Below are positions 1 through 64,000 of a stretch of DNA of 64,000 nt, piece by piece (position 1 is the stretch's first letter; every line of letters starts with the position of its first letter). This DNA is from Capsulimonas corticalis (GTDB lineage: Bacteria; Armatimonadota; Armatimonadia; Armatimonadales; Capsulimonadaceae): positions 3,968,001 through 4,032,000 of the forward strand of contig NZ_AP025739.1 of the NCBI RefSeq assembly GCF_003574315.2, in the 5' to 3' direction. Below the pieces are notes generated by a model. The model was not told the DNA's origin, did no database searches, and worked only from the letters and a program-made list of their open reading frames with translations. The position numbers and the translations under genes were made by a program.

Positions 1-181
1 GGAGTACGTCGACCTGATCGCCGCCGGCATCGTCGACCCCGCAAAGGTCACCCGCTCCGCGCTGCAAAACGCGGCCTCCATCGCGTCCATGATCCTCTCG
101 ACCAACTCGCTGGTCGTGGAGAAGAAGGACAAGAAGGGCGGCTCAAGCAACGGCGGCGGCCACGACGACGACGATTACTAG
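1..181 (+). CDS. groL: Chaperonin GroEL, C-terminal fragment
   Basis: Last 59 codons of a 60-kDa chaperonin; the gene begins outside the window. The reading frame shows the conserved C-terminal equatorial segment with [17 protein letters not shown], the stretch that ends GroEL family members. The protein folds other polypeptides in the cytosol with GroES and ATP. The usual flexible GGM-repeat tail is replaced by a short Gly/Ser stretch followed by His, four Asp and Tyr. A strong terminator follows within 10 bp, so this is the end of its operon. Confidence 0.95.
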
Positions 182-190
182 TCCCTAGCA

Positions 191-235
191 AAAACGCCTC
201 CTCTCTCCCAAACGGGAGAGAGGAGGCGTTTTTTT
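191..235 (+). terminator. Rho-independent terminator after groEL
   Basis: A 19-bp perfect stem (191-209 with 214-232), AAAC loop and a run of seven T at 229-235. It begins ten bases after the groEL stop codon. Confidence 0.93.
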
Positions 236-295
236 ATGTGTTCCGACCTTTCGAAGCTATTGCCTTCGATTAATTCCCTGGCGCTTCGTGCGCTC

Positions 296-529
296 CCTGC
301 GGCGCAAACCCACCCCGGCGCTTCGCGCCACCCCTCCCGCGACGGGAAGGGTTATTTCAGAGTATGTTATCGCAAACGACTATCGTAAGAGGCAATCCTA
401 CAAACCCTTCCCGTCGCGGGAGGGGTGGCGCGAAGCGCCGGGGTGGGTTTGCCTGGGAGGGGCGGCCGGAGGCCGGGGGTAGGTAGGACCTGGGGCGCAC
501 GAAGCGCCGGGGTGGGTTTGCGCCGCAGG
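296..529. repeat. Long palindromic repeat, copy 1, with extra half-arm
   Basis: Arms 304-353 and 403-452 are perfect 50-bp inverted repeats around a 49-bp centre that is shared with the other copies (core TATCGCA, AGAGGCAATC). A second right-hand half, 501-529, is again the exact complement of 296-324, so two right arms compete for one left arm. A more diverged half copy is visible near 563-590. The element lies between the convergent 3' ends of groEL and the minus-strand membrane protein gene. No transposase reading frame is present. Confidence 0.9.
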
Positions 530-685
530 AAGCGGTCGAAAGCCGAGGTTTGCACCGAAATCCCCGAAGCGCCATGGTGGTTTGCCAGGGTGGGGCAGTC
601 GAAGGCCAAGGTAGGTCACACGGGCAGCCAAGGCGTCGGGGGCGGCGGGTCAGCCTATAGACGCCGCCCCAACCCAACGGGCAAA
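530..685. other. Intergenic stretch with decayed repeat fragments
   Basis: There is no credible gene between the palindromic element and the 3' end of the minus-strand membrane protein gene. The stretch holds a decayed fragment of the repeat arm (about 563-590). The reading frames crossing it are a by-product of high GC content. Confidence 0.6.
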
Positions 686-2347
686 CTACCGACCCTTCGG
701 GTGCGCCTGCTCCCATCGGATCGCCCAGATGGAGCGATGTCGTACGCGTGGTCTCCAAACGGGGCGCTTCGCCGCATAGCGCTTGACTGCTGGCTTGGCA
801 GCTGGTTTGACAGCCGCCGCGATCGGCTTGGGAGCCGGCGGGGCAGGCTTTGGCGGCGCGGGGGCGGCGATGGGATGCGGGGCCGGCGCGGTGTGAGTCG
901 CGGCGGGGGCGGGCGTCGCTGGTTTTGGCGCGGGGGCGGCGTGGGCGGCCGCTTCGCGCTGCTTGGCGAGCGCCTGCTGTTTGCGGTCCCAGGCGATGGC
1001 CCAGGGGGATCGCTTGATCAAGTGTCCGTTTTTCCAGATATAGGTGCGGACCGAATTATTGTCGCCCTCGGTGTCGGAGATGCGGGGGGCGCCGGGCTGC
1101 GCGATGACCGCGCCGGGCGGAACCTTGACCACATGGTGCGGAACGGACCCTGGTTTGACCGGAGACGGCGTCGGAGGCGCAGTGACGACTTGCGGCGCCG
1201 GCTTGGGCGTGGCCGGTGTCGTGGGGGCTGCGACGACCGGTTTGGGCGCGACGGGCGTAATGGCGGCGGTGGGCGCGGGGTGGGACGCGGGCGCCGAAAC
1301 GACAGTCGCCGGCTGCGGGGGCGGAGCTGCGTGCGGCGCCGCCGGCTTCGCTGCGGGACGTGTAGCGACTGGAGCGAGGACGGTGACTGGGAGCCTGGGC
1401 GTGAGGCGCGCGTGCGGCCAGTCCATGGCGACCCGTACGCCGACCAGGCTGACGACGGCGAGCGTCGCCAGCACGTAACGCAGAGTCGGGTTTGCGAATT
1501 CCCCGGCGAGCACGGGAATCAGGCGCGCCATGCCGCCGGCGACGAGCAGGGCGAAGATCGGCGCCAGCGGTGGCCATGACTGGCCCGGCTGGAGAAAATA
1601 GAAGAGGGATTCCGCGGCGGCGTACAGAACTGTCCACACAATGAACGGCAGCCAGCGCTGTCGCCGCAGCGGTTCGCCGAGCTCCGCGAGGAACGGCCAG
1701 AGGAACCAGGCGAGGACGGCGTTGCCGCCCAGGATCGCCTGACCGAGCAAAATGGGCGTGATGCCGATTCGGAGCGCGGGCGGCGCATAGCGCAGACTGT
1801 AGGCGACCAGGGCGCCCAGCGCCGTCGTGATCAGAAACAGCCCAATGGGTCGCCAGCGCAGGCGGGAATCGTCGCTGGGGGGCATGCAGAGCAGAGCCGC
1901 GCCCAGTAATAGGCCGTCGGGACGGATGACGGATGCGATGGCCGCCAGAAGCGCGGCGCCGATGAGCTGTCCGCCCGCCATGGCGGCGAAGGCTGCGGTG
2001 CACAGAAGCGTGAAGACGGCCGTCTCAGGATGGCCGATCAGGCTGCCGGTGTAGGTCAGACTGAGCGCGAGGAGCGCGCCGGCGATGACGCCGGTCGTGC
2101 GGTCGCGAACGCGCCAGCCGATAAAGTACAGGCCGGCGACGGTCGCGGCGGCGGCGAACGCGCCGATGTCGCCGATCGCGTCAACGCCGAAGCGGATCAC
2201 GGTAGCCGCCAGGCTCAGGATTGCGAGAGTGGTCAGCCAAAGGGTATCGACCGGACGGAATTTCGGACGCGGCGCTCTTTGGGCGAACGCGCGGCGTGAA
2301 AAGCCGCGCGCTTGCAGAGGAGAACCAGGGTGGCTGTTTTGTGTCAT
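686..2347 (-). CDS. Polytopic membrane protein with Pro/Ala-rich C-terminal tail, function unknown
   Basis: 553 residues from the ATG at 2347; a TTG at 2392 would add 15 residues, and neither start has a clear ribosome binding site. The N-terminal ~320 residues hold about nine hydrophobic membrane segments. A conserved-looking HPETAVF and an IRPDG motif resemble the loops of GT-C type (dolichyl-phosphate mannosyltransferase-like) membrane glycosyltransferases, but I cannot assign the family firmly. From about residue 330 on the protein is rich in Pro, Ala and Lys, ending in a basic, Arg/Trp-containing stretch; such tails often span cell envelopes. It is divergent from rmlA, so a role in envelope polysaccharide is possible but inferred only from that neighbour. 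Confidence 0.7.
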   Translation of the reverse strand: MTQNSHPGSPLQARGFSRRAFAQRAPRPKFRPVDTLWLTTLAILSLAATVIRFGVDAIGDIGAFAAAATVAGLYFIGWRVRDRTTGVIAGALLALSLTYTGSLIGHPETAVFTLLCTAAFAAMAGGQLIGAALLAAIASVIRPDGLLLGAALLCMPPSDDSRLRWRPIGLFLITTALGALVAYSLRYAPPALRIGITPILLGQAILGGNAVLAWFLWPFLAELGEPLRRQRWLPFIVWTVLYAAAESLFYFLQPGQSWPPLAPIFALLVAGGMARLIPVLAGEFANPTLRYVLATLAVVSLVGVRVAMDWPHARLTPRLPVTVLAPVATRPAAKPAAPHAAPPPQPATVVSAPASHPAPTAAITPVAPKPVVAAPTTPATPKPAPQVVTAPPTPSPVKPGSVPHHVVKVPPGAVIAQPGAPRISDTEGDNNSVRTYIWKNGHLIKRSPWAIAWDRKQQALAKQREAAAHAAPAPKPATPAPAATHTAPAPHPIAAPAPPKPAPPAPKPIAAAVKPAAKPAVKRYAAKRPVWRPRVRHRSIWAIRWEQAHPKGR

Positions 2348-2419
2348 AATGGGTCGTTCGGATAAAACGGGTCGCTTGAGCGTGTGAGGCAATGCGGGAA
2401 ATGCGCAAGCGCTTCAAAA

Positions 2420-2449
2420 AATATAACACAGGCGTCGGCGGAGTGTCAA
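2420..2449 (-). promoter_or_regulatory. Promoter for the minus-strand membrane protein gene
   Basis: On the minus strand TTGACA (2449-2444) is followed after 18 bp by TATATT (2425-2420), a near-consensus housekeeping promoter pointing into the membrane protein gene about 70 bp downstream. It lies within the 109-bp gap divergent from rmlA. Confidence 0.65.
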
Positions 2450-2456
2450 CAAATTT

Positions 2457-3524
2457 ATGAAAGCGCTTATCCTCAGCGGAGGCCGCGGAACTCGATTGCG
2501 GCCGATTACGCACACCAGCGCCAAGCAGCTCGTGCCGGTTGCAAATAAGCCGATTCTCTTCTACGCCATCGAAGCGATCAAGAACGCGGGCATCACGGAT
2601 ATCGGCATTATCGTCGGCGATACGCACGCTGAGATAAGAAAAGCCTGCGGAGACGGCGCGCAGTGGGGCGTGAAAATCACGTATATTCCCCAGGACGCCC
2701 CGCTGGGCCTTGCGCACGCCGTCAAGATCTCCGAAGAGTTCATGGCCGGCGAGTCGTTCGTCATGTACCTGGGCGACAATCTTGTCAAAGACGGCATCAC
2801 GACTCTGGTGGACGAGTTCCGGGGTCAGGGGTATAATGCCCAAATCTTACTGGCGCATGTCAAGAACCCGACGGACTTCGGGGTCGCCGAGCTGGATGGC
2901 GGTCGTGTCGTTCATCTGGTCGAAAAGCCGAAGGAGCCGAAGACGGACCTGGCGCTCGTGGGCGTCTATATGTTCGACGCCAGCATCTTCAAGGCGGTCA
3001 ACAGTATCCAGCCGTCGGCGCGCGGCGAACTGGAGATCACCGACGCGATCCAGTATTTGATCGACAACGGTTATAAAGTCCATTCGCATGTCATCGCCTC
3101 CTGGTGGAAGGACACTGGAAAGCTGGAAGACATGCTGGAGGCTAATCGAATTGTGCTCGACGGGCTGGAAGCGCTGTGCGAAGGCGATGTCGACGACGAT
3201 TCCAGTCTGCTCGGCAAAGTCCATGTGGCGAAGGGCGCCCGCATCGTCAACTCCGTCGTGCGCGGCCCGGCGATCATCGGCGAAAACACGCTGGTCGAGA
3301 ACGCCTATATCGGCCCGTTCACCAGCGTCTATTATGGATGCACGATCAAGAACTGCGAAATCGAGCATTCTATCGTACTGGAAAGAAGCGAGATCGTCGA
3401 TCTTGGAACGCGTGTCGAAGACAGCCTGATCGGCAAAAACGTGAAGGTCGGCAGCACCACGCGCAAGCCGAAGGCCTATCGGTTTATGCTCGGGGATAAC
3501 TCCGAGGTCAGTGTTATTCAGTAA
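2457..3524 (+). CDS. rmlA: Glucose-1-phosphate thymidylyltransferase, long form
   Basis: 355 residues. Makes dTDP-glucose from glucose 1-phosphate and dTTP, the first step toward dTDP-rhamnose and related sugars of cell-surface polysaccharides. The N-terminal nucleotidyltransferase domain opens with LILSGGRGTRLRPIT (the nucleotide-binding signature), followed by YLGDN and VEKPKEP motifs. The C-terminal ~110 residues form a left-handed beta-helix of hexapeptide-like repeats (AIIGENTLVENAYIGP), which distinguishes the long RmlA type from the ~290-residue short type. A weak GGAG lies 13 bp before the ATG. A palindromic repeat begins 6 bp after the stop. rmlB and rmlD are not in the window. Confidence 0.93.
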   Translation: MKALILSGGRGTRLRPITHTSAKQLVPVANKPILFYAIEAIKNAGITDIGIIVGDTHAEIRKACGDGAQWGVKITYIPQDAPLGLAHAVKISEEFMAGESFVMYLGDNLVKDGITTLVDEFRGQGYNAQILLAHVKNPTDFGVAELDGGRVVHLVEKPKEPKTDLALVGVYMFDASIFKAVNSIQPSARGELEITDAIQYLIDNGYKVHSHVIASWWKDTGKLEDMLEANRIVLDGLEALCEGDVDDDSSLLGKVHVAKGARIVNSVVRGPAIIGENTLVENAYIGPFTSVYYGCTIKNCEIEHSIVLERSEIVDLGTRVEDSLIGKNVKVGSTTRKPKAYRFMLGDNSEVSVIQ

Positions 3525-3530
3525 GTGTTT

Positions 3531-3717
3531 GGGCAAACCCACTCCCTTGCAAACCCACCCCCGCGCTTCGCGCGACCCCTCCCGTCGCCGGGAAGGGTAA
3601 TTTCAGAGCGTGGTATCGCAGACGGCTTTCGTCAGAGGCAATCTTACTTACCCTTCCCGGCGACGGGAGGGGTCGCGCGAAGCGCGGGGGTGGGTTTGCA
3701 AGGGAGTGGGTTTGCCC
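3531..3717. repeat. Long palindromic repeat, copy 2 (70-bp perfect arms)
   Basis: Arms 3531-3600 and 3648-3717 are exact inverted complements over 70 bp, enclosing a 47-bp centre homologous to that of the other copies. The inner arm sequence (CCCGTCGCCGGG) differs from copy 1 but is matched by compensating changes in the opposite arm. It starts 6 bp after the rmlA stop and ends about 75 bp before the prolyl isomerase start. Confidence 0.93.
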
Positions 3718-3792
3718 CCAGACATCAAGAAAAGTCGCACCACTGTTATGTCAGCAAGCGCTCCGGCGCATTCAGGAAGGAAATATCGATCG

Positions 3793-4140
3793 ATGGCGGA
3801 TCCAATCACCACAGCCTCCGGGCTGCAATATGAAGACATTAAGGTCGGCGAGGGCGAGAGTCCGCAGACCGGACAGACGGTCACGGTGCATTACACCGGC
3901 ACGCTGACCGACGGCTCCAAGTTCGACTCGTCGCGCGATCGCGGTACGCCGTTCAACTTCAAACTTGGCGTCGGCCAGGTCATCAAAGGATGGGATGAGG
4001 GCGTTGCGACCATGAAGATGGGCGGACAGCGGATTCTCACCGTTCCCGGCGATCTGGGCTATGGTCCGCGCGGATATCCCGGCGTCATTCCGCCCAACGC
4101 CACGCTGGTGTTCGACGTCGAGCTGATCAGCTTCAAGTAA
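3793..4140 (+). CDS. FKBP-type peptidyl-prolyl cis-trans isomerase
   Basis: 115 residues from ATG 3793, chosen because AGGAAGGA lies just upstream and because the longer open frame would run through the palindromic repeat. It catalyses cis-trans isomerisation of prolyl bonds during protein folding. The single FKBP domain fills the protein: [29 protein letters not shown], and the C-terminal [13 protein letters not shown] strand, all family hallmarks. There is no signal peptide, so it is probably cytosolic. Length matches single-domain FkpA/FKBP12-like proteins. An ATG at 3748 is a less likely alternative. Confidence 0.93.
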
Positions 4141-4150
4141 GGGCGTCGTC

Positions 4151-4699
4151 ATGACCTTGTCTCTGGAAGACCTTGGTCCCGAGTTCCGGGACAAGGTCAC
4201 GACTCAGCAATACGATCCCGCGCCTCGGATCGATGGGGTGCGCCTCATCGATCTGCGCCTGATGTCGGACGACGGCGGCTCCTTTGCCGAACTCATCCGT
4301 TTGGACGAAGAAGGCAACCTCGAAGGCGTTCCCGGATTTAAGGTCCGGCAGTCGTCCTACTCCTTGATGCTTCCCGGAGTCATCAAAGCGTTTCATCTGC
4401 ATTACAATCAGGAAGACGTGTGGTTTGTGCCGCCGACCGATCGAATTGTGGTCGGATTACTGGACGCGCGCAAGGATTCGCCCTCTTACGATGTTCGGAT
4501 GCGGCTGATGATGGGCGGCGGAAAGGCGCAGCTGCTCTACATTCCACGCGGCGTCGCGCACGGGGGCGCCAATCTCACGACGCAGCCCGCCGTGATCTTT
4601 TATTACGTCAACCAGCACTTTTCCCTCAGCGATCCCGACGAGCGCCGCTTGCCGTGGGACGCCGCCGGCAAGGACTTCTGGGAAATGACGCGAGGTTAG
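4151..4699 (+). CDS. dTDP-4-dehydrorhamnose 3,5-epimerase family protein (RmlC-like cupin)
   Basis: 182 residues, the usual length of RmlC-type sugar epimerases. The cupin core is recognisable: GVIKAFHLHY with the histidine at the active site of RmlC, then the IPRGVAHGG strand and a late LPWDAAG motif corresponding to the WDDP region. Known members epimerise C3 and C5 of dTDP-4-keto-6-deoxyglucose. Sequence around the catalytic His is more divergent than in classical RmlC, so the substrate could be another nucleotide sugar. It starts 10 bp after the prolyl isomerase stop and is followed 7 bp later by a NUDIX gene, so these three are probably one operon near rmlA. Confidence 0.82.
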   Translation: MTLSLEDLGPEFRDKVTTQQYDPAPRIDGVRLIDLRLMSDDGGSFAELIRLDEEGNLEGVPGFKVRQSSYSLMLPGVIKAFHLHYNQEDVWFVPPTDRIVVGLLDARKDSPSYDVRMRLMMGGGKAQLLYIPRGVAHGGANLTTQPAVIFYYVNQHFSLSDPDERRLPWDAAGKDFWEMTRG

Positions 4700-4706
4700 A
4701 AGCGCC

Positions 4707-5243
4707 ATGTCCTTTCCCACCGTCTACTGGCCCGCCTGGGACGCCGACGCGACGTTCTTCCCCGGCTCCGAGCTTCCCTCCGCCAGCGAAAGCCGTCTCT
4801 ACGCCGTTCTTTCCTTTGTCTTTTACGGCGATAAGATCGTGCTGGCCGACATCGCCGACCGTGGTTACTGCATTCCTTCAGGAAAGATCGAGGCGGGGGA
4901 AACGATCGCCGACGCGGCGGAGCGCGAGGCTTTCGAAGAGACCGGCGTCCGTCTGCGCAACCGTCGTCTGAGCTTAATCGGCTGCTACCTTCTGATCCCG
5001 CGCACCGGGGCAAAGAAGGGAGAGGCGCGTTACTGTCCGGTCTTCGTGGCCGAGGCGGTTGGCTTCGAGCCGATCCCCGAGGGCTCGGAATCGAACGGCG
5101 TTTTCCTCGCCGCGATCGAAGACGTCGCCGAACTCTACTTCTTCTGGGACGACCTCATGGCCGCCGTGTTCGCCTACGCCGGTGAGCAATACCAGATACT
5201 CATCCCCGGCGGAACACCGCTTTCGTCGCTGATGGCGGAATAG
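4707..5243 (+). CDS. NUDIX hydrolase
   Basis: 178 residues. The Nudix box is complete at about residues 59-81: GKIEAGE, then seven residues, then REAFEETGV, fitting G-x5-E-x7-REUxEExGU. Family members hydrolyse nucleoside diphosphates linked to another moiety; the substrate cannot be read from sequence. It lies in the rmlC-like operon (7-bp gap), which makes a nucleotide-sugar or housekeeping dNTP-related substrate plausible. Its stop codon is one base from the stop of the convergent RseB-like gene. Confidence 0.88.
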   Translation: MSFPTVYWPAWDADATFFPGSELPSASESRLYAVLSFVFYGDKIVLADIADRGYCIPSGKIEAGETIADAAEREAFEETGVRLRNRRLSLIGCYLLIPRTGAKKGEARYCPVFVAEAVGFEPIPEGSESNGVFLAAIEDVAELYFFWDDLMAAVFAYAGEQYQILIPGGTPLSSLMAE

Positions 5244-5244
5244 C

Positions 5245-6327
5245 TCACTGCACGGAGCTAATGATCTGCTCCAGGTCCGCCGGCGCCAGGTTTCCCACAA
5301 GCACTAATTTTCTGCCGGCCAGGGTGCGCGTCACCGCGCCGAGGCGCTGGCCGCCGAATTTGGGGCCGGCGTCGCCGCTGTCGTCGAGCGTTTGGAAGAG
5401 GGAGATCACGCTGATGCCGTTGTTGTAGCGCAGCACGATCATCTTTTTCCCTCGGAAGCTGCTGACGGAGGCCGATTGGAGCCGGAAGCCTGTCGGCAGG
5501 TATGCCGGCTGGCGCGCTCGGAATCCGGCTTTGGCCTCGGCTTCGCCGACGGTGCGGAACGGTTTGTCGTCGTCCAGCTGCTTGATCCGGGGATTGCGTC
5601 CCTCGCCCGGCGAATTGAACGCGTCCGGCGCGATCGCCGGATTGAAGGAGATCGACGTGAAGACCGACGAAGATCGGCGCTGCGAATCGGCGTCGTACTG
5701 CTCGATCTTGAGCTGGGCTCCCGTCGCAACATCGACCCACAATCGCCGCCATGGTCCCGGCTGGCCGTTGGCCGTTCGTACGTCGATGATCGTGCAGGGC
5801 CGGCCGGCGATTGTGTCCTGGCCTGTGATTACGACGGTCAGTGAGCCGCGCTGCGCCTGGGCGATCACGGAGTGGATCTTCTTACGGAGACGCTGCACGC
5901 GCGATTCTCCGACTTCCAGCGTGTTATTCTTGGGGCGATAGTGCCAGTAGTACTTCCCGTTGTCGACGATGCTTTCGCCGGCCAGGCGATCCGGGCGCGT
6001 ATAGTCGATCCGCAGGGCCTGCGCGCCGCTGCGCAGAACGTGCTGCTCGGAGGACATATCCAGGCCGTCCCGCGAAACCGTGGTGACCTGGGTGCCTTCA
6101 AAGACCAGCGATGTTTCGGCTTGCAGCAGACGCTGGAGCACGGCGATCGGCCCATTGTCGGCGGCGGCGCGCGGCGCGCGGTGCGCGAAGCGTTTGGCGC
6201 TGGCCGGCGGCGCATGAGGAGGCTCGCTCGCCTTTGCGAATACCGGCGCGGACAGAGTCATTGCGCCGATCATTATGAAGGCCATCTGGGAGGCTCGCCC
6301 GATCCGGGAAACGTTCTTCGCGATCAT
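5245..6327 (-). CDS. Secreted RseB/MucB-like regulator of sigma factor signalling
   Basis: 360 residues with a signal peptide (Lys/Arg start, hydrophobic core to about residue 28, cleavage near VFA-KA). The mature N-terminal half resembles the LolA/RseB lipoprotein-localisation fold: SLVFEGTQVTT, then HYRPKNNTLEV and ITGQDTIAGRPC. A C-terminal domain containing YLPTGFRL is typical of the RseB/MucB second domain. RseB proteins bind the anti-sigma factor outside the membrane and sense envelope stress. The ATG directly abuts the stop of the anti-sigma gene with no spacer, so all three genes sig-anti-RseB are one operon. Confidence 0.8.
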   Translation of the reverse strand: MIAKNVSRIGRASQMAFIMIGAMTLSAPVFAKASEPPHAPPASAKRFAHRAPRAAADNGPIAVLQRLLQAETSLVFEGTQVTTVSRDGLDMSSEQHVLRSGAQALRIDYTRPDRLAGESIVDNGKYYWHYRPKNNTLEVGESRVQRLRKKIHSVIAQAQRGSLTVVITGQDTIAGRPCTIIDVRTANGQPGPWRRLWVDVATGAQLKIEQYDADSQRRSSSVFTSISFNPAIAPDAFNSPGEGRNPRIKQLDDDKPFRTVGEAEAKAGFRARQPAYLPTGFRLQSASVSSFRGKKMIVLRYNNGISVISLFQTLDDSGDAGPKFGGQRLGAVTRTLAGRKLVLVGNLAPADLEQIISSVQ

Positions 6328-6891
6328 TTAGAGATTCGATTCTTCGGCGAGGCTGACGGCGCCGGGCGAGGCTGACGGCGCTTTGTCCAGCTGCTGTGTC
6401 AATGGCTGCGCCGACCAGTCGTCGAGCGGCTGGGCGGAGGATTCCGAGCGATGCTGCTCGATGCACTGGGCGAGCATGGCGTTCTCATCGATGACCGTGT
6501 GCGTCGCGGAGATCGGCTTGGCGGGGTGGGGCGCGAAGAACGCGGCTCCCCCCAGCGCGGCCGCCGCGCCGCACAGAGCGAGGCCCGGCTTCAGCGCCTG
6601 TGAGGGCGTCGCAAAGATGCTTTCCATGGCGCGCCGCCACGCCGGCTTGGCCGCCGCCGCGCGCTGAGCTTCCGCCAATCGGGCCGCAAGGCGGGCGTCA
6701 AAGTCCGGCGTCGTCTGCTTGCTCGGCAGCGAAGCGACGCCTCGGGCGATCAGCCGCATGTCCCGGGCGAATGCCTGGCAAGCGGCGCAATCCGAAAGAT
6801 GGCTCTCGACCCGCTCGCGCAGCTTGGGGGAGAGACGCCCGTCCGAATGCTCTAAGATCATCGGCCGCAAATTTTCGCACTGGTTGCTCAT
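6328..6891 (-). CDS. Zinc-binding anti-sigma factor, membrane anchored
   Basis: 187 residues. The N-terminal zinc anti-sigma (ZAS) motif is present as H31-x3-C35-x2-C38, after an upstream Cys (C5). One membrane span of about 20 residues follows near residues 98-118 (Ala/Gly-rich), leaving an ~65-residue extracytoplasmic tail rich in Gln and Ser. ZAS proteins hold an ECF sigma factor inactive until a signal. It starts one base after the sigma gene stop, and its own stop abuts the RseB-like start, indicating translational coupling. Confidence 0.88.
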   Translation of the reverse strand: MSNQCENLRPMILEHSDGRLSPKLRERVESHLSDCAACQAFARDMRLIARGVASLPSKQTTPDFDARLAARLAEAQRAAAAKPAWRRAMESIFATPSQALKPGLALCGAAAALGGAAFFAPHPAKPISATHTVIDENAMLAQCIEQHRSESSAQPLDDWSAQPLTQQLDKAPSASPGAVSLAEESNL

Positions 6892-6892
6892 G

Positions 6893-7522
6893 TTATTCCT
6901 GGTTCAAATAGTCGGACAGCCGCTTGCGCAGCTGAAGCCTGGCGTTGAACAGACGCGATTTCACCGTGCCGACCGGGATCTCCAGCACACGCGCGATTTC
7001 CTCGTAAGAAAGTTCTTCCAAATCGTAAAGCAGCACGACGGCGCGCAGCTTATCCGGCAGATGCGTGAGCGCCAAATCGATCTGCGCCGACATCTCGCTG
7101 TTGGCGAGCAGGCGCTGCGGCTCGTAAGTCGCGTCGGGTACTTCTCGCTCCAGCCCCGCCTTGTCTCCAGAGTCGTCGGTGTCGTCTAAAGAGTAAGCGA
7201 TCGCCTGATGCTTTTTGCGCCGCCGAAACTGGTCGATGCACAGATTGCTCGCAATTCGAAAGACCCAGGTATTCAAACTGGACTGCTGACGAAAGGTTCC
7301 GAGTGACTGATACATCCGGATAAACACCTCCTGGGTGATATCCTCCGCGTCGTCGTCATTGCCCATCATTCGGCAGACGTAATTATAGATCTTGGTCTTG
7401 TAGCGCGCGACCACCTCGGCGAACGCCGCCTCGTCTCGGCGGCGGCAACGTTCGATCAGCGCGGCGTCCGCATACCCCGCGTGCATTACCTGAGCTACTG
7501 CCATGGCGTTCCGTCTGTCCAT
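6893..7522 (-). CDS. ECF-family RNA polymerase sigma factor (RpoE-like)
   Basis: 209 residues. Sigma region 2 spans about residues 38-105 (DAEDITQEVFIRMYQSL, then TWVFRIASNLCIDQFRRR) and region 4 about 150-200 (LSYEEIARVLEIPVGTVKSRL). Region 3 and 1.1 are missing, as in all ECF sigma factors. A second ATG 18 bp in (7504) is an alternative start. It heads an operon with its own zinc anti-sigma and RseB-like sensor. A candidate ECF-type promoter lies just upstream, suggesting it transcribes its own operon. Confidence 0.93.
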   Translation of the reverse strand: MDRRNAMAVAQVMHAGYADAALIERCRRRDEAAFAEVVARYKTKIYNYVCRMMGNDDDAEDITQEVFIRMYQSLGTFRQQSSLNTWVFRIASNLCIDQFRRRKKHQAIAYSLDDTDDSGDKAGLEREVPDATYEPQRLLANSEMSAQIDLALTHLPDKLRAVVLLYDLEELSYEEIARVLEIPVGTVKSRLFNARLQLRKRLSDYLNQE

Positions 7523-7543
7523 CCGGTGATTAATCTGCCTTTT

Positions 7544-7570
7544 GAGACGTGGCTTTGCGCGGGATGTTCA
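7544..7570 (-). promoter_or_regulatory. Candidate ECF-type autoregulatory promoter
   Basis: Minus-strand TGAAC (7570-7566) and CGTCTC (7549-7544) are separated by 16 bp and lie 22 bp before the sigma start codon. The AAC/CGTC pairing and spacing resemble promoters used by many ECF sigma factors. This is a pattern match only. Confidence 0.4.
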
Positions 7571-7752
7571 AAAAAAATCTGGCGCGGAGAAGAGGGGATT
7601 TTTGAAACCAAGCAGGAATCCGGCGCCATATGTGTAGAATTATACCGTATAATCATTAGACCCAGCGGCGGATGCCCGGCCCTCCAGGGCGACTGCGCCT
7701 CCGCAGAGATTTAGAAGACAAAATGAACCGCACGATTTACGGAGGACAAACC

Positions 7753-8604
7753 ATGACCACGGACAGCGGACGGCGAAACACAGCCACCCGGCGTACGACT
7801 TTTCGCGCAGCAGCGACACTGATTGCGACCGCCGCCATTGGCGGGGCGATCGCCACAAACGCCATGGCGGCGGCCGAGCATACTCTGGCCGGCATCCGGG
7901 TCTTTAGCTCGTCGAGCGCCGTCCTGAAAAAGTTCGGCAGTCCGGATGAAGTCCGTGTCGGACAGTTCACGACCGGCGCTCCCGGTCTCGCCATTCCTGG
8001 CGGCACGGGCGCGGCGGGCGGCCCGGGCGCTCCTGGCGGCGGCGGCGGTTATCCGGGAGCGAGCGGCGGTGGTTACCCCGGCGCGAGCGGCGGCGGCTAT
8101 CCGGGCGCCCCGAGCGGCGGCGGTGGTTATCCTGGCGCGAGCGGCGGCGGCTATCCGGGCGCTCCAAGCGGCGGCGACGATTCTCCCGGCGCTCTTCCTG
8201 GTCTGAGCGGCGGCCCTGGCGGCGCTCCCGGTGAGTTTGGCGGCGCGCCCGGCGGCGGCGGTTATCCCGGCGCGGGCGGCAGCCAGAGCGGCATGGCCAT
8301 CGCGCAGAAGAGCAGCGTCACGTGGATCTACGATCGGCCCGACGGCGGATCGCTGGAGTTCACGATGTCCTCCGACGGCCGCGTGGTGCAGATCCACGCC
8401 TCCGGCTTCAAAGGCGCTGTCCGCACCGACAAGGGCGTGGCGCTGGGCATGAAGCTGAGCCAGGTCAACGATAAGTACGGCTACCCGGAATCGCAGTTCA
8501 TTACCGGGAAGATCCTGACCGAAAACTACACGGAGCGGTCGCACGCCGCCTTCCAGTTCTACAATGGACGCCTGGTCGGCATCATCGTCGCGGCCGTGGA
8601 ATAA
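7753..8604 (+). CDS. Secreted Gly-rich protein with GGGYPGA-type repeats
   Basis: 283 residues from ATG 7753 (GGAGG 7 bp upstream; earlier in-frame ATGs lack a site). A signal peptide with an Arg-rich N-region and Ala-rich core ends near residue 40 (AMA-AA). Then a 40-residue segment (VLKKFGSPDEV), then about 95 residues of Gly/Pro/Tyr repeats such as GGGYPGAS and GYPGAPSGG, then a 100-residue C-terminal domain with YGYPESQF and RLVGIIV. The KFGSPDEV / KYGYPES pair looks like two halves of a small BamE/SmpA-like fold split by the repeat, which is my inference. Function unknown; probably a surface or matrix protein. A TATAAT at 7648-7653 may be its -10. Confidence 0.75.
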   Translation: MTTDSGRRNTATRRTTFRAAATLIATAAIGGAIATNAMAAAEHTLAGIRVFSSSSAVLKKFGSPDEVRVGQFTTGAPGLAIPGGTGAAGGPGAPGGGGGYPGASGGGYPGASGGGYPGAPSGGGGYPGASGGGYPGAPSGGDDSPGALPGLSGGPGGAPGEFGGAPGGGGYPGAGGSQSGMAIAQKSSVTWIYDRPDGGSLEFTMSSDGRVVQIHASGFKGAVRTDKGVALGMKLSQVNDKYGYPESQFITGKILTENYTERSHAAFQFYNGRLVGIIVAAVE

Positions 8605-8631
8605 GCAAGATCGGCGGCGGGCGGGAGATTT

Positions 8632-10437
8632 ATGGCCGATCGAAGTGAGATTGACGATATTCGGGCGCGAACCGATATCGTTTCGGTCGTCGAACAATAT
8701 GTGACTTTGAAACGGGCGGGCAGGAACCTGAAAGGTCTCTGCCCGTTCCATAACGAAAAGTCGCCGTCGTTTCAGGTCAACTCGGATCTTGGCATTTGGA
8801 AATGCTTTGGCCAATGCAACGAGGGCGGCGACGTCATTAAGTTCGTCCAGAAAATTGAGAACCTCTCCTTCCAAGAAGCGCTGGAGCGTTTGGCGCTCGC
8901 CGCCGGAGTCACCCTTTCACGCGGACAAAACCAGTATCATCACTCTGCTGAGCCGAACGAGCGTGACCGAATATATAAGGTAAACGCTCTTGCGACTCGG
9001 TACTATCAAGATATGCTCAAGCGCTCGCCAGTGGCGCAGGAGTATCTGCAAAAGCGCGGGATCGCCCACGCCGCGCAGGAAGCGTTCCTGATCGGTTTCG
9101 CGCCGGACGCCTGGGATGGTCTTGTCACACATCTGGCGCAGCAGCGCGTGCCGTCGGCGGACGCGGAGCTGGCGGGCCTCGTTTCAAAATCGGACCGAGG
9201 CGGGTATTTTGATAAACTACGAGGCCGGCTGATTTTTCCGATTTTGGACGTTCAGGAGCGGCCAGTCGCCTTCGGGGGACGCCTGATCGAGGAGGCCAAA
9301 CCCGGACAGCCCAAATACTGGAACTCGCCGGAAACGCCGGCGTTCGTCAAGAGCCGCACGCTCTACGGCCTTTGGCGGGCGCGTAAGGCGATCGCGGAGC
9401 GCGGGCAGGCCGTGATCGTCGAAGGCTATACCGATGTCGTGGCGGCGCATCAGGCGGGCTTTGAGAACGTGGTGGCCACGCTCGGGACGTCGCTGACGGA
9501 AGAGCATGTAAAAGTTTTGGCGCGTCTGGCGCAATCCGTGGTATTATCCTTTGATGCGGACTCCGCGGGACTGCAAGCGGCGTTCCGCGCCGCGAAGATC
9601 TTCGAAGCTCAGGAAGTCGAAGTCAAAGTTTTGGATCTTCCCGTGGGGGAGGACCCGGACAGCCTGCTGAGAGCCGGCCGGCGTCAGACGTTTTTGGAGG
9701 CCGTGGAAAAGGCCGTCCCGATGGTGGAGTATCGCATCCGCCAGCTCGTGCGTCAAATGCCGCATGACACGGACAACGATCGGATCGCGCTCTTCCGAAA
9801 GGCGCTGCCGGTCCTGGCGAGCGTCACCAGCGTGATCGAGCGTGAGCCTTACATTCGTATTCTCGCGCCGTACCATCCGCAGTATTCATACGGCGCCGCT
9901 TATGCGGAAGATCAGATCCGCGAGGATGTGAAGGCGTATCAAAGCGGACACGCCGGTTCCGACGGCGCCGTGCAGCATGCGCCGCCGTCCGGAGAGATGG
10001 ACGCTCATCGGCGACCGACCGAGCCCGCGAAGCTCGACGCAACCGGCGTTGCGGAGCACGAATTGCTGCGCGCCCTGGTTTCCGGCGACCCGGAACTTTC
10101 GCTGTACGTTTATGGTTCCATACGTCCAGAGGCGTTCTTCAGCGTGGATGCGCGGGCAATCGCCGACCGTCTTTACACCCAGTACGTCCGGACCGGCGCG
10201 TTCAACGCCGCCGTTCTTGTGAGTGAGCTGGAGGACGCCGGCCAGCAGAATGTTTTGACCGCGCTGCTGATGGACGAGAAGGCGCCCTTAAATCTGAAGG
10301 CGCTTGAAGACAGCGTCGGCCATCTGAAAAATAAAGTCGACAATATCGAACGCGAAAAGCTTCGCGAGCGTATTGATAGTGGGAACGCGACGAGAGAAGA
10401 GATGAGGAGCTTCACACTTCTTTTTGGGAAGAAGTGA
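8632..10437 (+). CDS. dnaG: DNA primase DnaG
   Basis: 601 residues. Synthesises RNA primers for chromosomal replication with the DnaB helicase. An N-terminal CHC2 zinc-binding domain (C37, H40, C58, C62), a primase core, then the TOPRIM domain with the [15 protein letters not shown] motif near residues 260-275 and SFDADSAG near 305 that chelates metal. The C-terminal ~170 residues fit the helicase-interaction domain. The second zinc pair is C-x3-C (CFGQC) and not the common C-x2-C. It is followed by rpoD in the conserved macromolecular synthesis order, here without rpsU. Confidence 0.96.
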
Positions 10438-10513
10438 AGTCACTCAACTTTTCGCACGGCAGGCTGAAGGGGACCGAAATCGCCTTGGACGCCTAGGAAC
10501 AGGGGAAGAACAG

Positions 10514-11689
10514 GTGCCGACAAAGGAACTTTGCGATGTGGCAACCGAGTCTGTAATGAGCAACGATTCGAAAATCTCCGGCAGCGATAATATCCAGCGG
10601 CTGCTCAGTCAGGGCCGCCAAAACGGCGCCGTGACGTACGATGAGATCAGCGACGTCATGGGAAACCAGACGGAAGTTGGCGTCGATCAGCTTGAAGACG
10701 TACTGCAGTTTCTCTCGGACGAGGGCGTGCAGGTCGTCAACAAAGCCAAGGAATACGCCTCCGCCGTCGGCGCCGAAGATGTTCGGCTGCGTGACGATTC
10801 CGCCTCCTCGCTCGCCGACGCCGATGTCGCCGAAGAAGAGCTCTCAGCGATGGAGGGGATGCCGCTCGACGACTCCGTCCGGATGTGGCTGCGGGAAATC
10901 GGCCGCACTCACCTGCTGTCGCTCGAAGAAGAGATCCGCCTGGCCAAGCGCATTGAGCGCGGCGACAACGAAGCCAAGGAAATTCTGACACAAGCGAACT
11001 TGCGTCTAGTTGTGTCAATTGCAAAACGATACACGCTTCGCGGCATGTCCTTCCCCGATCTCATCCAAGAAGGCAACATCGGCCTGATCCGCGCCGTCGA
11101 GAAATTCGACTACCGCAAGGGCTATAAATTCAGCACCTACGCCACCTGGTGGATCCGTCAGGCGATCACGCGCGCCATTGCCGACCAGGGCCGCACGATC
11201 CGTATCCCCGTCCACATGGTGGAGACGATCAACCGCCTCGTGAAGACAAGCGGCCAGCTTCTGCAAGAACTCGGTCGTGAGCCGACCTTGGAAGAGCTGG
11301 GCAAGGAGCTTGAGCTCCCGATTGAACGCGTCTCCGAGATCATTCGTATCGCCCCCGAGCCGCTGTCCCTCGAAACGCCGATCGGCGAAGAGGAAGACAG
11401 CCACCTCTCGGATTTCCTTCAGGACAACGACTCGACCTCACCCACGGAATCGGCGACCTTTGTTGTCCTCCGCGAGAAGATCGAAGAAGCCCTGGACCAG
11501 TTGACCACCCGGGAGCGCGACGTCCTCAAAATGCGTTTCGGCCTGGACGACGGCTACCCGCACACATTGGAGGAAGTGGGCAAACACTTCCAGGTGACCC
11601 GCGAGCGTATCCGCCAGATTGAAGCGAAGGCGCTCAAAAAACTGCGCCACCCGAACCGCTGCCGCCGGCTGCGTGATTATATTGAATAG
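10514..11689 (+). CDS. rpoD: Housekeeping RNA polymerase sigma factor RpoD
   Basis: 391 residues from GTG 10514, preferred because AGGGGA sits 7 bp before it; the longer frame from 10424 overlaps dnaG and an ATG at 10556 has no binding site. Region 1.1-like helices occupy residues 20-60, region 1.2 [11 protein letters not shown], region 2 [12 protein letters not shown]...[17 protein letters not shown] (split around gaps), region 3 [10 protein letters not shown], and region 4 with [20 protein letters not shown]. No large non-conserved insertion is present. It directs RNA polymerase to the TTGACA/TATAAT promoters seen throughout this window. A terminator follows. Confidence 0.96.
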
Positions 11690-11701
11690 AGTGAAATGAG
11701 C

Positions 11702-11735
11702 AAGCGCCTTCGTCGAGAGACGGAGGCGCTTTTTT
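11702..11735 (+). terminator. Rho-independent terminator after rpoD
   Basis: 13-bp stem (11702-11714 with 11719-11731, one G-T type mismatch) with GAGA loop, followed by a run of T to 11735. Starts 12 bp after the rpoD stop. Confidence 0.9.
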
Positions 11736-11829
11736 CGTGACCTATCCCGGCCCCATCCCCTCAACTCGCTTTGGCTCGTTTGTCCCCTTTCCCGGCTTCG
11801 GCCTGGGTCCTACCTACCGCGTGCTCCCT

Positions 11830-11980
11830 GGCAAACCCACCCCGGCCCTGCGGGCCACCCCTCCCGCGACGGGAAGGGTTATTTCAGAGCGTGTTATCGC
11901 AGATGGCTTTCGTAAGAGGCAGTCTTACAAACCCTTCCCGTCGCGGGATGGGTGGCCCGCAGGGCCGGGGTGGGTTTGCC
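11830..11980. repeat. Long palindromic repeat, copy 3
   Basis: Arms 11830-11880 and 11930-11980 (51 bp, one mismatch) with a 49-bp centre nearly identical to that of copy 1. The outer arm reads GGCCCTGCGGGCC instead of GGCGCTTCGCGCC, changed on both sides. It lies between rpoD and the 3' end of the convergent gpsA gene, 11 bp from the gpsA stop. A 13-bp stretch (GGTCCTACCTACC, 11806-11818) just outside is shared in complement with sequence beside copy 1 (about 479-490). Confidence 0.92.
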
Positions 11981-11991
11981 CCGAGGCCCCT

Positions 11992-13008
11992 TTAATTCCC
12001 AAACTCATCCCGCGCGGCGCGGGTCATCAGTTCTTCCACGGCGACCGCCGCCGACACGCCTTCGTGCAGCACGGCGTTGATCGCCGCGAAAACGGGGGTC
12101 TGGACTTGGTAGCGGCGGCTCAATACCTGGGCGGCGCGCGCGGTTGGGACGCCTTCGGCGGCTTGGTGGAGCTCGGTCAGGATCTCCTCGATGGATTTGC
12201 GCTGGGCGAGCCCGAGACCGACGCGGTAGTTGCGCGAGAGGCGGGAGGCGGCGGTCGCCATGAGGTCGCCGACGCCGGAGAGGCCGAGGAAGGTGAGGGC
12301 TTTGCCGCCGGTGGCGACGCCGAGCTGGGTCATTTCGATCAGGCCGCGCGACATCAGGGCCGCTTTGGTGTTATCGCCGAAGCCAAGGCCGTCCGAGATG
12401 CCGGCGCCGATCGCGAGCACATTTTTCAAGGCGCCGCCAAGCTCCACGCCTTTGACGTCCGTGTTGGTGTAGACGCGGAAGGTGCGCTCGGTCATGAGCA
12501 TCTCCTGCGCGGAGCGGGCGATCTGCGGATCGTAGCTGGCGACGACTGTCGCGGTCGGGACGCCGTGAGAAAGCTCGGTGGCGAGGTTTGGGCCGGAGAG
12601 CACGGCGAGTCCCGCGTAGGGGACATCGCTGAGAAGCGTGGTGATCTGTTCGGAGGTCGTGAAACCGGTGTCGGCCTCCAAGCCCTTGCAGGCGCTCAGG
12701 ATGCTCGTGCGCGGCTGGAGGAAGTCGGCGGCTTCGGAGACCACGGAGCGGACGCCGTCGGAGGCGACCGCGACGATGATCCAGTGCGCGTCGTGAACGG
12801 CTTCCTTCATGGACGCCGTGGGAGCGACCGTCTCGCCAAGCGGCGTCTCCGGCAGATATTTCGGATTGCGGCCCTGGGCCTTGATCGCTTCGATCAGTTC
12901 GCTGTCCCGATCCCAAAGCGACACATGATACTGTTTCCCGCCGAGCAGATACGCCAGCGCGCTGCCCCAGCTCCCGGCTCCCAGAATAGCGATTCGCTCT
13001 TGTTCCAT
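11992..13008 (-). CDS. gpsA: NAD(P)-dependent glycerol-3-phosphate dehydrogenase
   Basis: 338 residues from ATG 13008, selected because GGGGAGAAG precedes it by about 7 bp; an in-frame ATG at 13026 would add 6 residues. It reduces dihydroxyacetone phosphate to sn-glycerol 3-phosphate for phospholipid synthesis. The N-terminal dinucleotide fold has GAGSWGSALA; SACKGLE carries the conserved lysine region, and GVELGGALKNVLAIGAGI and GLSGVGDLMATA are the C-terminal catalytic-domain signatures. Monocistronic by context, divergent from rpoB. Confidence 0.96.
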   Translation of the reverse strand: MEQERIAILGAGSWGSALAYLLGGKQYHVSLWDRDSELIEAIKAQGRNPKYLPETPLGETVAPTASMKEAVHDAHWIIVAVASDGVRSVVSEAADFLQPRTSILSACKGLEADTGFTTSEQITTLLSDVPYAGLAVLSGPNLATELSHGVPTATVVASYDPQIARSAQEMLMTERTFRVYTNTDVKGVELGGALKNVLAIGAGISDGLGFGDNTKAALMSRGLIEMTQLGVATGGKALTFLGLSGVGDLMATAASRLSRNYRVGLGLAQRKSIEEILTELHQAAEGVPTARAAQVLSRRYQVQTPVFAAINAVLHEGVSAAVAVEELMTRAARDEFGN

Positions 13009-13132
13009 CGTGAATCTTCTCCCCATCGTCTTTGCGGGCGCCGCCGCGAAGGATTCGAGGCGCGCCGTGCGGGCCTTATTATACTTGAAAACAGCTCTGG
13101 TGAAAATAATAGGATTATTTTCACAGGGGCTC

Positions 13133-13161
13133 TTGACATCCCATAGATGGTGTGGTAGGAT
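13133..13161 (+). promoter_or_regulatory. Promoter of rpoBC
   Basis: Perfect TTGACA (13133-13138), 17-bp spacer, TAGGAT (13156-13161), about 27 bp upstream of the AGGAGGT ribosome binding site. The usual rplKAJL genes are not upstream, so rpoB is transcribed from this promoter. Confidence 0.88.
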
Positions 13162-13194
13162 GTACGTTCGTGCGTTGGCACAGGAGGTCTAGGT

Positions 13195-17349
<4,155 letters not shown>

Positions 17350-17609
17350 TCTGATATCGCTCTCGCGGCGTTTTGAAAGCGCCGCGAGAGCGGGACACGA
17401 AAGATCTGATTTCCGGCAACCCATAATCCTGCCGGGGAGCCTTCCGTCCCGTCTGGGGCGGAAGGTTTTCCTGGTGAACGCCTCCCTCCTCCCGGAATGG
17501 CCACGGGAGGGCGAGAGTGTTGAGTCGTCGCTCGTTGGTTCTAGCACCCAATGGGCACGGCGGCGTCGCCGGAATTGTCTGTATCGGCTGTTTGGAGAAT
17601 TGAAACAAC
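17350..17609 (+). promoter_or_regulatory. rpoB-rpoC intergenic region with two hairpins
   Basis: 260 bp without a gene, unusually long for rpoB-rpoC. It contains a 12-bp perfect stem with 9-nt loop (17359-17370 with 17380-17391) and a second hairpin (17440-17450 with 17455-17465, GTCT loop) followed by TTTT, which looks like an attenuator or partial terminator. A third CTCCCG/CGGGAG stem lies near 17489-17512. Confidence 0.55.
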
Positions 17610-20600
17610 ATGACGGATGCCAGCGCATTTGACAAAATTCGTATCGGAATTGCGTCCCCCGCCGAAATTCGCGCCTGGTCCTACGGCGAAGTGAAGAAGC
17701 CGGAGACCATCAACTACCGCACCTTTAAGCCCGAGCGCGACGGTCTCTTCTGCGAGCGTATCTTCGGACCCGTCAAGGACTGGGAATGCCACTGCGGCCG
17801 TTATAAGAAGGTCAAGTTTAAGGGCATCATCTGCGACCGCTGCGGCGTGGAAGTCACGCGGTCCAAGGTTCGCCGCGAGCGCATGGGCCACATTGAGCTC
17901 GCCGCGCCCGTCTGCCATATTTGGTATCTCAAGGGCGTTCCGTCGCCGCTCTCGCTGCTGCTGGACATCTCCCCGCGGCCGCTGGAGAAGGTGCTTTATT
18001 TCGCCTCCTACATCGTGACCTACGTCGATCGCGGCCGCATCAACAACGAGATGTCGGAATATCGCGCGGCGCTGGACGAGAAGATCCGCGATTCCGAAGA
18101 GCAGCGCGACCTTGACATTGAGGAAGCCCGTATCGAGGCTGGCCGCGAGATCAAGTCGCACGAAGAAGGCGCCGAGCCGGAGCCCGTCTCGCAGGTCATC
18201 ATCAACGAGGACGGCGAACTGGTCGAGAGCGAAGAGCTGATCGAGCCGGCGGCCGTCGAGATCTGGGACGCCGCGCGGATCAAAGACCGCAACAAGCACC
18301 TGGACGAAGAGATCAAGGACATTGAGAAGGACTCTGCGGAGTCCATCCAGTCCCTGCGCGACGCGCTGACCCTTCTGGACGAAAAAGTCGAGAAGCGCAT
18401 GCTGCTCGCCGAAGACGACTACCGCAAGCTGGAGTCGCTGCTGGACGTTCTGAGCGAGAAGCTGGACCGGGACATGGGCGAAGTCGTCCGCGCCGGTCTT
18501 GGCGGCGCCGCCGTCAAGGAGCTTCTGGCGGAGATCGACCTGGACAAGCTCGCCCGGGAGCTTCGCCACGAGATCACCCAGACCCAGGGCCCGAAGCGCG
18601 CCCGCGCCATCAAGCGCCTGGAAGTGACCGAGGCGTTCATCACGTCCAAGTCGCGGCCGGAGTGGATGATTCTGGACGCCGTGCCGGTCATTTCGCCGGA
18701 GCTTCGCCCGATGGTGCAGCTCGACGGCGGACGCTTCGCCACGTCCGACCTGAACGACCTGTACCGCCGCATCATCAACCGCAACAACCGCCTGAAGAAG
18801 ATCACGGAGATCCGGGCGCCTGAGAGCATCGTCAATCACGAAAAGCGCCTGCTGCAGGAAGCCGTTGACGCGCTGATCGACAACGGACGCCGGACGCGCC
18901 CGGTCGTCGGCTCGAACAACCGACCCCTCAAGTCGCTTTCGGACATGCTCAAGGGTAAGGAAGGCCGCTTCCGAAAGAACCTTCTCGGAAAGCGCGTCGA
19001 CTACTCGGGACGCTCCGTCATCGTCGTCGGCCCGCGCCTGCTTCTGCACCAGTGCGGTCTGCCCAAGGAAATGGCGATCGAGCTCTTCAAGCCGTTCGTG
19101 ATGAAGGCGCTGGTTGAGCGCAACTATACGAGCAACATCAAGACGGCCAAGCGCATGATCGACAAGCTAAAGCCCGAAGTCTGGGACGCGCTGGAAGACG
19201 TCATTCGCGAGCACCCGGTCCTGCTGAACCGCGCTCCGACCCTGCACCGCCTTGGGATCCAGGCCTTTGAGCCCGTGCTCGTGGACGGCAAGGCCATCCA
19301 GGTGCACCCGCTTGTCTGCCACGCCTTCAACGCTGACTTCGACGGCGACCAGATGGCCGTCCACGTGCCGCTTTCGGCGAGCGCGCAGGCGGAAGCCCGC
19401 ATCCTGATGCTTTCGACGCATAACCTGTTCTCGCCCGCCAACGGCAGCCCGATCGTCGCGCCGGCGCAGGACATGGTTCTGGGCAGCTACTATCTGACGA
19501 TGATGCGCGAAGGGGAGCCCACGAAGCCCTTCTTCGCCAGCGCCGACGAAGCCGCCCTCGCGTTCGACACGCAGACGATCGAGCTGCACGAGCCGATCGA
19601 CGTCTATCTGAAGCAGGGCGACGACGAGCATCGCACCTTGACCCGCACGACCGTGGGCCGGATCTTGTTCAGCAACATCCTGCCGACCAACATGCGCTAT
19701 GTCAATAAGCTGATGAACAAGAAGGGGCTCGGCGAGCTGATCGCGCGCTGCCACCGCACCAACGGCGACGAGCGCACGATTATCCTTCTGGACGAGTTGA
19801 AGGCTCTGGGCTTCCGTGAGGCGACCAAGGCGGGCATGACCGTAGCGATTACGGACATGGACGTTCCTGAGAAGCGCAACGAGATCCTGAAGTATACGGA
19901 AGAGGAAGTCAAGAAGCTCAACCGCAGCTACCAGCGCGGCCTGATCACCTCCGGCGAGCGCAAAGAGCGCGTACTGGAATCGTGGCAGAAGGCGGCGAAG
20001 GACGTCGGTGAGGCGATCTTCGAGAACATCGACCGGTACAACCCGATCTTCATGTTCACCGACTCCAGCGCTCGCGGCACACGCGGCCAGGTCACGCAGC
20101 TCAGCGGCATGCGCGGCGTTATGTCCGACCCGTTCGGCAACATGATCGAAGACCTCCCCGTGAAGTCCAACTTCCACGAAGGCCTTTCGACCCTGGAGTA
20201 CTTCGTTTCGACGCACGGCGCCCGTAAGGGTCTTGCGGACACCGCGCTTCGCACCGCCGACGCTGGTTACCTGACGCGCCGCCTGGTGGATGTGTCGCAG
20301 GAAGTCATCGTTCGCGACGCCGACTGCAATACGGAGATGGGAATCTACGTTGAGGAGATCCGGGACAGCGGCGAAGTGATTGAGCCGCTCAACCAGCGCA
20401 TCTACGGCCGCTTCGCCCTCGTGGACATCGCCTATCCGGCGAGTCATGAGAAGGCGGGGGAGATCATCGTCGCCAAGGGCGACCTGATCACCGAAGGCCT
20501 GGCGCGCGAGATTGAGGCGAGCGGACTGAAGCGCGCGGGCGTCCGCAGCCCGTTCACCTGCGAACTGCGCATGGGCATCTGCGCCAAGTGCTACGGTCTG

Positions 20601-22055
20601 GACCTGGCGAACTCCAAGCTGGTCGAACCGGGAGTCGCGGTGGGAATTATCGCCGCGCAGTCCATCGGTGAGCCGGGAACGCAGCTGACGATGCGCACCT
20701 TCCACACGGGAGGCATCGCGCAGAAGCAGCTCGTCGGCGTCGCCAACGTTCGGCAGCGCAAGCAGGAAGCCCTGAAAGAGCTGCACAACGACATCGCCAG
20801 CGGTATCGTCAACATCGATAGCCAGAAGGACGACAATGAGAAGGTTCCCGGAGCCGCCACGGTCGACCGTGAGCGTGTCCGCGCCGTCCAGGCGGTCCTG
20901 AAGGTTCTTGAGGACCAAGTCGGCGGTCTGCTTCGGGTCGTCGAGCTGTTCGAGGCTCGAAAGCCGAAGGGACAGGCGATCGTCACCGAGTACGCCGGCG
21001 AAGTCGCCGATATCGAGATGAAGGGTTTGCGCAAGGTCATCATTCACACCACGGTCGCGCTCGATGAGGGTTCGACGGTTGGTTTGAACGGTGAGAAGCT
21101 GGGCGTGGATGTTTATCTGGGCTCCGTCGATACCGAGGGAATGACCGCCGCCGCCGCCAAGCGCGCGGCTGAGATTCCCGAGAATCTGACGGCCGGCACC
21201 GAGCTGACCGAGAAGATGATCAAGAAGATGCGTGAAGTCGGCATCACCGCCGTGAAGATCCGCAAGGAGATCATGGTGCCGTACCGCGGTACGCTTCAGG
21301 TGAAGCCCGGCGATGTCGTGGAAGCGGGAGACCGCTTGACGGAAGGTCCGCTCGATCCGCAGAAGGTCCTGGAGCTCCAGGGCATCCGCGGCGTGCAGAA
21401 CTACGTTGTCCGCGAGATCCAGTCGGTGTACACGTCCCAGGGCGTCAACATCAACGACAAGCACATCGAAGTCATCGCGCGTCAGATGCTGCGCAAGCGC
21501 AAGATCAAATCGCAGGGCGACTCCGAGTTCCTGCCCGGCCAGATGGTGGACAAGTTCGAGTTCGAGGACACGAACCGCGCCATTATCGAGCGTGAGACGC
21601 CCGGTACGGAAGCGACGGCCGACTGGCTGCTGCTTGGAATCACCGAGGCGAGCCTTGCGACCGACAGCTTCCTGTCGGCGGCGAGCTTCCAGAAGACGAC
21701 CCGTGTCCTGACCGAAGCCGCCGTGCGCGGTAAGAAGGACTCGCTGGTCGGCCTGAAGGAGAACGTCATCATCGGACGTCTGATCCCGGCTGGTACGGGC
21801 CTGCCCCAGTACCGCAACTTGGAGCCGCTTCTGGAAGGCATGGACGCCGCGTCCAAGCCCGTCGGTCGCGGCAACGGCCGAGGCGGCGCCGCCGTCCTCG
21901 ACCAGGAGACGACCCTGAACGACGACGACCTCGCCGTCATCCGCGAAGCCACTGGCACCAGCGGCGACAGCCTCTCGCTCCTCGCCGAGCGCGAAGCCAT
22001 CGGCGGCGACTCCGACGCTCCGACAATCGACAACGACTCCGACTCCGCGATCTAA
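17610..22055 (+). CDS. rpoC: RNA polymerase beta prime subunit
   Basis: 1481 residues. N-terminal zinc site (C60, C62, C75, C78) in ECHCGRYK and CDRCGVEV; catalytic [15 protein letters not shown] near residue 573 coordinates the active-site Mg; second zinc site includes C-x6-CAKCYG late in the protein; trigger-loop region [16 protein letters not shown]. Between residues about 165 and 330 is a long charged segment predicted to be coiled ([17 protein letters not shown] and [14 protein letters not shown]), similar in position to insertions in Gram-positive beta prime. The C-terminus carries an acidic low-complexity tail. No obvious Shine-Dalgarno directly before the ATG. Confidence 0.97.
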
Positions 22056-22075
22056 GTTGCAGAGTTAAGACAGAA

Positions 22076-22110
22076 AAAGGCCGCCCCCGCAAAAGCAGGG
22101 GCGGCCTTTC
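22076..22110 (+). terminator. Rho-independent terminator after rpoC
   Basis: 15-bp stem (22076-22090 with 22095-22109) with AAAA loop and a short T run, 20 bp after the rpoC stop. It may also serve the convergent Uma2 gene. Confidence 0.88.
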
Positions 22111-22116
22111 TATTCA

Positions 22117-22722
22117 TTATAAAGGGAGCAACAAGCTTGCTACCGAAATTTCTCGCTCAATGGAAACAGGAGTAATCGATTGCTCTTCGGCAAATGTTAT
22201 GACGGTAGAGTAACCGCTTTGCGGGGTAGGGTTACGGCAGACTTCTAATTGGCGTGTCACCAAATCTAAAATCCAATACTCTGCGATATTTGCTTTCGCA
22301 AACATTGCCGCCCGAATAACACGATCACGCGGGACAAAGCCATCATAGATTTCCATCACCAAACATGTATCAAATGCAGTCGGGTGACGAAGGCTATATT
22401 CTATGTATTCACCCTGCGCTACGACAATATCCGCCTCTGGTTCGCAGTATTCATCTAATGTAAGAGGGGAGCGGGAGAAGACCGAATAATCACCCGCATA
22501 AACTTTGCGCAGTATTTCCCGAACTCGATGAATCGCGGCGTAATACGGGCGCGGTATTGAACCCACTGTTTCATAAATGACGCCATCGATGAGTTCCCAT
22601 CGCTCTTCAGGGCCAAAAATGCCGCATTCGGCCATCTTATGATACTCATCACGGTTCCAGCGCCGGGGGAGTATAATTGCTTGGGGCTTAATTGAAAGTC
22701 GACTTTGTGGCGTATGAGACAT
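22117..22722 (-). CDS. Uma2 family (DUF820) restriction-endonuclease-fold protein
   Basis: 201 residues. The family signature order is visible: RDEYHKMAECGIF, ELIDGVIYE, then EPEADIVVAQ, LVMEIYDGFV, a lysine in AMFAKANIAEYWILDL. This is the PD-(D/E)xK-like core seen in Uma2 proteins, which are numerous in Cyanobacteria, Chloroflexi and Armatimonadota; cellular role is not established. The gene is visibly more AT-rich than its neighbours and sits as a single convergent gene between rpoC and the str operon, so it may have been acquired. Confidence in the family is good, in activity low. Confidence 0.85.
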   Translation of the reverse strand: MSHTPQSRLSIKPQAIILPRRWNRDEYHKMAECGIFGPEERWELIDGVIYETVGSIPRPYYAAIHRVREILRKVYAGDYSVFSRSPLTLDEYCEPEADIVVAQGEYIEYSLRHPTAFDTCLVMEIYDGFVPRDRVIRAAMFAKANIAEYWILDLVTRQLEVCRNPTPQSGYSTVITFAEEQSITPVSIEREISVASLLLPL

Positions 22723-22822
22723 CGTAATGTGAGTCCTCCCATGACTCTGATAGCCTCATTATATCGCTGAGTGACGAAAATACGGGAATCAGAGACTATT
22801 TTATGCAGACTCAGACAAAAGC

Positions 22823-22851
22823 TTGACAAGCAGGTACCTCGGCAGTATAAT
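22823..22851 (+). promoter_or_regulatory. Consensus promoter of the str (rpsL) operon
   Basis: TTGACA (22823-22828), 17-bp spacer, TATAAT (22846-22851): a perfect housekeeping promoter. The first gene begins about 265 bp downstream. Confidence 0.92.
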
Positions 22852-22857
22852 ACTAAG

Positions 22858-23122
22858 GTTCGTCTCGAAGAAGTGCGTTGACCGTTACTCGGTTCGCTGA
22901 GTCTTTGTTTGCGAGGGGGCCTTTTGCGGAAGCGGCAGCTGATTTGGATCAGGCTGTTTCCATGTGCTTTGACCGACAATTGTCGATCGTCATGAGTGTG
23001 TGCCCCGTGTCGCCGATTCGAAAGAATATCGCCGGCATCGGGGTGTTTTTGTGCCTCTGCTTTGAGACATCATTTTAGTAAAACGACTTAATTAACCGCC
23101 TAGCGAAAGGATTGCTAACGCA
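22858..23122 (+). promoter_or_regulatory. Long untranslated leader of rpsL
   Basis: About 265 nt from the predicted start point to the rpsL ATG, with no convincing open frame. It contains small palindromes (CGACAATTGTCG near 22974-22985) and a CCGAT/ATCGG pairing near 23011-23041. It may be an autoregulatory leader; I do not recognise a known motif. Confidence 0.45.
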
Positions 23123-23527
23123 ATGCCGACAATCAGCCAGCTCGTACGTAAGGGACGCAAGCGCGTCATCAAGAAGAGCAAAGCGCCCGCAATGAAGGGC
23201 AATCCGCAGAAGCGCGGAGTGTGTCTCGTTGTCCGAACCGTTTCTCCCAAGAAACCGAACTCGGCGCTGCGCAAAATCGCTCGTGTCCGTCTGACCGGCT
23301 CCGGCCGCAAGAACCCCGGCACGGAAGTGACCGCCTACATCCCGGGCATCGGCCATAACCTTCAGGAACACAGCGTCGTTCTGATCCGCGGCGGCCGCGT
23401 CAAGGACCTCCCCGGAGTCCGCTACCACATCGTTCGTGGCACGCTGGACACCCAGGGCACCAAGGACCGCAAGAGCAGCCGCTCCAAGTACGGCACCAAG
23501 CGCCCGAAGGCGGTCGTGAAGAAGTAG
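23123..23527 (+). CDS. rpsL: 30S ribosomal protein S12
   Basis: 134 residues. Decoding-centre protein of the small subunit. The conserved loop [10 protein letters not shown] (streptomycin-sensitive type lysines) and [17 protein letters not shown] are present, so the protein is wild type at the classical streptomycin positions. GAAAGGA lies upstream of the ATG. First gene of the str operon, 45 bp before rpsG. Confidence 0.97.
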
Positions 23528-23572
23528 TTTCTGTCCGTTTTTTTAGTTGTATTTGTATTAGGAGAAGAGTTC

Positions 23573-24043
23573 ATGCCTCGTAAAGGACCTGCAAAGAAGC
23601 GTGCGATCACACCAGACCCCGTCTATCACAACCGACTGGTGACGCGCTTCGTCAACCGGATGATGTTGGATGGAAAGAAGAGCGTCTCGGAGACGATCTT
23701 TTATAGCGCGCTGGAGCAAGTGGAGAGCCGTTCAGGTCGCAAGGGGATCGAAGTCTTCGAGCTAGCCGTGCGCAATGTAATGCCGCAGGTGGAAGTCAAG
23801 CCTCGCCGCGTCGGCGGCGCGACCTACCAGGTGCCGATGGAAATTCGCACCGATCGCAAGCTGTCCCTGGCTCTCCGCTGGCTCGTCGCCGCCGCCCGCA
23901 AGCGCAGCGGTAAGACAATGATCGAACGGCTCGCTTCCGAGCTCAACGACGCCGCCAACAATAGCGGCGCCGCGGTACGCCAGCGTGAAGAGAAGCACAA
24001 GATGGCGGATGCGAACAAGGCGTTCGCGCACTACCGCTTCTAA
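23573..24043 (+). CDS. rpsG: 30S ribosomal protein S7
   Basis: 156 residues, the standard length. Assembly initiator of the 30S head that binds 16S rRNA. Starts [10 protein letters not shown] and contains the family signature [20 protein letters not shown] and [24 protein letters not shown] lies about 6 bp upstream. Confidence 0.97.
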
Positions 24044-24084
24044 TCGCGCAGCGACGCGTATTTGGTTTCTGACATATGGATAAC

Positions 24085-24102
24085 GCCGGCCGATTGGCCG
24101 GC
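24085..24102 (+). promoter_or_regulatory. Hairpin abutting the fusA ribosome binding site
   Basis: Perfect 7-bp stem GCCGGCC / GGCCGGC with GATT loop ending one base before the GAGGT site (24103-24107); an eighth pair would include the first G of that site. Confidence 0.6.
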
Positions 24103-24114
24103 GAGGTAACTGCA

Positions 24115-26214
<2,100 letters not shown>

Positions 26215-26220
26215 TTCACC

Positions 26221-26253
26221 GCCGGCGCGTGTGTGTTTAGCGCACGCGCCGGC
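26221..26253 (+). other. Hairpin between fusA and tuf
   Basis: Perfect 11-bp stem (26221-26231 with 26243-26253) with an 11-nt loop in the 74-bp gap. No T-run follows, so it may be a processing or stability element rather than a terminator. Confidence 0.6.
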
Positions 26254-26288
26254 CTCACATTTGTTAGACTTTCAAGGAGTTTACTTGT

Positions 26289-27482
<1,194 letters not shown>

Positions 27483-27552
27483 TAGAGAAAGCGATGGGCG
27501 GTCGCCGCAGCCGGCGTCCGCCCACGTTTTGCGCGTTGAGGAGAATTGTTAA

Positions 27553-27861
27553 ATGCGTCGTAATAAAGTCCGCATCCGACTGCGGGCGTTCGACCACCGA
27601 TTGCTTGACCAGTCCGCCGAGAAGATCGTGGACACCGCCAAGCGAACGGGCGCCCGGATCTCCGGGCCGGTCCTGCTGCCTACCGAAAAGAATATCCTGC
27701 CGATGCAGCGAAGCACGTTCGTCGACAAAGAGTCGTTCGAGCACTTCGAGATGCGGACGCACAAGCGCTTGATAGACATCATCGATCCCGGCCCGAAGAC
27801 GATCGACGCTCTGATGCGTCTCGATCTGCCCTCCGGCGTCGATATTGAAATCAAGCTGTAA
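27553..27861 (+). CDS. rpsJ: 30S ribosomal protein S10
   Basis: 102 residues, standard length. Begins [19 protein letters not shown] and contains SGPVLLPT and the THKRLIDI motif of S10/NusE. Besides its ribosomal role it is the NusE antitermination partner. Opens the S10 cluster, directly following tuf. TTGAGGAG sits about 9 bp upstream. Confidence 0.97.
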
Positions 27862-27875
27862 AAGAATTCACGGAT

Positions 27876-27897
27876 CTTTATGAAGCAATTCATAAAG
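27876..27897 (+). other. Hairpin between rpsJ and rplC
   Basis: Perfect 9-bp stem CTTTATGAA / TTCATAAAG with GCAA loop, 15 bp after the rpsJ stop inside a 155-bp gap, which is long for an S10 cluster. Confidence 0.55.
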
Positions 27898-28016
27898 TGA
27901 TGGAATAGCGGTGATCAAACACCGCACCAACGTCCTACTCACAACAAAGCCGCGTCACGTAAGGAATAATCGTCCACAACCCCAGTGGCTCCCCAGGTGC
28001 GCCGTGGAGGAAACTT

Positions 28017-28643
28017 ATGCCAAGTGCTATCTTGGGCAAAAAGCTGGGCATGACCCAGATATTTGAAGAAGGCGGTCGCGTGACTCCCGTCACGGTCATC
28101 GCCGCCGGTCCCTGCGTCATCACACAATTAAAAACTATCGATCGCGACGGTTACTCCGCCGCTCAGATCGGCTTTGGCGAAGTCAAAGAGCACCGACTGA
28201 ACTCCCCGCAAAAGGGCCACTTCGCCGCGCATGGCGTCAAGCCGCTGCGCGTGCTGCGTGAGATCTCGATCGACGAAGGCGAGACTCTGGCCGAAGGGTT
28301 TGAGTTCAAGGCGGATATCTTCTCCGTTGGCGATAAGGTGGCTGTCACCGGTATCTCCAAGGGTAAGGGCTTCGCCGGCGTCGTCAAGCGGTATCGCTGG
28401 CACGGTCACAACGCCACGCACGGCGCCTCCACCAGCCACCGTAAGCCCGCTTCCAGCGGCGCAACCGACGCCGCCCGCACCTTCAAAGGTCAGGGCAAGC
28501 CGGGCCACATGGGCGACGTTCAAGTCACCCAGCAAGGTCTGCGCGTCGCGCGTATCGATACCGACAAGAACCTCCTGCTCGTCCGCGGCGCTGTCCCGGG
28601 CGCAAACGGCGGCCTTGTGCTCATCAAGAAATTTAACCGATAG
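28017..28643 (+). CDS. rplC: 50S ribosomal protein L3
   Basis: 208 residues, usual length. Early-assembly protein near the peptidyl transferase centre. ILGKKLGMTQIF at the start and SKGKGFAGVVKRY...GATDAARTFKGQGKPGHMG (abbreviated) in the middle are the L3 signatures, including the glutamine of the methylation loop region. TGGAGGAA precedes the ATG. Confidence 0.97.
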   Translation: MPSAILGKKLGMTQIFEEGGRVTPVTVIAAGPCVITQLKTIDRDGYSAAQIGFGEVKEHRLNSPQKGHFAAHGVKPLRVLREISIDEGETLAEGFEFKADIFSVGDKVAVTGISKGKGFAGVVKRYRWHGHNATHGASTSHRKPASSGATDAARTFKGQGKPGHMGDVQVTQQGLRVARIDTDKNLLLVRGAVPGANGGLVLIKKFNR

Positions 28644-28657
28644 GAGGACACCCAGCG

Positions 28658-29314
28658 ATGCCTAACGCAACATTAAAAAAGCAAGACGGCGCCAGCGCGG
28701 GAAGCGTCGTCCTCAGCGATAAGCTGTTCGGCGCAAAAGTCATTCCCGGCTTGATGCACCAGGCGGTGGTCAACGAGGCGACCAACAGCCGGCAGGATAC
28801 CCGTAACACCAAGACCCGCGGCGAAGTCGCCGGCGGCGGCCGCAAGCCGTATCGCCAAAAAGGCACCGGCCGCGCCCGTCAGGGTACGATCAGCGCTCCG
28901 CACTACCGCCATGGCGGTATCGTGTTCGGTCCGCACCCCCGCGACCTTTCGGCCAAGCTGCCGAAGAAGGCCCGGCGCGCTGCCGTCGCGTCCGCTCTGA
29001 CCGTGAAGTCGTCGGAAGGCGTCGTCACCGTGATTGATGCGCTGACGTTCGACACGATCTCCACCAAAGTGGCCGCCGGCATTCTGGCCGGTCTGGGCAT
29101 TACGGGCAAGACACTGATCGTTCTTGGCGAGCACAATCCCGTGATCTACAAGTCGTTCCGCAACATTCCGGGCATTGTCGTGCGCGTCGCGCCGGCCTTC
29201 TCGGTTCGTGATGTGGTGGACGCCGCGCAGATCGTCATTGTGAAGAGCGCGCTGGACGTGCTGAATGCTCAGTTTGGAGCCGCCGACTCTTCTGACCAGG
29301 AGGCGACAGTCTAA
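28658..29314 (+). CDS. rplD: 50S ribosomal protein L4
   Basis: 218 residues. Exit-tunnel protein and, in proteobacteria, repressor of the S10 operon. The extended loop RKPYRQKGTGRARQGTIS and GGIVFGPHPRD are characteristic. AGGAGG lies upstream. Its stop overlaps the next ATG by one base (TAATG), indicating translational coupling with rplW. Confidence 0.97.
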   Translation: MPNATLKKQDGASAGSVVLSDKLFGAKVIPGLMHQAVVNEATNSRQDTRNTKTRGEVAGGGRKPYRQKGTGRARQGTISAPHYRHGGIVFGPHPRDLSAKLPKKARRAAVASALTVKSSEGVVTVIDALTFDTISTKVAAGILAGLGITGKTLIVLGEHNPVIYKSFRNIPGIVVRVAPAFSVRDVVDAAQIVIVKSALDVLNAQFGAADSSDQEATV

Positions 29315-29640
29315 TGAGCGCAAGCACAAAGAGCCCGTATGAAATCATCGTGCGCCCGATCGTGACGGAGAAGACCGTCCAGGGCGGCGCGCAGAACAAG
29401 TACACGTTCGAAGTCAAGAAGACCGCGAACAAGTACGAAATCGCTTGGGCCCTGGAGTTCATCCAGGCCGAAGCACGCAATCCGATCAACGTTGTCGCCG
29501 TGAACACGCTTGTGGTCAAGGGAACGCAGCGCCGAGGCCGCTTCTTCAAGCGCGCCAACCAGGGCCGTACTTCGGACTGGAAGAAGGCGATTGTGACGCT
29601 CCAAGAAGGCCAGACAATTGAATTGGTCGAGGGAGTCTAA
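29314..29640 (+). CDS. rplW: 50S ribosomal protein L23
   Basis: 108 residues. Tunnel-exit protein that docks trigger factor and SRP. PYEIIVRPIVTEKT at the start and KYTFEVKKTANKYEI are the L23 motifs; the C-terminal DWKKAIVTLQEG is typical. Confidence 0.96.
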   Translation: MSASTKSPYEIIVRPIVTEKTVQGGAQNKYTFEVKKTANKYEIAWALEFIQAEARNPINVVAVNTLVVKGTQRRGRFFKRANQGRTSDWKKAIVTLQEGQTIELVEGV

Positions 29641-29645
29641 GCACA

Positions 29646-30476
29646 ATGGCAGTCAAGCGATATAAGCCGATTACCCCTGGGCAGCGGTTCCGTGTCGGCG
29701 CGAGCTACGACGAAATCACGGCCACAAAGCCGCTGAAAGCGCTCACCGGCCCGAACAAGCACAGCGGCGGACGCAACAACAAGGGCCGCCGCACGGCGGT
29801 CAACGTCGGCGGCGGTAACAAGACCGCGTACCGAATCATCGACTTCAAGCGCGATAAAGACGGCGTACCAGGGAAAGTGGCGACGATCGAATACGATCCC
29901 AACCGCTCGGCGCGTATCTGCCTTGTCCATTATATGGACGGCGAGAAGCGCTACATCCTGTGGCCCGTCGGCGTCAAGGTCGGCGACATGATCCAGGCCG
30001 GCGACGGCTCGGACATCCGTCCCGGCAACGCCATGGCGATCCGCTCGCTTCCGATCGGTACGCTGCTCCATAACATCGAGCTCGTCCCCGGTAAGGGCGG
30101 CCAGCTGGTTCGCACCGCCGGCGGCTCCGCGCAGCTGATGGGACGCGAAGGCAAGTACGCCACGATCCGCCTGTCTTCGGGCGAAATGCGCATGATCCAA
30201 GTTGAGTGCAAGGCCACGATCGGCCAAGTCGGCAACCTGGATCATGAGAACATCAAGCACGGCAAGGCCGGTAAGAAGCGCTGGCTCGGCGTTTATATGC
30301 ACAACCGAGGCGTCGTTATGTCGCCGCGGGACCATCCCCACGGTGGTGGTGAAGCGAAGTCTCCGATCGGACGCAAAAAGGGACCGGTTTCGGCCACTGG
30401 CGTTCGCGCTCTGGGCTTCCGTACGCGCCGCAATAAGTCGACGCAGAAATTCATCATCCGACGGCGGGGGAAGTAG
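29646..30476 (+). CDS. rplB: 50S ribosomal protein L2
   Basis: 276 residues, standard. Needed for subunit joining and peptidyl transfer. MAVKRYKPITPGQRF start, NKHSGGRNNKGRRT, and MSPRDHPHGGGEAKSPIGR containing the universally conserved histidine near the peptidyl transferase centre. Confidence 0.98.
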   Translation: MAVKRYKPITPGQRFRVGASYDEITATKPLKALTGPNKHSGGRNNKGRRTAVNVGGGNKTAYRIIDFKRDKDGVPGKVATIEYDPNRSARICLVHYMDGEKRYILWPVGVKVGDMIQAGDGSDIRPGNAMAIRSLPIGTLLHNIELVPGKGGQLVRTAGGSAQLMGREGKYATIRLSSGEMRMIQVECKATIGQVGNLDHENIKHGKAGKKRWLGVYMHNRGVVMSPRDHPHGGGEAKSPIGRKKGPVSATGVRALGFRTRRNKSTQKFIIRRRGK

Positions 30477-30484
30477 GATAACGT

Positions 30485-30772
30485 ATGGGACGATCATTAA
30501 AAAAGGGGCCCTATGCCGACCCCAAATTGCTGTCTAAAATTGACGACATGAACGCGCGCAGTGAAAAGCGCATCATCAAAACATGGTCACGCCGCTCGAC
30601 GATCTTCCCCCAGATGATCGGACACACGCTGGCCGTGCATGATGGTCGCAAGCACATTCCCGTGTTCATCACTGAGAATATGGTTGGCCATAAACTGGGC
30701 GAGTTCTCGCTGACGCGCACCTTCAAAGGCCACGCCGGCCAGAAGGATACGCGCACCAGCCGGTCGCGCTAA
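30485..30772 (+). CDS. rpsS: 30S ribosomal protein S19
   Basis: 95 residues. Head protein of the 30S subunit. [35 protein letters not shown] and [16 protein letters not shown] are the S19 signatures. Begins 8 bp after rplB. Confidence 0.97.
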
Positions 30773-30786
30773 GGAGAATTGAGTTC

Positions 30787-31608
30787 ATGAATACAGCCGC
30801 CAGAGACCGTGCGCTGCTCCCGACCGCCCATGAGGTGATCGGGGGACGCACACCCGTCTCCAAGCTTAAGCTGTCCAAGGAAAAGGACGGCAGTCTGAAA
30901 GTCACTCTGCACACCAGCCGCCCCGACGCGGTTCGGATCGTGACCCGAGAGCTGACCGAAGCGTTCAAAGAGAAGATCGGCGGCGATCGCGCGGTAACGG
31001 TGCAAGTCGTTCCCGAAGCGCGCGCCGTTGCGAAGTACCTCCGTTTGTCGCCGCGCAAGGCTCGCCTTGTGATCGACGCTATCAAGGGCAAGCGCGCATC
31101 CGATGCGCTGGCCGCGCTGCGGTTCGTCCCGAACCAGGCGGCGGAGCATATCAGCAAGGTGCTGATCTCGGCCGTGGCGAACGCCCAGGACGGGTGGGGC
31201 GCCGGTGTCGAAGAGCTTCAAGTCACCAACATCCTCGCGGATGGCGGTCCTTCGCTCAAGCGTGTCCGGGCTCGCGCCCAGGGTCGCGCTTATCGCATCC
31301 TGAAGCGCACCAGCCACCTGACCGTCATTCTGACGGAGGCTCCGCCGATCGTCGCGAAGCCGAAGCGCGTCGCCGCTCCCGCCAAGCCTAAGGCCGTCGC
31401 CGCTGCTCCGGCAGCCGCCGCGCCGGTGGCCGCGGAAGCTCCCGTCGCCGAAGAAACCGCGACCCCGGTCGAGACAACGGCGGAAGAGACCTCCGCTCCG
31501 GTCGAGACCACTCCGGTGGAAGCGTCGGACGCTCCAGAGATCGATACGTCGGATCGCGCCGCTGACACCAGCGAAGGCGCCGATCAACCGAGAGCTGAAG
31601 GAGAATAA
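30787..31608 (+). CDS. rplV: 50S ribosomal protein L22 with extra N- and C-terminal regions
   Basis: 273 residues, against about 110 for typical L22. The normal L22 core occupies residues ~74-185 ([20 protein letters not shown], then [20 protein letters not shown] with the tunnel-loop lysine). It is preceded by ~73 residues of mixed charged sequence ([16 protein letters not shown]) and followed by ~85 residues rich in Ala, Pro, Glu and Thr ending in acidic residues. AAGGAG upstream of ATG 30787 and lack of a good internal site argue that the N-terminal part is translated. The role of either extension is unknown. Confidence 0.93.
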
Positions 31609-31610
31609 TC

Positions 31611-32537
31611 TTGGGACAGAAAATCCATCCCATCGGCTTTCGGGTCGGTGTTAATCGCGAATGGGAAAGCAAATGGTATCTCGACAAGGGATACGCGGCC
31701 GCTCTGGTCGAAGACTTCCGCATTCGTGAGTTCATCAAGAAGCGCCGCGAGCTGCAGAACGCAGCCATCGCGCGTGTCGAGATCGAGCGCGCGGCGAACC
31801 GTGTGAAGGTTACCCTTCATACGGCCAAACCGGGCATCATCATCGGCCGCGGCGGCAAGGGCGTGGACGATCTTCGGCTCGTGCTGGAGAAGTTCACCAA
31901 GAAGTCCGTCACCGCGAACGTGACCGAAATCCGCCATCCCGAACTGGATGCGCAGCTGGTGGCCGAGAGCATTGCTCAGCAGATCACCAAGCGCGTTTCC
32001 TACAAGCGGGCGATGCGGCAGGCGGTCACCCGCGCCATGAAGCTGGGCGCCAAGGGTATCCGTATCCTTTGCTCCGGCCGACTGAACGGCAGTGAAATGG
32101 CTCGCAAAGAAGGCGACCGTCTTGGTAAGATCCCGCTGCACACGCTGCGGGCCGATATCGACTACGGCTTCGCGGAAGCGGGCACCACCTATGGCAACAT
32201 CGGCGTCAAGGTCTGGATCTACAAGGGAGACATCCTCCCGGGCCAGAAGCGTCTGACGACCGCCGATATCGCGCTTCAGCAGCAGCAGCAGCGTCGTCTG
32301 AACGCCGAAGAAGGCTTTGGCGATCGCGGCCGTGACAACCGTGGCGGAAACCGCGGCGGCGCGGGCGGACGCGGCGGACGCGGCGGCGGCGCTGGCGGAC
32401 GTGGCGGCGGCGGCTTCGGCGGCGGTCGTGGTCCTGGCGGCGGCGGTGGCCGTCCCGGCGGCTTTGGCGGTGGCGGCGGCGGTCGTGGTCCTGGCGGCGG
32501 CGGTGGCCGTCCCGGCGGCTTCGGCGGCGGCCGGTAA
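31611..32537 (+). CDS. rpsC: 30S ribosomal protein S3 with Gly/Arg-rich tail
   Basis: 308 residues, TTG start two bases after the rplV stop, with GAAGGAG just upstream. Binds mRNA at the entry channel. [18 protein letters not shown] start, KH-type RNA-binding motif [16 protein letters not shown], and [12 protein letters not shown]-like [20 protein letters not shown]. The family core ends near residue 225; the last ~70 residues are a repeat of Gly with Arg, Pro and Phe ([17 protein letters not shown]), an RGG-box-like disordered tail. Confidence 0.95.
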
Positions 32538-32551
32538 GGAGAGACTCAACT

Positions 32552-33052
32552 ATGTTAATGCCTAAGAAAGTCAAGTACCGCCGAGTCCATCGAGGCAAGC
32601 GCCGCGGCGCGGCCTCGGGCGGCACCAACGTCGATTTCGGCGATTACGCGCTCCAGGCCCTGGAAGCGTGCTGGATGACCAACAACCAGATCGAAGCCGC
32701 TCGTATCGCGATGACTCGCAAGATTCGTCGCGGCGGCAAGATCTGGATCCGGGTCTTCCCCGATAAGCCGTTCACCAAGAAGCCCGCGGAAACCCGCATG
32801 GGCAAGGGTAAGGGCGCCCCGGAAGGCTGGGTCGCCGTTGTGAAGCCCGGTCGTATCCTGTTCGAGATGTCCGGCGTCGCCGAAGATCTCGCCAAGGAAG
32901 CGATGCGACTGGCCCAGCATAAGCTGCCGATCGCCACAAAGTTCGTTACCCGGCGCGAGTCGGCTCTGCAAGTGACCGCCCATGGCAACGCCAAGGAAAC
33001 GGATGTGGAAGAGACGACCGCCGTGGCGGGAGCGGAGGATACCAATGGCTGA
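32552..33052 (+). CDS. rplP: 50S ribosomal protein L16
   Basis: 166 residues; core is the usual ~140. [39 protein letters not shown] and the [20 protein letters not shown] loop that contacts tRNA are conserved. The last ~20 residues are an acidic Thr/Glu extension. Overlaps rpmC by 8 bp. Confidence 0.97.
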
Positions 33053-33266
33053 AAATAAGAAGACCCGCGATCGACTGCAGGAGCTACGTGCTACGAGCGA
33101 CGCCGATCTGACGGTCGTGATCGCAAACGCGCACAAGAACATCTACCAGTTCCGCAAGGACCGCCTGGGCAAGCCGATCGAAGACGTGAAGGTTGTGAAG
33201 AACAGCCGGAAGGAAATCGCGCGGGCTCTGACGATCAAGCGCGAGCGCGAACTGGCGCAGTCGTAA
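33045..33266 (+). CDS. rpmC: 50S ribosomal protein L29
   Basis: 73 residues from ATG 33045, preceded by GGAGG 6 bp away and overlapping the rplP stop by 8 bp; a longer frame from 32982 would lie in rplP. Helical hairpin protein at the tunnel exit. [19 protein letters not shown] matches the L29 C-terminal signature. Confidence 0.94.
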
Positions 33267-33281
33267 AGAGGGATAACAGCG

Positions 33282-33566
33282 ATGGCAGAAACAATCGAAG
33301 AGCAAACTGAAGAGACCCGAAACCGGCGTAAGACCCGGATCGGCGTCGTCTCCAGCGACAAGATGGAAAAGACGATCGTTGTTACCATTAACAACCTGGT
33401 CCGTCACCCGATCTACGGCCGTACCGTTAAGCGCGCGAAGAAGTTCAAAGTCCATGACGAGAACAACGACGCGCACATCGGTGATACCGTGGAGATCATG
33501 GAGACCCGTCCGCTGAGCAAGGAAAAGTGCTGGCGTTTGGTGCGTGTCACCGAGCGCGCTAAGTAG
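33282..33566 (+). CDS. rpsQ: 30S ribosomal protein S17
   Basis: 94 residues. OB-fold protein that binds 16S helix 11. [40 protein letters not shown] and [16 protein letters not shown] are family motifs. Followed by a 192-bp gap with hairpins, which separates the S10 and spc clusters. Confidence 0.96.
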
Positions 33567-33580
33567 CGCTTTCACATTGT

Positions 33581-33635
33581 CTGGAGCGCTCGGCGCTCCA
33601 GTCGCCTCCGAAGCCGGACGCTTGTCGTCCGGCTT
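33581..33635 (+). terminator. Tandem hairpins between rpsQ and rplN (possible attenuator)
   Basis: First hairpin CTGGAGCG / CGCTCCAG (33581-33588, 33594-33601) and second AAGCCGGACG / CGTCCGGCTT (33611-33620, 33626-33635) with a CTTGT loop. The second ends in CTTC rather than a T-run, so termination would be partial. No obvious promoter follows before rplN. Confidence 0.5.
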
Positions 33636-33758
33636 CTTCGCGCCGTTTGGCGTGTTCATTACGTCTTCCGACGTATATTATTGCTGGGTCGGTCTTCAAG
33701 CGCCTGTCTTCCCCAAGGGCAGGCTCACTGAGAAGTCCGGCAGCGCAAAGGGAAAAGT

Positions 33759-34136
33759 ATGATTCAGTCCTATTCGCGCGTACGCGCGGCAGACAACAGC
33801 GGGGCGCGTGAGATCATGTGCATCCGCGTCCTAAAAGGCTCCAACGGCAAGTATGCCGAAGTGGGCGATATTATCGTCGGCGCGGTGAAGTCCGCGACGC
33901 CCGGCGCTCAGGTGAAGAAGGGCGACGTTGTCAAAGCCGTCATCGTTCGCACCAAGAACATGATCCGCCGCACCGACGGATCCACGCTTCGCTTCGACGA
34001 GAACGCCGCCGTGGTCCTCAACAACAACCTCGCGCCGCGTGGCACCCGTGTCTTCGGACCCGTTGCCCGTGAGCTGCGCGAATCGAAATTCGAAGGCGCG
34101 ATGAAGATCATCTCGCTGGCTCCGGAGGTGCTCTAA
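33759..34136 (+). CDS. rplN: 50S ribosomal protein L14
   Basis: 125 residues, about standard. First spc gene. [18 protein letters not shown], then [14 protein letters not shown] and [15 protein letters not shown] are L14 signatures. Its stop is directly followed by the rplX ATG with no gap. Confidence 0.97.
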
Positions 34137-34532
34137 ATGTATACTCCTCCTAAGAAGAAGGGGCCGCGCGCGGTTCCCGTACGCTACGAAGGCAAGATCC
34201 GGCTTCGCGCCGGCGACCTGATCCGGGTTATCTCGGGTAAGGACAAGGGCAAGGAAGGCACGATCACGCGCGTACTGCCGGCTACCGGTAAAGTCGTCGT
34301 GGAAGGCCTGAACATCGCGATCAAGCACCAGAAGCCGCGTCAGCAGGCGAACCCCGCCGCGCAGCAGGAATCTGGCCGGATCGAGATCTCCATGCCTCTG
34401 CACATCAGCAAGGTTCAGCTGATCGATAAAGACGCCAAGAACGCCGTCACTCGGATCGGCGTCAAGCTTGACGCGAGCGGTAACCGCGTGCGTTATGCGA
34501 AGAAGTCCGGAGGGGTGATCGACAATGGCTAA
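34137..34532 (+). CDS. rplX: 50S ribosomal protein L24
   Basis: 131 residues. Assembly initiator of the 50S subunit. KOW motif in [17 protein letters not shown], then [16 protein letters not shown] and [14 protein letters not shown]. Abuts rplN at the 5' end and overlaps rplE by 8 bp. Confidence 0.96.
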
Positions 34533-35118
34533 CGAAACAACAAACCAGCCCCGTCTCAAGAAGCTTTACGTGGATCAGGTGATCCCCGCGCTGCAGAAGG
34601 AGTTCGGCTATAAGAACGTCATGCAGGTCCCGAAGCTCGACAAGATCGTGATCAACATGGGCGTGGGCGCGGCGGGACAGACGGGCGGCGACGCCAAGCT
34701 GCTCGACGGCGCGATCCTGGACCTCCAGACCATCACCGGCCAGAAGCCGATCGTCACGCGCGCCAAGAAGTCCATCGCGAACTTCCGCCTGCGTGAGGGC
34801 GTCAAGGTCGGCGCGAAGGTGACGCTGCGCGGCGCTCAGATGTATGAGTTCCTCGACCGTCTCGTGAACGTGGCTCTGCCGCGCGTCCGTGACTTCAGCG
34901 GCATCAACCCGAACTCCTTCGACGGCCGCGGCAACTTCGCCATGGGCCTGAAGGAGCAGTTGACCTTCCCTGAGATCGTCTACGATAAAGTCGACAAAGT
35001 TCGCGGCATGGATATCATCATCTGCACGAACGCTCAGAATGACGCGGAAGCCCGCTCCCTTCTGAAAGCGATCGGCATGCCGTTCCGCGGCGAGAAGCAA
35101 GGCGAGCGCCTTCTCTAA
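34525..35118 (+). CDS. rplE: 50S ribosomal protein L5
   Basis: 197 residues. 5S rRNA-binding protein of the central protuberance. [41 protein letters not shown] and [16 protein letters not shown] are the family signatures. Overlaps rplX; followed by a 138-bp gap. Confidence 0.97.
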
Positions 35119-35256
35119 ACCAAAAAACATCGGGAATCGCCGAGAATAGAATTATTTTCGGCGATTTCAGGTATACTGATGTCCGATTTCTCCGGGTTTC
35201 GGGCCGTTTTGGCGGCCAAACACCCAGAGGTCGCGACTGTCGACGGAGGATTAATC
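35119..35256 (+). promoter_or_regulatory. rplE-rpsN gap with hairpin and -10-like box
   Basis: 138 bp with an AATCGCCGA / TTCGGCGATT pairing (about 35135-35167) and a TATACT at 35172-35177 without a clear -35. Possible internal promoter or processing site. Confidence 0.35.
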
Positions 35257-35442
35257 TTGGCAAAGCAGTGCCTGATCGAAAAAGCGAAGAAGACCCCGAA
35301 GTTCAAGGTGCGCGGTTACAACCGCTGCCAGCTTTGCGGCCGTCCTCACGGCTACATGCGCAAATTCAGCATTTGCCGCATCTGCTTCCGCGAACTGGCG
35401 CACAAGGGTCTGATCCCTGGCGTCACCAAGTCCAGCTGGTAA
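35257..35442 (+). CDS. rpsZ: 30S ribosomal protein S14, zinc-binding type Z
   Basis: 61 residues from TTG 35257, with GGAGG 8 bp upstream; longer in-frame starts lack a site. Two CxxC pairs (CQLCG and CRICF) bind zinc, as in the short C+ form; the alternative ~100-residue C- form lacks them. [20 protein letters not shown] matches the family. Located between rplE and rpsH as in the canonical spc order. Confidence 0.96.
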
Positions 35443-35596
35443 AGCGGGACTGAGCTTGGTCTTCGGACCTGGCGTTCACGCGTAAGCGTACATTTTTAAA
35501 CGCTCCCGCAAGGGAGCCGAGGGATGCGCCGGAATGATCCGGCCGACCCTGGAACCATATCGAGGCGTGACGAACGCCCGTCTGATGGAGTAAACA

Positions 35597-35998
35597 ATGC
35601 CGGTCAGCGACCCTATCGCGGACCTTCTGACTCGGATTCGCAACGCGAACAGCGCGAATCACGATTCGTTGGAAGTCTCTGCATCCAATGTAAAGATCGA
35701 GATCACTAAGATCCTGCTCGATGAAGGCTATATCAAGTCTTACGAGGTTGTTCAGCAGCCCGTGCAGAACAAGATCAAGATCACCCTCAAGTACGGCGCC
35801 CGCAACCGGGAAAAGGTCATCACCGACCTCAAGCGCATCAGCAAGCCCGGTCTGCGCATCTACCGATCGCACGACAATTTGCCGACGGTTCTTCGCGGTC
35901 TCGGCATCGCGATCGTCACTACCTCCCAGGGCGTTATGACAGCCAAGCGAGCCAAGAAATTGGGCATCGGCGGCGAAGTCATTGCGCACGTCTGGTAA
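35597..35998 (+). CDS. rpsH: 30S ribosomal protein S8
   Basis: 133 residues. Central domain protein of 30S and, in E. coli, spc operon repressor. [18 protein letters not shown] start and the C-terminal [22 protein letters not shown] are diagnostic. A 154-bp gap precedes it, containing a GCTCCCGCAAGGGAGC hairpin (35501-35516). Confidence 0.97.
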
Positions 35999-36013
35999 AA
36001 GGAGCCCGCAATT

Positions 36014-36601
36014 ATGTCTCGTATCGGTAAAGCTCCCATTACTATTCCCGCAGGCGTTGACGTTCAGATCGCCACCGACGGCGGCGTCACGGTCAAGGGA
36101 CCCAAGGGCACACTTTCCCGCCGCTTCCAGCCGGATATGGCGTTTGTCATTCAGGACGGCGTGTTGACGGTTCAGCGTCCCACGGACAGCAAGACCCATC
36201 GCGCGCTGCATGGTCTGACCCGTTCGCTCGTGAGCAACATGGTGACCGGCGTTTCGGCCGGCTACAAGAAGGTTCTCGAGATCGAAGGCGTCGGTTTCCG
36301 CGCCACGAAGGACGGCAAGAAGCTGGTTCTCAGCCTCGGATTCTCCCACCTCGTTCCGGTCGAGCCCCTCGAAGGCATCGACTTCGAAGTCGGTCAGGAC
36401 AACGCCACGCGCCGTCCGGTCATCACCATCAATGGGATCGACAAGGAAGTTGTTGGCCAGCAGGCGGCCGTTATCCGCAAGCTGAAGGCTCCCGAACCGT
36501 ACAAGGGCAAGGGTATCCGCTACCAGGGCGAGATCGTTCGCCGCAAAGCTGGTAAGAGCGGCAAGGCAGGCGGTAAGGGCGGCGGCAAGGGCAAGAAGTA
36601 A
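36014..36601 (+). CDS. rplF: 50S ribosomal protein L6
   Basis: 195 residues. MSRIGKAPITIPAGV start and the C-terminal PEPYKGKGIRYQGEIVRRKAGK signature (the KxGKGI motif) are conserved. The last ~18 residues are a Lys/Gly-rich extension (SGKAGGKGGGKGKK). Confidence 0.97.
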   Translation: MSRIGKAPITIPAGVDVQIATDGGVTVKGPKGTLSRRFQPDMAFVIQDGVLTVQRPTDSKTHRALHGLTRSLVSNMVTGVSAGYKKVLEIEGVGFRATKDGKKLVLSLGFSHLVPVEPLEGIDFEVGQDNATRRPVITINGIDKEVVGQQAAVIRKLKAPEPYKGKGIRYQGEIVRRKAGKSGKAGGKGGGKGKK

Positions 36602-36669
36602 CCTCGCCTTTTTGGCGTTGAGTTATCTTCAGCTCTCCTTCGTTCGCATTTTGTGGTTTTGGGTTTGCC

Positions 36670-36693
36670 GAGCGGGCGCTGATACGCCCGCTC
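36670..36693 (+). other. Hairpin between rplF and rplR
   Basis: Perfect 9-bp stem GAGCGGGCG / CGCCCGCTC with CTGATA loop in the 123-bp gap, about 30 bp before the rplR start. Confidence 0.55.
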
Positions 36694-36724
36694 GTGTGGA
36701 CAGACCAAGAGGAAACTCGGGATT

Positions 36725-37099
36725 ATGGCTTTATTAAACAAGAACGAGGCGCGACAGAAGCGCCACACTCGTGTGCGAAAGCGCGTCAGCGGCTCGCAGG
36801 CTCGGCCTCGCTTGAACGTCTACCGCAGCAGCAACAATATTTACGTTCAGGTCATCGACGATCTGGCGGGTAAGACGCTTGCGTCGGCATCCACGCTGGA
36901 TCCTTCTCTGCGCACCGACAAGGCCTCCAAGAGCGCCGGCGGCAACGTCGAAGCCGCGAAGGCGGTCGGCAAGCTGATCGCCGAGCGCGCCAAGGCCGCC
37001 GGGATCGAGAAGGTTGTCTTTGACCGTGGCGGATATCTGTACCACGGCCGCATCAAGGGGCTGGCCGAGTCCGCCCGCGAGAACGGATTGGAATTCTAA
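36725..37099 (+). CDS. rplR: 50S ribosomal protein L18
   Basis: 124 residues. 5S rRNA-binding partner of L5. [25 protein letters not shown] and the [22 protein letters not shown]-terminal signature (split here) are clear. AGAGGAAACTCGGGATT precedes the ATG. Confidence 0.97.
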
Positions 37100-37101
37100 A
37101 C

Positions 37102-37785
37102 ATGGCGTTGATTAATCCGGACACGCTCAATCTGAGCGAGCGTGTCATCCAGACCAATAAAGTTCAGAAGACCCACAAGGGCGGACGCACCATGTCCTGG
37201 AGCATCCTTGTGGTCGTCGGCGACGGCGAAGGCTATGTCGGCGCCGGCATCGGCAAGGCGCGCGCCATTCCGGACGCGATCCGCAAAGGCGTCGAAGCCG
37301 CTCGCAAGAGCCTGGTTCACGTCCCGCTGGTCGGCACGACGATCCCGCACGACGTTCTGGTTCGCCAGGGCGCGGCCGAAGTTCTGCTTCGCCCCGCGAG
37401 CCCCGGTACCGGACTGGTCGCTGGCGGATCCACCCGCGCGATTCTGGAAGCGGCCGGCGTCAAGGACGTTCTGGCCAAATCCCTGGGTTCGTCGAACAAG
37501 GTCAATACGGCCTGGGCGACGATCGAAGCCCTGAAGAAGCTGAAGCGCGCCTCCGATGTCGCTCGTCTGCGCGGCAAGGATATCGGCGAGCTCGTTCCGC
37601 GCTCCGTTGTCGCCCTGACGGCGGCGGCTGAGGAAGCGGACGCGGCGGCGGGTATTGCGTCGGTTGTGTCCGACGATGTCAATGAGGCCCCCGTAGAGGC
37701 GGCCGCGCCGGTCGTGGAGGAAGCTCCCGTCGCGGCGGCGCCGGAGACCCCGGCGGCGGAGGAGGCGACGAATGTCAGCGCTTAA
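37102..37785 (+). CDS. rpsE: 30S ribosomal protein S5 with Ala/Glu/Pro-rich tail
   Basis: 227 residues; typical S5 is ~165. Fidelity protein at the mRNA entry channel. LSERVIQTNKVQKTHKGGR and the KARAIPDAIRKGVEAARK and PASPGTGLVAGG motifs mark S5. From about residue 172 a tail rich in Ala, Glu, Pro and Val extends to the end, very like that on L22. It overlaps rpmD by 14 bp. Confidence 0.96.
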   Translation: MALINPDTLNLSERVIQTNKVQKTHKGGRTMSWSILVVVGDGEGYVGAGIGKARAIPDAIRKGVEAARKSLVHVPLVGTTIPHDVLVRQGAAEVLLRPASPGTGLVAGGSTRAILEAAGVKDVLAKSLGSSNKVNTAWATIEALKKLKRASDVARLRGKDIGELVPRSVVALTAAAEEADAAAGIASVVSDDVNEAPVEAAAPVVEEAPVAAAPETPAAEEATNVSA

Positions 37786-38014
37786 GATCACGTTGAAGAA
37801 GAGCCTGATCGGCTATGAGAAGAGCCAGGCTCTGTGCGCGAAGGCGCTGGGGCTGGGCAAGGTCGGATCCTCGGTGGTCCAGCCGGACAATGCTTCCATC
37901 CGCGGCTCGATCAAGAAATTAGTACACGTCCTCGACGTCGAGACGATCGAGGGCGACGCTCCCGGACCGCGCCCCCGCGCGCGCCGGAACGCGTCGACTT
38001 TGGTGACGGAGTAA
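37772..38014 (+). CDS. rpmD: 50S ribosomal protein L30
   Basis: 80 residues; the typical protein is ~60. KITLKKSLIGYEKSQALCAKALGLGKVGSSV and SIRGSIKKLVHVLDVE are recognisable L30 elements; the last ~20 residues are basic and unusual. GGAGGAGG upstream lies within rpsE. Confidence 0.94.
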   Translation: MSALKITLKKSLIGYEKSQALCAKALGLGKVGSSVVQPDNASIRGSIKKLVHVLDVETIEGDAPGPRPRARRNASTLVTE

Positions 38015-38017
38015 CCC

Positions 38018-38455
38018 ATGAATCTGACAGACCTCAAGCCTAACGAGGGCTCGACACACCGACGCAAGCGTCTTGGCCGCGGTCCGGGCTCCGGACACGG
38101 CAAGACCAGCGGCGGCGGTCACAAGGGCGATAAGGCCCGCGGCAACACCAAGCCCGGCTTCGAAGGCGGCCAAACCCCGACCCATCGACGCCTGCCGCAT
38201 CGCCGTGGTTTCACCGCGCTCTTCAAAAAAGAGTTCGCGATCGTGAACCTCAGCGCTCTGGAGCGCTTTGACAACGGCGTGACCGTGACCCCGGAACTGC
38301 TGCTGGAAACGCGCGTGATCAATGATGTCAAAGACGGCGTCAAGATCCTGGGCAACGGCGAGCTGACGAAGAAACTGACCGTTCAGGCGCACCACTTCTC
38401 CAAGAGCGCGCAGGACAAGATCGCTTCTCTCGGCGGCAGCACCGAAACCATTTAG
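38018..38455 (+). CDS. rplO: 50S ribosomal protein L15
   Basis: 145 residues. [35 protein letters not shown] with the Gly-rich N-terminus typical of L15 (quoted in part), then [19 protein letters not shown]. Follows rpmD by 3 bp and precedes secY. Confidence 0.96.
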
Positions 38456-38483
38456 TTGATGCGACGTTTCGAGGACAAAAGTC

Positions 38484-39875
38484 ATGGCTGTCAATAGACC
38501 GTCTGGAGCCGCCGCCGCCGGCGGCTCCGGTCCGCGCCGCCGTACTGGGACCGCGCCGCGCTCATCGCAGACACCGTTTGTCGAAGCGATGACGGCCGCG
38601 TTTGCGATTCCCGAGCTGCGCCGGCGGCTGCTGTTTGTATTCGCTATGTTCGGCGTCTACGTTTTCGGCCTGCACATTCCGATTCCCGGCGTCGATCACC
38701 AGCGGCTCGCTGAGCTGTTCCGGCGAGGCGGCGGCGGCGGAATTTTGAGCCTGGTCGACGTATTCACCGGCGGAGCGCTGAAGACGTACACGGTCTTTGC
38801 GATGGGAATTGTTCCCTACATCAACGCATCGATCATCATGCAGCTTCTGACGTTCGCCATTCCGTCCTGGCAGGAAATGTCCAAGGAAGGCGAATCCGGA
38901 CGCCGGCGCATCGGCCAGTACACCCGCTACTTCACCGTGGCCCTGTCGGCCGTGCAGGGCTTCGGTATGACGATGCTGCTCCGCAACGAGCATGTCATCA
39001 GTTCGAATCCTCTGGCGCTGATCCAGATCATCATCACTCTGGCGGCCGGTACGGCCTTCTTGATGTGGCTGGGCGAGCAGATCACCGAGAAGGGGATCGG
39101 GAACGGAATTTCCCTGATCATCTTCTGCGGAATCATGGTTCGCCTGCCAAGCCAGATCAGCGGTGTTTGGGAATCGGTGAAGAGCGGCGCGGTTCAGCCG
39201 TGGCAGCTCGCCGTCCTGATCATCACGTTCTTCGCGACGGTCATGGGCGTCATCTATGTGACTCTCGGCCAGCGCAAGATCCCGATCCAGCATGTCAAGA
39301 AAATGGTCGGCAACAAGATGACGCAGGGCGGCACGGCTTATCTGCCGTTCCGCGTGGCTTCGGCCGGCGTTATCCCGATCATCTTCGCGCTTTCCATTCA
39401 GCTTCTCCCGCTGACCTTCGCGCAGTTCGTCCCGCCGACCTCGGCGTTCGGCGAAACGCTGCAAAAGTGGGCGCACTGGATGTCGCCGGGCGAGAACCCG
39501 ATCACGGGCTTGATCTACGCGGCGATCATCGTCTTCTTCACGTATTTCTATACGGCGGTTACGATGAATGTCGAGCAGATCGCGGACGACTTGAAGAAGT
39601 ACGGTTCGTACATTCCCGGCATCCGTCCCGGCAAGCCGACGATGGAGTATCTGGATAAGGTGATGACACGCATCACCCTGGCCGGGGCTCTGTTCCTGGC
39701 GGTCATCGCGCTGATGCAGTACTGGATCCCGGCGCTGACGAATACGGGCGGAGCGAACGGCTTCACCCTCGTCGGCGGCACCAGCTTGCTGATCGTCGTC
39801 GGCGTCGCCCTGGAGACGATGCAGGCGATCGAAGCGCAGCTTCTGATGCGGAACTATGAGGGCTTCATCCGGTAG
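38484..39875 (+). CDS. secY: Protein translocase subunit SecY
   Basis: 463 residues, ten membrane spans. Channel of the Sec translocon. AFAIPELRRRLLFVFAM start region after a ~30-residue Gly/Arg-rich N-terminus, GGGILSLVDVFTGGALK plug region, FTYFYTAVTMN and the cytoplasmic IPGIRPGKPTMEYLDKV loop that contacts ribosome and SecA. Its TAG overlaps the adk GTG by one base. Confidence 0.97.
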   Translation: MAVNRPSGAAAAGGSGPRRRTGTAPRSSQTPFVEAMTAAFAIPELRRRLLFVFAMFGVYVFGLHIPIPGVDHQRLAELFRRGGGGGILSLVDVFTGGALKTYTVFAMGIVPYINASIIMQLLTFAIPSWQEMSKEGESGRRRIGQYTRYFTVALSAVQGFGMTMLLRNEHVISSNPLALIQIIITLAAGTAFLMWLGEQITEKGIGNGISLIIFCGIMVRLPSQISGVWESVKSGAVQPWQLAVLIITFFATVMGVIYVTLGQRKIPIQHVKKMVGNKMTQGGTAYLPFRVASAGVIPIIFALSIQLLPLTFAQFVPPTSAFGETLQKWAHWMSPGENPITGLIYAAIIVFFTYFYTAVTMNVEQIADDLKKYGSYIPGIRPGKPTMEYLDKVMTRITLAGALFLAVIALMQYWIPALTNTGGANGFTLVGGTSLLIVVGVALETMQAIEAQLLMRNYEGFIR

Positions 39876-40522
39876 TGCGCGCCGTGCTGCTGGGTCCGCC
39901 TGGTTCCGGCAAAGGAACGCAAGGACAAAAGCTCGCCGATCAGCTGCGAGTTCCACGGATTGCGACGGGCGATATCATCCGAGATCATATCGCCCGACGC
40001 ACCACTTTTGGATTGAAAATTGAAGAGCGTATCGCCGCCGGAGACTTCGCTCCGGACGAAGACATCATCCACTATGTGTCTTTGCGGTTAGCGGAGCCCG
40101 ATGCAGCGGCGGGATATGTTCTGGATGGGTTTCCCCGAAACCTGAATCAAGCTCGTCTGTTCGATGCGACTGGCTCCGAGGAAACACCGGCGATTGATGT
40201 GGTTATCTCGCTGGAGATTGACGAAGCGAGCCTGATCGAACGCACGGCGGGACGGTTGATTTGCCCGAAGTGCGGCACGGTTTATCAAACGCATTTGCAG
40301 CCGCCGAAGAGGGCGGGACGATGCGATCGAGATGAGGAAATGTTGGTTCGCCGGCCGGAAGACGACCCGGGAACGATGCCTCATCGTTTAGATGTTTATC
40401 ATATGTCGACGCTGCCGTTGACGCAATACTACGCCCAGCAGGGCAAACTTCGGCCGGTGGACGCTTCTGGCAGCCCCGCCGATGTCTTTCATCGCATACT
40501 ATTTGCGCTGAAAGATCGATAA
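39875..40522 (+). CDS. adk: Adenylate kinase
   Basis: 215 residues, GTG start overlapping the secY stop. Interconverts ATP + AMP and 2 ADP. P-loop GPPGSGKGTQ, DGFPRNLNQA, RLICPKCGTVYQTH and a four-cysteine-type lid (C-x2-C near residue 130 and a later C) typical of zinc-lid adenylate kinases, though the second pair (RCDRDEEM) keeps only one Cys and an Asp. Confidence 0.95.
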   Translation: MRAVLLGPPGSGKGTQGQKLADQLRVPRIATGDIIRDHIARRTTFGLKIEERIAAGDFAPDEDIIHYVSLRLAEPDAAAGYVLDGFPRNLNQARLFDATGSEETPAIDVVISLEIDEASLIERTAGRLICPKCGTVYQTHLQPPKRAGRCDRDEEMLVRRPEDDPGTMPHRLDVYHMSTLPLTQYYAQQGKLRPVDASGSPADVFHRILFALKDR

Positions 40523-40537
40523 ATGGAAATTGACGGG

Positions 40538-40543
40538 TATAAT
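40538..40543 (+). promoter_or_regulatory. Perfect -10 box giving a leaderless map transcript
   Basis: TATAAT six bases before the map ATG at 40550, with no good -35 (upstream bases are adk codons) and no ribosome binding site in the gap. Suggests a leaderless messenger from inside the operon. Confidence 0.5.
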
Positions 40544-40549
40544 AGTCCG

Positions 40550-41338
40550 ATGGGTCGTCCCAAAACTTCAGAAGAAATTGAAATGATGCGGCTCGCGGGC
40601 CGTGTGGTCGCGGAAGCGCTCGCGGCGATGGCGGCCGCAATCGTCCCGGGGACGACCACGACGCTGGATTTGGATGAAGTGGCTGCGGAGGTTCTTCGCA
40701 AGCACGGCGCCAAATCGGCGTTTATGGGCTATCAGCCCTCATTCAGCGATGTGCCCTATAAGCACAATACATGTTTGTCGGTCAATGATGAGATCGTCCA
40801 TGGCGTTCCGGCCAAAAACCGGGTGCTGCAAGCGGGCGAGATCATCAGTCTCGATATGGGCGCGTCGGTGGATGGATGGTTCGCCGATGCGGCCGTGACA
40901 GTTCCCGTCGGAGAAATTTCATCGGCGGCAAAGAACCTGCTGCTGGTGACGCGTGAGGCTCTGTATAAGGGCATCGCGCAGGCGCGGCCTGGCAATACGA
41001 TCGGCGATATCGGCGCCGCGATCCAGAAACATGTGGAGCGCAGCCGATATTCGGTCGTCCGTGACCTGGTCGGTCATGGCATCGGCAATACCGTGCATGA
41101 GGAGCCTCAAGTTCCCAATTACGGTCGTCCGGGTCGTGGCGAGCGTCTTCGCGCGGGGATGACGATCTGCATTGAGCCGATGGTCAACATCGGATCGCGC
41201 GAGGCCATCCATCGCGCAGGGGATGAGTGGACTATTTTTACAGGCGATCGTAGTCTCTCCGCCCACTTTGAGCATACGGTCGCGATTACTGAGGACGGGC
41301 CGGACATTTTAACTCTGCCTGCCTCTGAAGGGAAATAG
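40550..41338 (+). CDS. map: Methionine aminopeptidase, type I
   Basis: 262 residues from ATG 40550 (a start at 40523 would add nine non-conserved residues). Removes the N-terminal Met from nascent proteins. All five metal ligands are recognisable: DMGASVDGWFADAAVT (two Asp), HGIG (His), the E of CIEPMVNI and E in HFEHTVAI (Glu), with HNTCLSVNDEIVHGVP. KTSEEIEMMRLAGRV is the usual start. Leaderless promoter directly upstream. Confidence 0.95.
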   Translation: MGRPKTSEEIEMMRLAGRVVAEALAAMAAAIVPGTTTTLDLDEVAAEVLRKHGAKSAFMGYQPSFSDVPYKHNTCLSVNDEIVHGVPAKNRVLQAGEIISLDMGASVDGWFADAAVTVPVGEISSAAKNLLLVTREALYKGIAQARPGNTIGDIGAAIQKHVERSRYSVVRDLVGHGIGNTVHEEPQVPNYGRPGRGERLRAGMTICIEPMVNIGSREAIHRAGDEWTIFTGDRSLSAHFEHTVAITEDGPDILTLPASEGK

Positions 41339-41350
41339 CTAATCTAGCCT

Positions 41351-41635
41351 ATGGCGAGAAGACCACGAAAGACTCATGAAGCGCGCGAAGAGCGTCGCGC
41401 TGAGGAAGCAGAAGTTTACGCGAAGGAAAAGGCGATTGAGGTAGAGGGAACCATTGCGGAAACTCTGCCGAACGCCATGTTCCGCGTAGATCTGGAAGGC
41501 GGACATCAGATTTTGGCGCTGGTCAGCGGTAAGATCCGCATGAACTTCATCAAAATTCTGCCGGGCGATCGGGTGAAGTGCGAGCTTTCCCCATACGATC
41601 TGACCCGGGGCCGCATTTTGTATCGTTATAAGTAA
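41351..41635 (+). CDS. infA: Translation initiation factor IF-1 with N-terminal extension
   Basis: 94 residues against ~72 in most bacteria. OB-fold core [18 protein letters not shown], then [18 protein letters not shown] and [16 protein letters not shown]. It is preceded by ~26 very charged residues ([17 protein letters not shown]). The first ATG is 41351; no better start is visible inside. Confidence 0.93.
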
Positions 41636-41688
41636 CGTTACCAACGGCCCGGCGGCGTTAAGCCGCCGGGCAAGACGAGGAGTTTCGC

Positions 41689-41802
41689 ATGAAAGTACGG
41701 GCGTCCGTAAAAAAAATCTGCGATAAGTGTAAGGTAATCAAGCGCGACGGCGTCGTGCGCGTTATCTGCGTTATCAAGAAGCACAAGCAGCGACAGGGCT
41801 AA
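41689..41802 (+). CDS. rpmJ: 50S ribosomal protein L36 (zinc type)
   Basis: 37 residues: [20 protein letters not shown] and the ending KKHKQRQG match L36 throughout. Zinc ligands C11, C14, C27 and H32. GAGGAG lies 8-9 bp upstream, after a CCCGGCGGC / GCCGCCGGG hairpin (41648-41670). Located between infA and rpsM as in the canonical order. Confidence 0.97.
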
Positions 41803-41832
41803 TCCCTTCGCCTGGGTTCGAGGAGGCAATCT

Positions 41833-42210
41833 TTGGCACGTATTGCGGGCGTTGACCTGCCGCGCGACAAGCGGGTAGAGTACGCGCTACTTTCTATTTT
41901 CGGGATCGGGCTCACCAGCAGCCGTGATATCCTGACAAAAAACGACATCAGCCTGGACACTCGTGTCCGCGACCTGACGGAGACGGAAGTCTCCAAGCTT
42001 CGTGAGACCATCGAGCGCGAATTCCGCGTCGAAGGCGACCTGAAGCGACAGATCGCTATCAACATCCGCCGGCTGCAAGAGATCGGCTGCTACCGTGGGA
42101 TTCGCCACCGCAAGGGCTTGCCCGTGCGTGGTCAGAAGACCAAGAGCAACGCTCGGACCCGTCGTGGACCGCGCCGCGCCGTTGCCGGTAAGAAGAAAAT
42201 CAAGAAGTAA
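41833..42210 (+). CDS. rpsM: 30S ribosomal protein S13
   Basis: 125 residues, TTG start with AGGAGG 6 bp upstream. Bridges the subunits at the head. [19 protein letters not shown] start and [20 protein letters not shown] signature. First gene of the alpha cluster. Confidence 0.97.
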
Positions 42211-42304
42211 GTAGCTTTTCCATCGGAGACTTAGTGGTCTTCGCGTGGAAAGCTTCCTGTACCGCCGCCGAGTGCGACGGGATGATAGGAGTATTCGTAG
42301 TTCG

Positions 42305-42700
42305 ATGGCGCAAAAGAAAACGACAACTCGGCAGAAGCCGAAAGAGAAGAAGAACATCGCTCAGGGTATCGTTCATATCCAGAGCACGTTCAACAACACA
42401 ATTGTATCGATCACCGACATTAAAGGTGAATTGATTTCCTGGGCTAGCGCAGGCAGTGTAGGGTTCAAGGGCTCCAAAAAAGGAACTCCCTTTGGCGCGC
42501 AGCTCGCCGCTGAGAATGCCGCCCGCAAGGCGCAGGAGCATGGTCTCCGCCGCGTGGACGTGTTTGTGAAGGGACCCGGATCCGGCCGCGAAAGCGCCAT
42601 CCGCGCCCTGCAAGCCGTCGGTGTCGAGGTGTCCCTGATCAAGGATGTCACCCCGATCCCGCACAACGGATGCCGACCGCCGAAGCGCCGACGCGTTTGA
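42305..42700 (+). CDS. rpsK: 30S ribosomal protein S11
   Basis: 131 residues from ATG 42305; the AGGAG at 42287-42291 is 13 bp away, slightly far, and an earlier in-frame start at 42245 is unlikely because the family begins with [43 protein letters not shown] and GRESAIRAL are characteristic; the C-terminus PPKRRRV is typical. Confidence 0.95.
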
Positions 42701-42728
42701 GTTCGATTTTTTTGGAGATTCTTTAACA

Positions 42729-43355
42729 ATGCCAATCAGTGGAGATGCCCGCTGCCGTCAGTGCCGGCGCGAGGGAGTCAAACTATATCTGAAGGGAACT
42801 CGCTGCTACAGCAAGAAGTGCGGTATCGAGCGACGGAACTACGCCCCCGGCATGCACGGCCAGGGTATGCAGAAGAAAATGACCGAGTACGCCACCCAGC
42901 TTCGCGAAAAGCAGAAGATGAAGCGGACGTACCGGGTTATGGAAAAGCCTTTCCGCAACTACCTGGCGGAAGCCGAGCGCAAGCGCGGAGTGACCGGCGA
43001 GAATTTGCTGGCCTTGCTTGAGGTTCGCCTCGACAACACGATTTACCGGCTGAACCTGGCGTCCTCGCGCGCTCAGGCTCGCCAGTTCGTCACCCACCGC
43101 CACTTCCTGGTCAACGGCAAGCGCGTCAACATCCCTTCCTTCCTCGTGAAGCCGGGCGACGTGATCACCGTCCATGACAACAGCCGCAAACTGGCTCCGA
43201 TGCTGGCTTCGCTCAGCGGCATGGGACGTCATATCCCGGACTGGCTGAACTTTGACGCCAGCACGCTGACCGGTAAAGTGGTTTCGCTGCCGACACGCGA
43301 CCTGATCGATACGGATGTCGAAGAGCAGCTGATCGTCGAATACTACTCCCGTTAA
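42729..43355 (+). CDS. rpsD: 30S ribosomal protein S4, zinc-binding type
   Basis: 208 residues from ATG 42729. Assembly initiator and 16S binder. Cysteines C9, C12, C26 and C31 (RCRQCRR and RCYSKKCG) form the zinc knuckle of C+ type S4. MHGQ, and the S4 domain [19 protein letters not shown] (split) with [16 protein letters not shown] are present. Confidence 0.96.
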
Positions 43356-43571
43356 TCCGGAGAGCCGTTACGGCGCAGACGCAAGACGGACGAGCTTACT
43401 GGTATGCTCGCCCAATCATCGACATCGTGAATCGCCAGTCGCGATATGTTTCGGATCCTCCGCGCTCACGCTCGGCGGAGCTTCCCGCTTCTTCTGGAGA
43501 ATATCCCGAAGGGTGGGGAGCCCCCTGGAGCGTTTTGGCGCGTGAGGACCCAGGAGCCAGAACGGATTACA
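43356..43571 (+). other. rpsD-rpoA gap
   Basis: 216 bp without a gene. A short CTCCGC / GCGGAG hairpin (43458-43480) and an AGGAG at 43550-43554 too far from the chosen rpoA start to act alone; an in-frame GTG at 43542 could be an alternative rpoA start. Confidence 0.5.
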
Positions 43572-44633
43572 ATGATAGAAACGGCGACACCACGCATTGA
43601 GACTCTGGAGCAGACCGACACTTACGGTAAGTTTGTCGTCGAGCCGCTGGAGCGGGGCTATGGCGTGACGCTGGGGAACTCCCTGCGTCGTGTTCTGATC
43701 TCCTCCATCCCAGGCGCGGCGGTCACTTCCATCAAGGTGGACGGTGTCCTGCACGAGTTCTCAACCATTCCTGGTGTGAAAGAAGATACGACCGAGCTGA
43801 TCCTGAACCTGAAGGATCTGTTCGTGAAGGTGCACAGCGACGGCGCGCTGCTCGGCGGCGCGAAGCCCGAACCGAAGGTCGTTCGCATCGATGTCAAGGG
43901 CGAGGGACGCGTCACCGGCGCGGACATCCAGTGCCCGAGCGATGTCGAGATCGTGAACCCGGAAGTTTACCTGGCGACGATCTCCGACGCCAACGCCAGC
44001 CTCTCCATGGAGCTGACGGTGGAAGAGGGCAAGGGCTACGTTCTCCCGGACAAGCAGGACAAGAGCAAGCAAGTCATCGGAGTCATTCCGATCGGCGCCG
44101 CTTTCACTCCGGTCCGCCGCGTTGCTTACAACGTGGAAGCCACCCGCGTCGGTTTCAAAACGGACTACGAGCGGCTGACCCTGGAAATCTGGACCAACGG
44201 AACGATCGCTCCCGCGGAATCGCTGAGCCAGGCCGCTTACCTGCTGGAGCAGTTCTTCCAGCGCTTCGTCGAGTTCCCCAAGGGACTGGGCGGACGCCTG
44301 AACGCGGCTGCGGGCGCGGCGTATCCTGTCGGCGCCGCAGGCGCTCCGGATGCGCGGATCGAGGAGCTGGACTTCTCGGTGCGCACCTACAACTGTTTGA
44401 AGAAAGCCAACATCCTGACGATTGGCGATCTCATCCAGATTTCGGAAAGCGATCTGATGCAGATCCGCAACTTCGGCAAGAAGTCCTTGACCGAGGTTCG
44501 CGAGAAGCTGTCCTCGCTGGGTCTGAGCATCCAAGGCGGAAGCGAAGACGACGGCGCTTATGATGATGACGACGACGCCGGCGCGGCTGAGGACGATGAC
44601 GACGTCCCGGTGAGCGCGGCGGACGAAGAATAA
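43572..44633 (+). CDS. rpoA: RNA polymerase alpha subunit
   Basis: 353 residues from ATG 43572; starts near [11 protein letters not shown] are as in relatives. Dimerises to seed polymerase assembly. N-terminal domain with [28 protein letters not shown]-like start ([17 protein letters not shown]), [20 protein letters not shown]; C-terminal domain with the [16 protein letters not shown] and [20 protein letters not shown] helices that bind UP elements. A strongly acidic tail of about 30 residues ([15 protein letters not shown]) follows. Confidence 0.96.
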   Translation: [353 protein letters not shown]

Positions 44634-44646
44634 ATAGGAGCATTCC

Positions 44647-45045
44647 ATGAACCATCGCGTTGGAGGCCGTAAATTCGGTCTTCCCAGCGATCAGCGCCGA
44701 GCCCTTCTCAAAGGGCTGGTCCGCTCGTTGCTGACCTACCAGACAATCAAGACCACCGAGACCCGCGCCAAGGACATCCGCATCATTGCGGAGAAGATCA
44801 TCACCACGGCGCGCGTCGACACGCTTCACAACCGTCGCCAGGCGCGCAAGTACCTGAACGACGAGACGCTGGTCCACCATCTCTTCACGCAGATCGCCCC
44901 GGAGTTCAAGAACTCCACCGGCGGTTACACCCGCATGACGAAGATCGGCACGCGGCGCGGCGACGCCGCTCCGATCGTTCAGCTTGAGCTGCTCATCGAG
45001 CGCGAGCTTGGCATGCCGACCGCTCCGGTTAAGATCGGGCGGTAA
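44647..45045 (+). CDS. rplQ: 50S ribosomal protein L17
   Basis: 132 residues. RVGGRKFGLPSDQRRALLKGLVRSL and ETRAKDIRIIAEKIITTAR motifs of L17 (each shortened). Begins 13 bp after rpoA, as in the canonical alpha cluster, with AGGAG before the ATG. Confidence 0.97.
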   Translation: MNHRVGGRKFGLPSDQRRALLKGLVRSLLTYQTIKTTETRAKDIRIIAEKIITTARVDTLHNRRQARKYLNDETLVHHLFTQIAPEFKNSTGGYTRMTKIGTRRGDAAPIVQLELLIERELGMPTAPVKIGR

Positions 45046-45055
45046 TCTCGGACGC

Positions 45056-45814
45056 ATGGACCAAGCGGCGCGGATCTTAAAGCTCACGGTGGAGTACGAC
45101 GGGACGGATTTCTTCGGCTACCAATCACAGGGAGCGGGAGAGCGGACCGTACAAAGCGTGCTACAGGAAACCGTGAGCAAGATCGTGGATCACCCCGTGA
45201 TTCTCCACGCCGCTGGCCGCACCGATACCGGAGTGCACGCGCTGGGGCAGATCGTCTCCTTCCAGACTACTGGAAAGATCCCGACACAGCGTCTCGCGAT
45301 CGCACTCAATAGCACCTTGCCGCGCGATTTAGCCGTCGCCCGCGCAGAGGACGCGCCGGAAGGGTTTCACGCCCGTTTCTCGGCGCGCTCCAGGACTTAT
45401 GGCTACTTGCTCTCGACCCGGCGCACGCGCTCCGCGGTGTGGGGCCGTTACAGCCTGCATTGCAGGCGACCGCTGGATCGCGCGGCGATGCGCGCCGCGG
45501 GCGCCATGTTCGTAGGAACGCATGATTTTGCGGCCTATGCGCGCGGCGGCGGCAGTCCGGGACCGACGACGGTACGAGACCTGACGCACTTGTCGATCCG
45601 TCGCTTCGGCGACGATCGCCTTCTGGTGATTGTGACGGCGAGTGGTTTTTTACGAACCATGGTCCGAAATATCGTCGGAGTGCTGGTCGCCGTGGGATCG
45701 GGAGATTTGGAGCCGAGCGCGGCTCGCGAGATACTGGATACGAAAAACCGCATTGAGAACCCCGTGGCGCCGGCGGCGCCGCATGGTCTGTTCCTGATGC
45801 GCGTGCAATATTGA
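45056..45814 (+). CDS. truA: tRNA pseudouridine synthase A
   Basis: 252 residues from ATG 45056. Makes pseudouridine at positions 38-40 of tRNAs. YDGTDFFGYQSQ, the catalytic aspartate in GRTDTGVHALGQ, and SGFLRTMVRNIVG are diagnostic. Directly follows rplQ (10-bp gap), as in many bacteria. Confidence 0.96.
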   Translation: MDQAARILKLTVEYDGTDFFGYQSQGAGERTVQSVLQETVSKIVDHPVILHAAGRTDTGVHALGQIVSFQTTGKIPTQRLAIALNSTLPRDLAVARAEDAPEGFHARFSARSRTYGYLLSTRRTRSAVWGRYSLHCRRPLDRAAMRAAGAMFVGTHDFAAYARGGGSPGPTTVRDLTHLSIRRFGDDRLLVIVTASGFLRTMVRNIVGVLVAVGSGDLEPSAAREILDTKNRIENPVAPAAPHGLFLMRVQY

Positions 45815-45871
45815 ATCGATCCATATGATGGATTATTAATCAATCCGAGTATTGATTACGGAGAAGGATAA

Positions 45872-46303
45872 ATGACAACTTTTAGCGCTAAGCCGGCGGA
45901 CATGGAAAAAAGCCGCCAGTGGATTGTGCTGGACGGAACCAATCAATCCGCAGGTCGCCTGGCGGCCGAAGCGGCGCGATTGCTTCGCGGTAAGCACAAG
46001 CCGGAATTCACCCCGCACGTCGACTGCGGCGATCATGTGATCATCATCAACGCCGATAAGGTCCGCCTGACCGGCAACAACAAAAAAGACGAGCCGATCT
46101 ACCGGCACACGCTTTATCCCGGCGGTATCCGCAGCGTTACTCGCGGCCGCGAGCTGGAGAAGAGCTCGGTAGACGCCCTGCACCGCATCATCAAAGGCAT
46201 GCTCCCCCACAACACGCTGGGCGCGAACATGCTGAAGAAGCTGCGCGTCGTCGCCGGCCCGGAACATCCGCATCAGGCTCAGAAGCCGACTCAGACTGCA
46301 TAG
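45872..46303 (+). CDS. rplM: 50S ribosomal protein L13
   Basis: 143 residues. [43 protein letters not shown] and [12 protein letters not shown] motifs. AGAAGGA is 8 bp upstream. Confidence 0.97.
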
Positions 46304-46313
46304 GAACGATTCA

Positions 46314-46709
46314 ATGGCAACCACCACACGCTACTACGGCACCGGTCACCGCAAGAACGCCACCGCAAAGGTTTGGCTGACTCCGGGTGAAGGTAATATC
46401 GTCGTCAACAACAAGCAGCCGCTGGCTTACTTCGGCCGCGTGACCCTGGAGGCGCTGATCCGTCAGCCCCTGGAAGTCACCGAGACCCTGGGTAAGTTCG
46501 ACATCTGGGCGAAGACCCTGGGCGGCGGCATCTCGGGACAGGCCGGCGCAATGCGCCACGGCATCTCGAAGGCCCTCGTCGAGGCTGATCCCGACCTGCG
46601 CCCCGCGCTGCGCAAACTTGGCTTCCTGACCCGCGACCCGCGCGTCAAAGAGCGGAAGAAGGCCGGACGCAAGCGCGCGCGCCGCGGCTTCCAGTTCAGC
46701 AAGCGTTAA
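46314..46709 (+). CDS. rpsI: 30S ribosomal protein S9
   Basis: 131 residues. [35 protein letters not shown] and the C-terminal [18 protein letters not shown], whose terminal Lys-Arg reaches P-site tRNA. Ends the plus-strand ribosomal run; a terminator follows. Confidence 0.97.
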
Positions 46710-46767
46710 TCCAGGCAAATTGCCGCAAGGGCATTCCGATGCTCGCAGTGGTATGCGTCGTCGCTTG

Positions 46768-46801
46768 AAAATGGCGTTCCACTTTGGAACGCCATTTTTC
46801 G
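46768..46801 (+). terminator. Rho-independent terminator after rpsI
   Basis: 13-bp stem AAAATGGCGTTCC / GGAACGCCATTTT with ACTTT loop and a T-run. Confidence 0.92.
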
Positions 46802-46803
46802 CA

Positions 46804-46865
46804 ACTGGCGCAAGCATAAATATTTCGTCGCGTCACCGCGTGAACTTTTTGCCGCTTGCGCCAGT
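46804..46865. repeat. Spaced inverted repeat before the tat-secG genes
   Basis: ACTGGCGCAAGC (46804-46815) and its exact complement GCTTGCGCCAGT (46854-46865) are 38 bp apart; the right arm ends directly before TATATA and the ribosome binding site of the first tatA gene. Confidence 0.6.
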
Positions 46866-46886
46866 ATATATAAGCGAGGTATGATT

Positions 46887-47270
46887 ATGCCGATTGCATT
46901 TGGCCTTGGGGCGCCTCCCGAGTGGATCATTATCTTCGCTGTCGCTCTGATCGTTTTCGGCCCAAAGAAGCTGCCTGAAGTCGGCAGGCAACTCGGGCAG
47001 GCGATGAAGGAGTTTCGAAAGATCGCAGATGAACTCACCGGCGCCGTGCATTCCGTGCGCGACGAGGTGACCAGCGTGGCGACCACGGCGCGGACGGATG
47101 TCGAGAGCGCTTATCGCGGCGCGGACCGGTCTCCGGCGATCGATCAGCGCGACCTGATGGCTCCCGCGTTTCCGGAAACCAAGTCCGCCGATCGGCCCAT
47201 TGCTTTGAAGCTTTCCACGGCTCCTATCAGCGACGCCGCGCGTGACCCGCAAAGTGAGGAACATTCATGA
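46887..47270 (+). CDS. Twin-arginine translocation protein TatA/TatB type
   Basis: 127 residues from ATG 46887 (GAGGT 6 bp upstream; another ATG at 46881 is too close). One N-terminal membrane helix (IIIFAVALIVFG), hinge FGPKKLPEVG, amphipathic helix QLGQAMKEFRKI and a longer polar C-terminus than the 64-residue neighbour, so it may serve the TatB role. tatC is not in the window. Overlaps the next gene by 4 bp. Confidence 0.85.
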   Translation: MPIAFGLGAPPEWIIIFAVALIVFGPKKLPEVGRQLGQAMKEFRKIADELTGAVHSVRDEVTSVATTARTDVESAYRGADRSPAIDQRDLMAPAFPETKSADRPIALKLSTAPISDAARDPQSEEHS

Positions 47271-47461
47271 CACCGTTAGCATTTGGACTGGGCGGTCCCT
47301 GGGATATTGCAATTGTCGCTCTCGTTGTCGTTTTGCTGTTTGGCGGCCAAAAGCTGGCTGGCCTGGGCAAATCGATGGGCGAGGGAATCAAAGAGTTTAA
47401 GAAGGCGACGCGCGACGAGGACGAGCCGGCCACGGTCGTCGTGAAGCCCGAGGAGAAGTAG
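47267..47461 (+). CDS. tatA: Twin-arginine translocation protein TatA
   Basis: 64 residues. Membrane helix (DIAIVALVVVLLFGG) followed by LAGLGKSMGEGIKEFKKAT and a short acidic tail, the minimal TatA form. ATGA overlap with the upstream tat gene and 3 bp before secG indicate one operon of protein-export genes. Pore-forming partner of TatC for folded proteins. Confidence 0.88.
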   Translation: MTPLAFGLGGPWDIAIVALVVVLLFGGQKLAGLGKSMGEGIKEFKKATRDEDEPATVVVKPEEK

Positions 47462-47464
47462 TCA

Positions 47465-47698
47465 ATGGAAGTGGTCAAGATAATCCTGCTGGTGATCCAG
47501 GGATTGATCAGCGTGGCGTTCGTCTTTTTGGTGGCGACGCAGACATCCAAGAACGAGGGCTTTGGAACGATCGGCGTGCAGACGCCGGCGAACTTCAAGG
47601 GGATGCCTGGCTACGAAGAGCGCATGCAGCAGTACACCCGCAATCTGGGCATTGCGTGGTTCGCGGTCGCGCTTCTCGTCGCGTTCGTTTATCGGTAA
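47465..47698 (+). CDS. secG: Preprotein translocase subunit SecG
   Basis: 77 residues with two membrane spans: an N-terminal helix (IILLVIQGLISVAFVFLVA) and one at the C-terminal end (IAWFAVALLVAFVY), flanking a polar loop with GFGTIGVQ, as in SecG. Auxiliary subunit of the SecYEG channel. Followed by a hairpin terminator. Confidence 0.85.
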   Translation: MEVVKIILLVIQGLISVAFVFLVATQTSKNEGFGTIGVQTPANFKGMPGYEERMQQYTRNLGIAWFAVALLVAFVYR

Positions 47699-47705
47699 AA
47701 GAAAA

Positions 47706-47742
47706 AGCGCGTTCCTGAGCAGTCTTTGCTCGGGAACGCGCT
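47706..47742 (+). terminator. Hairpin after secG
   Basis: 16-bp stem with one mismatch (47706-47721 with 47727-47742), no T-run on the plus strand. Placed between the convergent secG and the small minus-strand gene. Confidence 0.6.
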
Positions 47743-47773
47743 CTCAATAATGATTGGGTTGCGTCGGGGGCGA

Positions 47774-47935
47774 TTAGGCCGCGCGGCGCTTCTGTTCATT
47801 CTGACGATTTCGCCATTCGTCGATATCGATCACGACGGCCGTGCTCTCCTGTGGCTCCGGACGAGCCGTCGCGGTAATGTACGCATAGAATGCTACGGCG
47901 CTGGCGCAGTAGCCTGCGATAATCCATAAAAACAT
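47774..47935 (-). CDS. Small membrane protein, 53 residues, unknown function
   Basis: Not an obvious family. 53 residues: one N-terminal hydrophobic span (MFLWIIAGYCASAVAFYAYI), then a charged tail with VVIDIDEWRNRQNEQKRR. A strong GGGAGGAG site lies 9 bp before its ATG and codon use is like its neighbours, so it is likely a real gene. TATAAT on the minus strand (48020-48015) could be its -10, without a clear -35. Confidence 0.6.
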   Translation of the reverse strand: MFLWIIAGYCASAVAFYAYITATARPEPQESTAVVIDIDEWRNRQNEQKRRAA

Positions 47936-48175
47936 CAACGTTCTCTCCTCCCCGCCTTCGGTAATTTGCTTAACATCATTATTGGCTTATTACCCGAAAA
48001 AGTTCTCACTTAATTATACGGTGTTTTTGCAAGAGTTCGTTTCTATTTCAAAGAATCTCACCTCATGAGATTCTTTCAACTTCACTTTTCCCCCTCTCTC
48101 CAAACTGGTCTCACGCGTCTCCCCCTGGGATATACTATATCTGTGACGATTGATCGGGTTTAGCGAGGTTAAAGA
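47936..48175. promoter_or_regulatory. Divergent intergenic region with palindrome
   Basis: 240 bp between two divergent small genes. It holds a perfect 11-bp palindrome AAAGAATCTCA / TGAGATTCTTT (48050-48060, 48066-48076, loop CCTCA), a minus-strand TATAAT at 48020-48015 and a plus-strand TATACT at 48131-48136. AT-richer than surroundings. The palindrome could be an operator serving both genes. Confidence 0.5.
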
Positions 48176-48412
48176 ATGACCATGAAGGACACATTTTTAG
48201 AAACGAATGCAGTGGTGGAAAGCGTGCGGCAGGCGTTCGACGGCGAGTCGAGCCGCCCTCAGTCGGAGTGGGTGCGCGGCAAGTGCCCGAAGTGCGGTGA
48301 CGACCTGGTGTCGAACTGCTACTATGTGGGCGGCCGCGGTTACCTGATCTGCTGGGAGTGCTGGTCGTCACTGGGCGGCGAGCCGCAGTGCAATTACCGC
48401 AAAATTCTGTAA
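48176..48412 (+). CDS. Small putative zinc-ribbon protein
   Basis: 78 residues. Two cysteine pairs, CPKCGDD and CWECW, separated by about 20 residues with YYVGGRGYLI between them, make a zinc ribbon likely; an extra Cys follows each pair. I do not recognise the family. GAGGT precedes the ATG at 48176; an ATG two codons later is possible. It lies 43 bp before a gene of unknown function that probably shares its transcript. Confidence 0.65.
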   Translation: MTMKDTFLETNAVVESVRQAFDGESSRPQSEWVRGKCPKCGDDLVSNCYYVGGRGYLICWECWSSLGGEPQCNYRKIL

Positions 48413-48455
48413 ACGCCAATTTTTGAGTATGGACACGGTTTAAGGAGATAATTCG

Positions 48456-49040
48456 ATGAGCAACTATGACAACAACCAGGGCGGCGAAGTGAGCAAGATC
48501 CAGATCTATCGCTTCGTGGCTAAAGATAATAAGATCCTCGATATCACGGACATGCTGGCGTACGATGTCAAGCGCAGCAAATTGTCGATCACCCTCGTAG
48601 AGTTCGACGACAACTGGGCCGCCACGCGCCGCGTGCGCCATTATGTGGACGCCGACGACATCAAACTCGTCTGCTACGACATCCTCTCCGGCCAGTTCAC
48701 GGCCTTCGAGGATCACAAGGGGACGGCGGGGCAGGACTACACCGAAGCCCGCGTCCTCTCCCTAAAAAAGGAAACGAAGTACCGTCAGCCTTACGTCCTG
48801 CGTGTCGACAACGGTCAGGGCGAGGTTCAGGGGCAGGGCCAGGTCAAGATGGTGAAGGCGACCGACAGCCTCACCATCCAGATGACAGAGTTCGAGGCGC
48901 GAAAGATGGCCCTGGTCATTCAGGACTATATCGCTCAGTGGGAAACGATCAACTTCCGCAAGCGTCAGGACGCGCGGACGGTGACGTTTACGCCCAGCCA
49001 GGAAGATCACCGCAAGCGCGACCACGCTCTCGCGGCCTAG
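48456..49040 (+). CDS. Hypothetical protein, 194 residues
   Basis: No signal peptide or membrane span; a charged, probably cytosolic protein. The N-terminal two-thirds alternate hydrophobic and charged residues (KIQIYRFVAKDNKILDITDML, shortened) as in beta-rich folds; an unusual GQGEVQGQGQVKM stretch follows, then a C-terminal helix region (EFEARKMALVIQDYIAQWE). TAAGGAG lies 8-9 bp before the ATG. Followed by a strong terminator. Function unknown. Confidence 0.7.
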   Translation: MSNYDNNQGGEVSKIQIYRFVAKDNKILDITDMLAYDVKRSKLSITLVEFDDNWAATRRVRHYVDADDIKLVCYDILSGQFTAFEDHKGTAGQDYTEARVLSLKKETKYRQPYVLRVDNGQGEVQGQGQVKMVKATDSLTIQMTEFEARKMALVIQDYIAQWETINFRKRQDARTVTFTPSQEDHRKRDHALAA

Positions 49041-49057
49041 TTTGAGATCATCAAAAG

Positions 49058-49106
49058 AAACGGGGAGGCATTCGCGATGGAAATCGCGAATGCCTCCCCG
49101 TTTTTT
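49058..49106 (+). terminator. Strong Rho-independent terminator
   Basis: 21-bp perfect stem (49058-49078 with 49083-49103) with GGAA loop and six T. Ends the transcript of the zinc-ribbon and 194-residue genes; the next promoter begins directly after it. Confidence 0.93.
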
Positions 49107-49107
49107 C

Positions 49108-49137
49108 TTGACAAACGCCCTGCGATGCTTCTACTAT
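49108..49137 (+). promoter_or_regulatory. Leaderless promoter of the NUDIX gene
   Basis: Perfect TTGACA (49108-49113), 18-bp spacer, TACTAT (49132-49137); ATG at 49146 is only 8 bp after the -10, so the transcript would begin at or next to the start codon, and no ribosome binding site exists. Confidence 0.75.
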
Positions 49138-49145
49138 ATTCCTCT

Positions 49146-49742
49146 ATGGAAGAACACAAAACCCCTTGGAAAACCGTGGGCAGCCGCGAAGTCTACGTTA
49201 ACCCCTGGATCCGCATCCGCGAAGATCATGTCATCCGTCCCGACGACAAGCCCGGCATCTACGGCGTCGTCGAGTTTCAAAACTACGCGCTCGGCATCGT
49301 GCCCGTCGCCGATAACGGCGACACATGGCTCGTGGGACAGTGGCGCTATCCGCTGGACCTTTACTCCTGGGAGATCCCGGAGGGCGGGGGACCGCTGAGC
49401 ATCCCGCTGATCGACAGCGCGAAGCGTGAGCTGCACGAAGAAGTGGGTTTGGCCGCCGCCGAATGGATCGATCTAGGCCTGTTCCATCTGTCCAACTCCG
49501 TAACCAATGAAGCAGGACGCGTGTTCCTGGCGCTAGGATTGACGGAGGGCGACGCCGAGCCCGAAGGGGATGAAGTGCTTCAGATCTGGCGTCTGCCGCT
49601 CACGGAGGCGTACGCGATGGCGATGGATGGTCGGATTACAGATGGGGTGAGTATTATCGGACTGACGCGGGCGGTGGAGTATTTGCAAACCCACCCCGGC
49701 CCTTCGGGCCACCCCTCCCACCAGGCTGGGAAGGGTTGGTGA
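49146..49742 (+). CDS. NUDIX hydrolase (ADP-ribose pyrophosphatase-like)
   Basis: 198 residues from ATG 49146. Resembles ADP-ribose pyrophosphatases: WVGQWRYPLD-like LVGQWRYPLDLYSWEIPEGGG then the Nudix box with AKRELHEEVGL. The box's first half reads EGGGPLSIPLIDSAKREL, fitting the family with the GxxE glutamate less evident. The last 18 residues (from about Gln181) are encoded by the left arm of palindromic repeat copy 4, in which the stop codon also lies. Leaderless by its promoter position. Confidence 0.85.
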   Translation: MEEHKTPWKTVGSREVYVNPWIRIREDHVIRPDDKPGIYGVVEFQNYALGIVPVADNGDTWLVGQWRYPLDLYSWEIPEGGGPLSIPLIDSAKRELHEEVGLAAAEWIDLGLFHLSNSVTNEAGRVFLALGLTEGDAEPEGDEVLQIWRLPLTEAYAMAMDGRITDGVSIIGLTRAVEYLQTHPGPSGHPSHQAGKGW

Positions 49743-49836
49743 GATTGCCTCTAACGAAAGTCGACTGCGAAATCGATCCTATAAACCCTTCCCAGCCTGG
49801 TGGGAGGGGTAGCCCGAAGGGCCGGGGTGGGTTTGC
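49685..49836. repeat. Long palindromic repeat, copy 4, inverted centre
   Basis: Arms 49685-49737 and 49784-49836 (53 bp, one mismatch) around a 46-bp centre that is the reverse complement of the centres in the other copies (GATTGCCTCT... instead of ...AGAGGCAATC). The inner arm is CCACCAGGCTGG, quite different from other copies but fully paired. It supplies the NUDIX 3' end, and its right end abuts the stop codon of the convergent ROK gene (49837). Confidence 0.92.
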
Positions 49837-50835
49837 CTACTCCGCTCCGCCGAGCAGCTGGAGCACCAGGGCCGCGCCGCCGAGGATGCCGGCATTGTCG
49901 CCGAGGCCGGCGGGGACGATGGTGCAGCTGCGGGAAAGGGAGCGAATGGCGCAGGCGTAGGTGGTGCGGCGGATCGGATCCAGGATCAGCTCGCCGGCCT
50001 GGGCCACGCCGCCGCCGATAACGATCATCTGCGGGTTGAAGAGGTTGATCAGGCTCGCAAGGGTGACGCCCAGGTAGTAGCCCGTTTCTTCAAAGACTTC
50101 GATCGCGACTTCGTCACCGGCTTCGGCGGCCTGCGCGATGATCGCGGGCGTCAGCATGAAGCGGTCGTAATCGACCAGCGTTCCCAGAACCGTCTTGCGG
50201 CCTTCCTGGATTTTGCGCGCGGCGCGCTCGACGATCGCGCTGATCTGCGCTTCGCCCTCAATGGCGCCGAACGACGTGTTGCCGCCGCGTCCGCCGGCGT
50301 TCACGATCACGTGGCCAACTTCGCCCGCGCCGCCGTCCGCGCCTTCCAGCAGCTTGCCGTCGATGATGATGCCGCCGCCGATGCCGGTGCCCAGGGTGAT
50401 CATGATCAGGTGGCGAACGCCGCGACCCGCGCCGAAGGCGTATTCGCCCAGAGCGGCGAGGTTCGCGTCATTGCCCAGGAAGACCGGCAGGCCCAGCGCT
50501 TCCTGCACTGGAGCGGCGATCTGCACGCCTTTCCACTGATCCTTGAAGTTCGGCGCCCATAGCACCATCCCTTCCTTCGCCTTCACATGGCCGGGCACGG
50601 CGACGCCGACGCCCAGCACCTGATCGCGCGAAATGCCCGCTTTCTCGATAGCGTTCTCCGCCGCGAGCACGATCTGGGCGCACGTCTGCGCCACGCCGTC
50701 CATGGCGTACGAAGGCAGATTATCCCCGCGACCCACAACCTCTTCCGTCTCACGCTTGATCACCGCCGCGCGGACATTCGTCCCGCCCAGATCCACACCT
50801 ATCACATAAGGCTTTTCAGCCGCAGATATCGCCAT
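49837..50835 (-). CDS. ROK family sugar kinase (glucokinase-like) without the zinc motif
   Basis: 332 residues from ATG 50835 (AGGAG 11 bp upstream; further in-frame ATGs at 50844 and 50859 are poorer). N-terminal phosphate motif IGVDLGGTNVRAAVI, then NDANLAALGEY, the ATP-binding LGTGIGGGIIIDG and GHVIVNAGG. ROK sugar kinases phosphorylate glucose or related sugars. The normal C-x-C-G-x2-G-C-x-E zinc signature is represented by GGNTSFGAIE, so all three cysteines are lost while the flanking fold is kept. Preceded by its own promoter. Confidence 0.88.
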   Translation of the reverse strand: MAISAAEKPYVIGVDLGGTNVRAAVIKRETEEVVGRGDNLPSYAMDGVAQTCAQIVLAAENAIEKAGISRDQVLGVGVAVPGHVKAKEGMVLWAPNFKDQWKGVQIAAPVQEALGLPVFLGNDANLAALGEYAFGAGRGVRHLIMITLGTGIGGGIIIDGKLLEGADGGAGEVGHVIVNAGGRGGNTSFGAIEGEAQISAIVERAARKIQEGRKTVLGTLVDYDRFMLTPAIIAQAAEAGDEVAIEVFEETGYYLGVTLASLINLFNPQMIVIGGGVAQAGELILDPIRRTTYACAIRSLSRSCTIVPAGLGDNAGILGGAALVLQLLGGAE

Positions 50836-50877
50836 TTCGCACATGTCTCCTAGTAACATCGGGGAAATTTTGACTTC

Positions 50878-50906
50878 AGTATGGCTGTCTCTGGCGGCTA
50901 TGTCAA
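50878..50906 (-). promoter_or_regulatory. Promoter of the ROK kinase gene
   Basis: Minus-strand TTGACA (50906-50901), 17-bp spacer, CATACT (50883-50878), about 43 bp before the start codon. Confidence 0.8.
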
Positions 50907-50987
50907 GCGCCTCGGGCGAAAATGCGCAAGGGCAATCACCGGACGCCTATCGGTATTCGAGACGCTTGCCTGGCGGCGTGAAGTTCT

Positions 50988-51815
50988 TCATGAAATCGTC
51001 TTTGCTGGCAGGGACAAATACATTCCCGCCGCCACAATCGCGCTCACGAGCGCCCAGAGAGCGAGAGATTTCCCGAGCAGAAGAAAACGCTTTTTCGAAC
51101 GCAGCGTTTCGCCGTTGACGAAAATGTAAAACGAAGCGGCAAAAAAGGCTGGCGGAATAAGTGACATCAGTATCCACGATACGAGAGCAACAAAAGTGCT
51201 GTTTGTGAGGAAATATCCCGTCGCAAGATTAATCGTTTCCGCAACGACCCCTGGGACGCAGATACAAGCGGCGATCGACAGCAGAGCGCTGGCGAGCGCC
51301 CCGTCCAGCAGCAGCGAAACCGTGAGCGATACCGCGAAGCATCCGATCGCAATGAGAACAGGCGAACCCAAGCTGGTCCAAAAGGTACTGGGATCGTGGA
51401 GCGCCCCTAACACTGTATGCAGTTGCGCCGCCCCGTTCTCGTGGGCGAGCGAGGTGATTGCGGAGACGGATAGCACGCCAAAGAACGTTGTGAAAACGCC
51501 GGTAAGTCCCGCGATGACTTTGGAAAGCCAGATCGTATTTCTTCGAACCGGGAGCATCGTGAGGAACGAAAGCGTTCCAGAACCGATTTCCCCGCAGAAG
51601 AGGCTGGACCCACACAGGGCGCTGGAGATGAAACAGCAGACCATCCCCATTCCCAGCAGCGCATTCACGCTGAATGGGAGAAACTCTGGATGTGCGCCGC
51701 GTCGTTCCTGAAAATCCCAAAGCGCCCAGCAGATATTTGCCAGGATGAACAAAATCGTCATTCCCAAAGGAATGATTCTGATTTCTCGTAATTCTTTCCG
51801 GATCAGCGTGTTCAT
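50988..51815 (-). CDS. ABC-2 type transporter permease
   Basis: 275 residues, six hydrophobic spans and a short cytosolic N-terminus (MNTLIRKELREIRI), the form of ABC-2 permeases that associate with a separate ATPase. The GEIGSGTLSFLTMLPVRR loop matches the family's coupling region and recurs in the second permease of the operon (REASRGTLSFLTGLPISRR). Its ATG overlaps the ATPase stop by 4 bp. Confidence 0.85.
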   Translation of the reverse strand: MNTLIRKELREIRIIPLGMTILFILANICWALWDFQERRGAHPEFLPFSVNALLGMGMVCCFISSALCGSSLFCGEIGSGTLSFLTMLPVRRNTIWLSKVIAGLTGVFTTFFGVLSVSAITSLAHENGAAQLHTVLGALHDPSTFWTSLGSPVLIAIGCFAVSLTVSLLLDGALASALLSIAACICVPGVVAETINLATGYFLTNSTFVALVSWILMSLIPPAFFAASFYIFVNGETLRSKKRFLLLGKSLALWALVSAIVAAGMYLSLPAKTIS

Positions 51816-52789
51816 GCGCGTCCTTCCTCCTTCGCCACCAGGGCGACAAAAATCTCTTCCAGGCTGAGATCGACTGCTTCTTTGACCGAGCCGCTGAAGA
51901 AGGTTTTCGGCGGCGTCATCTCATCGTAGTCCTGAACCGTGATCAGCCATTCACGGCCGGCGCTGCGCGCCGTCAAGACATTCGGCGACTGGCGCAGCGT
52001 CGCCTCTTCTTCGTCCATTCCCGCGACGCGCAGCATCTTCACGGACCCTTTGATCGAATCAACGGGAGCTTGAAGCAGAAGACGGCCGTTGTGCAGGATG
52101 CCGACCCAGTCACAGAACCGTTCGATCTCGTGGATCTGATGGCTGGCGAAAAACACCGTGCGGTTCGATCCGTGCAGGGCGTCGATCACGGTGCGGTCGA
52201 ACTCGGAGCGCGCGATGGCGTCCATGCCGGAGGTGCATTCGTCCAGCAGGACCAGCTCCGGGTCGTGCGCCATGGCGATCACGAGCGCCAGGAGGGCGAT
52301 GTTGCCGCGCGACAGCTCCCGGACTTTCTTTGTGCGGTCCAGCCGAAAGGTCGTCACCAAACGCGATTCGTCTTCCATGGACCAGTTACGATAGTGCGGG
52401 CTGACGAATCGCAGCGTCTCCTCCACGGTCATCCAGTCGTACATCGGCAGGCGCTCGGGAATGTAGCCGACACGCTGGCGCAGCTCCACGCCGTCGCGGA
52501 CTGGGTCCAGGCCAAGGACGCGGATCTGCCCGGCGGTGGGCTGTAAGATCCCAAGCATCAATTGGATCAGCGTGCTCTTGCCCGCGCCGTTACGCCCCAG
52601 CAGCGCGTAGACCGATCCACGCGGGACATCAAGATCCAATTCCTTCAGGACCGAGGTTTTTCCGAACGATTTCGAGAGGCCGTGGATCCGAAGCGCATCG
52701 GGGGCGCTTGCGAGTGTGGGAGACAGCAGACCGGCGTCGGCCTTGGATAGATCGATAGGGTGCGAGATCGAGAGCGATTGACGGTGCAT
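51812..52789 (-). CDS. ABC transporter ATP-binding protein
   Basis: 325 residues from ATG 52789, chosen because GGAGG lies 8 bp upstream. Walker A GRNGAGKST, Walker B LVLLDECTSGMD, H-loop ASHQIHE. The ABC signature is SRGN instead of the usual SGGQ. An extra C-terminal ~100 residues follow the nucleotide-binding domain. Works with the two permeases of the operon, probably exporting a drug, peptide or lipid; the substrate cannot be read from sequence. Confidence 0.92.
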   Translation of the reverse strand: MHRQSLSISHPIDLSKADAGLLSPTLASAPDALRIHGLSKSFGKTSVLKELDLDVPRGSVYALLGRNGAGKSTLIQLMLGILQPTAGQIRVLGLDPVRDGVELRQRVGYIPERLPMYDWMTVEETLRFVSPHYRNWSMEDESRLVTTFRLDRTKKVRELSRGNIALLALVIAMAHDPELVLLDECTSGMDAIARSEFDRTVIDALHGSNRTVFFASHQIHEIERFCDWVGILHNGRLLLQAPVDSIKGSVKMLRVAGMDEEEATLRQSPNVLTARSAGREWLITVQDYDEMTPPKTFFSGSVKEAVDLSLEEIFVALVAKEEGRA

Positions 52790-52849
52790 ATGACGGTCCT
52801 CCGAAGCCAAGCAGCAAGTGTCGTATTGTCCATGTCGGCATGAGCGTTT

Positions 52850-53776
52850 TTATGGTCGCATGAGCGCGGGATGTATGTGGAACAGAATGACCATATAGAG
52901 ACTGTACGCCGCCGCGCCGACGGATGCATACACCGCCGTCCATTTGCTGATAACGCGCAAGGGGATCAGATAGCGTCGCCGCGATCGTTCCGTACTGCCA
53001 AATGACGAGTAAGCGATTTGCAGGGCAATCGCGGCAAGTGACAGCAGTCCGACTCCAATCGCAATCACGAGAGGCCCCGGGTTCTCCAGAGTCGCCAGCA
53101 GAGGCAAATAGAAATCAAATTCCCGAAGAGTAATCAGATGGTTTTGATAGTCCGAGACTTTCTGGCCCAACGCGGCGTTCAGCAGACTCCCCAGCCCGAG
53201 GACGGCGCCGAATATCGCCAGGCATGAGCCGATGGAAAGCACTACGCTGTTAAACGTTCGATCGCTCAAGCAGGATGCGGCGTAGGAAACGGCGTAGACC
53301 GCCGTGAAGACGCCCAGCATCAGGATTGCCGTCAGCAAAAGCCCGATGGCGGAGCCGTGAATGTCGAGTGCGGCGGCCGCCCAGCCGAAATTGGCCCATA
53401 CAAACGCCTGTCCAATGATTGCAATCCCCAGGAGCGCCGTCACGGCGCCGGCGAAGCCAACTCCGACTTTGACCAGCCAGAGGGATCTTCTCGAAATTGG
53501 CAGACCGGTGAGGAACGACAGTGTTCCCCGGCTCGCCTCGCGGGAGACGATGCCTCCGCCGCAGACTACCGCCGCGAGAAGACTGCACGCGGCGCCCATC
53601 AGCTCGATTGAGTGCAGCGTATAAATGCCTCCGGGCGGGGTGAGGCGATTCCCGGTGGCGTGATCGGCAAGGTACTGAACCTCAATCAGAAACAAGTTCA
53701 TGGCGAAGAAGATCAAACAGAACGCCGCCGGCGTCATGCGCGTCTCTCGCCATTCCTTCCAAATCAATCTCTTCAT
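52850..53776 (-). CDS. ABC-2 type transporter permease, second subunit
   Basis: 308 residues with about six membrane segments, starting MKRLIWKEWRETRMT, very like the start of the other permease. The GTLSFLTGLPISRRSLW loop is shared. Second gene of the operon after the GntR regulator (21-bp gap), 60 bp before the ATPase. Confidence 0.85.
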   Translation of the reverse strand: MKRLIWKEWRETRMTPAAFCLIFFAMNLFLIEVQYLADHATGNRLTPPGGIYTLHSIELMGAACSLLAAVVCGGGIVSREASRGTLSFLTGLPISRRSLWLVKVGVGFAGAVTALLGIAIIGQAFVWANFGWAAAALDIHGSAIGLLLTAILMLGVFTAVYAVSYAASCLSDRTFNSVVLSIGSCLAIFGAVLGLGSLLNAALGQKVSDYQNHLITLREFDFYLPLLATLENPGPLVIAIGVGLLSLAAIALQIAYSSFGSTERSRRRYLIPLRVISKWTAVYASVGAAAYSLYMVILFHIHPALMRP

Positions 53777-53797
53777 ACTCCTGGTCTCCTCATTGGT

Positions 53798-54211
53798 CTA
53801 CTTCGATGGAGCGAGTTCAATCGATTGTTCGGCGTTCGCCATCTCCAGCAGCCGCTCTTCCAGAAGCATCCGCACCTCATCGGCGTCCAGATCCACATGG
53901 TGCGCCTCCACGAGCGCCCGGTCGAGCAGAGCGGCGACGCGGTCGCGGCGGGCGCTCAGGCTGAGCACCGGTTCGGCGGCGCTGACAAAGCTGCCGAGGC
54001 CGCGACGGGTCTCCACCACACGCTCACGCTCCAGCTGCTGGTAGGCGTGCGCGATCGTATTGGGATTGACGACCAGCTCCGACGCCAGTTCGCGGACCGT
54101 GGGCAGCCGGTCGCCAGCGCGCAGAGCGCCGCCGGCGATCATGGTTTTGACCTGATCGACGATCTGCAGATAGAGCGGCGAACCTGATGATTGATCCAGA
54201 CGAATATACAT
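53798..54211 (-). CDS. GntR family transcriptional regulator, YtrA subfamily
   Basis: 137 residues, the short YtrA form. Winged-helix N-terminus: [36 protein letters not shown] and [19 protein letters not shown]. The ~60-residue C-terminus is a dimerisation helix pair, with no ligand-binding effector domain. YtrA regulators repress the ABC transporter operon they head, which fits the two permeases and ATPase downstream. The operator overlapping its own promoter suggests autoregulation. Confidence 0.92.
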
Positions 54212-54226
54212 AACTTTGTTCGTTCT

Positions 54227-54248
54227 TTGTACTAGTTCACTAGTACAA
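54227..54248. promoter_or_regulatory. GntR operator
   Basis: Perfect palindrome TTGTACTAG / CTAGTACAA with TTCA centre, 16 bp upstream of the regulator's ATG. The TACTAG/CTAGTA half-site form is usual for YtrA-type GntR proteins. It overlaps the -10 of the operon promoter. Confidence 0.8.
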
Positions 54249-54273
54249 TATCACAGGAAGCGCGATCTGTCAA
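54245..54273 (-). promoter_or_regulatory. Promoter of the GntR-ABC operon
   Basis: Minus-strand TTGACA (54273-54268), 17-bp spacer, TATTGT (54250-54245). The -10 shares bases with the palindromic operator, so bound regulator would block it. Confidence 0.78.
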
Positions 54274-54289
54274 GGGGTGAATCGCGATG

Positions 54290-54298
54290 TGCTATAAT
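54290..54298 (+). promoter_or_regulatory. Extended -10 promoter of metH, leaderless
   Basis: TG-C-TATAAT (54290-54298) is a complete extended -10 element; the ATG at 54306 follows 7 bp later and no ribosome binding site is present. There is no good -35. Confidence 0.7.
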
Positions 54299-54305
54299 AA
54301 CGGCT

Positions 54306-57300
54306 ATGGCAGATATTCGTGAAGAACTTAAAAAGCGCATCCTCGTGATCGACGGCGCCATGGGGACGATGATCCAGCGGTACAAGCCGACGGAAGCCGA
54401 CTATCGCGGCGAGCGGTTTGCAAACCATCCGGTGGATCTGAAGAACAACAACGAAGCGCTGATGCTCGTGCGCCCGGAGATCATTGAAGAGATCCACATG
54501 GCGTATCTGGACGCCGGCGCGGACATCATCGAAACGAACACGTTCAACGCCAATTCGATCTCCATGGCGGATTTCGAGATGGCGGACCTTGTCCGTGAGA
54601 TGAATTTCGAAGCGGTCGCGGTCGCGCGGCGCGCGATTGACAAAGCGATGGCGGCGGATCCATCGAAGCCGCGCTTTATCGCCGGCGCGCTCGGCCCCTG
54701 CACGCGCAGCGCCACGGTCATCGAAGACTCGAATAACCCCGCGTATCGCTCATTTACGTTCGACGACTTTGAAGCCACGTACTACGAACAGGCGAAGGCG
54801 CTGCTGGACGCCGGGACGGATCTGCTCCTCTGCGAGACGACGTTTGACACGCTCAATCTGAAAGCCGCGCTATTCGCGATTCAGCGCTTGTTTGACGAGG
54901 GCGAGCGTGTCGTTCCCGTCATGGCGTCACTGAGCATTACGGATCTTGGCGGCGGAAACCTCACGGGGCAGAACCTGGAGGCGATGTGGAACTCGATCGC
55001 CCACGCGCCCTTGCTGTCCGTCGGCTTGAACTGCGGCTTCGGTCCGGATGTCTATCGTCCCTTTGTCGAAGAGATCTCGCGGATCGCGCCGATCTTTGTC
55101 AGCATCTATCCGAACGCGGGCCTGCCGAACGCCCTGGCCGAGACGGGATTTGACCTGGATGAGCCGCAGATGACGCCGTCGATCCGAGAGTGGGCGGAAA
55201 ACGGCTGGCTGAATATTATCGGCGGCTGCTGCGGCACGACGCCGGAGTTTATCCGTGGTTTCGCCAAAGCCGTGGAAGGCTTGCCGCCGCGCGTGCCGCC
55301 CGTGATCGCGCCGGAGATGAGGCTGAGCGGGACGCAGGCGTTCAATGTCGGCGAGGACACCCTGTTCGTCAACGTCGGCGAGCGGACCAATGTCACGGGG
55401 TCGCCTAAGTTCGCCAAGCTCATTCTCGCCGGCGACTATGAAGCCGCGCTCACCGTGGCGCAGCAGCAGGTGGACAACGGCGCGCAGGTGATCGACGTCA
55501 ATATGGACGAGGGCCTTCTGGATTCGGAAAAGGCGATGACGACCTTTTTGACCTTGATCCAGGGCGAGACGAATATCAACAAAGTCCCGATCATGGTGGA
55601 CAGCTCCAAGTGGTCCGTTATTGAGGCGGGATTAAAAGCGCTGCCGGGTAAGGGAATCGTCAACTCGATCAGCCTCAAAGAGGGTGAAGAGAAGTTCAAG
55701 GAACAGGCGAAGCTTGTCAAGCGCTACGGCGCCGCCGTGGTCGTGATGGCGTTCGACGAAGTGGGGCAGGCGGACAGCGAAGACCGCAAGGTGGAGATCT
55801 GCACCCGCGCCTACAATATCCTGACCCAAGAAGTCGGTTTTTTGCCGCAGGATATTATCTTCGATCCGAACATTCTGACCATCGCGACGGGCATCGAAGA
55901 GCACAACAACTACGCCGTCGACTTTATCAACGCGACACGCCGGATCAAGGAAACCCTGCCGCTGGCGAAGGTGAGCGGCGGTGTCAGTAATCTGTCCTTC
56001 TCGTTCCGGGGCAACAATGTCGTCCGTGAGGCGATCCATTCGGCTTTCCTCTACCATGCGATCAAGGCTGGTCTGGACATGGGCATCGTCAACGCCGGCA
56101 TGCTTGAAGTCTACGAAGCGATCCCCAAGGATCTGCTGGGGCTGGTGGAAGACGCGCTGTTTAACCGCCGGCCGGATTCGACGGAGCGACTGCTGGAGTT
56201 CGCCGAGGGCCTGAAGGGCGTCAAGGGCAAGGTCGTCGTCAAGGACGAAGCCTGGCGCAATGAAACCGTCGAGTCGCGACTCTCCTATGCGCTGGTGAAG
56301 GGCGTCACGGAATACATCGAAGCCGACACCGAAGAAGCGCGCCTGAAGTATGACAAACCTTTGGAAGTGATCGAAGGGCCGCTGATGGCCGGCATGAACG
56401 TGGTCGGCGACCTCTTCGGCTCCGGCAAGATGTTCCTGCCCCAGGTCGTCAAGAGCGCCCGCGTCATGAAGCGCGCGGTCGCCGTGCTGATGCCGTATAT
56501 GGAGGCGGAGAAGCTCGCCAGCGGCAACACGCAGGCGCAGGCCAAGGTGCTGATGGCGACGGTGAAGGGCGATGTCCATGATATCGGCAAGAACATCGTC
56601 GGCGTCGTCCTCGGCTGCAACAACTACGATGTGATCGACATGGGCGTGATGGTTCCGTCGGACAAGATCCTGGCGGCGGCGATCGAGCAGGAGGTCGATA
56701 TTATCGGCCTCAGCGGCCTGATCACGCCGTCGCTGGATGAGATGATCCATGTGGCGAAGGAGATGCAGCGTCAAGGCTTCACCAAGCCTTTGCTCATCGG
56801 CGGCGCCACGACGAGCCGCACGCACACGGCGGTGAAGATCGCACAGGCGTATGAAGGCCCGATCGTGCATGTGCTGGACGCCTCCCGCGCCGTCGGCGTG
56901 GTGAGCAATCTCATCAGTGACGACCTTCGTCCGGATTTCGTGGAGAAGAACCGGGCCGAGCAGGCGGCGACGCGTGTGACGTTCGCCAACAAGCGCAGCC
57001 AGAAAGACACGCTGCCCTTCGAAGCGGCGAAAGCGAACCGTACGCCCATCGTCTGGTCTCCAGAGGATATCGCGAAGCCCGAATTTACCGGCGTCCGCGT
57101 TCTCAAGGACTTTCCGCTCTCCGAGCTGGTCCCTTATATCGACTGGGGCCCATTCTTCATCGCCTGGGAGCTGCACGGCAAATATCCGGCGATCTTCGAG
57201 GACGAGATAGTCGGCGAGCGCGCCAAGGAACTGTTCGAGGATGGTCAGGAAATCCTGAAAAAGCTGCTCCAAGATGGACAACTGAAGGCGAGCGGCGTCT

Positions 57301-57989
57301 ACGGATTCTTCCCCGCGAACAGCGTCGGCGAGGACATTGAACTCTACACCGACGACACGCGCACGGAAGTCTTAACGACGATCCACGCCCTGCGCCAGCA
57401 GACGCCCAAGACCAGCGGCGAGTCGAACAAGTCGCTCTCCGACTACATCGCGCCGCGTGAAACCGGCCTCGCCGACTACCTCGGCGCCTTCGCCGTCACG
57501 ACCGGCCTCGGCATCGAACCCATCGTCGCCCAGTACGAACGCGATCTGGACGACTACAACGCCATCATGGTCAAAGCCCTCGCCGACCGCCTCGCCGAAG
57601 CCTTCGCCGAGTACCTGCACGCCCAGGCCCGCCGCGACTGGGGCTTCGGTGTGAGCGAGAACCTGACCAACGAGGACCTGATCCGCGAACGCTACCGAGG
57701 AATCCGCCCCGCGCCGGGCTATCCCGCTTGTCCGGACCACACCGAATCGAAAACAATGTTCGAATTGCTATTGGTTGAGGAAAATACGGGTATCACGTTG
57801 ACGGAAAGCATGGCGAAGTATCCTACGGCGTCCGTCAACGGCTGGTACCTCGCGCATCCCGAAGCAAAATACTTCGGGGTGGGGAAGATCGGCAAGGATC
57901 AGGTCGAGGATTACGCAGGGCGCAAGGGGTGGGATTTGAAGACGGCGGAGTACTGGCTGTCGCCGAATTTGAATTATGATCCGGAGTAG
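54306..57989 (+). CDS. metH: Cobalamin-dependent methionine synthase
   Basis: 1227 residues from ATG 54306, like E. coli MetH. Transfers a methyl group from methyltetrahydrofolate to homocysteine. Modules in order: homocysteine-binding domain with the [11 protein letters not shown] zinc motif near residue 310; pterin-binding domain ([13 protein letters not shown] near 355); cobalamin-binding domain with DVHDIGKN (the base-off histidine, near residue 758); SAM-binding reactivation domain at the C-terminus with [16 protein letters not shown]. Full length, so it can be reactivated. Leaderless promoter upstream; palindromic repeat copy 5 starts 3 bp after the stop. Confidence 0.97.
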
Positions 57990-57992
57990 GGA

Positions 57993-58177
57993 GCCTTCGC
58001 GCCCCTCTCGGCAAACCCACCCCCGCGCTTCGCGCCCCCTCCCGCCGCCGGGAAGGGTGATTTCAGAGCGTGTTATCGCAGGCGGCCTTCGTCAGAGGCA
58101 ATCTTACAAACCCTTCCCGGCGGCGGGAGGGGGCGCGCGAAGCGCGGGGGTGGGTTTGCCGAGAGGGGCGCGAAGGC
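57993..58177. repeat. Long palindromic repeat, copy 5
   Basis: About 68-bp arms (57993-~58058 and ~58110-58177) that are complementary except for a 2-nt insertion on the right. Outer parts GCCTTCGCGCCCCTCTCGGC and its complement are unique to this copy; the inner part and centre match the family. Starts 3 bp after the metH stop. Confidence 0.9.
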
Positions 58178-58325
58178 TTGGGGCCAAGTAGGCGAAAATC
58201 CGCCTCCCAAAAACCCAGCAACCGACCGGGAACCCCGCGCCCGGATTTCGCGTACGGACGCCATTGACAAAGAGAATGAGATTGTGACATAATTCACATA
58301 GCTCATTTTGAGAGGAAATGCGACG
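58178..58325 (+). promoter_or_regulatory. Promoter region of the nuo operon
   Basis: TTGACA (58264-58269), 18-bp spacer, CATAAT (58288-58293), then AGAGG about 10 bp before the nuoA ATG. Nothing else is seen between the repeat and this promoter. Confidence 0.75.
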
Positions 58326-58757
58326 ATGCCGCCTACGACAAGCGCCTCACCATTTGGCGAAATCACGCCGAACCTTCACTCCGTCGGGGAGTTTCTCCCG
58401 CTGCTGATCCTTCTGGTGGTCGCCTTCCTGCTCGCGTCGGTATTGGTCGGCCTTTCCTGGATTTTGGGGCCGAAAAAGCCGTCCGCCGCGAAGCTTGCTT
58501 CCTACGAATGCGGCGTGGACCCGGTGGGTTCGGCGCGCGAACGGTTTCCTGTCAAGTTTTACTTGATCGCGATGCTGTTTATTGTCTTCGATATTGAGAC
58601 CGTCTTTCTCTATCCGTGGGCTGTCACCTACAGCTACCTGCATGGTCTGCCCAATGGCGCGCAGATCTTCAGCTTGAGCGAGATGTTCGTCTTTATCATC
58701 ATCCTCTTTGTCGGTTACATCTATGTGTGGAAGAAGGGCGCTTTCGAATGGGAGTAG
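58326..58757 (+). CDS. nuoA: NADH dehydrogenase subunit A
   Basis: 143 residues from ATG 58326; three membrane spans. Part of the membrane arm base of complex [26 protein letters not shown] and [11 protein letters not shown] are the NuoA signatures (each shortened). First gene of the nuo operon; it overlaps nuoB by 10 bp. Confidence 0.95.
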
Positions 58758-59221
58758 AACAAAACCTCGGAGTCCTGACCGTGCCGCTGAACAAAGCGGT
58801 CAACTGGGCCCGCAGTAATTCCGTTTGGCCCGCGACGTTCGGTTTGGCCTGCTGCGCCATCGAAATGATGGGCTCGACCAACTCACGCTACGACCTCGCG
58901 CGCTTCGGCAGCGAGGCGTTCCGCGCCTCCCCCCGCCAGGCGGACCTGATGATCGTCGCCGGCCGCGTCTCCAAAAAGATGGCGCCCGTCCTGCGCCAGA
59001 TCTACGATCAGATGCCCGAGCCCAAGTGGGTCATCTCGATGGGCGACTGCGCCTCCTGTGGGGGCGTCTTCAACAACTACGCCATCCTGCAAGGCGTGGA
59101 CCAGATCGTCCCGGTAGACATCTACGTTCCCGGCTGCCCGCCGAACCCCGATGCGCTGATCTATGGGATCAATCAGCTGCAAAAGAAGATCCAGCGCGAG
59201 CACTTCAGCGACCGCCGCTAG
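58748..59221 (+). CDS. nuoB: NADH dehydrogenase subunit B
   Basis: 157 residues from ATG 58748. Carries iron-sulfur cluster N2, the terminal donor to quinone. Ligands: C35-C36 in [11 protein letters not shown], then GDCASCGG and [11 protein letters not shown] cysteines. Overlaps nuoA. Confidence 0.96.
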
Positions 59222-59238
59222 TCTTAGGATAACTTGCC

Positions 59239-59841
59239 ATGGTAGATTTTAATGTCCGTTTGGGGTTGACGCCCACCGACCTGGAGCTCCGTGAGATCCA
59301 GACGAAGCGTCCCGCCGAGTTCGAAGCGCTCAACGCCGACGATAGCCCGGAGCTGCGCCTGCTGGAAGAGCAGTTCGCCGGTGAGATCGTCTCGTCGCGC
59401 TTGTTCCGAGGCGAAAAGACCATCACGGTCAAGAAAGACAAGATCGTCGCGATCGCGAAGGCGCTGCGCGATACGCATGAGACGGCTTACAACTATCTCT
59501 CCGACCTGACCTGCGTCGATCTGCTCAAGGTCAATAAGACCGAGGAAGAGCCGCGCTTTGAGGTTCTGTACAACCTCTATTCGCTGGCGACGTTCGAGCG
59601 CCTGCGCTTGAAGGCCCAGGTCACCGAGGACGATCCCACAATCGACACCGTCGAGTCCGTTTGGCCGAACGCCAACTGGAACGAGCGCGAAGTCTACGAT
59701 ATGTTCGGAATTACCTTCAACAACCACAGTGATCTTCGCCGCATCTTGATGCCCGACGATTGGGTGGGGAACCCGCTGCGTAAGGACTATCCGCTGGGCG
59801 GCGAAGAAGTCGAGTTTACGTTCAACGTGCGTGGGCGCTAA
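59239..59841 (+). CDS. nuoC: NADH dehydrogenase subunit C
   Basis: 200 residues. Peripheral arm subunit. VYNLYSLATF-like VLYNLYSLATFERLRLKAQV, then WPNANWNEREVYDMFGITF and LRKDYPLGG motifs are typical of the NuoC 30-kDa family. Confidence 0.95.
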   Translation: MVDFNVRLGLTPTDLELREIQTKRPAEFEALNADDSPELRLLEEQFAGEIVSSRLFRGEKTITVKKDKIVAIAKALRDTHETAYNYLSDLTCVDLLKVNKTEEEPRFEVLYNLYSLATFERLRLKAQVTEDDPTIDTVESVWPNANWNEREVYDMFGITFNNHSDLRRILMPDDWVGNPLRKDYPLGGEEVEFTFNVRGR

Positions 59842-59861
59842 TTAGTAGAAAGAAATTCAAT

Positions 59862-61115
59862 ATGGCGACAACTGAGCGCGATTTGAAGGAACGGGCGATC
59901 GAGGCGAAACTCGGCGCAGGCGTGGATGTTCAGCGGATTCAGGAAGACGATCGGGATCTGATGATCGTCAACATGGGCCCGCAGCACCCGTCGACGCACG
60001 GCGTTTTGCGTCTCGTCGTGGAGCTGGACGGCGAGAACGTCCAGAAGGCGACGCCGCATATCGGTTACCTCCATACGGGTCTGGAAAAGACCATGGAGTC
60101 GATGACCTATTACAAGGCGCTGACCATCACTGACCGCGAGGATTACCTCTCGAACCTGATGAACAACCTCGCCTATTCGCTGGCGGTGGAGAAGCTGCTG
60201 GACGTGGAAGTTCCGCCCCGGGCGCGTCGCCTGCGGCTGATCCTCAACGAACTGGAGCGGATCGCGTCGCACCTGCTGTGGCTCGGCACGCACGCGCTGG
60301 ACATTGGGGCGATGACGCTCTTCTTCTACACCTGGCGTGAGCGCGACGCCATTCTGGACATGAAGGAAATGCTCTCGGGCGTCCGCATGATGACCAGTTG
60401 GATCTGTCCCGGCGGCCTGCGCGGCGACGTTCCTGATGGCTGGTTCCACAAGGTCGGGAAGTTCGTCGACGCCTTCCCTAAGAAGCTGTCTGAGTACAAC
60501 AACCTGATCTCCAAGAACCCGATCTTTGTCGAGCGGCTTTCCAATATCGGTATTATCAAGGCGGAAGACGCGATTGCATGGGGTATGAGCGGCCCGTCGC
60601 TGCGCGGTTCGGGCGTCGCCTGGGACCTGCGCAAGTCTAACCCGTACACCGGCTACGATGAGTTCGAGTTCGATATCGCGGTCGGCCAGAACGGCGATGT
60701 TTACGATCGCTTCCTGGTTCGCATGGAAGAACTGAAGCAGAGCCACCGCATTCTGGTGCAGGCGCTGCGCGACGTTCCCGGCGGTCCGGTGATGACCAGC
60801 GACCGCAAGGTGGCGCCGCCGCCGCGCGCCGAGCTGGACACCTCGATGGAAAGCTTGATCCACCACTTCAAACTTTTCACCGAAGGATATCACCCCCCGA
60901 TCGGCGAAACCTACGCGGCCGTCGAGAGCGGACGCGGCGAAAAGGGCTACTATATCTATAGCGACGGTTCGGGAATCCCGTACCGCGTGAAGATCAAGGG
61001 ACCCAGCTTCAACAATCTTCAGGCGCTGCCGAAGATGGTCGAAGGACTGATGATCGCCGACGTCGTCGCCGTCATTGGCTCGATCGACATCGTTTTGGGA
61101 GACATCGACCGCTAA
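59862..61115 (+). CDS. nuoD: NADH dehydrogenase subunit D
   Basis: 417 residues. Forms the quinone site with NuoB. NMGPQHPSTHGVLRLVVELDGE, HIGYLHTGLEK, and the C-terminal DIVLGDIDR are the 49-kDa subunit signatures (quoted partly). Conserved HxxT and Tyr residues for quinone binding lie in the first and middle motifs. Confidence 0.96.
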   Translation: MATTERDLKERAIEAKLGAGVDVQRIQEDDRDLMIVNMGPQHPSTHGVLRLVVELDGENVQKATPHIGYLHTGLEKTMESMTYYKALTITDREDYLSNLMNNLAYSLAVEKLLDVEVPPRARRLRLILNELERIASHLLWLGTHALDIGAMTLFFYTWRERDAILDMKEMLSGVRMMTSWICPGGLRGDVPDGWFHKVGKFVDAFPKKLSEYNNLISKNPIFVERLSNIGIIKAEDAIAWGMSGPSLRGSGVAWDLRKSNPYTGYDEFEFDIAVGQNGDVYDRFLVRMEELKQSHRILVQALRDVPGGPVMTSDRKVAPPPRAELDTSMESLIHHFKLFTEGYHPPIGETYAAVESGRGEKGYYIYSDGSGIPYRVKIKGPSFNNLQALPKMVEGLMIADVVAVIGSIDIVLGDIDR

Positions 61116-61167
61116 TCAGCGCGGCGCCGGGCGCGATGAGCGCGATGACGAAACTCGTTTAACACCT

Positions 61168-61641
61168 ATGCTCACTGAAGAAGTTTACAAAAAGATCGAT
61201 ACGCTGATCGCGAAGTACCCCACGAAGAAGGCGGCTCTGCTGCCGGCGCTGTGGGTCGCGCAGGCGGCAAACGACAACTGGCTGCCGCGCGAAGCGATGG
61301 CCGATGTCGCCAAATATCTCGGCCTGGCGCCGGCGTATGTCGAAGGTGTCGCCACCTTCTATACGATGTACAACAAGGCCCCGGTCGGCCGTCATCACCT
61401 GGAAGTCTGCCACAACATCGTTTGTATGGTGGTTGGCGCCGATGAGCTGATCGACCACATCGGCGGAAAGCTGGGCGTCGGGCGCGGCGAGACCACACCG
61501 GACCGCAAGTTCACGCTGAACACCGCCGAATGCCTGGGCGCCTGCGCGAATGCGCCGTGCATGATGGTGGGCGACACCTACTACGAGGATCTGACGACCG
61601 AGAAGGTCGACGAAATCCTCGCGGATCTGGCGCGTAAGTAA
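61168..61641 (+). CDS. nuoE: NADH dehydrogenase subunit E
   Basis: 157 residues from ATG 61168, with no strong ribosome site. 2Fe-2S thioredoxin-like domain: ligands in CHNIVC and CLGACANAPCM. TFYTMYNKAPVGRHHLEVC matches the family. Feeds electrons between NuoF and NuoG. Confidence 0.95.
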   Translation: MLTEEVYKKIDTLIAKYPTKKAALLPALWVAQAANDNWLPREAMADVAKYLGLAPAYVEGVATFYTMYNKAPVGRHHLEVCHNIVCMVVGADELIDHIGGKLGVGRGETTPDRKFTLNTAECLGACANAPCMMVGDTYYEDLTTEKVDEILADLARK

Positions 61642-61664
61642 TTAGAGAAGGTTCCATCACCAAG

Positions 61665-63014
61665 ATGCCTAGTGAACAGCCACAATATTTGTACAAGTAC
61701 CGTCAAGTCCCGGGGATCGACGACATTGACGTCTACCTGAAGCACGAGGGATACAACGCGGTCCGCAAGGCCCTGACGATGGATCAAGAAGCCATCATCA
61801 ATGAGGTCAAGCTTTCGGGACTGCGCGGCCGAGGCGGCGCCGGATTCCCGACGTTCATCAAGTGGAACGGCATCCCGAAGAACTGGGACAAGCCGCACTA
61901 CCTGGTCGTGAACGCCGACGAAGGCGAGCCGGGCACCGCGAAGGACCGCGACCTGATGAACGCGCTTCCTCACCTTTTGGTGGAAGGCTGCATTATCTCC
62001 TGCTGGGCCATCCGCTCCAAGGCGTGCTATATCTACATCCGCGGCGAGTATATCCAGCCGGCCCGCCAGATCCAAAAGGCCATCGATCAGGCGTACGCCA
62101 AAGGCTTCCTCGGAAAGAATATCTTAGGCAGCGGCTTCGATCTCGATATGTACGTGCATATGGGCGCCGGCGCCTATGAGTGCGGCGAAGAGTCGGCGCT
62201 GATGTCCAGCTTGATGGGCGAGCGCGGCATGCCCCGGCACAAGCCCCCGTCGGCTCCATTGCCCGTAATCAGCGGCGTCTGGGATTCCCCGACGATTGTC
62301 AACAATGTCGAAACGATCGCCACAGCGGTTCCGATCATCAACATGGGCGGCGCCGAGTATGCGAAGGTCGGCACCGGCACTCCCGGCGCGGGCCCGGCGA
62401 GCCGCGGCACCAAGCTGATCACGCTCAGCGGACATGTGAAGAAGCCCGGCAACTATGAGATCGTACTGGGCACTCCGGTCCGCGAGATCATCTATGAGAT
62501 CGGCGGCGGCATCAAGAACGATAAGAAGTTGAAGTTCTTTATCCCGGGCGGCTCCTCGACCCCGCTGCTGCCCCCCGAATTCTTGGACACGCCCTACGAC
62601 TATGAGGCGCTGGGCAAGACCGGATCGCTGCTTGGATCGGGCGCGTTGATTGTGTACGATGAGACGGTGAGCGTTCCCGCGCTGATGACTCGTCTGATGC
62701 ACTTCTACGCCCATGAAAGCTGCGGCAAGTGTACGCCGTGCCGCGAGGGGACGAACTGGCTGGTCAAGATCCACGACCGCATCATGGCGGGCGGCGGCCG
62801 GCCGGAAGACATCGACCTTCTGCTCGATATCTCGAACAATATTTTCGGACGCTCCTTCTGCGCGCTGGGCGACGCGGCGGCGATGCCGCTGGCGGGCTTC
62901 TTTGCGGGCAAGGGCGCGATCTACTACTTCCGTGAAGAGTACGAAGAACTGATCCGTAACGGCGCCGGCGGCAAGAAGCGCGCGTTCGCGCCGCTGCAGA
63001 TGGCGGGGGTTTAA
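61665..63014 (+). CDS. nuoF: NADH dehydrogenase subunit F
   Basis: 449 residues. Binds FMN, NADH and a 4Fe-4S cluster. FMN site GLRGRGGAGFPTFIKW and NADEGEPGTAKDR; 4Fe-4S ligands in ESCGKCTPCREG and a later FCALGDAAAMP cysteine. Confidence 0.97.
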   Translation: MPSEQPQYLYKYRQVPGIDDIDVYLKHEGYNAVRKALTMDQEAIINEVKLSGLRGRGGAGFPTFIKWNGIPKNWDKPHYLVVNADEGEPGTAKDRDLMNALPHLLVEGCIISCWAIRSKACYIYIRGEYIQPARQIQKAIDQAYAKGFLGKNILGSGFDLDMYVHMGAGAYECGEESALMSSLMGERGMPRHKPPSAPLPVISGVWDSPTIVNNVETIATAVPIINMGGAEYAKVGTGTPGAGPASRGTKLITLSGHVKKPGNYEIVLGTPVREIIYEIGGGIKNDKKLKFFIPGGSSTPLLPPEFLDTPYDYEALGKTGSLLGSGALIVYDETVSVPALMTRLMHFYAHESCGKCTPCREGTNWLVKIHDRIMAGGGRPEDIDLLLDISNNIFGRSFCALGDAAAMPLAGFFAGKGAIYYFREEYEELIRNGAGGKKRAFAPLQMAGV

Positions 63015-63024
63015 GGAAGCACGT

Positions 63025-64000
63025 ATGGCAGACACAGCGACTGCGCCGGCCGCGCCTCAGGAGGCTCCGGCGGTTGAACTCGTCAATCTGACGATTGACG
63101 GCACAAAAGTGAGCGTTCCGAAAGGGACGCTCGTCATCACGGCGGCTTTTCAGGCCGGCGCCGATATCCCTTATTTCTGTCACCACCCACGGCTGAAGCC
63201 GGCGGGCGCCTGCCGCATGTGTCTTGTCAAGATCGAGAAGATGAACAAGATCCAGACGGCCTGCACCGTACCGGTCGCCGAGGGCATGGTGGTGGACACG
63301 ATCTCGCCCGAAGTCAAGCAGGCGCAGAGCGGAATTCTGGAGTTTCTCCTGATCAACCACCCGCTGGACTGTCCGATCTGCGATCGCGGCGGCGAGTGTC
63401 CTCTTCAGAACATGACCTTCCAGTACGGTCCGGGCGTCACGCGTTTCGTCGATGAGAAGCGTCACTTCCCGAAGGCCGTTCCGATCTCGGAATATGTCGT
63501 TCTGGACCGCGAGCGCTGTATCCAGTGCGCGCGCTGCACCCGTTTCACCGAGGAGATCTCGGGCGATGGCGAGCTCGCCATCGAAAGCCGGGGCAATTCG
63601 GCGATCATCTCTCCATTCACTCCCGAAGGCTTCAAGAGCAAGTTCAGCGGCAACACGATCGAGCTTTGCCCGGTCGGCGCCCTGACCTCGCGCACCTATC
63701 GCTTCGCGGCTCGCCCGTGGGAGTTCCAGTCGCAGGACTCGATCTGCTCCATGTGCGGCGTCGGCTGCTCCATCGCCGTTCAAACACGCAATGGCGAGCT
63801 GATGCGCGTGAACGGCCGGCTGAACGAGGAAGTCAACGAAGAGTGGACCTGTGACCGGGGCAAGTTCGAGCAGTACTGGGTCAACAGCACGGACCGCATC
63901 AACGAGCCGCATCTTCGGATGGCCTCGCAGCTGCGCCGCGTGACCTGGGGCCAGGCGCTCGACGCCGTCTCGAAGACGCTCAAGGATTACGCCGCGACCA
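63025..64000 (+). CDS. nuoG: NADH dehydrogenase subunit G, truncated by the window end
   Basis: 325 residues visible from ATG 63025 (TAAGGAAG upstream); continues beyond 64000. N-terminal 2Fe-2S ferredoxin domain with IPYFCHHPRL and CRMCLVKIE, then two 4Fe-4S sites DCPICDRGGECPLQ and RCIQCARCTRF with the conserved LCPVGALTS, and the start of the molybdopterin-type domain with SMCGVGCS and TWGQALDAV. Confidence 0.97.
   Translation, partial: MADTATAPAAPQEAPAVELVNLTIDGTKVSVPKGTLVITAAFQAGADIPYFCHHPRLKPAGACRMCLVKIEKMNKIQTACTVPVAEGMVVDTISPEVKQAQSGILEFLLINHPLDCPICDRGGECPLQNMTFQYGPGVTRFVDEKRHFPKAVPISEYVVLDRERCIQCARCTRFTEEISGDGELAIESRGNSAIISPFTPEGFKSKFSGNTIELCPVGALTSRTYRFAARPWEFQSQDSICSMCGVGCSIAVQTRNGELMRVNGRLNEEVNEEWTCDRGKFEQYWVNSTDRINEPHLRMASQLRRVTWGQALDAVSKTLKDYAAT

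Follow-up and report, generated by a model that had tools for sequence, protein, structure and literature searches.

Three conserved small genes beside secG in Capsulimonas corticalis: a predicted zinc-ribbon gene pair with a putative palindromic regulator site, and a separable membrane microgene

The secG locus and its three small genes

The window analyzed here is a stretch of 64,000 nucleotides (contig NZ_AP025739.1, positions 3,968,001 to 4,032,000) of the Capsulimonas corticalis genome, G000, a single contig of 7,645,051 bases. The secG gene (47465..47698, plus strand), recognized by Pfam SecG at 5.3e-9 and by NCBIfam secG over its cut-off, closes a tatA-tatA-secG cluster. It is followed by a convergent microgene for a single-span membrane protein (47938/47935..47774, minus strand), of 54 codons when read from a TTG and 53 when read from an ATG. 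On the plus strand lie ZR (48176..48412), which encodes a 78-residue predicted zinc ribbon, and its partner gene (48456..49040), which has TAAGGAG ahead of its ATG and encodes a 194-residue orphan protein, P194.

The sampled order, Capsulimonadales (Armatimonadota), is represented by 19 genomes in a phylum-wide set of 291, leaving 272 outside the order. The species' own family, Capsulimonadaceae (f1), contributes seven genomes and a second family (f2) contributes twelve; the sister genome is designated G001. The sampled genomes are drafts of varying completeness (87% for G003), on which absence calls depend, and the alignments behind the comparisons are shallow.

A preliminary description had presented three small genes of no known family at this locus. 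Their reality is borne out: the frames and their ribosome binding sites were found in the sequence, synteny is kept in the relatives examined, and the 53-codon frame is conserved. Between the window and the sister genome, dN/dS is 0.14 for the membrane ORF, 0.04 for ZR and 0.02 for P194; a second pair of relatives yields 0.09, 0.07 and 0.06, respectively. These values, from two independent pairs, indicate that all three frames are under purifying selection. None of the three proteins reaches a curated Pfam or NCBIfam cut-off (0/3). The locus thus adds three conserved families for which curated models are lacking, and of these the membrane microgene is readily overlooked in annotation. The families are orphan and the arrangement is of a familiar kind; general principles are not changed by these findings alone.

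We consider it moderately probable that the interval consists of two independent transcription units, namely a ZR-P194 operon and a membrane microgene belonging to the secG locus.

The membrane microgene at the 3' end of secG

The membrane ORF is preceded by GGGGAGGAG. Given that the sister genome keeps only the TTG of the two candidate starts at the corresponding place, the TTG may be the true start. Members share a core of the form A-x-FY-x2-[LI] ... TA-x-[PE]-[DE]-P, most of them having TA-x-[PE]-[DE]-P after A-x-FY. All seven f1 members end in R[RK]AA (-RRAA in the window), an ending that was considered as a possible protease tag. Among ORFs of at least 150 residues in eight loci, 6 of 112 end in AA, two of these being P194 itself; the f2 members of the membrane family and two P194 members have no such AA-type C-terminal end.

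Between secG and the membrane gene lies a GC-rich hairpin (47706..47744), and the 76-nt minus-strand stretch containing it folds at -30.0 kcal/mol. Since a T-run follows on the minus strand, the hairpin is likely the terminator of the membrane-gene transcript; similar hairpins occur at the corresponding position in all three relatives folded. On the promoter side, a -10-like TATAAT is found at 48018..48013 (minus strand) from sequence and alignment, and it is poorly kept in relatives.

A microgene convergent to secG was found in 12 of the 18 assessable Capsulimonadales genomes. In f1 it stands 3' of secG in 7/7 genomes, including two without ZR-P194 (G003 and G005). In f2 it occupies the corresponding secG position in G007, G010, G011, G015 and G018, with peptides of about 28-46 residues. 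This count leaves out an ORF of G008 that is probably a further member, and G017 could not be assessed because its contig ends 7 bp past secG. Hydropathy and inspection by eye, with the stretches partly rechecked, revealed no microgene in G014 or in any of the four sampled members of genus g8. Weak membrane-protein matches outside Capsulimonadales were set aside. Its presence at secG across two families indicates that the link of the microgene to secG is older than its link to ZR-P194.

This second unit would then be a microgene for a single-span membrane peptide of 28-60 residues, convergent to secG, terminated by a hairpin and with its resident place at the 3' end of tatA-tatA-secG. Within the membrane, its product would likely have an accessory role as a small peptide; the membrane role and any Sec/Tat link are suggested by the position at secG only. 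Small single-span membrane proteins of known kind include CcmD and CcoQ/FixQ, which the microprotein resembles in size, single span and charged tail. Unlike these, it has no Pfam match to them and its gene lies 3' of secG.

Second copies of the microgene were observed at L119:5933-6160 (G004), L120:5759-5929 (G006) and L121:5985-6158 (G002), those of G006 and G002 adjoining a glycosyltransferase-like gene.

The ZR-P194 pair and its phage relatives

In all ten genomes in which both are visible, ZR and P194 are neighbors on the same strand. ZR was detected in 10/19 Capsulimonadales genomes and P194 in 12/19; in the two with P194 only (G011 and G015), the contigs start within P194. The other 7/19 yielded neither gene. 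Across the whole phylum set the P194 count remains 12 of 291 genomes, with none in the 272 Armatimonadota genomes outside the order. The pair adjoins secG in five of the seven f1 genomes. In f2, no secG is present in the stretches around the pair, and in G007 and G010 secG lies on other contigs than ZR-P194, or far off.

A terminator-like hairpin with a 20-bp stem (49058..49103, plus strand), identified by folding, ends the ZR-P194 transcription unit. We propose that the two genes form a bicistronic operon, served by a promoter and a terminator of its own. A NUDIX gene follows, whose longest ORF (49077..49742) begins within this hairpin; its likely true start is the ATG at 49146, after TTGACA-18-TACTAT at 49108-49137.

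The four cysteines of ZR (C37, C40, C62 and C72) are invariant in 13/13 aligned members, from which we infer zinc binding. The best Pfam match is Zn_ribbon_Top1, with an E-value of 0.0082 and 16.4 bits, below the cut-off of 32, and a sequence comparison against the PDB gives a weak match to the RPA12 ribbon (E 0.014). The structure model has strands at 33-36, 43-51 and 55-62, and with a mean pLDDT of 50 it is too poor for fold assignment. ZR resembles C4 zinc ribbons of the Zn_ribbon_Top1 and TFIIS/RPA12 types in its CPxCG knuckle with two more cysteines, at a spacing of C-x2-C-x21-C-x9-C. It departs from them in its second cysteine pair, which is C-x9-C and not C-x2-C, in an invariant GY and a strongly kept W-[ED]-C, and in Pfam matches that all fall below cut-off. 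The YnfU family (NF038384) is likewise small, bacterial and zinc-binding, yet ZR scores only 13.8 bits against its cut-off of 36.

P194 is 96% identical between the window and the sister genome (L050). A match to Top6b_C (PF18000) reaches 16.4 bits, below the cut-off of 28.6, and appears weakly in 2/12 members. No PDB sequence match was obtained up to E 1, and none was obtained against plasmids. A structure model built from four sequences has a pLDDT of 34, too poor for fold assignment. A tandem beta4-alpha (PUR/Whirly-like) fold with two related halves was considered for P194. In hhalign comparisons built on a shallow alignment, the two halves matched each other no more closely than did 20 column-shuffled controls, and PF11680 was not found in the species' own genome.

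Most likely, the ZR and P194 products would form a small complex of zinc ribbon and partner in the cytoplasm and act jointly, touching nucleic acid or the transcription machinery. Neither protein shows a known DNA-binding domain, and given the neutral pI of P194 (6.9), the nucleic-acid role is only a guess.

Beyond the order, ZR occurs without P194 in three genomes of family f7, as well as in G024 and G038. In two of the three f7 genomes it lies directly 3' of tatA-tatA-secG. These two f7 copies (L117:6185-6427 and L118:6147-6389) share the strand of the cluster and adjoin a gene for a 106-residue acidic, cysteine-containing protein with no Pfam match at E 0.01. Weak matches inside ORFs of 722 and 852 codons, in G242 (E 1.4e-4) and G262 (E 4.8e-4) respectively, were set aside. 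The C. corticalis genome itself carries a distant ZR paralogue of 41% identity in a mobile-looking region (G000:C1:1814302-1814484, L067), near a frame that reads by eye like a small helix-turn-helix protein.

Full-length ZR homologues were also found in two temperate-phage contigs of IMG/VR, at L072:6001-6228 and L073:6001-6270, with 74% and 63% identity. One directly precedes a frame resembling, by eye, a terminase small subunit; the other is about 1.1 kb ahead of a terminase large-subunit gene. PHROGs confirmed an integrase in both contigs, along with terminase and portal for L073 and the major head protein for L072. Since 7/19 Capsulimonadales genomes contain relatives of the L073 terminase, such phages probably infect this order. 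These homologues provide a handle on phage-host interplay in Armatimonadota.

That ZR has been traded between hosts and temperate phages, with the ZR-P194 pair as a phage packaging-region gene in exapted or defensive form, is a reading we consider unlikely. It draws on the position of the homologues ahead of the terminase region, on the terminase relatives in the order, on a tree of 18 ZR proteins in which the phage copies group, weakly supported, with the Capsulimonadaceae host copies, and on a second ZR copy in G006 with an integrase-like gene about 1.7 kb away. Against it, P194 has no phage relative: its viral matches (29% identity over residues 20-118, inside a 536-residue phage protein) were taken as chance. 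Moreover, the pair sits at stable chromosomal places, ZR also stands 3' of secG in f7, another family of the phylum, and no PADLOC anti-phage defense family matched any of the three proteins.

The palindrome and the ZR-P194 promoter

The preliminary description had also noted a control region with a perfect 11-bp palindrome and -10-like boxes in both directions, and these features are indeed present in the sequence. The palindrome, AAAGAATCTCA-CCTCA-TGAGATTCTTT (48050..48076, centre 48063), has perfect 11-bp arms around a 5-nt loop and a core of AWTCTCA-N5-TGAGAWT. An inverted repeat of at least 10 bp arose in 0 of 2000 block shuffles of its intergenic region. The -10 box of the ZR-P194 operon lies at 48131..48136 (plus strand), reading TATACT here and TATAAT in four relatives. 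In an alignment of the intergenic region from five f1 genomes, the palindrome core and a GATATA[A/C]TATA -10 region are conserved.

A scan of the seven f1 genomes found the exact site ahead of the operon in 5/5 genomes with ZR-P194, spread over three genera, and in 0/2 without the pair; a reversed control pattern was found in none of the seven. In 5/5, the ZR -10 hexamer begins 68 bp from the palindrome centre. The 58-bp spacer between palindrome and -10 box contains no indel, yet its pairwise identity is just 41-86%. The -10 box lies 38-47 from the ZR start, and the palindrome centre anywhere between 91.5 and 127.5 nt from the start of the membrane gene.

A sixth exact site, at G004:C368:15821-15839 (L152), precedes a gene of the glyoxalase/bleomycin-resistance family (PF00903, E 5.3e-10). 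There, a TAGAAT begins exactly 68 bp from the palindrome centre, and it is the sole hexamer on its strand of the 158-bp gap with at least 5/6 matches to TATAAT, a level that 0.16% of strand positions reach across the examined loci. Since the 68-bp distance had already been fixed by the ZR promoters, this putative promoter offers an independent check of the spacing, albeit in one instance. In the C. corticalis genome itself, two sites with one mismatch have no -10-like box (at least 5/6) at 68 bp.

Ahead of ZR in f2, f7, G024, G038 and the phages, no copy of the palindrome was found. Its absence from the f2 promoters indicates that control through the palindrome is family-specific. Literature searches returned no match for the site sequence, nor for small proteins associated with secG in Armatimonadetes.

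These observations bear on two statements of the preliminary description, that the three genes may form one membrane-linked unit and that they share a divergent control region. Under such a reading, the palindrome would be a shared operator and the membrane peptide would anchor, or sense for, ZR-P194. The palindrome does lie between the divergent genes in all five genomes with both at the locus, where it may affect the membrane gene too, and in the window the -10 of the membrane gene is closely followed, downstream, by a half-site-like GTTCTCACTT (48001-48010). Nonetheless, the membrane gene stays at secG in the 2/7 f1 genomes that lack ZR-P194, and in f2 it stands at secG with the pair elsewhere, so that the units are separable. 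Furthermore, the spacing of the palindrome is exact to the ZR promoter alone, and no copy of the palindrome was found ahead of the membrane gene in G003, G005, G007 or G010. A single regulatory unit is hence rather improbable, and the preliminary description is borne out only in part, its control region being real but one unit with a shared operator unsupported.

The palindrome could instead act as an RNA hairpin or a cruciform and not as a protein site. Between the window and G004, the outer stem has changed on both sides (A-T to G-C, two pairs) and arms of 11-12 bp are kept despite these changes. This alternative is highly unlikely, given that the inner core is invariant and not covarying, the outer pairs are broken in G001, G002 and G006, the spacing to the -10 box is exact, and the palindrome lies upstream of both putative -10 boxes, which by this reading places it outside both leaders.

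The likeliest role of the palindrome is that of an activator site for ZR-P194, with activation favored over repression, and not that of an operator shared by the divergent genes. In the proposed mechanism, the operon would have a DNA-binding regulator dedicated to it, probably an activator. By binding the palindrome, some 80 bp ahead of the start site, this protein would sit on a fixed helix face relative to RNA polymerase and would turn the ZR-P194 operon on. At class I activator-dependent promoters, activator sites lie at set distances from the start, those of CRP, for instance, near -61.5, -71.5 and -81.5. With the -10 hexamer set as -12 to -7, the palindrome centre falls near -80, which is compatible with class I activation at a helical-phase position. 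The ZR promoter resembles class I promoters in having a palindrome at a fixed spacing upstream of a sigma70-type -10 box, a centre at about -80 from the presumed start and poor -35 matches. The site AWTCTCA-N5-TGAGAWT differs from the CRP consensus, and unlike CRP and class I systems it has only one or two exact copies per genome, which suggests a regulator with one or two targets. A precise promoter architecture is thereby gained in a phylum with little genetics.

A broader proposal would make ZR-P194 the main output of a Capsulimonadaceae-specific regulon, whose activator reads a recognition sequence of a new type, rigidly placed at -80. Given the glyoxalase/bleomycin-resistance-like gene among its targets in one species, such a regulon may answer chemical stress, and phage ZR mimics would interfere with it or use it. 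We regard this proposal as speculative and rather unlikely. Contig C368 of G004, on which the sixth site lies, also bears a phage-terminase relative at C368:9484-10905.
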